Shown here: positions 1 to 34,087 of the stretch, piece after piece
Layout of the letters: every line of letters starts with the position of its first letter
Numbering within the stretch: position 1 is the stretch's first letter
NCBI GenBank assembly: GCA_945876945.1
Contig: CAMCQE010000029.1
Coordinates: 1 to 34,087, forward strand
Source of the DNA: Klebsiella pneumoniae
GTDB taxonomy: Bacteria > Pseudomonadota > Gammaproteobacteria > Ga0077536
Reading direction: 5' to 3'
DNA: 34,087 nt
The notes under the pieces: generated by a model
What the model saw: the letters and a program-made list of their open reading frames with translations, nothing else
What the model was told of the DNA's origin: nothing
Database searches by the model: none
Translations under genes and position numbers: made by a program

Positions 1-97
1 GGGAAAAGTAGAGGGTTTAACGCCTTCTGACAATGCGGAAGCTGCGCCGTTGTTGTATTACCGTGGGCGCTACGCCGCACTGAATCCCGCGGGCTGA
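1..97 (+). CDS. C-terminal end of a gene cut by the window edge
   Basis: Reading from base 2, the frame stays open to the TGA at 95-97 and encodes the last 31 residues of a protein ending LLYYRGRYAALNPAG. The other two forward frames hit stops within the first 30 bases, so this is the only frame that could carry a gene in from the left. I do not recognise the tail. It lies on the same strand as the YCF48-like gene, about 108 bases upstream of it. A hairpin and a candidate promoter lie between them, so they are probably separate transcription units. Too short for a functional call. Confidence 0.45.
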   Translation, partial: GKVEGLTPSDNAEAAPLLYYRGRYAALNPAG

Positions 98-106
98 GAT
101 TTCCGA

Positions 107-126
107 TGCCGACTGTCTTGTCGGCA
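107..126 (+). terminator. Short hairpin, terminator-like
   Basis: Perfect 7-bp inverted repeat TGCCGAC / GTCGGCA with a 6-base loop, 10 bases after the stop of the upstream partial gene. It has no T tract, so intrinsic termination would be weak. The right arm overlaps the -35 candidate of the following promoter, so it may instead be a protein-binding site. Confidence 0.35.
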
Positions 127-147
127 CTAAAGGCTTGTTGCTATGGT
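118..147 (+). promoter_or_regulatory. Candidate promoter of the YCF48-like gene
   Basis: TTGTCG (118-123), an 18-base spacer and TATGGT (142-147) preceded by an extended -10 TG at 139-140. Transcription would start near 154, leaving about 50 bases of leader. The match is moderate and read by eye. Confidence 0.35.
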
Positions 148-204
148 ACGAGCCGATACGAGGGGGGAGTCCGTCGCGATCCGCACGGCTTCTACAGGCA
201 TTAA

Positions 205-1470
205 ATGATCAAAAAAACCGTGAAGGCTCGCATGATGCTGAATTGCGCCAACCGTTCAACGTTGAAAACCCTGCTGTCCGCGCTACTGCTCGCGGCCAGC
301 ACCACCACCTATGCCGGCGTGGATGAAATGGAAGATAACCGCACCCCGCTGGTCATCGACTTCATTACCGCCACCTACCTGCCCGCCCAGAAGGGCGTGC
401 TGGTCGCTGGTCTTCACGGCCTGCTGGGCTCTCTGGAAATTTCGGCAGCCGGCGAAGGCACGCTGAAGAAATTTGCCTCCGACGAAAAGATTGACTTCAC
501 TACCGTCGAGCGCCTGAGCGACAGCGAAGTGCTGCTCGGTACCTCCATCGGCAAGATTTACTCGTTCGACGGGAGCAAGCTCACCGAACTGGCGAAGATT
601 ACCGAGTTCGATGAGCCGGTGCTGGACATCGCCATTTCCGGCGGCAAGGCTTGGGCGGTTGGTGCCCGCGGCATGCTGGCCAAGAGCGATGACGGCAAGA
701 AATGGGACATCGTCACCATTGAAGAAATCGACCAGCCCGAAATTAAGTTGCCCGCCACCAATGCGAGCGACTGGTACTTCGGGGTGAGCAACCTGATTGC
801 TGAAAGCGTGAAACTCACCGCAAACAAGGGTGGAAAGCCGGTTGTGGTGGACACCGACTACACGCTCTACCCGGATGAAGGGTTCATCCAGGTCGCCAAT
901 GACCTGGACGCTGAACCGGCGCCGGCCATCTCCTTCAAGTTCAAGCCGGGCCCGGCTTTCAAGCTGGGCGACGTGTCCTGGAACGTGGTCATGTTCGAAG
1001 GTGAAAGCGTCACCCTTGCCGGCGAGTTCGGCATGATTGTGCAAAGCCTGGATGGCGGTAAGACCTGGGTTCGCCGCGACGCCGTGCTGACCGCGAAGGA
1101 GCCGGAACCGCCGTACTGGATTACGGGTACCCAGCAGGGCAACACCATGATGTTGGTGGGCGCAGCCGGTGCCGTGCACCGAAGCACCGATGCGGGCAGC
1201 ACCTGGACTCGCCTGCCGGTCCCGAGTGCGGAAGGCCTGTTCGGCGTCACCCTGCTGGCGGACGGCACGCCGGCGATTGCGGGCGCGGTGGGCATGATCG
1301 GCGTGTACCAGAACGACAAGTGGACGCTGGCCGACCGCTCGAAGCTCGAGCTGCTGTCCTGGTTGAAGACGCCGGTTGCCATGCCGGATGGCTCCACCCT
1401 GATGATGGGCGGTCGCCAGACGGTCATTCAGTACAAGGACGGCAACTGGTCACGCGTTACCATCAAGTAA
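205..1470 (+). CDS. Secreted YCF48-like beta-propeller protein with BNR/Asp-box repeats
   Basis: 421 residues. A basic start, a hydrophobic stretch (about 21-32) and a likely signal peptidase site after TYA (residue 37) indicate export. Three clear Asp-box motifs of the SxDxGxxW type occur: SDDGKKW at 161-167, SLDGGKTW at 281-288 and STDAGSTW at 327-334. These are typical of YCF48/BNR-repeat propellers. The family is named after a photosystem II assembly factor, but in non-photosynthetic proteobacteria related proteins are often found near RND/MMPL exporters and their role is not settled. The ATG at 205 has an AGG six bases upstream. ATGs at 232 or 235, with GAAGG upstream, would also leave an intact signal peptide, so the exact start is uncertain. 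A strong terminator follows. Confidence 0.85.
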   Translation: MIKKTVKARMMLNCANRSTLKTLLSALLLAASTTTYAGVDEMEDNRTPLVIDFITATYLPAQKGVLVAGLHGLLGSLEISAAGEGTLKKFASDEKIDFTTVERLSDSEVLLGTSIGKIYSFDGSKLTELAKITEFDEPVLDIAISGGKAWAVGARGMLAKSDDGKKWDIVTIEEIDQPEIKLPATNASDWYFGVSNLIAESVKLTANKGGKPVVVDTDYTLYPDEGFIQVANDLDAEPAPAISFKFKPGPAFKLGDVSWNVVMFEGESVTLAGEFGMIVQSLDGGKTWVRRDAVLTAKEPEPPYWITGTQQGNTMMLVGAAGAVHRSTDAGSTWTRLPVPSAEGLFGVTLLADGTPAIAGAVGMIGVYQNDKWTLADRSKLELLSWLKTPVAMPDGSTLMMGGRQTVIQYKDGNWSRVTIK

Positions 1471-1491
1471 GCGTTTCCGCCTGACGACCAT

Positions 1492-1524
1492 GATTGCGGC
1501 GCCTCCGGGCGCCGCAATCGTTTT
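1492..1524 (+). terminator. Strong intrinsic terminator after the YCF48-like gene
   Basis: A perfect 12-bp stem (GATTGCGGCGCC / GGCGCCGCAATC) with a TCCG tetraloop, followed by GTTTT, 21 bases after the stop codon. This is the best Rho-independent terminator in the window. The next gene starts only 35 bases further on, so that gene's promoter must overlap the terminator or it depends on read-through. Confidence 0.9.
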
Positions 1525-1559
1525 CAGCCCACTACAAATTGCGATTGGAGATGAGCCCG

Positions 1560-3038
1560 ATGTCCAACGAACCCCGTCTTGCTACCGCCGTGCTGGTCAC
1601 CACCGGCGACGCTGAAAACCTGCGCATCCTGCTGGTTGAGCGCTCTGCCACCCTGCGCTTTTTTGGCGGCTATTGGGCGTTTCCGGGCGGTGCCTTTGAA
1701 GCCTGCGACCAGATTGGCGAGCAACTGGCGAGCCTGAGCTGCGGCGTTCGTGAGCTAATTGAAGAGACCGCGCTACTGCCGGATGCGCTGGGCCTAAACC
1801 TCGATGAGGCCCAACAGCTTCTGGCCGCGCTGCCGGAAGGCGGTGCGGCAACTACGCAATGGCAATCAGCTATCGGCAAGGTGGCCGCAAGCGGGCAATC
1901 CACGGTGGTCTGTCGAATCACGACACCGGCGCACTCTCCGATTCGCTTCGCCACCGATTTCATCCGGATTCATGTCGCAAACGCGACCGAACCCACGCTC
2001 GATGCACGCGAATTGGTGAACTGGTGTTATCTCACGCCGGCAGAGGCCGTGGCGCGCTGGCGACGGGGCGAACTGCCCATCGCGCCCCCTACCCTGCTGC
2101 TGCTCGAATTCCTGGCAGAACACGGGGCGGACAATTTTGTTGAACCGGCCCAGGCGGCGGCCGACGCATTCGACCGCGGAGAATTTCATCCGGCGCGTTT
2201 CTCACCCGGCATCTTTACCGCACCGGTGCCCACACCAACCTTGCCACCCGCCACTACCACCAACTGCTACATCGTGGGCACCAGCGAGCTTTACGTGGTT
2301 GACCCTGCGGCTATCCACGCCGAGCACCAGCAACGTCTCATCGCCAAGCTGGAAGCGCTGTGCCGCGACGGTGCCCAGGTAAAAGGCATTCTGTTGACTC
2401 ATCATCATCGCGATCACACCGGCGCCGTGGCGGCGCTGAGTCGACACTTTCAGGCGCCGGTGCATGCGCATGAACTCACCTACCCACAACTTCCAGACCC
2501 GGACTACGTGCGGGGCACTGCGCTCAACGAGGGCGACGTGATTGAACTGGGCACCGCGCCCGACGGCACGCCGGGCTGGCGACTGGATGTGATGCACACG
2601 CCCGGCCACGCGCGTGACCATTTGTGCTTCATCGAAAACCGCTATCAGGCGGCAATTGTGGGCGATATGTTGTCGACCATCTCCACCATCATCATCGACC
2701 CGCCGGAAGGCCACATGGCGACCTATCTGCGGGAACTGGAACGCCTGCTAGCGCGCCCGATGACCACGCTGTATCCGGCGCATGGTCCGGCGCACCGCGA
2801 AGGCCCGGTGCTTATCAAGCACTTCCTCGCGCATCGACGCGCCCGCGAGCAGAAAGTCCGTGAGGCCCTGAGCGCTGAACCGCAATCACTGGAAGCGCTG
2901 TTGCCGGTGGCCTATGGCGACGTGGCACCGGCCGTGCGCGGCGCGGCGATGCGTTCACTGCTCGCGGGACTTGAAAAGCTGTCAGAAGAAGGCTTGGCGC
3001 GCGTGACGGCGGAAGGCCACTGGCAACTCGCCGCCTAG
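1560..3038 (+). CDS. NUDIX hydrolase + metallo-beta-lactamase fusion protein
   Basis: 492 residues from the ATG at 1560, chosen because GGAG lies 9 bases upstream; an ATG at 1551 sits directly against that GGAG. The N-terminal domain (about 5-220) is NUDIX-like: G43-G44 and the core R64-E65-L66-I67-E68-E69. The spacing between the first Gly and Arg is about six residues longer than the classic box, and Ala replaces the last Gly; such insertions occur in NUDT7/8/19-type CoA diphosphatases. The C-terminal domain (about 225-490) is an MBL fold close to LACTB2-like hydrolases: HxHxDH at 281-286, H350 in HTPGH, D369 in VGDML and H408 in YPAHG, so all metal ligands are present. Both halves look catalytically competent. 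Substrates are unknown; a CoA-ester or nucleotide-derivative clean-up role is a guess. It converges on tag. Confidence 0.88.
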   Translation: MSNEPRLATAVLVTTGDAENLRILLVERSATLRFFGGYWAFPGGAFEACDQIGEQLASLSCGVRELIEETALLPDALGLNLDEAQQLLAALPEGGAATTQWQSAIGKVAASGQSTVVCRITTPAHSPIRFATDFIRIHVANATEPTLDARELVNWCYLTPAEAVARWRRGELPIAPPTLLLLEFLAEHGADNFVEPAQAAADAFDRGEFHPARFSPGIFTAPVPTPTLPPATTTNCYIVGTSELYVVDPAAIHAEHQQRLIAKLEALCRDGAQVKGILLTHHHRDHTGAVAALSRHFQAPVHAHELTYPQLPDPDYVRGTALNEGDVIELGTAPDGTPGWRLDVMHTPGHARDHLCFIENRYQAAIVGDMLSTISTIIIDPPEGHMATYLRELERLLARPMTTLYPAHGPAHREGPVLIKHFLAHRRAREQKVREALSAEPQSLEALLPVAYGDVAPAVRGAAMRSLLAGLEKLSEEGLARVTAEGHWQLAA

Positions 3039-3059
3039 CGCGTGAGCGGCGCTAGGCGG
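3031..3059. terminator. Bidirectional hairpin containing both stop codons
   Basis: Perfect 11-bp inverted repeat CCGCCTAGCGC (3031-3041) / GCGCTAGGCGG (3049-3059) with a 7-base loop. The TAG of the NUDIX-MBL gene is in the left arm and the TAG of tag (read on the minus strand) is in the right arm. There is no T tract on either side, so it may act as an mRNA 3' end stabiliser or a Rho-assisted terminator. Confidence 0.6.
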
Positions 3060-3648
3060 TAAGGATTTCAGCGCGCCTGAAGCAACCGTCCAAATGGTCG
3101 TTCACCAGCCCCGTCGCCTGCAGGTAAGCGTAGGCGATGGTCGGGCCAAAAAATTTCACCCCGCGCCGCTTAAGGTCTTTGGCCAGCGCATCAGATTGCG
3201 GGCTGGTTACCGGAATCTCGCGGTGCTCACGGCGTACCGCCACGAGCGGCACGCCGTCGACGTAGCGCCACAGGTACGCATCAAAACTGCCGAATTCGTG
3301 CTGTATTTGTAGAAAACAGCGCGCGTTGACTATCGCCGCTTCAAATTTACCGCGATGACGAATGAGCCCTGCGTTCGCCATCAGACCATCGACCTCTGCC
3401 GCCCCGAAGGCCGCGACGGCCACCGGGTCAAATTGCGCAAAGGCTTCGCGATAGGCGGCGCGCTTCTTCAACACCGTGTACCAACTTAAACCAGCCTGCG
3501 CTGATTCCAGCACCAAAAACTCGAACAACACGCGGTCGTCATGTACCGGCACACCCCACTCGGTGTCGTGATAGTGCACATCGTCCGGGCGCTGCGCGCT
3601 AACCCACTGGCAGCGAGGGCGAAGATCTGGCGAGGGAACGCTTGTCAT
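3052..3648 (-). CDS. tag: DNA-3-methyladenine glycosylase I
   Basis: 198 residues. Excises 3-methyladenine from alkylated DNA, the first step of base excision repair. The protein follows E. coli Tag along most of its length: RCQWV near the N-terminus, YHDTEWGVP, LESAQAGLSWYTVLKKR, GLIRHRGK, and the C-terminal NDHLDGC. The four zinc-snap ligands of Tag are retained (C13, H27, and the His and Cys of NDHLDGC). The ATG at 3648 was chosen because the N-terminus then begins just before the conserved C-x-W-V block; the open frame continues upstream but that part resembles nothing in Tag. The ribosome site is weak. A 12-bp palindrome lies 27-38 bases upstream. Confidence 0.95.
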   Translation of the reverse strand: MTSVPSPDLRPRCQWVSAQRPDDVHYHDTEWGVPVHDDRVLFEFLVLESAQAGLSWYTVLKKRAAYREAFAQFDPVAVAAFGAAEVDGLMANAGLIRHRGKFEAAIVNARCFLQIQHEFGSFDAYLWRYVDGVPLVAVRREHREIPVTSPQSDALAKDLKRRGVKFFGPTIAYAYLQATGLVNDHLDGCFRRAEILTA

Positions 3649-3674
3649 ATCAGGAAGCTTCACAAGTGGTAATG

Positions 3675-3686
3675 GAGCACGTGCTC
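3675..3686. promoter_or_regulatory. 12-bp perfect palindrome upstream of tag
   Basis: GAGCACGTGCTC, centred on CACGTG, lies in the 138-base gap upstream of tag. It could be an operator, but a palindrome of this length can occur by chance in GC-rich DNA. Confidence 0.25.
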
Positions 3687-3707
3687 GCCGGGCCTCGGCT
3701 AAGCGGA

Positions 3708-3724
3708 CGCCTCGCACGGAGGCG
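3708..3724 (-). terminator. Weak hairpin between the SDR gene and tag
   Basis: Inverted repeat CGCCTC / GAGGCG with a 5-base loop, about 62 bases past the stop of the SDR gene in its direction of transcription. No T tract, so termination is uncertain. Confidence 0.25.
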
Positions 3725-3786
3725 CCCCTGAGTGATTCGGCCCACCAGAACAATCGCAGCGTCGAATGACTCGGCGCCCGTTCGTC

Positions 3787-4557
3787 CTAGCGCGGTGGCA
3801 GGCGACTGGCGGCGTCGAGGCGTACCGATTCTCCGTTGAGATACGGATTGTCGATCATCGCCAGCGCGAGCTTGGCGTATTCCTCTGCCAGCCCAAAGCG
3901 CTTGGGATATTCAATCTGCATCTGAATGCCTTCACGGACCTTGTCCGGCAGGCCGCGCATCATCGGAGTTTCAAACAGGCCGGGCGCGATGCAATTGCAG
4001 CGAATACCATCGCGCGCCAAATCGCGCGCCACCGGCAGCGACAGACCCACAACGCCAGCCTTGCTCGCACCATAGGCCGCCTGGCCCATCTGGCCGTCCC
4101 ACGCCGCAATGGACGCGGTATTAACGATAACGCCGCGCTCACCGCTCATACCTTCCGGCGCGTTCTTGGTCATTTCCACCGCCGCCAAACGCAGCACGTT
4201 GAAGGTGCCGATGAGATTGACGTTGATAATGCGCTGGAACTGCTCGAGCGGATGGGCTTCTCCCTTGCTCACCGTCTTCGAGGCGCTACCGATGCCGGCG
4301 CAGTTGATGCAAATGTGGATGGCGCCAAACGCGTTCATCGCGGCGGCGATGCCGTCTTTCACGTTTTGCTCGTCGGCCACATTCACGTGGCAGTAAATCG
4401 CGGCGTCGCCGAGTTCTGCGGCCAGCGCATTACCAAGCTCATCGCTCAAATCGAAAATCGCCACGCGCGCGCCGGCGTTTACGAGTGCTTCAACCGTGGC
4501 CCGGCCGAGTCCGGAGGCGCCACCGGTGACGATCGCCACCTTGCCCTGTACCTGCAT
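3787..4557 (-). CDS. SDR, type II 3-hydroxyacyl-CoA dehydrogenase-like (HSD10 family)
   Basis: 256 residues. Expected reaction: NAD-dependent oxidation of 3-hydroxyacyl-CoA to 3-oxoacyl-CoA, the third step of beta-oxidation. The Rossmann motif TGGASGLG is at 11-18, N-A-G-like NCAG at 85-88, catalytic S149 and YGASK with Y162 and K166. The C-terminal region with PKRFG, AEEYAKLALAMI, NPYLNGE and RLDAASRLPP is characteristic of the HSD17B10-like branch rather than generic SDRs. The ATG at 4557 is preceded by a strong GGGGAGAGAG; upstream frame extension has no support. It is divergent from the glutathione transferase gene and about 0.8 kb from the thiolase on the same strand, consistent with fatty or branched acyl-CoA breakdown. 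Confidence 0.88.
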   Translation of the reverse strand: MQVQGKVAIVTGGASGLGRATVEALVNAGARVAIFDLSDELGNALAAELGDAAIYCHVNVADEQNVKDGIAAAMNAFGAIHICINCAGIGSASKTVSKGEAHPLEQFQRIINVNLIGTFNVLRLAAVEMTKNAPEGMSGERGVIVNTASIAAWDGQMGQAAYGASKAGVVGLSLPVARDLARDGIRCNCIAPGLFETPMMRGLPDKVREGIQMQIEYPKRFGLAEEYAKLALAMIDNPYLNGESVRLDAASRLPPR

Positions 4558-4637
4558 AATCTCTCTCCCCAAATGTGTGTTCTGCGCCAGCCGGAGCGGC
4601 GCGCCAAGTGCGTCCGTATGATAGCCGCTGACCACGT

Positions 4638-4656
4638 TGCGGGCACCGTGCCCGCA
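4638..4656. promoter_or_regulatory. Inverted repeat in the SDR/GST divergent region, candidate operator
   Basis: Perfect 8-bp arms TGCGGGCA / TGCCCGCA separated by CCG. It sits 14 bases before the GST Shine-Dalgarno and 15 bases after a TATGAT -10 candidate at 4617-4622. Position and symmetry suit a dimeric repressor (TetR or MarR type). In RNA it would be a GST 5'-UTR hairpin. Confidence 0.45.
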
Positions 4657-4681
4657 GGCCCCATCAACTCAGGAGATTGCG

Positions 4682-5311
4682 ATGAAACTGTTCGATTTTG
4701 AACTCGCGCCCAACCCGCGCCGCGTGCGCATGTACCTCGCAGAAAAAGGCCTGCAAATGCCCAGCGTGCAGATCAATCTGCGGCAGGGCGAGCAGTTTCA
4801 TGCCGAATTCAAAGATGAGAATCCCTCGATGATTGTGCCGGCCCTCGCACTCGACGACGGCACACTCATCACCGAGACCATGGCCATTTGCCGGTATCTG
4901 GAAGCCCTGCATCCCACACGGCCCTTATTCGGCAGCACGCCGAAGGAGCAGGCCATGGTGGAAATGTGGAGCCGGCGCGCTGAGTTGGAAGGCTTCATGG
5001 CGGTGGCGGAAGCGCTGCGCAACTCGGTTGAACGATTCAAGGATCGCGCCCTGCCCGGCCCGCGCAATTACGCACAAATTCCGGCCTTGGTGGAACGCGG
5101 CAAAGCGCGTGCGGCGGGTTTTCTTGAGGATTTGGAAGCCGGGCTTGCAGGTAAGACCTGGCTGGCCGGCGAGTTCTTTAGCGTGGCCGACATCACCGCT
5201 TTTGTGGTGGTGGAGTTCGCCGGCTGGGTAGAGGTCCAGCCGGCGGCTCATCAGCAAAACATTGCGCGCTGGCGCGCCGCGATGGCAGCGCGCCCCAGCA
5301 CCAACGCCTGA
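4682..5311 (+). CDS. Glutathione S-transferase family protein
   Basis: 209 residues. An N-terminal thioredoxin-like domain (1 to about 80) contains LAPNPRRVRMYLAEKG in place of the usual catalytic-loop region and TETMAICRYLE, where the acidic-Ser/Thr pair normally binds the glutamyl end of glutathione. A helical C-terminal domain (about 90-209) follows, with VADITAFVVVEFAG, the conserved Asp region of GST C-domains. Asn-Pro occupies the position where many bacterial GSTs have Ser or Cys, so the catalytic residue cannot be assigned from sequence. AGGAG six bases upstream fixes the ATG at 4682. Divergent from the SDR gene, it may handle electrophiles from lipid breakdown; substrate unknown. Confidence 0.88.
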   Translation: MKLFDFELAPNPRRVRMYLAEKGLQMPSVQINLRQGEQFHAEFKDENPSMIVPALALDDGTLITETMAICRYLEALHPTRPLFGSTPKEQAMVEMWSRRAELEGFMAVAEALRNSVERFKDRALPGPRNYAQIPALVERGKARAAGFLEDLEAGLAGKTWLAGEFFSVADITAFVVVEFAGWVEVQPAAHQQNIARWRAAMAARPSTNA

Positions 5312-5313
5312 GG

Positions 5314-5327
5314 AGGCGCCGGCGCCT
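5314..5327. terminator. Palindrome between convergent GST and thiolase genes
   Basis: The 14-bp perfect palindrome AGGCGCCGGCGCCT fills the 22-base gap between the two convergent stop codons. As RNA it forms only a short GC-rich stem and there is no real T tract. Confidence 0.3.
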
Positions 5328-5333
5328 TTCGAC

Positions 5334-6515
5334 TTACAGCAGTTCCAGCGCCACGGCGGTGGCTTCACCGCCGCCGATGCACAGGCTGGCAACACCGCGC
5401 TTCAGACCCAGATCGCGCAGCGCGTGAACCAGGGTCACGATGATGCGCGCGCCGGAAGCGCCGACCGGATGACCCAGCGCGCAGGCGCCGCCGCGGATGT
5501 TGAGCTTTTCATGCGGGATCTTGAGGTCGTGCATCGCGGCCATCGCTACCACCGCAAAGGCTTCGTTCACTTCGAAGAGATCCACATCGTCCACCGTCCA
5601 GCCAACCTTCTTCAGCAGCTTGTCGATCGCAGACACCGGCGCGGTGGTGAACCAGCCCGGCTCTTGCGCATGCGTGGAGTGGGCGAGAATGCGTGCCAGC
5701 GGGGCCAGACCCATTTCAGTCGCGCGCGAGCCGGTGGTCAGCACCAGCGCGGCCGCACCGTCGGAAATAGAACTGGAGTTGGCCGCCGTGACGGAGCCGT
5801 CTTTGGCGAAGGCCGGACGCAGCGTCGGGATTTTGTCGAGCTTGGCCTTGAGCGGCTGCTCGTCGGTATCAATCACCTTGCCGTCTTTGCTGCCCGGAAT
5901 GGCGACCGGCGCGATTTCGGCCTTGAAGTGGCCGCCGGTGATCGCCTTCTGCGCGCGCATGAGCGATTCAATCGCGTAGTTGTCCTGGGCTTCGCGGGTG
6001 AAGGCGTACTTGCGCGCGCAATCTTCGGCGAAGGTACCCATCAGGCGACCGCGCTGGAAGGCGTCTTCCAGGCCGTCGAAGAACATGTGGTCGAGCACTT
6101 CGCCGTGGCCTAAACGCATCCCGCCGCGCATTTTGGGCAGCAGATAGGGGGCGCTGGTCATGTTCTCCATGCCGCCGGCCACCACGATACCGGCGGAGCC
6201 GGCGACCAGGGCGTCGTGCGCCTGCATTACGGCCTTCATGCCAGAACCGCACATTTTGTTGATGGTGGTGCAGCCAACGCTGGTCGGAATGCCGGCGCCC
6301 ATCGAGGCCTGACGCGCGGGGGCTTGGCCCAAACCGGCGGGCAACACGCAGCCCATAATCACTTCTTCCACCAGTTCCGGCGCCACGCTGGCGCGTTCCA
6401 GCGCAGCCTTGATCGCCACGGAACCCAGCACCGGGGCGGCGACGTTGGCCAGATCCCCCTGCATTCCACCCATCGGGGTACGGGCGAGCCCGACCACTAC
6501 TACGCTGTCTTGCAT
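5334..6515 (-). CDS. Thiolase (acetyl-CoA C-acyltransferase)
   Basis: 393 residues, the usual length for bacterial thiolases. Catalytic residues are in place: C89 in NKMCGSGMKA (acyl-enzyme), H349 in ALGHPVGASGAR and C379 in SLCIGGGEATA. The GGGEA ending, rather than GGGMG, is common in acyl-CoA-degrading homologues. Reaction: thiolytic cleavage of 3-oxoacyl-CoA to acetyl-CoA plus shortened acyl-CoA, or the reverse condensation. GAGGAACGAG just upstream supports the ATG at 6515. It lies 65 bases downstream of lhgO on the same strand, with a T-rich leader, so it may be the last gene of that operon or have its own promoter. With the nearby HSD10-like SDR it gives two successive beta-oxidation steps. 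Confidence 0.92.
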   Translation of the reverse strand: MQDSVVVVGLARTPMGGMQGDLANVAAPVLGSVAIKAALERASVAPELVEEVIMGCVLPAGLGQAPARQASMGAGIPTSVGCTTINKMCGSGMKAVMQAHDALVAGSAGIVVAGGMENMTSAPYLLPKMRGGMRLGHGEVLDHMFFDGLEDAFQRGRLMGTFAEDCARKYAFTREAQDNYAIESLMRAQKAITGGHFKAEIAPVAIPGSKDGKVIDTDEQPLKAKLDKIPTLRPAFAKDGSVTAANSSSISDGAAALVLTTGSRATEMGLAPLARILAHSTHAQEPGWFTTAPVSAIDKLLKKVGWTVDDVDLFEVNEAFAVVAMAAMHDLKIPHEKLNIRGGACALGHPVGASGARIIVTLVHALRDLGLKRGVASLCIGGGEATAVALELL

Positions 6516-6580
6516 GTTCTCGTTCCTCGCAAAAAAAGATCGGTTATCAACGGAAGTCTAACGGCCCCCGCGTTCGCGCA

Positions 6581-7789
6581 CTAGCCGCGGGCGGCGAGCA
6601 GTCTGGAAACAATCTCGGCCGCAATCGGCAGGGCCGCAGTGGCGGCCGGCGACGGCGCGTTGCAGACGTGCAAAGAGCGAGCAGTTTGTTTGAGCAAAAA
6701 ATCGTGAATCAGCGCGCCCTGCGGCGACACCGCCTGGGCGCGAATCCCCGCCGGATAAGGCTGTAAATCATCAAGTTCGAGGCCGGGCGCATAGCGTTGC
6801 GCGGCTTCAAGATAACGGCGCGGACTGAGCGCACAGCCCAGTTCCCTGAAACCTGCCGCGCGATATCGAAACAGCAAACGCCATACGCCGGGATTGCCGA
6901 CCAGCGCCAGTGCGTCGTGCAGGTCGAAGCCCGTCTTGCGGTAGTCCTCGCGCGCGAATGCCAGCATCGCACTCGGCCCCAGCGTCACGCTGCCATCAAT
7001 CATGCGGGTGAGATGAATGCCGAGAAACGGCAGCGACGGATCCGGCACGGGATAAATCAGATGCCGCACGAGTGCGTTATGGCGCGCCGCGAGGCGATAG
7101 TAATCGCCGCGAAACGGCACGATCGCGAAGTCTGGCGTCAGTCCGTTCAGGCGCAGCATGCGGTCGGCCTGCAGCCCCGCACACACCACCAACTGCGCCG
7201 CGCGCGCGCTGCCGCCAGCGGTGATCACGTTGACGGCATCAGCGCGTTCTTCGATACGGATCACTGGCGTGTTGAAGCGGAGTTCGCCACCGGCCGCGCG
7301 AATGCGGTTCGCCATCGCGGCGCACATCCCCGGATAGTCGACGATGCCCGTCTCTTCCACTCTGAGCGCGGCCACGCCCGCAATCGCCGGCTCCAGCGCC
7401 TGCACTGCCCGACCTTCAAGCCACTGGCACGGCGCGCCGTTCTGCGTGGCGCGCTCGGCGAGCGCCCGCAGCCGCGGTGTTTCATCTGCGGTGACCGCCA
7501 CAATCAGCTTCCCGCATTGCTCAAAGGCCACGTCATGCGCGCGGCAAAAGTCGATCGTTGCCCGCAATCCAGCACGACACCAACGCGCTTTGAGACTGCC
7601 GGGCTCGTAATAAACCCCGGCATGAATCACACCGCTGTTGTGCCCGGTCTGATGGGCGGCGACGCCGGCCTCTTTCTCCAGCACCAACACCCGCGCGCCG
7701 GGGACGCGCTGCTGGAGCGTGAGCGCGGTGGCGAGCCCAATGATGCCAGCGCCAATCACGACGAAATCAAATTGGACCGGCGTGCTCAC
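6581..7789 (-). CDS. lhgO: L-2-hydroxyglutarate oxidase
   Basis: 402 residues. FAD enzyme converting L-2-hydroxyglutarate to 2-oxoglutarate, in E. coli passing electrons to the membrane quinone pool. The dinucleotide motif VVIGAGIIGLATAL sits at the N-terminus (GAGIIG at 13-18), followed by LEKE, QTGHNSGVIHAGVYY, the LhgO/L2HGDH signature, then GIVDYP and VPFRGDYY. The start is ambiguous: GTG at 7789 gives MSTPVQFDF right before the Rossmann strand, while an in-frame TTG at 7810 overlaps the upstream TGA. I prefer the GTG. It follows a D-2-hydroxyglutarate dehydrogenase-like gene, so the two enzymes would deal with both enantiomers of the same metabolite. No CsiD-type glutarate hydroxylase is present. 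Confidence 0.88.
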   Translation of the reverse strand: MSTPVQFDFVVIGAGIIGLATALTLQQRVPGARVLVLEKEAGVAAHQTGHNSGVIHAGVYYEPGSLKARWCRAGLRATIDFCRAHDVAFEQCGKLIVAVTADETPRLRALAERATQNGAPCQWLEGRAVQALEPAIAGVAALRVEETGIVDYPGMCAAMANRIRAAGGELRFNTPVIRIEERADAVNVITAGGSARAAQLVVCAGLQADRMLRLNGLTPDFAIVPFRGDYYRLAARHNALVRHLIYPVPDPSLPFLGIHLTRMIDGSVTLGPSAMLAFAREDYRKTGFDLHDALALVGNPGVWRLLFRYRAAGFRELGCALSPRRYLEAAQRYAPGLELDDLQPYPAGIRAQAVSPQGALIHDFLLKQTARSLHVCNAPSPAATAALPIAAEIVSRLLAARG

Positions 7790-7806
7790 GACGGCGATGA
7801 CCGACC

Positions 7807-9216
7807 TCAACCCACCAGCTTGCCGGGATTCATCAAACCCGCCGGATCCAGCGCATGCTTGATCCGCTGCATGAGGTCGATGGCAAGCGGACTTTCGGTC
7901 TGATGCAGGAGCTCGCGTTTGAGTTTGCCCACGCCGTGTTCGGCGCTGAAACTGCCGGCAAGCGCACTCGCCGCGCCGTGCACCAGCGCAGAAATGGCGT
8001 CCGCGTGTTGCGCCTTGAACGCCTCGGCAGGGCAATCTTCTGGCGCAAGCACGTTGTAATGCAGATTGCCGTCACCGATGTGGCCGTAGACCGACAGGCG
8101 CGCCGTCGGCCAATGCGCAAAGATTCCATCGCTGGCGCGCTCGGCCAGCGTCGCCAAGGCTGAAATCGGCACCGAGACATCGTGTTTGATCGAACCGCCC
8201 AAGGCTTTTTCCGCCAGCGGAATGCCTTCGCGGAGTCGCCAGAAGGCGCGCCGCTGGGTCTCGCTCTGCGCAATGGCGACTTCGCCAATCAGCCCCGCTT
8301 CCACCGCATTCAGCAGCGCCTGCGTGAGGGCGTCGCGCAGCGTTTCGTGCGCGCTGCCGCTGACCTCCAGCAGCACGAAACCCGGCGCCCCTGCGAATGG
8401 CGGGGCGGCGTTGGAGTCTCGCGCCAGCACGAGCGCCAGCGACGCCGCAGATAAAAATTCAAAGGAAGTCACCGCGTCCCCCAGCGCTTCACGCAAACGT
8501 GACAGCAACTCGCAGGCGGCGGCGAGACCGCTCACGCCCACCCATGCCGTCTCGCGGGTTCCCGGCTGGGGAAAAAGCTTCAGCACCGCAGCGGTGATGA
8601 CGCCCAGTGTGCCCTCAGCGCCCAGAAACCACTGCTTGAGGTCGTAGCCGGTGTTGTCCTTGCGCAGCGCGCTCAGGCCGTCCCAGATCTGACCATCCGG
8701 CAAGACCACTTCCAGTCCCAGCACGAGTTCGCGGGCGGTGCCGTAGCGCAGAACCGCCAAACCGCCGGCATTGGTCGATAACACGCCGCCCAGCTGGCAG
8801 CTGCCTTCAGATCCCATACTCAGCGGAAACAAACGCCGCCCGGCCGCCGCCGCGGTCTGGAGTTCCGCGAGCGTGACGCCCGCTTCGGCCGTGAGCGTGA
8901 AGCCCTGGGCGTCCAGCGCACGGATTTGGCGGAGACGTTCCAGCGAGATCACTACCTCGCGCCCTGATTCATCCGGCGTCGCCCCGCCGCAGTAACCGGT
9001 GTTGCCGCCCTGGGGCACCATCGCAATGCGCGCTTCCGCGCAGACGCGTACGGCCAGCGCCACCTCCTCGGTCGTGCGTGGTCGCAAGACAGCGGCGGCG
9101 CGCCCGTGATAGAGGCGTCGTTCGTCAATCAGGTAGCGTTCAAGGGCGCTGTCTGCAGTGAGGACCGCGTCCTCGCCCAGACTCTCGCGCAGCCGCGCGA
9201 GCGCGCTGGCGATCAC
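7807..9216 (-). CDS. FAD-linked oxidase, D-2-hydroxyglutarate dehydrogenase-like
   Basis: 469 residues. The PCMH-type FAD domain (about 35-215) contains PQGGNTGYCGGATPDE and the flavin-binding MGSEGSCQLGGVLSTNAGG and LGAEGTLGVITAA. The C-terminal FAD-oxidase domain holds YGHIGDGNLHYNV and SAEHGVGKLKRELL, whose histidines and glutamate form the metal/substrate site in the D-2HGDH/D-lactate dehydrogenase group. The QGGNTG block and the neighbouring lhgO favour D-2-hydroxyglutarate over D-lactate or glycolate as substrate, but the sequence does not settle this. The start is GTG at 9216, whose last two bases overlap the TGA of the upstream gene (GTGA), a translational-coupling arrangement. A longer in-frame extension upstream lies inside the preceding gene and is not credible. 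Confidence 0.88.
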   Translation of the reverse strand: MIASALARLRESLGEDAVLTADSALERYLIDERRLYHGRAAAVLRPRTTEEVALAVRVCAEARIAMVPQGGNTGYCGGATPDESGREVVISLERLRQIRALDAQGFTLTAEAGVTLAELQTAAAAGRRLFPLSMGSEGSCQLGGVLSTNAGGLAVLRYGTARELVLGLEVVLPDGQIWDGLSALRKDNTGYDLKQWFLGAEGTLGVITAAVLKLFPQPGTRETAWVGVSGLAAACELLSRLREALGDAVTSFEFLSAASLALVLARDSNAAPPFAGAPGFVLLEVSGSAHETLRDALTQALLNAVEAGLIGEVAIAQSETQRRAFWRLREGIPLAEKALGGSIKHDVSVPISALATLAERASDGIFAHWPTARLSVYGHIGDGNLHYNVLAPEDCPAEAFKAQHADAISALVHGAASALAGSFSAEHGVGKLKRELLHQTESPLAIDLMQRIKHALDPAGLMNPGKLVG

Positions 9217-10160
9217 TCGCGACGGCCGCAGGCGTGGGCCGCGTAATCGTCGCAACGATTCAGGAAGTTTTCGGTGGTCTTCGGCATGGGGACGCGGGCA
9301 AAAGCCACCCATTCCACAATTTTTTTGCCTTCGCGAATGATGTCGAGCCCCTCGACGCCGCAGGCTTCATCAAGCGGATCGCCGGTGTTGAGCGGTTCGA
9401 AGTGGTAGAGCTCATCCCCGGTGGCCACGAACTCGGGCCATACATCGAAGATGGCGCGGTCGGTTTTCATGGTTTCACTTTCGAGCTTGGCCGCGCGGGT
9501 GTAGGCCACAATGCGCTCGCGGATCCCGCGGAACTGCGCCAAGGGCGCAAAGCTCGCGATGAGTTTGTCGGCGATCTGGTCAATCGCGCCCATGGTCAGC
9601 GCAATCTTGATGTAGCGGCTCTCGTAGAAGTCAGCGATGGGCATGTAAAAAGCCTTCAGCGGCTCGCCCCAGAGTTCATCCAGACCTTCCTCGCCGCTGT
9701 AATGCAGCACTTGCTTGCCGAGATCAAACGCTTCCAGAAAGCAGGATTCGCATTCGCGCAGGAGTTCGTTGTCGTAGTGGATTTCGATTCCGCGCTGACG
9801 GAGTTCGAACAGAATATTGAAGATGTCTGAACCGCGGTTGAGTAAGGCGCCGGCCAGCATGGCGGCGTTGACGCGCCGGCGTTGGGGCTCGGTTTGGCGC
9901 TCAAAGGCTTCGCGGGCGTCTTTGAGCTTGTAGCCCGGCGTATTGATGCCGGACTCGGTGTGATGAAAAACGCGCTTCGTGAGTTGGTCGATGAGTTCGC
10001 GGCGGGCGACGTCTTCGTTTTGCGGGACGTCGTAATGCCTGATCCAGTAGCCGTCGAACCAGATACAGCGCCTGCCATCGACTTCCCGGATCGTGCCATT
10101 GGGAATGGTGGTTAGCAGCGACACTGGCATTTCAGCGTTCATCTGACGTTGTCCGGACAT
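9213..10160 (-). CDS. Uncharacterised 315-residue protein coupled to the D-2HGDH-like gene
   Basis: I do not recognise the family. The protein is soluble (no signal peptide or membrane segment), mainly helical by eye and rich in charged residues. Candidate conserved blocks are WFDGYWIRHYDVP (about 34-46), VFHHTESGINTPGY, LNRGSDIFNILFELRQRGIE, LHYSGEEGLDELWGEP and DFYESRYIKIALTMGAIDQ. Scattered His/Glu pairs could bind metal, but no standard motif is visible. AGAGGTCGAGGG upstream supports the ATG at 10160. Its TGA overlaps the GTG of the D-2HGDH-like gene, so the two products are made in fixed proportion and probably act together. It is the first gene of the 2-hydroxyglutarate operon. Possible roles are an accessory or electron-transfer partner or an enzyme making the substrate; neither is shown. 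Confidence 0.8.
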   Translation of the reverse strand: MSGQRQMNAEMPVSLLTTIPNGTIREVDGRRCIWFDGYWIRHYDVPQNEDVARRELIDQLTKRVFHHTESGINTPGYKLKDAREAFERQTEPQRRRVNAAMLAGALLNRGSDIFNILFELRQRGIEIHYDNELLRECESCFLEAFDLGKQVLHYSGEEGLDELWGEPLKAFYMPIADFYESRYIKIALTMGAIDQIADKLIASFAPLAQFRGIRERIVAYTRAAKLESETMKTDRAIFDVWPEFVATGDELYHFEPLNTGDPLDEACGVEGLDIIREGKKIVEWVAFARVPMPKTTENFLNRCDDYAAHACGRRE

Positions 10161-10383
10161 ACACCCTCGACCTCTGTCGTCGACTTGGGGCGGGCGCTGC
10201 GGTGGCGGCTACCCGTCTGAACGCGGACTTTTGAGATCCGCACCGTGATTCCCGGCCGATGATACAAAGAAGCGCCAAGGCTGGCATCAAGCGGTGCGGG
10301 GGATTTTTCCGCATCGCATCATCTGGCTACAAGCCCTGTCGGTCGTGCTATAAGCGGCCACCCCGCCACACCCGAGCAGCCTG
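10161..10383. promoter_or_regulatory. Divergent promoter region, 2HG operon / thioesterase operon
   Basis: A 223-base gap between divergent operons. It contains a 9-bp hairpin with one G-T pair and a 9-base T-rich loop at 10291-10317 (GCGGTGCGG / CCGCATCGC). A plus-strand extended -10, TGCTATAAG at 10346-10354, would give about 23 bases of leader before the thioesterase ATG. A weaker minus-strand TATCAT at 10259-10264 could serve the 315-residue gene. The T-run is in the loop, not after the stem, so the hairpin is more likely regulatory than a terminator. Confidence 0.4.
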
Positions 10384-10842
10384 ATGTCCAGCACCAAGCC
10401 CACCCTCGCCGAAAGCCGCGCAGATTTCGGTTATTTCCTGTCGATTCCCCTGCGCTGGAACGATATGGACCCGTACCGGCATCTCAACAACGCACGGTAT
10501 TACGCCTTTTTTGACTCGGTCATCATGCATTACCTCACGGTCAGCGGTGGCTTTGATCTGCTCGATGGGCCGGTGGTGCCGTTCACGGTGGAAAACAGTT
10601 GCCGCTTTCATCGCGGATTTACGTTTCCGGATGTCATTGATGCCGGGCTCCGGGTCGCCCGTTTGGGCAATAGCAGCGTGCGCTATGAGATGGGGCTGTT
10701 TCGCGCCGGCGACAACGAAATTTACGCGACAGGACATTTTGTGGACGTTTTCGTGGAACGTGAAAGTCAGCAACCGCAGGCCATCCCCGACGCCGTCCGC
10801 GCGCATCTTGCCCTGTTGTTAAACCCGACGTCGGACGTCTAA
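10384..10842 (+). CDS. Hotdog-fold acyl-CoA thioesterase (4HBT/YbgC-like)
   Basis: 152 residues, a single hotdog domain. The motif RWNDMDPYRHLNNARYYAFFD (24-44) is the active-site region of 4-hydroxybenzoyl-CoA thioesterase-type enzymes: the Asp after the Arg-Trp pair, then H33, N35 and N36 at the start of the central helix. It should hydrolyse acyl-CoA to free acid and CoA, in the cytoplasm. The Shine-Dalgarno is weak (GAGCAG), and an extended -10 promoter lies 30 bases upstream. The next gene, the racemase, starts 46 bases downstream on the same strand with no terminator between, so they are probably co-transcribed. The acyl substrate is unknown; the context suggests methyl-branched or medium-chain acyl-CoA. 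Confidence 0.88.
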   Translation: MSSTKPTLAESRADFGYFLSIPLRWNDMDPYRHLNNARYYAFFDSVIMHYLTVSGGFDLLDGPVVPFTVENSCRFHRGFTFPDVIDAGLRVARLGNSSVRYEMGLFRAGDNEIYATGHFVDVFVERESQQPQAIPDAVRAHLALLLNPTSDV

Positions 10843-10888
10843 TCACTATCAGAGTCACAGCCTCACCGAGACCGAAAGGAATTACCCC

Positions 10889-12046
10889 ATGGGACCATTG
10901 CAAGGCGTAAAAATCGTTGAATTCGCGGGCATCGGCCCGGGCCCGCTGTGCGGCATGATGCTGGCCGACCTTGGCGCCGAGGTGCTGCGCATCGACCGCA
11001 AGAATCCGGTCAAACACTACGCCGGACAGAAGTGGGATTCCTACAATCCGGGCCGCTTTGGCGTGCTCAATCGTGGCAAGCAGTCGGTCACGGTGGACCT
11101 CAAGACGGCGGCCGGCATCGACACGGCGCTGCGCCTGATCGAGCGCGCTGATGCGCTGATCGATCCCTTCCGGCCGGGCGTGATGGAAAAACTCGGCCTT
11201 GGCCCAGAGGTTTGTCTGGCCCGCAATCCCAAACTGGTGTTTGGTCGCATGACCGGCTTTGGACAGGACGGGCCGTTGGCAATGGCGGCGGGACATGATC
11301 TCAACTACATCGCTCTTTCAGGCGCTCTTCACATCATCGGACGTCCCAACGAGAAACCCGTGCCGCCGATCAACTTCGTCGGCGATTACGGCGGCGGCGC
11401 CTGCATGCTGGCGATTGGCATCACCGCCGCGCTGTATGAGGCGCGGGGCTCTGGGAAGGGGCAGGTGATCGATTCCGCGATGAGCGAAGGTTCGGGCCTG
11501 TTAGCCGCGATGATGTACGGCATGCACGCGCAGGGCGCCTGGCAGCCCAAGGGCCACAACCGCATTGATGGCGGCGCGCATTTTTACGATGTCTACGAAT
11601 GCAGCGACGGCAAGTTCATCACCCTCGCCCCCGCCGAACCGCAGTTCTATGCCCTGCTGCTGGACCTGCTGGATCTCCACGACGAGGACCTCCGTCAGGA
11701 GCAGATGAACGACGCCCGCTGGCCAGAATTCAAAGCCCGCTTCGAGGCCATTTTCAAAACGCGCACGCGCGACCAGTGGTGCGAACTGCTGGAAGGCACC
11801 GACGTCTGCTTCGCGCCGATGCTGGACTTCGACGAAGCGCCCAGACACCCGCATAACACGGCCCGGAAAGCGTTTATCGAGATCGATGGCGTGATCCAGC
11901 CGGCGCCCACGCCGCGCTTTAGTCGCACCGTGAGCGAAGTGCGCGGTCGGCCGCCGGAAGCCGGCGAGAACAACCGCGAAGCCCTCAGTGCCTGGGGCTT
12001 CGCGGCGAGCGAAGTGGAAGCGCTGATCGCTGCCGGAACGGTCTAG
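10889..12046 (+). CDS. CaiB/BaiF family alpha-methylacyl-CoA racemase
   Basis: 385 residues. CaiB/BaiF fold (Family III CoA-transferases), but the sequence fits the racemase branch. GRMTGFGQDGPL is followed by H136 in GHDLNYIALSG; D166 lies in FVGDYGGGAC, and E250 in AEPQFYALL. These correspond in spacing to His126, Asp156 and Glu241 of M. tuberculosis MCR, which carry out 1,1-proton transfer. Reaction: interconversion of (2R)- and (2S)-2-methylacyl-CoA, needed to pass branched chains such as pristanoyl or steroid side-chain CoA into beta-oxidation. AAAGGA with 8 bases of spacing supports the ATG. Downstream, convergent, is an AlkK-like acyl-CoA ligase that could supply substrate. Confidence 0.92.
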   Translation: MGPLQGVKIVEFAGIGPGPLCGMMLADLGAEVLRIDRKNPVKHYAGQKWDSYNPGRFGVLNRGKQSVTVDLKTAAGIDTALRLIERADALIDPFRPGVMEKLGLGPEVCLARNPKLVFGRMTGFGQDGPLAMAAGHDLNYIALSGALHIIGRPNEKPVPPINFVGDYGGGACMLAIGITAALYEARGSGKGQVIDSAMSEGSGLLAAMMYGMHAQGAWQPKGHNRIDGGAHFYDVYECSDGKFITLAPAEPQFYALLLDLLDLHDEDLRQEQMNDARWPEFKARFEAIFKTRTRDQWCELLEGTDVCFAPMLDFDEAPRHPHNTARKAFIEIDGVIQPAPTPRFSRTVSEVRGRPPEAGENNREALSAWGFAASEVEALIAAGTV

Positions 12047-12065
12047 GCCAGAACGATTCAGGCCG

Positions 12066-12084
12066 GCGCGGCAACAGGCCGCGC
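12066..12084. terminator. Hairpin between convergent racemase and ligase genes
   Basis: Perfect 7-bp GC-rich inverted repeat GCGCGGC / GCCGCGC with an AACAG loop, in the 57-base gap between convergent stops. No T tract on either strand. Confidence 0.4.
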
Positions 12085-12103
12085 AACCCGGATCTCGCGC
12101 GCT

Positions 12104-13744
12104 TTAGCCCGCAACGTCTGGCAGCTGATAGTCCGCCAGACGTTTGCGCAGTTCGAGCTTGCTCAGCTTGCCGGTAGCGGTGTGCGGCAGTTCATCCACG
12201 AACACCACATCGTCTGGCAGCCACCACTTGGCCACGCGCTCGCCCAGCCATTGGATGATCGCTTTGCCTTCAACGCTCACGCCCGCTTTTTTGACCACCA
12301 CCAGCAGCGGCCGCTCCTGCCATCTCGGATGCGGCACGCCAATCACCGCCGCTTCCGCCACGTCGGGATGGCCCATCGCGGCGTTCTCGAGATCGATTGA
12401 ACTAATCCACTCGCCGCCCGATTTGATGACGTCCTTGGCGCGGTCGGTGATCCGCACGAAGCCGCTGGGGTCGATGCTGCAAATATCACCGGTGACGAAC
12501 CAGCCGTCGGCCTGATGCGCGTCGCCGGTGCCGTCGAGCCGGTAGTAATCACGGCAGACCCACAGGCCACGCACCTTCAGAGCGCCCACCGTCTGGCCGT
12601 CCCACGGCAACTCGCGGTTGTCGTCGTCGGTGATTTTGAGTTCGACGCCCGGCAGCGGCCGGCCCTGACTCAGCAACTGCTCGTTGCGGGCGCTGTCGGT
12701 GAGCACGGCGGCGCGCGGCGTATCGGCGTTCACCGTCCCCAGCGGGCTCATTTCCGTCATGCCCCAGGCATGCAGCACTTTTACGCCGTGGCGGTCGCGG
12801 AAGGCTTCGATCATCGACAGCGGGCAGGCCGAGCCCCCGATGATGAAACGGGCGAGTGGCGCCAACGAACGCCCGGTCTGCGCGGCGTAATCCAGCAAAG
12901 GCAGACAGACCGTCGGCACGCCGGCGGAAATGGTGACGCCTTCTTCGGTGATGAGGTCGGCGAGGATGTCGGGTGCGCTCAGCCGCGGGCCCGGGAACAC
13001 CATCTTGGCGCCCACCAGCACGCCGGCAAACGGCAGGCCCCAGGCGTTGACATGGAACATCGGCACGATGGGCAAGATGCCGTCCATGGCGGAGAGATTC
13101 GCGGCATCCGGCAAGGCCGCCGCGTAAGCCATCATCACCGCCGCGCGGTGGTTGTAGAGCACGCCTTTGGGATTCCCGGTGGTCCCCGAGGTGTAGCACA
13201 GCCCGCCCGCGGTGCCCTCCTCGAGGTCGGGCCAATCGTAAGTGTCGGCGGCGCTGGCCAGCAGGGTTTCGTAGCAATGGACGTTAGGCAAAGTGGTGGC
13301 CGGCATATGGGCCGCGTCGGTCATCACCACGTAGCCGCGCACACCGGGACAGTTCGGCGCGATGGCTTCCAGCTTGATCACAAACGAGACGTCAACGAAC
13401 AGGAATTCGTCTTCGGCGTGATTGACGATGTATTCAATCTGGGCGTCGAACAGACGCGGATTAATGGTGTGGCACACACGACCGCTGCAGGAAATCGCGT
13501 AATACAGCTCCATATGCCGATAGTCGTTCCAGCCCAGCGTGCCGATGCGGGCATCGGCACTGGCGCCGAGACTCCTGAGCACATTGGCCAGCTGCCGGGC
13601 GCGGCGGAAGCACTCCGCATAGGTGTAGCGGTGACGCGGGCTGTCGGCCGTGACCGAGACAATCTCCTGCTGCGCGTGGGAACGCTCGCCGTGCCGCATG
13701 ATCATCGTGAGCGTCAACGGCATATCCATCATCAGACCTAACAT
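12104..13744 (-). CDS. AMP-forming fatty acyl-CoA ligase, AlkK-like
   Basis: 546 residues. Activates a carboxylic acid to acyl-CoA through an acyl-adenylate. The P-loop [11 protein letters not shown] is at 184-194, [12 protein letters not shown] follows, [12 protein letters not shown] is the adenine-binding region, and GWFVTGD and [13 protein letters not shown] mark the hinge and C-domain, with catalytic K526 in [11 protein letters not shown]. The opening [21 protein letters not shown] and CHTINPRLF closely resemble the Pseudomonas AlkK medium-chain ligase. That suggests medium-chain or alkane-derived acids, but chain length cannot be read from sequence. GGAGAG lies upstream of the ATG and TAGAAT (minus strand, 13780-13775) is a good -10. 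Divergent from pyrC, convergent with the racemase. Confidence 0.92.
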
Positions 13745-13827
13745 CGGAATGTGCTCTCCATTGGGGGTTGGCGCATTCTAGCCGGGAGCGTCTGCCGGGT
13801 CGCGCGGGGCCGTGCTAGAGTTCGGTC
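13745..13827. promoter_or_regulatory. Divergent promoter region, acyl-CoA ligase / pyrC
   Basis: 83 bases. Minus strand: TAGAAT at 13780-13775 for the ligase, leader about 24 bases. Plus strand: extended -10 TGCTAGAGT at 13813-13821, ending 6 bases before the pyrC ATG. Neither has a convincing -35. Confidence 0.45.
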
Positions 13828-14874
13828 ATGGCTATCGAAACCCTCTCGCTGCGTCGTCCCGACGACTGGCATGTTCACCTGCGCGACGACGCCATGCTCG
13901 GCGCCGTGCTGTCCGCCACCGCCCGAGATTTTGCACGGGCCATCGTCATGCCGAACCTTAAGCCGCCGATCACCACGGCCGCCGCCGGTGCGGCCTACCG
14001 TGATCGGATTTTGGCGGCGCTTCCGTCAGGCATGGACTTCACGCCCCTGATGACCTGCTATCTCACGGAAGCCGTCGATCCGGACGATCTGGCTGCCGGC
14101 CATGCCGCCGGCATTTTCACCGCCGCCAAGTTTTATCCCGCCGGCGCGACCACCAATTCCGACGCCGGCGTGTCGCAACTCAAGCGCATTTATCCGGTAC
14201 TGGAACGCATGCAGCGCATCGGCATGCCGTTGCTGATTCACGGCGAAGTGGTCGACAGCGCGATTGATATCTTCGACCGCGAAGCGGTCTTCATCGAACG
14301 CCATCTCGCGCCGCTGCGCGCCGACTTTCCGGCGCTGAAAATTGTCTTTGAGCACATCACGACCCGCGAAGGCGTGCAGTTTGTTGAGGCCGCGAGCGGG
14401 CCGATTGCGGCCACCATCACGCCGCATCACCTGATGATTAATCGCAACGCGATGTTCGAGCGCGGCATCCGCCCGCATATGTACTGCCTGCCGGTCGCCA
14501 AGCGCGAAGTGCATCGCCTGGCCTTGCGTGCGGCCGCCACCTCGGGCAAACCCCGCTTTTTTCTCGGCACCGACTCGGCGCCGCATCTGCGGCATCTCAA
14601 AGAGCACGAATGCGGCTGCGCCGGGGTGTTCAACGCGCCCACCGCGCTCGCCTGTTATGCCCAAGTGTTCGACGAAGAAGGTGCGCTGGCGCGGCTCGAA
14701 GGCTTTGCCTCGCTGTTCGGCCCCGCGTTTTACGGACTGTCGGTGAACAACGAACTTATTTCGCTGGCGCGGGTTGAGGCGCTCGACACCGAGGAAAACT
14801 GGCCCACGCCGCAGGGTCCGGTGCGCCAGTTTGAACCGCCGGGCGGCCTGCGCTGGCGGGTCGCTCGCGACTAG
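13828..14874 (+). CDS. pyrC: Dihydroorotase, class II
   Basis: 348 residues, the E. coli PyrC length. Cyclises N-carbamoyl-aspartate to dihydroorotate in pyrimidine synthesis, with a binuclear zinc centre. All ligands are visible: H15 and H17 in DDWHVHLRD, K101 in AAKFYPAGATTNS (carbamylated Lys), H138 in LIHGEV, H176 in FEHIT, and catalytic D249 in GTDSAPH. There is no Shine-Dalgarno, and an extended -10 ends 6 bases before the ATG, so the transcript probably starts at or next to the initiation codon (leaderless). bioA follows 12 bases later without its own promoter, so the two are likely co-transcribed. Confidence 0.97.
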   Translation: MAIETLSLRRPDDWHVHLRDDAMLGAVLSATARDFARAIVMPNLKPPITTAAAGAAYRDRILAALPSGMDFTPLMTCYLTEAVDPDDLAAGHAAGIFTAAKFYPAGATTNSDAGVSQLKRIYPVLERMQRIGMPLLIHGEVVDSAIDIFDREAVFIERHLAPLRADFPALKIVFEHITTREGVQFVEAASGPIAATITPHHLMINRNAMFERGIRPHMYCLPVAKREVHRLALRAAATSGKPRFFLGTDSAPHLRHLKEHECGCAGVFNAPTALACYAQVFDEEGALARLEGFASLFGPAFYGLSVNNELISLARVEALDTEENWPTPQGPVRQFEPPGGLRWRVARD

Positions 14875-14886
14875 GCGCCCGCCCGC

Positions 14887-16170
14887 ATGAATACCAGCGA
14901 GATGCTCGCGCTCGACCGCGCGCATGTGTTTCATCCCTACAGCACGTTCATCAATCCACCGCCGGTCTTTCCGGTCAAAAGCGCGCGTGGCGTGCGCCTC
15001 ACGCTGACCGACGGCCGCGAACTGATCGACGGCATGTCGTCCTGGTGGTCGGTCATTCATGGCTACAGCGAACCCAGCATCAACGCCGCCCTGCACGAGC
15101 AAATCGAGCAGCTGTCGCATGTGATGTTCGGCGGGCTCACCCACGAACCCGCGGTACGCCTCGCGCAACGGCTGGTCGAATTAACGCCGGCGGGGCTTGA
15201 ATCGGTATTTTTTGCGGACTCAGGCTCGGTCTCAGTCGAAGTGGCGATCAAGATGGCCCTGCAGTATCAGCAGGCGCGAGGCCAAGCCGGGCGGCAACGA
15301 CTGCTCACGGTGCGCGGCGGCTATCACGGCGACACCTTCGGCGCGATGGCGGTATGCGATCCGATCACCGGCATGCATTCGCTGTTTACCGGCAGCCTCA
15401 GCCAGCAGCTGTTTGCGCCGCGCCCCGGCATCCGCTTTGACGGCGCGTGGAACCCGGCCGACATCGCCGATCTGGCCGCCCTGCTGGCTGCGCACGCCTC
15501 AGAAATTGCCGCCGTGATTGTCGAACCCATCGTGCAGGGCGCGGGCGGCATGTGGTTTTATCACCCGCAGTGGCTGCGCGAATTGCGCGCGCTGTGCGAC
15601 CAGCACGGCGTGCTGTTGATTGCGGACGAAATCGCCACCGGCTTTGGCCGCAGCGGCCAGCTTTTTGCCTGCGAACACAGCGGGATTGCGCCGGATATTC
15701 TCTGCCTCGGCAAAGCCCTCACCGGCGGCTACATGACGCTGGCCGCCACGCTCAGCACCCGCGAAGTGGCGGAAACCATCTCGCGCGGCGACCCGGGCGT
15801 GTTCATGCACGGGCCCACCTTCATGGCCAATCCGCTGGCCTGCCGGGCGGCTTTGGCCAGCATCGACTTGCTGCTCGCCAACGACTGGCAAGCTCAGGTG
15901 CGCCGGATTGAATGCGGGCTACGCCAAGGTCTGGCGCCGGCCCGCGCCCTGCCGCAGGTCGCGGATGTGCGGGTCCTGGGCGCAATCGGCGTGCTCGAAC
16001 TGCACCAACCCGTCGACATGCGCACCATCCCGCAGGCCTTCGTGTCGCGCGGCGTGTGGGTACGACCTTTCGGCCGTCTGGTCTATGTGATGCCCGCCTT
16101 CGTGATGAACGACGCCGACCTCGCCACGCTGTGCGCGGCGATGGTCGAGGTGGTCAGCACTTTGCCCTGA
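14887..16170 (+). CDS. bioA: Adenosylmethionine-8-amino-7-oxononanoate aminotransferase
   Basis: 427 residues. PLP enzyme of biotin synthesis that transfers the amino group of S-adenosylmethionine to 8-amino-7-oxononanoate, giving 7,8-diaminopelargonate. Class III aminotransferase features: HPYS near residue 16, [12 protein letters not shown], the BioA-specific tryptophan pair, [11 protein letters not shown], the PLP-binding Asp in [15 protein letters not shown] and the Schiff-base lysine K276 in [10 protein letters not shown], plus [14 protein letters not shown]. Separated from pyrC by 12 bases with no Shine-Dalgarno, so translation may depend on upstream ribosomes. None of bioF, bioH, bioC or bioD is in the window, so this bioA stands apart from a biotin cluster. 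It ends 3 bases before the convergent ald stop. Confidence 0.96.
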
Positions 16171-16173
16171 GAT

Positions 16174-17271
16174 TCAAGCCGCAAAAGGCAGCCCGGTGGC
16201 CAGCGCCACGGCTTCATGCGTTACCCGTCCCGCCGCGACATTGAGCCCACGGGCCAGATGCGGATCGGCCTGTAGCGCGGCCTCGGTGCCCAGTGCCGCC
16301 AGTTTCAGCACAAAGGGCAAGGTCGCGTTGTTCAGCGCCTGCGCCGAAGTCCTCGGCACGGCTCCCGGCATGTTCGCCACGCAGTAGTGCACCACGCCGT
16401 CGACCAGAAAGGTCGGCTCGGCATGCGTCGTCGGGCGACTCGTCTCCACACAACCGCCCTGATCTATCGCCACATCCACAATCACGCTGCCAGGCTTCAT
16501 GCGGGACACGAGTTCGCGGGACACGAGCTTGGGCGCCGCCGCACCGGGCACCAGCACCGCGCCGATCAGCAAATCCGCCCGAGTGGCGTAGTGCTCAAGG
16601 CGCTCCCGGGTGGAATAAATCGTATTCAGCCGGCTGCCAAACTCGGCGGCCAGTGCCCGCAAACGCGGGAGCGACTGATCTAGCACGGTGACCTGCGCTT
16701 CGAGTCCCAGCGCCATGCGAATGGCGTTACTGCCGACCACACCGCCGCCAATCACCAGCACTTCGGCCGGCGCCACCCCGGGCACACCGCCGAGCAAGAT
16801 ACCGGCGCCGCCCATCACTTTCTCCAGACAACGCGCACCGGCCTGAACGGCGAGCCGCCCGGCCACTTCGCTCATCGGCGCCAGCAGGGGCAGGGAGCCG
16901 TCGGACGCGGTGACGGTTTCATAGGCAATCGCCGTGGCCCCGCTGGCCATCAGCCCCCGCGCCTGCGCGGCATCAGCCGCGAGATGAAGATAGGTAAACA
17001 GCGTGTGGCGCGGCGTGAGCAGCGCGATCTCGGTCGCCTGCGGCTCCTTCACCTTCACGATGAGTTCGCTGCCGGCAAACACCGCCGCCGCGTCGGCGGC
17101 AATGCTGGCGCCGGCCTGTCGATAGTGCTCATCCAGCGCCCCGATGCCGGCCCCCGCGCCCGTCTCGACCAGCACCTGATGCCCTCGCCCACAGATCTCC
17201 TGCACGCTGGCCGGCGTAAGCCCCACGCGATGCTCGTTGGCCTTGATTTCCCTGGGTACTCCAATGCGCAT
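16174..17271 (-). CDS. ald: Alanine dehydrogenase
   Basis: 365 residues. NAD-dependent oxidative deamination of L-alanine to pyruvate and ammonia, or the reverse. The N-terminus [19 protein letters not shown] is typical of Ald. R15, K75 (VKVKEPQ) and H96 (TYLHLAAD) match the substrate-binding and catalytic residues of known enzymes. The NAD-binding motif [12 protein letters not shown] follows, then VDVAIDQGG with the catalytic Asp, and [20 protein letters not shown] near the C-terminus. GGGAG seven or eight bases upstream supports the ATG at 17271. It is divergent from an Lrp/AsnC gene, the classic arrangement in which alanine, through the Lrp protein, induces ald. Confidence 0.96.
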
Positions 17272-17410
17272 GATCCCGCTCCCGATTGCTGATTCCAGAT
17301 GCGGATAAGACTAGACACCGGCGCGCAGAATTAGCTTGCAAAGCAGCAGCAGATTCGGGCTTATTCGGCATTAACTTCGGACTGGCGACGATTTCACGCA
17401 GGAATCCACC
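17272..17410. promoter_or_regulatory. ald/Lrp divergent control region
   Basis: 139 bases. The pentamer TTCGG occurs at 17354, 17364 and 17376, spaced 10 and 12 bases, roughly one helical turn apart. A small inverted repeat GCTT-GCA-AAGC with the self-complementary TTGCAA lies near 17333-17344. Lrp-type proteins bind several phased sites and wrap DNA, so these are plausible contact points. I could not define -35/-10 boxes with confidence. Confidence 0.45.
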
Positions 17411-17902
17411 ATGAACCAGACTTTCGACCGGATCGACCGCAACATCCTCAGCGCGCTCCAGCGCGATGGGCGCATGAGCAATGTCACCCTTGCCGAGGCG
17501 GTGCATCTCTCCGAGTCGGCCTGCCTGCGGCGGGTGCGGCAGCTCGAGGAAACCGGTGTCATCGCGGGCTACGTGATGCTGGTCGACCAGCCCAGCGTGG
17601 GCTATCCATCGGATGTGTTCGTCCAGATCAGCCTCAATCGTCAGCAGGGAGAAGATTTGGAACGCTTTGAACAGGCGGTCGCGGAGGTACCGGAAATTAT
17701 GGAGTGCTATCTCATGACCGGGGAATGCGACTACCTGGTGCGGGTCATCGCGGCCGACGCGCGCGACTTCGAGCGCATCCACACCCAGCATCTGACGCGC
17801 CTGCCCGGGGTGGCCCGCGTCCATTCAAGCTTCGCGCTGCGCAAAGTCGTGAAGAAAACCGAAGTGCCGGTGCGCGACGCCGGCACGCCGTCCGCCCGAT
17901 GA
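17411..17902 (+). CDS. Lrp/AsnC family regulator, probable ald regulator
   Basis: 163 residues. N-terminal helix-turn-helix (about 5-60: RIDRNILSALQRDGRMSNVTLAEAV, then LSESACLRRVRQLEETGVI), followed by an RAM ligand-binding domain (about 70-150), with VMECYLMTG-like IMECYLMTGECDYLVRV, the usual effector-loop region. AGGA seven bases upstream supports the ATG. Divergent from ald, so it most likely activates ald in response to alanine and controls itself; this is inferred from context and known AldR/Lrp systems. Its TGA overlaps the ATG of the next gene (ATGA). Confidence 0.93.
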   Translation: MNQTFDRIDRNILSALQRDGRMSNVTLAEAVHLSESACLRRVRQLEETGVIAGYVMLVDQPSVGYPSDVFVQISLNRQQGEDLERFEQAVAEVPEIMECYLMTGECDYLVRVIAADARDFERIHTQHLTRLPGVARVHSSFALRKVVKKTEVPVRDAGTPSAR

Positions 17903-18474
17903 GCCCCGCCTATTCGCCAGAACTGGCCCCGGACGTCCAGCGCGCGCTGGCCCGCTGGCCCAATGTGCCGGCCGCCTTCGGCTGGTTGCGTCTGGACCGT
18001 CGCGCCCGCTGGCGAGTGCCCGACGGCCCGATCACCCACCCGGGCACCATTGGTTTCCTGCATCGCCACTATGGCGCCGACGAGGCCGGCCGCTGGTTCG
18101 TCCAGAACGGGCCGCAGCGCGCCTATGTGGCGCTCGATCTTGCGCCCTGGGTGTTCAGTCTGGATGGCATCGGGCGCCTGGGTACGCCGGCTGGGCGGCT
18201 GGTCGAACAAGTGGATGCGCTGGTGCTCACCCCTTGCGGGGAGACCTTGCTGATGACCGAACTGGGTCTCGGCAATGTGCTCGATCGGGATCTGGCGCGA
18301 TTCACGACGCTGCTCGAATCCAGCGCCGAGGGCGGCGCCCTGCAGGCGGTGCTGGACGGCCGGGACGATCACCCTCTGCACTATCTGGGGCGGCGACTGC
18401 CGGTATTGCGGTTCACGGTCGCGGCGCTACCTGCCAGATTTGGCTTTCAACGCGAGCCGGAAGCCCTCACCTGA
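17899..18474 (+). CDS. Unknown 191-residue protein coupled to the Lrp regulator
   Basis: I do not recognise a characterised family. Visible features: PNVPAAFGWLRLDRRARWRV, a Trp/Arg-rich start; GFLHRHYGADEAGRWFVQNGPQRAYVALDLAPW; then LVLTPCGE and LHYLGRRLPV. No signal peptide or membrane segment; the pattern suggests a compact alpha/beta protein. The ATG at 17899 overlaps the TGA of the Lrp gene by ATGA; a longer upstream frame would lie inside that gene. Coupling suggests a role with the Lrp/ald unit, but neighbours alone do not prove it. No terminator with a T tract is evident downstream; the 215 bases after it hold only a candidate promoter for the next gene. Confidence 0.8.
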   Translation: MSPAYSPELAPDVQRALARWPNVPAAFGWLRLDRRARWRVPDGPITHPGTIGFLHRHYGADEAGRWFVQNGPQRAYVALDLAPWVFSLDGIGRLGTPAGRLVEQVDALVLTPCGETLLMTELGLGNVLDRDLARFTTLLESSAEGGALQAVLDGRDDHPLHYLGRRLPVLRFTVAALPARFGFQREPEALT

Positions 18475-18585
18475 GGCGATCATTCCTTCCAGACCGCGCT
18501 CACCGGCAGGCGAGAGCCACAGAGTATCTGGCCTGCGCACCCACAAAAAGACTGCGATAAGCTGTGAAAAAACCGTCATAAGTGG

Positions 18586-18615
18586 TTCATCAGTGGGAGG
18601 TCTTGGGCATACACT
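18586..18615 (+). promoter_or_regulatory. Weak promoter candidate for the GGDEF-cupin gene
   Basis: TTCATC, 18-base spacer, TACACT. Leader of about 70 bases. Matches to consensus are only 3/6 and 4/6. Nothing else is evident in the 215-base gap between 18475 and 18689. Confidence 0.25.
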
Positions 18616-18689
18616 ATCGGTCGCGCAGGGAAGGTCTCCTACCCTAAACGTCAGACACCCAGCGAACCCGAGCAGCGACAGGAAAAGGA

Positions 18690-20291
18690 ATGGAACTCGA
18701 CGCAGCGACAATCAAAGGCGTGACCGACCAACAAACCGGTCGGTTAGTGCGAGAAAGCCAGCATGAGTGTCTGCTGGGTGCCGCCGGTGTTCTCATTGGT
18801 CTGCTTGCACTGAAGGAATTTACTGCTGAACTGGCGATGGCCGCCTGGGCGGGTCTGGGCTGGGCCTCCTACGGCGTTCGCTACCTGTTAGTCCGTCGCG
18901 CACGCGCTGTGCTGGCACGCGGCGGCGATTCCAGCGAGGTTTTTCCTGCTTTTGCGATATCGCTGGCCGTCACTGGCGTGCTGTGGGGCGCGGCCTTCGC
19001 CTGGGTCCTGCGCGAAGGCATCACCGTGGTTGGCACGCCGCTCATGCTGCTGGGGCTCGCAATCGTGATGCTGTCGGTGGCCTTTCATGCCGGAACGCCG
19101 AAGATCACCCGCCTGTTTGTCGCCGCCGTGCTGCTGCCGCCAGCGCTGACCTTACTCTCTCAACCCCTCGTTTTTGTGTGGCCATCGCTCCTTGGATTTG
19201 CTTTCTTCGCCGCCGTGGCGCATTTCGGGGGGCTGCAACTCCGCAACCGACTCTGGCAAGGCAGCCTGCTCGAAGATGAAGCGACCCAGCTGCGCAGTTA
19301 CCTTGACCAGCGCCGCAATCAGGTTGAGAAACTCAAGGTGGAGGTGAAGGCGAGCCAGAACAAACGCGACGAGGCCGAAATCGCGATGCGCCGCATGGCC
19401 GCCGACCTTGGGCTGCTGCAAGGCAAATCCAAAGCCTTGTCTGACTCGCTGGAACGTCTCTCGCCTATCGACCAGGTGACCGGCCTGGACAATCGCCGTC
19501 ATTTCGAACAAACCACCGAGGCGGAATGGGGACGTGCGGCGCGCGAAGGCAAGCTGGTCTCGCTGTTGCTGATCGAAATGGACGGCCATGACGAGTTCGC
19601 TGCCGCCAATAATCGGCAAACCTCCGACCTGGTCCTCAAACGCCTCGGCATGACCGTTCGCAGCTTCGGCCGTCGCCCCGGCGACAACGCGGCCCGCTAC
19701 GACGAGTCGCGAGTCGCGCTGCTGCTCCCGGGTTGCGACTCCCGCAATGCGGAACGTCTGGCCGAAAGCGTTCGCAAGAAAATTGAAACCATCACCCTGC
19801 CGCAACACGCCGGCTCCGGTGCACCGAGCGCTCAACTCACCGCGCACATTGGGGTTGCCACGGCCAAGCCTATGCGCGGTGTCGATTCAACCGAGCTGTA
19901 CCGGCGCGCCGAGGCTGCCCTGTACGAAGCCGGTTTCCATTCCGGCAATCGCGTGATCGTCCATCGACCCTTGAGCAAGCTCCGGGTGGAGCGCTGGGAC
20001 CTCGCCACCGACGGCCCGCTCAGCGAGCAGTCGATGATGCAAAAACTGCTGGTCTGGGGCTATGAAACCAAACGCGACCTGATGCCACTCAACACCAAGC
20101 TCGAGCCGCAGAGCTGGGACGGCGAAGTGGTTCTCGGCATCATGACCGGGGAGCTCCGACTGGAGGTCGAGGGTCACGATATGACAGTCAAAAGCGGCGA
20201 CTGCGTGGTGGTCCCGCTGGGCGTTGAACTGGGTCAGGAAGTGATCGGTAGCCGTCCCGTCCTCAAATTCACAGCGAATAAACTCAAGTAA
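18690..20291 (+). CDS. Six-TM membrane protein with degenerate GGDEF and C-terminal cupin-like domain
   Basis: 533 residues. Six hydrophobic segments (about 28-43, 47-69, 87-107, 112-132, 140-157, 161-180) precede a charged coiled-coil (about 185-255). A GGDEF-type domain follows (about 258-425): DQVTGLDNRRHF at 261-272 matches the conserved entry motif, but the signature is RYDESRVALLLP (R336-P347) with no GG(D/E)EF. The first metal-binding Asp is Glu (E296) in LLLIEMDGHDEF, which also lacks the FK pair. It should therefore not make cyclic di-GMP. Residues about 470-530 look like a cupin barrel: GIMTGELRLEVEGHDMTVKSGD then VVVPLGV, without the usual metal histidines. It is probably a membrane sensor or scaffold that binds a ligand or nucleotide. 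AGGAAAAGGA precedes the ATG. Located between the Lrp unit and a periplasmic FKBP. Confidence 0.85.
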   Translation: MELDAATIKGVTDQQTGRLVRESQHECLLGAAGVLIGLLALKEFTAELAMAAWAGLGWASYGVRYLLVRRARAVLARGGDSSEVFPAFAISLAVTGVLWGAAFAWVLREGITVVGTPLMLLGLAIVMLSVAFHAGTPKITRLFVAAVLLPPALTLLSQPLVFVWPSLLGFAFFAAVAHFGGLQLRNRLWQGSLLEDEATQLRSYLDQRRNQVEKLKVEVKASQNKRDEAEIAMRRMAADLGLLQGKSKALSDSLERLSPIDQVTGLDNRRHFEQTTEAEWGRAAREGKLVSLLLIEMDGHDEFAAANNRQTSDLVLKRLGMTVRSFGRRPGDNAARYDESRVALLLPGCDSRNAERLAESVRKKIETITLPQHAGSGAPSAQLTAHIGVATAKPMRGVDSTELYRRAEAALYEAGFHSGNRVIVHRPLSKLRVERWDLATDGPLSEQSMMQKLLVWGYETKRDLMPLNTKLEPQSWDGEVVLGIMTGELRLEVEGHDMTVKSGDCVVVPLGVELGQEVIGSRPVLKFTANKLK

Positions 20292-20296
20292 ATCGC

Positions 20297-20343
20297 AAAC
20301 TGACGGGCGGCACCGGCCGGTGTTCGGTGTCTCGTCGCAGTTT
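20297..20343 (+). terminator. Possible long hairpin after the GGDEF-cupin gene
   Basis: AAACTG (20297-20302) can pair with CAGTTT (20338-20343), enclosing a 12-bp palindrome CACCGGCCGGTG (20311-20322). The outer T-rich arm resembles a bidirectional terminator, but the stem is interrupted. Confidence 0.3.
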
Positions 20344-20388
20344 AATCTCAGCCTTTCACCCGTCCCTCAATCCAGGAGCCAGACCCTT

Positions 20389-21063
20389 ATGAAACTTTCC
20401 CTGCTCGCCGCCAGTGTGGCAGTCGCACTTTCCGCCAGCCTGAATGCTGTCGGCGGCGAACTCACAACCGATTCCCAAAAAGCCAGCTACGCCATTGGCC
20501 TCACCTCCGCCCAGAGCATCACGCGGCAGGGCGTGGAACTGGACCTCACCGCTTTCACGGCGGGCGTTAAAGACGCCATCGAGGGCAACAAGCCGCAGCT
20601 GACCGAAGAACAGTTCAAGGCCGCGCTTGAGAAAGCCTCGCAATCGGTCAACGACCGGATGCAGAAAAAAGCGCAGTCCAATCTGGACGCGGGCAAGGCC
20701 TTCATGGCCAAGAACAAGAAAGACCCCAGCGTGAAGGAACTCGCCAACGGTCTGCAGTACAAGGAACTTAAAAAAGGCACCGGCGCCAAGCCCAAGGCCA
20801 CCGACACCGTGGTGGCGCACTACGTGGGCACCCTGCTGGACGGCAGCGAATTCGACAGCTCCCGCGCACGCGGCGAGCCGGCGACCCTGCCGCTCGACAG
20901 CGTGATTCGTGGCTGGCAGGAAGCGATTCCGCTGATGAGTGTGGGTTCGCGCTGGCAGGTGGTGATTCCGCCGGACCTCGCCTACGGCCTCAAAGGCGCC
21001 GGCCCGATCGGGCCCAATCAGACCCTGATTTTCGATATCGAACTGATTGAAATCAAAAAGTAA
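20389..21063 (+). CDS. Periplasmic FKBP-type peptidyl-prolyl isomerase (FkpA/Mip-like)
   Basis: 224 residues. Signal peptide (1-20, LSASLNA then VGG). A helical dimerisation domain (about 24-115) includes TDSQKASYAIGLTSAQSI and the long helix EEQFKAALEKASQSVNDRM, as in FkpA and Mip. The FKBP catalytic domain spans about 120-224, with VVAHYVGTLLDGSEFDSS (141 on), PLDSVIRGWQEAIPLMSVGS, and the active-site tail PPDLAYGLKGAGPIGPNQTLIFDIELI. It catalyses cis-trans proline isomerisation and acts as a folding chaperone in the periplasm. The ATG at 20389 has AGGAG ten bases upstream. An in-frame extension upstream would destroy the signal peptide. A perfect-stem terminator follows, reaching into the convergent rnd gene. 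Confidence 0.94.
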   Translation: MKLSLLAASVAVALSASLNAVGGELTTDSQKASYAIGLTSAQSITRQGVELDLTAFTAGVKDAIEGNKPQLTEEQFKAALEKASQSVNDRMQKKAQSNLDAGKAFMAKNKKDPSVKELANGLQYKELKKGTGAKPKATDTVVAHYVGTLLDGSEFDSSRARGEPATLPLDSVIRGWQEAIPLMSVGSRWQVVIPPDLAYGLKGAGPIGPNQTLIFDIELIEIKK

Positions 21064-21071
21064 GCGTCCGC

Positions 21072-21109
21072 CTGACGCTAGCGCTCGATCAGCCTAGCGT
21101 CAGAATTTT
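21072..21109 (+). terminator. Terminator of the FKBP gene, overlapping rnd
   Basis: Perfect 10-bp stem CTGACGCTAG / CTAGCGTCAG, 12-base loop, then AATTTT. It starts 8 bases after the FKBP stop. The rnd stop codon (21089-21091, minus strand) lies in the loop, so the right arm and tail are also the last codons of rnd. Confidence 0.8.
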
Positions 21110-22174
21110 CGAGCGCCAGCCGGTGCTCAATTTGGGCACCGGCAATCCACACACCACCCGCTCCAGATCCCGCCGCGTCGCCAACACGGTCACGCCAATC
21201 TTGTGCGCTTCGGCGCAGGCTTTGACCCGCTCCTGCAATTGCACCACTGCGGCCGTTTGCTCCGGGCTCAGGCGGGCCATAACGTCTGGCATCGCCAAAG
21301 GTGCTTCGCCCGCCGCCACCTCGCACAGCGCGAGCAAGGTTTCCCCGTAACGCCGCACGGTTCCCGGTGCCGCGCCTGGCAGGCGGGAAAGTGCATCAAG
21401 GCTCCGTTGCCGCGCGCGGGCCAGCGCAATCAGGGTTTCGTCGCGAAGAATCCAGGTGCGCGGACGATTCAGCGTACGGGCCTGATCTTCGCGCCACACG
21501 CACAGGCGTTGCGCGACCGACAGCGCCGAGCCTTCGCATTGCGCGACGCCCTTCAAGCGCAGCCAGGGTGGCCCGGCCTCCTCGACTTTCAGTTGCCCAC
21601 ACTCTTCCTCAAACCAGTCCCACTTGCCCTCAGCGCGCAAGCTCGCTTCCAGCACCTGCCACAGCGAGAGCAGATGCACCACGTCCTGGGTCGCATAACG
21701 GCGTTGGGCTTCCGTCAACGGACGTTGCGCCCAGTCAGTTCGGGTTTGTGATTTATCCAGCACGATCCCGTGGAAATGCTCCACCAACCACGCATACCCC
21801 ACCTGCTCCGGCAAGCCCAGCAGGCTGGCCGCAATCTGGGTATCCCTCACCGGACTCACGCGATGATTGCCGTGGACGGACAGCGCCTCGAGGTCTTGCT
21901 TGGCGGCATGCATCAGTTTTGGGAAAGTCGGGTCACGCAGCGCCACATCCAGCGGTGAGAGATCCCGCACCGCCAGCGGGTCGATGCACACGGCCAGCGC
22001 CGGAGTCGCGATTTGCAGCAGACATAGGCGAGGATAGTAGGTGTCGACGCGCATGAACTCGGTATCGAGCGCCCATGGGCCCCCGGCAGCAAGCCGTGGC
22101 AAGGCGTTCAGCAACGCGGCTTCGGTATCGATCAACTCGGCGGGATCCGCCTCAATCGGGAGAGAACCAGACAT
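21089..22174 (-). CDS. rnd: Ribonuclease D
   Basis: 361 residues. 3'-5' exoribonuclease that trims tRNA 3' ends. DEDDy active-site residues are present: D37 and E39 in LDTEFMRVDTYYP, D94 in HAAKQDLEAL, and Y160/D164 in YATQDV. An HRDC domain (about 210-290) and a C-terminal helical domain follow, as in E. coli RNase D. AGGA eight bases upstream supports the ATG at 22174. The gene is divergent from prc and its 3' end overlaps the terminator of the FKBP gene. The 156-base intergenic region toward prc has a TACACT -10 candidate for prc (22252-22257) but no clear -35. Confidence 0.95.
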   Translation of the reverse strand: MSGSLPIEADPAELIDTEAALLNALPRLAAGGPWALDTEFMRVDTYYPRLCLLQIATPALAVCIDPLAVRDLSPLDVALRDPTFPKLMHAAKQDLEALSVHGNHRVSPVRDTQIAASLLGLPEQVGYAWLVEHFHGIVLDKSQTRTDWAQRPLTEAQRRYATQDVVHLLSLWQVLEASLRAEGKWDWFEEECGQLKVEEAGPPWLRLKGVAQCEGSALSVAQRLCVWREDQARTLNRPRTWILRDETLIALARARQRSLDALSRLPGAAPGTVRRYGETLLALCEVAAGEAPLAMPDVMARLSPEQTAAVVQLQERVKACAEAHKIGVTVLATRRDLERVVCGLPVPKLSTGWRSKILTLG

Positions 22175-22330
22175 GCGTGAAATCCTGAGGCCGGCGATGC
22201 TGAAACGTAAAAATTCTGTAACGCGCCGGCGGTTCGGCGCGGGGGATACGCTACACTACGGCCGACGCCCGACCAACCCGGACGCGCGCCACACCTAAAT
22301 CAAAGCAAAAAGAACCACACCACCATCCGC

Positions 22331-24463
22331 ATGAAAAAAATTCTTGCCGCCACGCTGGGCGTGGCGTTGCTGGGCTTCACTTCCTTGGCGCTCGCGCTGG
22401 TGCCGACCGTTCCGGTCAAGGACCTTGTCCCCAGCACCGAACATCGGCGAGCCACGAGGCTCATCACGCATTTCATTGCGAACTATCACTACAAGAAGGC
22501 GCCACTCGACGACGAACTTTCACAGTTCATCTTCGACAACTACATCGACGCCCTCGACCCCACCAAAAGCTATTTCCTGCAATCCGACATCGACGAGTTC
22601 GGCGCCTACGCCCGTGAACTCGACGACGACCTGCGCAATTCAGACCTGCAAAGCGTTTACGACATCTTTGTGCGGTTCCGGGCGCGCGTTGAAGCCCGCA
22701 TGACCAAAGCCACCGCGCTACTGGCCAAGCCGTTTGACTTCACGGTGGACGAAACTTTCGAATTCCAGCGGGAAAAGGCCCCTTGGGCCAAAAACGAGGC
22801 AGAGCTCGACGACCTGTGGCGCAAGCGGATCAAGAACGACTACCTCTCGTTGCAACTCTCTGGCCGCAAGCGCGAGAAAATCATCGACACGCTACGCAAG
22901 CGCTACGAAGGCATCGCCCGCCAGACCGCGCAATACAACGCCGAAGACGTCTACCAGACCTTTTTCAACGCCTACACCACGGCCATCGATCCGCATAGTT
23001 CGTATTTCTCACCCCGCACCTCGGAGAATTTCAAAATCCGCATGAGCCTGTCGCTGGAGGGCATCGGCGCGGTACTCCAGGGCGACAGCGAATACACCGT
23101 CGTGAACGAAGTGGTGAAAGGCGGACCGGCCGATCTCAGCCACAAGCTTAATAAGGGCGACCGCATTACGGGGATTGGTCAGGGCGCAGAAGGCGAAATT
23201 GTCGATGTCGTTGGCTGGCGACTGGATGAAGTGGTCGACCTCATCCGGGGTCCCAAAGATTCCATCGTGCGCCTGCAGGTACTGGCAAAGAACGCCGGAC
23301 CCGATGGCCCGCCCAAGCTCATCACGCTGACCCGCAACACCATCCAGCTCGACAATCAGGCCGCGCGGAAGAAAACCGTAGAAGTCACCACCGCCGACGG
23401 CCCGCGCAAAATCGGCGTGATTGAAATCCCCACCTTTTACATGGACTTCGACGCCCGCATGCGCGGCGACGAGAACTACCGTAGTACCACGCGCGACGTG
23501 CGCCGCCTGATCGGCGAACTGGAGAAGGAGGACATCGCTGGCCTCATCATCGACCTCCGCAGCAACGGCGGCGGCTCGCTGCCAGAAGCCGTAGAGCTGA
23601 CCGGCCTGTTCATCGACTCCGGCCCGGTGGTGCAAGTGCGGAACTCGCAGGGCCGGGTGCAGATCGAGAAAGACACCGACAGCGGCGTGGCCTATGCAGG
23701 CCCTCTGGCGGTGATGATCGATCGCAATAGTGCGTCAGCCTCGGAAATTTTCGCCGGCGCCATTCAGGACTACCGCCGCGCGCTGCTGCTGGGCGAAACC
23801 ACGTTTGGCAAAGGCACGGTGCAAAATCTGGTGGACCTCAATCGTTTCGATGAGGAAAGCAAAGGCAAGCTGGGGCAACTCAAAGCCACGATCGCGCAGT
23901 TCTTCCGCGTGAATGGCGACAGCACCCAGCATCGTGGCGTAGTGCCGGACGTCGCCTTTCCTTCGGGCTTCAGCACCAAGGATCAGGGCGAGCGGGGGCT
24001 CAAGCACGCGCTGCCCTTCGTGCATATCGCAGCCGCCAGCTACAAGCCCTTTGCCACGCAGATTGATCATCTCGATGCGCTGCGTGCCAAGCACGAAGCG
24101 CGCATGAAAACCGACAAGGCCTACCTCGCCCTGCTGGCGCAGGAACGCGCGGTGCAAGCGGTGGCGGACAAAACCTCGCTCTCGCTGCTCGAAAGCAAAC
24201 GACGGAAAGAGCACGAGCAGGCGCGCCTCGAGCAACGTGCGCACGAAAACGAAATACGCGTCGCGCACGGCAAGCCTGCGCTTCCAGCAGTGCCGGAAGC
24301 GAACGAAGACGAAGAGGAAGACAAGGCAGCCGACAGCGAAGACGGCGGCGATAAAAAGAACCCGGGCGATGTCGACGTCGTGCTGGAGGAAGCCTCAAAA
24401 GTGCTCCGCGACGCGATTGAGCTGAAGTCCGGCAAGCTCAGCGAGGCGCATAAAGCGCCTTAG
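22331..24463 (+). CDS. prc: Tail-specific (C-terminal processing) protease
   Basis: 710 residues. Periplasmic S41 peptidase that degrades or trims proteins with non-polar C-termini. Signal peptide at 1 to about 22 (MKKILAATLGVALLGFTSLALA). An N-terminal helical domain includes DPTKSYFLQSDI and DPHSSYFSPR. A PDZ domain (about 240-340) contains EGIGAVLQ. The protease core has NGGGSLPEAVELTGLFI, the catalytic serine S469 in NSASASEIFAGAIQDY and the general-base lysine K494 in TFGKGTVQ, 25 residues apart as in CtpA. The C-terminal domain contains an unusual acidic linker of about 25 residues (657-680), rich in Glu, Asp and Lys. No Shine-Dalgarno is evident; the start is set by the signal peptide. 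Its TAG overlaps the convergent EamA stop. Confidence 0.96.
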   Translation: MKKILAATLGVALLGFTSLALALVPTVPVKDLVPSTEHRRATRLITHFIANYHYKKAPLDDELSQFIFDNYIDALDPTKSYFLQSDIDEFGAYARELDDDLRNSDLQSVYDIFVRFRARVEARMTKATALLAKPFDFTVDETFEFQREKAPWAKNEAELDDLWRKRIKNDYLSLQLSGRKREKIIDTLRKRYEGIARQTAQYNAEDVYQTFFNAYTTAIDPHSSYFSPRTSENFKIRMSLSLEGIGAVLQGDSEYTVVNEVVKGGPADLSHKLNKGDRITGIGQGAEGEIVDVVGWRLDEVVDLIRGPKDSIVRLQVLAKNAGPDGPPKLITLTRNTIQLDNQAARKKTVEVTTADGPRKIGVIEIPTFYMDFDARMRGDENYRSTTRDVRRLIGELEKEDIAGLIIDLRSNGGGSLPEAVELTGLFIDSGPVVQVRNSQGRVQIEKDTDSGVAYAGPLAVMIDRNSASASEIFAGAIQDYRRALLLGETTFGKGTVQNLVDLNRFDEESKGKLGQLKATIAQFFRVNGDSTQHRGVVPDVAFPSGFSTKDQGERGLKHALPFVHIAAASYKPFATQIDHLDALRAKHEARMKTDKAYLALLAQERAVQAVADKTSLSLLESKRRKEHEQARLEQRAHENEIRVAHGKPALPAVPEANEDEEEDKAADSEDGGDKKNPGDVDVVLEEASKVLRDAIELKSGKLSEAHKAP

Positions 24464-25332
24464 TCTGGCCAGGAAATCAGCGTTACCCCGGCCAGCATCA
24501 CCAAGGCGGCCAGCAGGCTGCGCAGGAAGGCCGGTTCGCGGAACCACAGCAGCCCGTACAGCAGACCAAACAGCAGGCTGGTGCGCTTGATGGCCACCAT
24601 ATAGGCCACCGGCACATGCTCAATGGCAATAAAGTGGCTGGCGACCATCACCGCCATCGTCAGGCTGAGCGCCAACGCCGCCCACGGCCGCGCCGGACTT
24701 GCCCGCCACACATAATTGCCGCGCACCCGCATCCCAAGGCCGGTCACCAGCCCCAGCACTACGGCGTACAGGGCGCAGAACTCAAGCCCCGGCAAATACT
24801 GCAGCGCCGCCTTCCCAATCGCCGCCGTGATGCTGAACACCAGCGCGGCCAGCACCATCAATCGCGCACCGGGTTCTTCGAGCACCGCCCAGAGCGGCGC
24901 AATCAAGCCCCGCCAGCCTTTGACCGTGCCGAGATTCAAACACCAGGCCCCAAGCGCGATAAGCCCGACACCGGCGGCGCCGTGCAGCGAGACCGCTTCC
25001 CCCAGCAGCCAGTGCCCGGCCAGCAGCGTGAACACCGGCGAGAGCGAGAGATAGGGCAAGGTACGGCTCAAAGGGGCGGTCGTAATGGCCCGCACGTAGA
25101 GCCAGAACGCGATGAGATCGAGCGGAATCAGCAAGGCGAGACAGCCCCACAAACCCGCCGGCAAGCTGAACAACTTCGCCCACGGCACCCAGGGCAAGAA
25201 CCACACGGCGCTCAGCACAAAACGTGAAGCAATCGCCGCCCGCATTTCGGTCGCGGGAAAATAGCGTTTGGTCAGCGCGTCGGACGTGGCCAGCGTGAAC
25301 GCAGAAAGCAGGGTGAGCAGGAACCAAATCAC
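24460..25332 (-). CDS. EamA (DMT superfamily) transporter
   Basis: 290 residues from a GTG at 25332, with GAGG eight bases upstream. A longer frame to 25422 exists but would overlap the start of the divergent deacetylase gene and adds a non-hydrophobic head. Ten hydrophobic segments in two five-helix halves, as in EamA permeases; the second half contains VPVAYMVAIKRTSLLFGLLYG, a typical EamA repeat block. Probably exports or imports a small metabolite such as an amino acid; substrate cannot be read. The stop codon TAA overlaps the prc TAG (24460-24463). Confidence 0.87.
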   Translation of the reverse strand: MIWFLLTLLSAFTLATSDALTKRYFPATEMRAAIASRFVLSAVWFLPWVPWAKLFSLPAGLWGCLALLIPLDLIAFWLYVRAITTAPLSRTLPYLSLSPVFTLLAGHWLLGEAVSLHGAAGVGLIALGAWCLNLGTVKGWRGLIAPLWAVLEEPGARLMVLAALVFSITAAIGKAALQYLPGLEFCALYAVVLGLVTGLGMRVRGNYVWRASPARPWAALALSLTMAVMVASHFIAIEHVPVAYMVAIKRTSLLFGLLYGLLWFREPAFLRSLLAALVMLAGVTLISWPD

Positions 25333-25405
25333 GTGCGGGGCCTCGTTGGATCGCAAATACCGACGTTGCGCCGTAGGATGAAACGACCCCGCCACGGCAG
25401 CCACT

Positions 25406-26356
25406 ATGACCACAGGATTCATCTACGACGACAAATTTCTTGCGCATGATACCGGTGTCGGGCATCCGGAGCGGCCCGCGCGGCTAACGGCCGCCGTCGG
25501 TGAACTTGCGCAGCAAGCCTGGCAGCCGCAGTTGCAGCCGCTCAACGCCACGCCCGCCGATCTGCGCTGGGTGGAAACGACCCACGGCCTTCAATACATC
25601 CGGCACGCGGCAGCGACCTGCGCCGGTGGCGCAAGCTTTCTCGATTCCACCGACGTCGCCGTCTCGGCGCAGTCCTATGAAGTTGCCCTGCTGGCCGCAG
25701 GTGCGGGCCTCACACTGGCCGACGCCCTTGTCGAAAAACGCATCGACAATGGCTTCGCGCTAGTCCGCCCGCCGGGTCATCACGCCGAGACGGACATGGC
25801 GCTCGGCTTTTGTCTTTTTAACAACGTGGCGATTCTTGCCCGTTATCTGCAGCGTCAGCACGGCCTCGACAACATCGCGATCCTCGACTGGGATGTGCAT
25901 CACGGTAACGGCACCCAACACACATTCGAGGAAGACCCTTCCGTGCTCTACGTGAGCCTGCATCAGTATCCCTATTACCCCGGCACCGGCGGCCCGAATG
26001 AAACGGGCATTGGTCGCGGTCGCGGAGCGACGCTCAATTGCCCCATGCGGGCAGGTGCCACGGATAGCGCCTACGAGCGTGCGTTCAGCGAACAGGTCTT
26101 GCCCGCGCTCAATCAGTTCAAGCCACAGGCCATCCTCATTTCTGCCGGCTTCGATGCGCATCGCGACGACCCGCTGGCCGATGTGCAACTCTCCACCGAC
26201 TGCTATGGCTGGATGACGGCGCGGGTGATGGAAGTGGCGGAGCAGCACAGCGGCGGGCGCGTGCTGTCCTTACTGGAAGGCGGCTATCACCTGCAACGCA
26301 CCGCGGAATGCATCAGCAGACACCTGGCGGTGATGAGCGGCTATCGCGCCGACTGA
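25406..26356 (+). CDS. HDAC-family zinc deacetylase (acetoin utilisation/HDAH type)
   Basis: 316 residues. A zinc amidohydrolase of the arginase/deacetylase fold, removing acetyl groups from lysine, polyamines or small molecules. Active site complete: H125-H126 in RPPGHHAE, D161/D163/H165-H166 in DWDVHHGNGTQ (zinc ligands D163 and H165), D250 in SAGFDAHRDDPL and Y294 in LEGGYH. The opening YDDKFLAHDTGVGHPERPARL is common to bacterial class II-like deacetylases. The Shine-Dalgarno is weak. The last 16 bases overlap the convergent TraR/DksA gene. Substrate unknown; acetylpolyamine or protein deacetylation are both possible. Confidence 0.93.
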   Translation: MTTGFIYDDKFLAHDTGVGHPERPARLTAAVGELAQQAWQPQLQPLNATPADLRWVETTHGLQYIRHAAATCAGGASFLDSTDVAVSAQSYEVALLAAGAGLTLADALVEKRIDNGFALVRPPGHHAETDMALGFCLFNNVAILARYLQRQHGLDNIAILDWDVHHGNGTQHTFEEDPSVLYVSLHQYPYYPGTGGPNETGIGRGRGATLNCPMRAGATDSAYERAFSEQVLPALNQFKPQAILISAGFDAHRDDPLADVQLSTDCYGWMTARVMEVAEQHSGGRVLSLLEGGYHLQRTAECISRHLAVMSGYRAD

Positions 26357-26694
26357 GCGCGCGGGGCGGACGCAAGGCTGGCGCACGCCGCGCAGCGAGT
26401 CGTCCCCGGCAACGCGGCGAGACGCGGGGCGGCAATCGTCTCACCGCAATGCACGCAAATGCCGAAAGTGCCCTGCTCCAGCCGTTGCAGGGCCTGATCC
26501 AGCTCGGCGACTTCAATATCCAGCCGCAAGGCCAGCGCTTGCACCACCTCATCGCTCTGTCGCCGCAGAAACAGCTCTTCAATGTCTTCCGACACCGGTT
26601 CGCCGGCAGGCTCCAGGTGCGCGCGTGCCCGCTCGCGGCGAGCCATCAGTTCTTCTTTGAGAGACAGCAAGTGAGTGCGAAGGTCGTGGGTCAT
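26341..26694 (-). CDS. TraR/DksA family zinc-finger protein
   Basis: 117 residues. An N-terminal helical hairpin (about 1-70) is followed by a C4 zinc finger: C-V-H-C, 17 residues, C-A-A-C (in GICVHCGETIAAPRLAALP then TRCAACA). The layout fits short DksA/TraR-type factors that bind RNA polymerase through the secondary channel. The pair of acidic tip residues typical of DksA is not clearly placed, so regulation of transcription is likely but the mode is open. The ATG at 26694 has GGAG seven bases upstream, inside a perfect inverted repeat. The C-terminal end overlaps the deacetylase gene by 16 bases on the opposite strand. Confidence 0.88.
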   Translation of the reverse strand: MTHDLRTHLLSLKEELMARRERARAHLEPAGEPVSEDIEELFLRRQSDEVVQALALRLDIEVAELDQALQRLEQGTFGICVHCGETIAAPRLAALPGTTRCAACASLASAPRAQSAR

Positions 26695-26698
26695 GGGT

Positions 26699-26737
26699 GT
26701 GCTCCGGCAGCGGGTCGGCAAAAGAATTCCGGAGCAC
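26699..26737 (-). promoter_or_regulatory. Inverted repeat covering the TraR/DksA Shine-Dalgarno
   Basis: Perfect 9-bp arms: GTGCTCCGG (26699-26707) and CCGGAGCAC (26729-26737), spacer 21 bases. On the mRNA the arm next to the ATG contains the GGAG ribosome site, so folding would hide it. It could also be a dimeric protein-binding site. Confidence 0.55.
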
Positions 26738-26799
26738 CCCAAGCGTTCACACTATTGCGACCTTGATGCCGATCAGCCGCAAGAGCCCGCAGGCGGTGG

Positions 26800-26808
26800 T
26801 GCTAGACT
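26800..26808 (+). promoter_or_regulatory. Extended -10 candidate for the RND operon
   Basis: TGCTAGACT (TG at 26800-26801, hexamer 26803-26808). No -35 at the usual distance. Leader about 70 bases. It nearly repeats the pyrC element TGCTAGAGT. Confidence 0.35.
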
Positions 26809-26886
26809 GCGGCCTCACCGCGCAAGCCAAACCCAGACCGCGCCTGCCATCCTCCGGCGACGCCATGTTTTCAGGTAAAGGGCCTC

Positions 26887-27957
26887 ATGCTGAAACGCAT
26901 TCTCCTGCTGTTGCTGCTGTCAGCGCTGATCTTCGGTGGTCTGGCGGCCAACAAATATCGCCAGATCGAAACCATGAAGGCCCGCTTCGCCATTCCGCCG
27001 CCGCCCACGCGCGTCGCGGCCGTCACGGCAACGGCCGGCCAATGGGGCCGCTCGCTGTTTGGCGTCGGCACGCTGGCCGCCGTGCAGGACGTGAACGTGA
27101 TGAGCGAAGTCGCCGGGCAAATTGCCGCGATCCGCTTTGAGTCCGGTAAAGAGGTCGAGGCCGGCGACGTGCTGGTGACGCTGGACGCCAGCGTCGACGA
27201 GGCCGAACTGCGCGGGCTCCAGGCCGCGCTGCAGTTAGCCGAAGTGCAGTTCGAGCGCGCCGGCAAACTGCAGCACGATCGGGCGCTGTCCCGCGCGCAA
27301 TACGACGAAGCCGCCGCGCGCCGCGCCGAAGCCGACGCCATGGTGAAAGCCAAACAGGCCTTGATGGCGAAGAAAAACATTCGCGCGCCGATCAGCGGCA
27401 CGCTGGGGATCCGGCGCATTGATCTCGGCGACTATCTCGCCCCCGGCTCGCAGGTGGTGACGCTGCAGGCGCTGGATCCGATGTTCGTCGATTTCCGCCT
27501 GCCGGAGCGCTATGTCGCCCGCATCAGTAACGGCCAAACCGTCGAGCTCAGCGTGCAATCGCAGCCCGGCAAAACCTACTCCGCCGAGGTCACCGCGATC
27601 GATCCGGCGGTTGATCCGGCCACCCGCATGGTGAAAGTCCGCGGCAAATTGCCGAATCCGGCGCACGAACTGCGGCCCGGCATGTTCGCCGAAGTTCATC
27701 TGCAAGAGGCCGCCAGCGACTCCGTTATCACCGTGCCCGAATCCGCCATCACCTACAGCCCTTACGGCAACTCGGTGTTTGTGATCGAAGACCAGCAGGG
27801 CGTGCTGAAGGTCAATCGCCGCGCCATCACCACCGGCGAAGTGCGCGAAGGCATGGTGGCCGTTGTGAAAGGCTTGAAGGCGGGTGATCGGGTGGTCGCG
27901 GTGGGTCAGAACCGGCTACGCAACGAGATGCCGGTGGAAATCGCGCCTGAGCCATGA
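26887..27957 (+). CDS. RND efflux periplasmic adaptor (membrane fusion protein)
   Basis: 356 residues. One N-terminal membrane anchor or uncleaved signal (about 3-20, leucine-rich). Then a membrane-fusion protein: lipoyl-like half motifs ([20 protein letters not shown] and [21 protein letters not shown]) flanking a short coiled-coil hairpin (about 100-155), then beta-barrel ([12 protein letters not shown]) and membrane-proximal domains ([19 protein letters not shown]). Couples the inner-membrane pump to an outer-membrane channel. The hairpin is short, as in MexF/AcrA relatives of the HAE1 group. AAAGGG upstream supports the ATG. Its TGA overlaps the ATG of the pump (ATGA). No outer-membrane factor is present nearby, so it probably uses one encoded elsewhere. 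Confidence 0.93.
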
Positions 27958-30900
27958 GCGGCTTCACCGATATATTTATTCGACGGCCGGTGCTCGCGAG
28001 CGTCGTGAGCCTGCTGTTGCTGGTGCTGGGACTGCGCGCCATTTTCAGCCTGGAAGTGCGCCAATATCCGAAGACCGAAAACACCGTCGTGACCGTCCGT
28101 ACCCCCTACCCCGGCGCGAGCAGCGAACTGGTGAAGGGCTTTATCACCACCCCACTGCAACAGGCCATCGCCGAAGCCGATGGCATCGACTACATCACCT
28201 CCAGCAGCAAACAAGGCCTCTCCACGATTGAGGTCTACATGAGACTCAACTACGACGCGCACGCGGCGGTCGCCGAAATTCAGGCGAAAGTGGCGAGTCA
28301 GCGTGGCGTGCTGCCCGAACAGGCGGACGACCCGATTATCGAGTCCGTGACGGGCGACGCGACCTCGCTCATGTATATCGCGTTCTACAGCGCGCAGATG
28401 AACCGTCAGCAAATCGCCGACTACCTGCTGCGCGTGGTGCGCCCGCAGTTGCAGGCCATTCCCGGCGTGTCCAAAGCGCAAATCTTTGGCAATCAGGCCT
28501 TCGCCATGCGGATCTGGCTGGACCCTCGACGCATGGCCGAGCACAACGTGACCGCAAGCGACGTGCGGCGCGTGCTGGAGAAGAACAACTATCTGGTGGG
28601 GCCGGGTTCGACACGCGGCGCGATGGTGTCGATCGATCTCACCACCACCACCGATGTCAGCAAGGCCGAAGACTTCAACGATCTGGTGGTGCGGACCGAA
28701 AACGCGGCGCTGGTACGGTTGTCCGATGTGGCCCGCGTTGAACTCGGGGCCGAAGACTACAACTCGGGCAGCCTCTACAACGACCGCACCGCGACCTACA
28801 TCGGCATTGATGCCGCCCCCGGCGCCAATCCGCTGACCGTGGCGGAGCGCGTGCGCGCGGTCATTCCCGGACTGAAAGCGCAGATGCCGGCGGGGCTCGA
28901 GGTCTACATTCCCTACGACGCCAGCGTGTTCATCGAGGAGTCGATTAAGGAAGTCTTCACCACACTGGGCGAAGCGGTCCTAATCGTGTTGCTGGTGATT
29001 TACCTCTCGCTGGGCTCGCTGCGCGCCGCACTCATTCCGGCGCTGGCGGTGCCGCTGTCGATTGTGGGTGCGGCCTTCCTCATGCTGCTGATGGGCTTCT
29101 CCATCAATCTGCTCACCCTGCTCGCCATGGTGCTTGCGATTGGGCTGGTGGTGGATGACGCCATCGTGGTGGTGGAGAACGTGCATCGCCATATCGCGCT
29201 GGGCGAAACCCGCCTTAACGCAGCACTAAAAGGCGCGCGCGAACTCTGGCTACCCATTCTCGCGATGACCACCACGCTCATCGCGGTGTATGCGCCGGTC
29301 GGGTTTATGGGCGGTCTGGTGGGCACGCTGTTCACGGAATTCGCATTTTCGCTGGCCGCGGCCGTGCTCGTGTCCGGCGTGGTCGCGCTAACGCTGTCGC
29401 CCATGCTCGCCGCGCGCGTCCTGCACGACGGCCCCGCCGGTGCTTTCGAGCAGCGCGTGGAGCGCGCCTTCGGCTGGCTGACCCGCGCCTATCAACGCAG
29501 CCTGCGCCGCCACCTGCCCTACTGGCCGGCGTTCATTGGCTTTGCCGCACTGGTCTTGATCAGCATGTTTCCGCTGTATCTCACCAGCCAGCACGAACTC
29601 GCACCCAACGAAGATCAGGGCATTCTGCTGGTAGCCTCGCGCGGCCCGGAAACGGCAACGATTGATTACACCAAGCGCTTTGTGGCCGAGACCCTGAAAA
29701 TCTACAAAGAGATCCCCGAGTACAAGGAAAGCTTTTCGATTCTCGGCTTCGGCGGCTCGCCCAACAGCGCCTTCGGTGGCTTCAAAATTGTGCCGATGAG
29801 CGCGCGTGAACGCAGCCAGCAGGCGATTCAGGAAGACTTGCAGCCGCGCCTCTCGCGTCAGGTCGGTCAGCAGGTGGCGGTGTTTCCGCGCCCCAGCCTG
29901 CCGGGCTCGGGCCGAGGGTTGCCGGTGCAGTTTGTGGTGCGCTCGCCGGGGCACTACAACGAACTCGACAGTGCGGTGGACGAGCTCCTCGGCAAGGCCA
30001 TGCAGAGCGGTAAATTCATGTTCCTGCAGAAGTCGGTGGAATACGCGAGGCCTCGCACCACCATCGAGATCGACCGCAACCGCGCCGGGACACTGGGCTT
30101 GTCGATGGAAGAAATCGGGCGCGATCTGGCTACCCTGCTCGGTGGGAATAACGTGAACTGGTTCAATCTGGAAGGCCGCAGCTACAAGGTTATTCCGCAG
30201 GTCGAAGACCACTTCCGCGCGGACAACTCGCTGCTCGACACCTACTACCTGCGTCCGGCCACCGGCGATCTCATCCCGCTGTCGTCGTTGGTCAGTTTCC
30301 AGCAAACGGTGGAGCCCAGTGAGCGCACGCAGTTTCAGCAGCTGAACGCGCTGACCCTGCAAGGCATTGCCGCGCCCGGGGTGTCGATGGGCGATGCGCT
30401 GGATGCGCTCAAAGCCATGGCCGACGAGCAGCTGCCGCAAGGTTTCAGCTACGACTTCGCCGGGGCCTCACGCCAATACATGCAGGAAGGCAGCGCGCTG
30501 GTGATTACGCTGTTTCTTGCCGCAATCGTGATTTATCTGGTGCTCGCCGCGCAGTTCGAGAGCTGGCGCGATCCGTTGATCATCATGATGTCGGTGCCGA
30601 TGTCGATTGCCGGTGCGCTGGCCTTCATCAATCTGGGCTTCGCCAGCATCAACATCTACACCCAGGTGGGGCTCATTACGCTCATTGGCCTCATCGCCAA
30701 AAACGGCATTCTGATCGTGGAGTTCGCCAATCAACTCCAGCGCGAGCAAGGCCTCTCCAAACTGGAGGCCGCCATCATGGGCGCCTCAACCCGCCTGCGG
30801 CCGATTCTCATGACGACGGTGGCGATGATTGTTGCGATGGTGCCCTTGCTGCTCGCCAACGGCCCCGGCGCCACCAGCCGTTCGCATATTGGTTTAACCA

Positions 30901-31043
30901 TCGCCGCCGGGCTCGGCATCGGCACGCTGTTCACCCTGTTTGTGGTCCCCGCGTTTTACGTGTGGCTGGCCGGCAATCATCAATCGCAGGATTTCAAAGC
31001 GCCCGAGAGCGCAGGAGCATCCCATGAGCACGAATCTGTTTGA
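27954..31043 (+). CDS. HAE1-type RND efflux pump permease
   Basis: 1029 residues, the AcrB/MexF size. Starts [17 protein letters not shown], the usual TM1 region of this group. Twelve TM segments are expected; clear ones include 335-355 ([17 protein letters not shown]), the TM4 region with the proton-relay pair D401-D402 ([16 protein letters not shown]) and TM10 with K916 ([18 protein letters not shown]). These correspond to D407/D408/K940 of AcrB. Large periplasmic loops lie between TM1-2 and TM7-8. It exports drugs, solvents or toxic lipids using the proton motive force; substrates cannot be predicted. Overlaps the adaptor by ATGA and the SDR gene by 20 bases at its 3' end. Confidence 0.96.
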
Positions 31044-31800
31044 CCTCACGGGCAAGGTTGCCCTCATCACCGGCGGCAGTCGCGGGCTGGGCCGCGAAAT
31101 GGCGCTGGCCTTTGCCGACCACGGTGCGGACGTCATCATCGCCAGCCGCAAGCTGGACGCCTGCGAAGTCGTTGCCCGCGAAGTCGAAGCGCGCGGCCGC
31201 CGCGGGCTGGCGGTGGCCTGTCATGTGGGTCGCTGGAACGAACTCGACGCACTGGCCGAGACCGCCATCAAAGCTTTTGGCCACGTCGATATCCTGGTGA
31301 ACAATGCCGGCCTGTCGCCGCTGTATCCGTCGCTGGATGCGATCACCGAAGAACTCTTCGACAAGGTGGTGGCGCTCAATCTCAAAGGCCCGTTCCGGCT
31401 CGCCGCGCTGCTCGGCAAACACATGAGCGAAGGCAACGGCGGCTCGATCATCAACGTCTCCAGCACCGCTGCCGTCACCCCCAGCCCCAAGTCCGAGCCG
31501 TATGGCGCGGCCAAGGCCGGCCTGAATGCGCTGACCCGGTCGCTGGCTTACGCCTACGGGCCGAAGGTTCGCGTGAACTGCATCATGCCCGGCCCCTTCC
31601 TCACCGACATTTCCAAGGCCTGGGATATGGAAGCGTTCAACAAGGCGGCCGATGCGCGGATCCCGCTGGGTCGCGGCGGTCTGCCGCACGAGATTGTGGG
31701 CGCGGCGCTGTATCTGGCGAGCAATGCTTCGAGCTTCACCACCGGCACCGTGATTGCGGTCGATGGCGGCGTGCAGGGCAATCCGCAGGTGCTGGATTAA
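31024..31800 (+). CDS. SDR family oxidoreductase
   Basis: 258 residues. Classical short-chain dehydrogenase: TGGSRGLG at 16-23, NNAG at 93-96, S146/S147 in INVSSTAA, Y160 and K164 in YGAAK, and [17 protein letters not shown], then VDGGVQGNP at the C-terminus. Arg and Lys in ASRKLDA after beta-2 suggest NADP use, but this is not decisive. AGGAG six bases before the ATG at 31024; the frame continues upstream inside the pump gene. The 20-base overlap with the RND gene implies co-expression with the efflux pump. The substrate, probably an alcohol or ketone, is unknown. Confidence 0.92.
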
Positions 31801-31813
31801 GCCTTGCTGAGTC

Positions 31814-31842
31814 CCGCCCACCGTGCGTGGCGCGGTGGGCGG
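31814..31842. terminator. Hairpin between convergent SDR and EthD genes
   Basis: Perfect 10-bp GC stem CCGCCCACCG / CGGTGGGCGG with a 9-base loop in the 46-base gap. No T tract on either strand; probably a shared 3' end. Confidence 0.5.
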
Positions 31843-31846
31843 TGAC

Positions 31847-32785
31847 CTAGCCGGTGCGGTCGCAGATCACATAGTTCAGCGCCGTAAAGAATGCGGTTTG
31901 CGGCGCAAAGGATTGTTCGTCTGCCACCAGCGCGGCATGCGCCTCGCCGGCGATGAAGTCTTCGCAGTCGTTCATGTTCGCGAACGCATACACCCCCACC
32001 CCGTCGTAGCGATCGCCCACCGGGTCGTAGAGCCGGTCTTCCGGCTGACTCACGTTCACCAGCTGCGCGTAACGCCGCACCAGCAGTTTGGCGAGCGGAT
32101 GCGCCCGCACCAGCGCCGCATGCTGGGCCATCCAGCGCCCACGAAACGATTCGCGGCTCATGCCTGCGGCCCGCTGATGCAGCTTGAGCAAAATGATGGC
32201 GTCGCGGCGGCGATCGCCGTTTTGCATCACCACGTGTTCTTCTGCCACATGGAACCCAAAGCCGCGTATGAAGACCGCCTCGTCGGGCATGATTTTCTCG
32301 CCGTACTTGGTGCCTTTGACCTGAAAGAAACTTTCCAGATCTGCGCGGGTGCGGTAGCCAAGCTGGGCCAGACCGTCGAACACCGGGCGCTGATACGGCA
32401 CACAATCCGCCGCAGGATGACGCGGCAGGAGACCATCGGCGGCCAAGGGCGCGGCGTAAGGCGGCGCGAATTCAGAACACGGGCCGGCGGGAATGCGATG
32501 TTGCTGGAGGTAGTAGGCGAGCAGCGGCGTTTGCTGATCCGCCGGGCCGTCCGGCAACAGGATTTTAGGCCCGTGGATTTTGCGCCAGTACTGATCGAAA
32601 GCTTCCCATTCAAACTGCGGCGCGCTCGATAAAGCCAGCGTGCGGTCGGTGGTGGTATCGTCTTCGATGCCCTGCCCCGCGCGGTTCACGTTATAGCCAG
32701 GCCGCGCCCGGCGATCACCCGCCGGTGGCGAGCTGTCGCCGCGAATCACGAAAGCATTCAGCACCAGCAGGGCTTCGTTCGTCAT
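31847..32785 (-). CDS. Protein with two EthD-like (dimeric alpha-beta barrel) domains
   Basis: 312 residues. EthD-type motifs appear twice. The N-terminal half has FDQYWRKIHGPKIL (about 63-76), the YW..HG pattern of EthD-domain proteins, with an odd insertion between about 15 and 58 (a Pro/Arg/Gly-rich stretch). The C-terminal half has RESFRGRWMAQHAALVRAHP (about 211-230), then RYAQLVNV and DGVGVYAFANMNDC, again EthD-like. In between are FFQVKGTKYGEKIMPDEAVFIRGFGFHV. Related domains occur beside monooxygenases and acyl-CoA pathways with unknown function. GGAG nine bases upstream supports the ATG at 32785. It starts 6 bases after the stop of the enoyl-CoA hydratase gene, so they are co-transcribed. 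Substrate or partner unknown. Confidence 0.8.
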   Translation of the reverse strand: MTNEALLVLNAFVIRGDSSPPAGDRRARPGYNVNRAGQGIEDDTTTDRTLALSSAPQFEWEAFDQYWRKIHGPKILLPDGPADQQTPLLAYYLQQHRIPAGPCSEFAPPYAAPLAADGLLPRHPAADCVPYQRPVFDGLAQLGYRTRADLESFFQVKGTKYGEKIMPDEAVFIRGFGFHVAEEHVVMQNGDRRRDAIILLKLHQRAAGMSRESFRGRWMAQHAALVRAHPLAKLLVRRYAQLVNVSQPEDRLYDPVGDRYDGVGVYAFANMNDCEDFIAGEAHAALVADEQSFAPQTAFFTALNYVICDRTG

Positions 32786-32791
32786 GATCAG

Positions 32792-33565
32792 TTACTCCGG
32801 TTTGGCGCGACTGGCGAAAAAGCGCGCGACGTAATCGGCCGGCTCGGAAGACGCGTAAGACGCCACGAAAGCGCCCACGCCCGCGTCAATGGCCTCGGCC
32901 AGCGGCAGTTGCTCCCAGCGCTGCATCAGGCGCTTCTGGGCGCGAATGGCGCCCGGCGCGCCGGCGCGGATGTCGTTAATCATCGTCTCCAGCAACGCAT
33001 CCAGATCCGAGCCTGCGGCCAGCTGTTCCACCAAGCCAATGCGCTCGGCCGTCGCCGCGTTGATCAAATGCCCGCGTAACAGGAGTTCCCGCGTGCGGCC
33101 CCAGCCGATGAGCGAGGGCAACAGCGCCGCCTCGATCACCGACGGCACGCCGACGCGCACTTCCGGCATGCCGAAGTGGCTGTCAGCGGCGGCCACTCGC
33201 ATGTCGCAGGCGGCGGCAATCTCAAGTCCGCCGCCCAGGCAGTGACCGGCCACGCGCGCGATGACCGGCACCGGGAACTCGCGCAGCGCGACACAGAAAT
33301 CGTGGATGCTGCGAATGAAGGCTTCGGCGGTCTCTGGCGTGAGCGCGCCCAGTTCCTTCAAATCCGCACCGCCGATGAAGTTGGCCGGCGTGCTGCCGGT
33401 CAGCACCGCGCAGCGCAGCGCGGGGTCATCGGCGTGTTCGCGAATCTGCGCCGCGCCGAGGCGCAGCGTCTGGCTGCCGATGAGGTTGATCGCGGTGCGC
33501 CCCTGCAAGGCGAAGTGAATCACCTCGCCGTTCGCGCTGTGGGTGACGGTAACGCCGAGGCTCAT
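32792..33565 (-). CDS. Enoyl-CoA hydratase/isomerase family (crotonase)
   Basis: 257 residues. Crotonase fold: oxyanion-hole region IGGADLKEL (64-72), the second oxyanion Gly in GHCLGGGLEIAAACD with E115, and FGMPEVRVGVPS with E135. Both glutamates that act in enoyl-CoA hydratase (Glu144 and Glu164 in the rat enzyme) are present, so true hydration is likely, not merely isomerase or dehalogenase activity. Second step of beta-oxidation. The ATG at 33565 overlaps the TGA of the upstream gene (ATGA); the downstream gene is the tandem EthD protein. Confidence 0.92.
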   Translation of the reverse strand: MSLGVTVTHSANGEVIHFALQGRTAINLIGSQTLRLGAAQIREHADDPALRCAVLTGSTPANFIGGADLKELGALTPETAEAFIRSIHDFCVALREFPVPVIARVAGHCLGGGLEIAAACDMRVAAADSHFGMPEVRVGVPSVIEAALLPSLIGWGRTRELLLRGHLINAATAERIGLVEQLAAGSDLDALLETMINDIRAGAPGAIRAQKRLMQRWEQLPLAEAIDAGVGAFVASYASSEPADYVARFFASRAKPE

Positions 33566-33978
33566 ATCGACAACGGCGGCGAGGCTGCGCGCATCGCGGC
33601 CGCCGTGTCTCTGGCCTGCTCCTCCGTGGGGAACACCAGATCTTCAAATAACTGCACGGGGAAATGGGGATCCGCGCACAGCTGTCCCACCGCGTAGCGG
33701 CCGGGTTCGACCCCCACGATCACATAAAAGCCACGCACCGGACCGGGCCGGGAGCCGTTGAGGCGATAGAGAATCTTGGCGAAGTCGGCGTGCGGGCTGT
33801 CGTCATCGACGTTGGTCTCCTCGCGTGCGGCCGAGGCCGAGGAATGCACCCAGCGATGGGGCATCCCGCCAGCGGCCGCGTCGGTCGGCAGGGACTGACG
33901 TCCCCGCAGGGCGGGGTGCAACCACCAGGTCTCGTCCCGCTTCAAGGGCACATCGCGCAGTTTTTCGCCTCGACTCAC
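33562..33978 (-). CDS. Unknown 138-residue protein in the enoyl-CoA hydratase operon
   Basis: Not recognised. Basic and polar at the N-terminus (SRGEKLRDVPLKRDETWWLHP), with a C-terminal half of alternating hydrophobic residues (FAKILYRLNGSRPGPVRGFYVIVGVEPGRY, then AVGQLCADPHFPVQLFEDLVFP). No membrane segment or signal. The GTG at 33978 overlaps the TGA of the upstream partial gene (GTGA) and the stop overlaps the hydratase ATG (ATGA), so both ends are translationally coupled; no Shine-Dalgarno is visible. A later ATG (33864) is possible but would lose coupling. It may be an accessory protein of the acyl-CoA pathway. Confidence 0.65.
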   Translation of the reverse strand: MSRGEKLRDVPLKRDETWWLHPALRGRQSLPTDAAAGGMPHRWVHSSASAAREETNVDDDSPHADFAKILYRLNGSRPGPVRGFYVIVGVEPGRYAVGQLCADPHFPVQLFEDLVFPTEEQARDTAAAMRAASPPLSI

Positions 33979-34087
33979 GGCAGGGGGCCGTTCTTGAGAA
34001 AGCCGTCGATGACGTTACGCGTGAGCTTCGACACGTTGTTGTTGTACTTGTTGTGCGACAAGGAACCACACCAGGCCATCGAGCCCA
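33975..34087 (-). CDS. 3' end of a gene entering from the right edge
   Basis: Last 37 codons, stop TGA at 33977-33975. The visible protein includes GSMAWCGSLSHKYNNNV then SKLTRNVIDGFLKNGPLP. The next minus-strand frame stops early, and the third gives a low-complexity Thr/Arg-rich product, so this frame is the credible one. Family not recognised. First visible gene of the operon with the 138-residue protein, the hydratase and the EthD protein. Confidence 0.5.
   Translation of the reverse strand, partial: GSMAWCGSLSHNKYNNNVSKLTRNVIDGFLKNGPLP

Follow-up and report, generated by a model that had tools for sequence, protein, structure and literature searches.

Introduction

Degenerate GGDEF domains that act as receptors are already known, and each new output joined to one shows where c-di-GMP acts. 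PopA of Caulobacter crescentus is a degenerate GGDEF receptor that uses its I-site (PMC5052742). PelD is a membrane-bound degenerate GGDEF receptor, in which binding of c-di-GMP requires the RxxD motif (PMC7112168). In the cyclase WspR, the second I-site arginine, R198, is supplied by the neighbouring GGDEF domain; the R242A and R198A variants purify essentially free of c-di-GMP, while a GGAAF mutant, whose active site is dead, retains binding of added c-di-GMP (PMC2270323). Lastly, the cupin domain of CuxR from Sinorhizobium meliloti is itself a c-di-GMP binder (PMC10519070).

Here we describe a gene within a 34,087-nucleotide stretch of bacterial DNA, hereafter the window, whose predicted product carries a degenerate GGDEF domain between a membrane region and a cupin. 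By search, the closest GGDEF domains are those of WspR/SiaD-type cyclases, with which the window protein has in common the EWxRxxR helix and the RxxD I-site; it differs from them in its destroyed active site, in a membrane anchor that takes the place of the receiver domain, and in the added cupin. Its likeness to PopA, as judged by sequence, is that of a dead A-site next to an intact I-site, i.e., of a receptor rather than an enzyme (PMC5052742). With PelD it shares a membrane location, a dead GGDEF domain and the RxxD motif that PelD needs for binding (PMC7112168), and CuxR is a second case in which a cupin is connected with c-di-GMP (PMC10519070). PelD, however, also contains a GAF domain and needs a further arginine (R395 in B. 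cereus, R402 in P. aeruginosa). The window protein has neither a GAF domain nor pel genes nearby, and the position that we take to match PleD R390 is not arginine in 28 of 30 family members. In LapD the GGDEF domain is followed by a degenerate EAL domain, whereas here there is no EAL match and a cupin follows instead. PopA, for its part, has receiver domains and lacks both a transmembrane (TM) region and a cupin; in CuxR, an AraC-type transcription factor, it is the cupin that binds c-di-GMP, and there is neither a GGDEF domain nor a membrane part. On these sequence features, the window protein belongs to neither of the two named families, PopA and PelD.

According to a first-pass annotation of this DNA, the GGDEF-cupin order is not known to have been described. 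Our literature searches for GGDEF-cupin proteins agree with this: among the papers searched, we found no description of such a protein, nor a published example of a metal-free cupin output joined to a GGDEF domain. The family is therefore apparently undescribed, and it comprises conserved bacterial membrane proteins.

Results

Gene and domain layout

The open reading frame encodes 533 amino acids and begins with an ATG at 18690, immediately preceded by AGGAAAAGGA, which holds an AGGA ribosome-binding-like site. Its features are as follows.

18690..20291, + strand: gene for the 533-aa six-TM/coiled-coil/pseudo-GGDEF/pseudo-cupin protein (ATG and AGGA site; 30 versions with the same domain order; dN/dS 0.13)
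18768..19232, + strand: membrane region, residues 27-181, with six predicted TM segments (Kyte-Doolittle)
19257..19457, + strand: predicted coiled-coil linker, residues 190-256 (charged helical stretch, conserved in the alignment)
19458..19961, + strand: degenerate GGDEF domain, residues 257-424 (Pfam PF00990, 4.1e-26; WspR structures; dN/dS 0.06)
19542..19544, + strand: codon of R285, aligned with R198, the second I-site arginine of WspR (invariant in 30/30; alignment to 3i5a)
19674..19685, + strand: codons of the primary I-site motif R329-P-G-D332, RxxD (R and D in 30/30, G in 29/30)
19695..19712, + strand: RYDESR, residues 336-341, the destroyed GG(D/E)EF signature (GG(D/E)EF in 0/30)
19968..20288, + strand: cupin module without metal ligands, residues 427-533 (Cupin_2 in 21/21; profile matches to solved cupins)

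The six TM segments proposed in the first-pass annotation are borne out, at about residues 27-45, 50-68, 89-107, 114-132, 139-157 and 163-181. Five are clear by Kyte-Doolittle analysis in the window sequence alone, and the sixth (50-68) becomes apparent in the mean of 14 orthologues. In the alignment, nearly every family member has the membrane region; a Pfam scan of this region returned no membrane-domain match. The proposed coiled coil stands as a charged helical stretch: a low-confidence AlphaFold model has helices at about 190-256, consistent with a coiled coil but not proof of it. The model of the whole protein, with two sequences as input, reached a pLDDT of only 43.

The GGDEF domain

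Residues 260-418 match Pfam PF00990 with E=4.1e-26 (profile positions 3-158 of 161), above the curated cut-off, as do the domains of all 21 family members scanned. WspR structures are the best solved relatives (E about 1e-23), and a SiaD model matches at 1e-17. Annotation based on Pfam only would thus label the fusion genes as diguanylate cyclases, and caution is warranted. The entry motif DxxTGLDNRRxF is present in the window copy as DQVTGLDNRRHF; as had been noted earlier, E296 occupies the position of the first metal Asp, and RYDESR replaces RYGG(D/E)EF. We take PleD residues D327, N335 and D344 to correspond to E296, A304 and D313. The features of an active diguanylate cyclase, namely GG(D/E)EF and a metal Asp together with a guanine-binding Asn/Asp, are lacking, and this holds for the family: none of the 30 cupin-bearing members has the GG(D/E)EF signature, and none has the guanine-binding Asn at the N335 position. 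Among the 156 alignment columns of the 30 homologues, those of the active site rank 57-152 in conservation. The GG(D/E)EF motif is kept only in relatives without a cupin, the closest of which are ordinary cyclases, mostly with RxGDxAARxGGEEF; it is absent from the full-length homologues. The GGDEF domain is thus predicted to be catalytically dead. Pfam searches of the window protein gave no match to an EAL or a GAF domain. GTP sensing through the A-site was a further possibility, but an unlikely one given that no member has the guanine-binding Asn.

In contrast to the active site, which every one of the 30 versions has lost, R285, R329 and D332 are each conserved in 30/30, a point that the first-pass annotation had missed. 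R329xxD332 is the primary I-site motif, and R285 aligns with WspR R198 (alignment to 3i5a). That is, the combination of RxxD with a degenerate A-site, as expected of an I-site receptor of the PopA/PelD kind, occurs in every version, and so does an arginine at the WspR R198 position. What we take to be the PleD R390 position, where receptors of the PopA/PelD kind would have another arginine, is S360 here and is Arg in 2/30; the site is therefore WspR-like in its second arginine. The three I-site residues all fall among the 11 invariant columns of the GGDEF alignment, for which simple counting gives a chance of ~3e-4, relatedness being ignored. The other invariant columns include the non-ligand positions E279, R282, D298, R336 and P394; a structural role is possible for D332 and R336. 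Because the relatives without a cupin are ordinary cyclases, we regard the I-site as an ancestral feature that was kept after catalysis had been lost. In the same genome, the other GGDEF domains have the residue of the R329 position in 12 of 18 cases and that of the D332 position in 15 of 18, and the three others with a dead A-site (L155, L159 and L161) have lost RxxD; the fold therefore does not need the motif.

The cupin module

Judged by sequence profiles, the C-terminus is a cupin. The Cupin_2 match in the window copy is weak (E=0.0026, below the curated cut-off), but all 21 family members scanned match this Pfam family, the best at 5.9e-8; a few also match AraC_binding. A profile built from the fused cupins alone found mostly solved cupins, with EutQ first at 1e-7. 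The cupin suggested in the first-pass annotation therefore holds up, though not its length of about 60 residues: the N-terminal part (LRVERWD...GPLSEQ...KLLVWGY) is conserved and shared with standalone cupins, so the module spans ~107 residues (427-533). These standalone proteins, annotated as 'cupin domain-containing protein' (Cupin_2, about 105 aa), are homologous over the whole module, including VEHWN...GALSE...KL..GY, and one of them retrieves the fused cupins at E about 1e-12 to 1e-21.

The two kinds differ in their metal ligands. Standalone proteins keep the three histidines: among the 27 relatives in which both motifs are readable, HxH is found in 26 and the motif-2 His in all 27. By contrast, both HxH and the His of PxGxxH are absent in 30/30 fusions, so that the pair of motifs typical of a metal-dependent cupin enzyme occurs in none of them. 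The conserved positions of the fused cupins are the fold glycines, P509, D504 and the N-terminal W436, K452 and GY (457-458); beyond these, no conserved pocket residues stand out. Modeled alone by AlphaFold, the cupin gave an all-beta structure with pLDDT 59 and pTM 0.49, and Foldseek returned no significant match for this low-confidence model.

Standalone cupin genes are also found near fusion genes. In one genome (G374), a standalone cupin (L135:3389-3724) lies directly upstream of the fusion gene (3804-5390); in another (G016), the cupin directly upstream is on the minus strand at about 1750-2103 of L085 and is frameshifted, through either decay or assembly error. Both have the metal histidines, and the two genomes are from different families. 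In two genomes of the same family in which no fusion was found (G014 and G021; L050 and L048), a standalone cupin gene sits between genes for what we take, from their sequences, to be a sodium:solute symporter-like protein on one side and GDSL-lipase/tesA-like and FKBP-like proteins on the other.

Distribution and origin

The same domain order was found in 30 versions, a count that includes near-identical pairs and one gene split by a frameshift (L024), across six GTDB families of the class. This recurrence is far beyond chance, and confirms the order read from the window copy. Full-length homologues occur in most members of the genus and in several other genera of the family, while further members, from other families of the class, emerged when a profile of the cupin module was used for searching. 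In a sample of 369 genomes of the class, 13 genomes from six families carry the fusion. A phylum-wide sample (n=398) contained no fusion other than that of the window's own genome, and only standalone cupins. No relative was found on viral contigs. Plasmids carried nothing related to the window's cupin, and their matches to a standalone cupin were all weak and mostly partial. A contig scan gave one close match (L038), 91% identical, on a Gammaproteobacteria MAG contig.

The window protein belongs to subfamily A. Genes of subfamily B (L023, L024, L039-L043) lie elsewhere in the genome and co-occur with A in several genomes. In L024 (G017), the frameshift leaves two overlapping frames, which could reflect decay or assembly error.

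In the GGDEF tree the fused members form one clade (100/100), and in the cupin tree a single branch (96/99) separates the fused cupins from the standalone ones. Neither tree has an outgroup, and only 105 columns underlie that of the cupins. Given these groupings, a single fusion, with loss of both catalytic sites, would be the simplest history. Relative to the nearest orthologue (91% identical), dN/dS is 0.13 for the whole gene, ~0.20 for the membrane and cupin parts and 0.06 for the GGDEF domain, which is the most constrained part of the protein.

Proposed function and alternatives

Our preferred interpretation, to which we assign a probability of roughly 0.6, is that the protein acts in the inner membrane as a c-di-GMP receptor comparable to PopA and PelD, and that its metal-free cupin serves as the output or partner-binding module. 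The ancestor would have been a diguanylate cyclase resembling WspR, with six TM segments and a coiled coil as its anchor, that gained a C-terminal cupin; its catalytic site would have been lost and its allosteric c-di-GMP site kept. c-di-GMP produced by the other cyclases of the cell would bind to R329 and D332 of the I-site and to R285 of the partner domain, as in WspR, and thereby cross-bridge the pseudo-GGDEF domains of a dimer. Cross-bridging would in turn move the attached cupin, or alter its contacts with a partner, so that this metal-free domain would serve as an output or protein-contact module. We infer c-di-GMP binding, cross-bridging, the cupin's role as output and any sensing role of the membrane part; conservation of the I-site residues is not in itself proof of c-di-GMP binding. 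Points that weigh against this reading are the frequency of the R329 and D332 residues among the other GGDEF domains of the genome, the possible structural role of D332 and R336, the rarity of Arg at the presumed PleD R390 position and a gene neighbourhood that hints at no pathway. It is very likely, though, that c-di-GMP is present in the cell, since the genome encodes 15 other GGDEF domains with an intact GG(D/E)(D/E)F (one of them, L160, being an odd, distant match) as well as PilZ receptors (five matches). The earlier idea of a dead GGDEF domain acting as a receptor or scaffold is thus sharpened by the contrast between the I-site (30/30) and the active site (0/30); the idea that the cupin gives or receives a signal gained no support as to direction.

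Several alternatives can be weighed against this interpretation. The protein could be a membrane sensor that is independent of nucleotides, in which the TM region senses, the pseudo-GGDEF domain is only a dimerizing link, the cupin is the output, and the I-site is kept for the sake of the fold or the dimer. The near-universal membrane region fits this possibility, as do the invariant columns that are not ligands (E279, R282, D298, R336 and P394). Nevertheless, we consider it unlikely, in that of only 11 invariant columns three hold I-site ligands, whereas no active-site column has escaped drift, and in that the other dead GGDEF domains of the genome show RxxD to be dispensable for the fold. 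The cupin could instead be the input, binding a small molecule without a metal, with the pseudo-GGDEF domain either integrating this signal with c-di-GMP or relaying it to a partner. AraC-type cupins do bind small molecules without a metal, and cupins often bind sugars or other ligands. The AraC_binding matches of a few members and c-di-GMP binding by the CuxR cupin (PMC10519070) also speak for an input role; however, apart from the conserved positions listed above for the fused cupins, no pocket residues are conspicuous, and neither a ligand nor an operon clue was found, making this role distinctly improbable.

A modulator that pairs with a WspR-like enzyme in mixed dimers, thereby tuning its activity, would account for the nearest GGDEF relatives being active-looking WspR-like cyclases, one of them in the same genome (L145). 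Pairing with cytoplasmic cyclases is not an obvious expectation, though, because the membrane region and the coiled coil are specific to the family, and no cyclase is a conserved neighbour at the 13 orthologous loci examined; we therefore see very little room for such a role. The destroyed motif of the window copy would also be expected if a cyclase gene had simply decayed in this one genome. Yet the motif is missing in all 30 cupin-bearing versions, synteny is kept, and dN/dS is 0.06-0.20 by domain, which together rule out decay of the window copy for practical purposes; the first-pass annotation had named intact full-length homologues as the sign of decay, and those with a cupin likewise lack GG(D/E)EF. 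Under the receptor interpretation, what is apparently one fusion event, represented in six GTDB families, yields a conserved candidate for a membrane receptor, with three clear I-site residues (R285, R329 and D332) and a metal-free cupin as output module.

Genomic neighbourhood

Two genes flank the fusion gene on the same strand.

17704..18474, + strand: DUF2946-family protein gene, upstream (Pfam PF11161, 8.5e-42)
20320..21063, + strand: FKBP-type peptidyl-prolyl isomerase gene, 28 bp downstream (Pfam FKBP_C/FKBP_N)

The FKBP gene is downstream on the same strand in 13/13 orthologous loci, though not always adjacent, and co-transcription with the fusion gene is possible. The DUF2946 gene is upstream in 10 of the 13 loci, one of the remaining loci being cut by a contig end, and RNase D and Prc genes lie beyond the FKBP gene in most of the 13 subfamily A loci. 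None of these conserved neighbours (DUF2946, FKBP, RNase D and Prc) suggests a pathway, and there are no pel genes nearby in the window. Elsewhere in the window, at 1494-3038, a NUDIX domain is joined to a metallo-beta-lactamase fold with a winged helix, as identified by Pfam.
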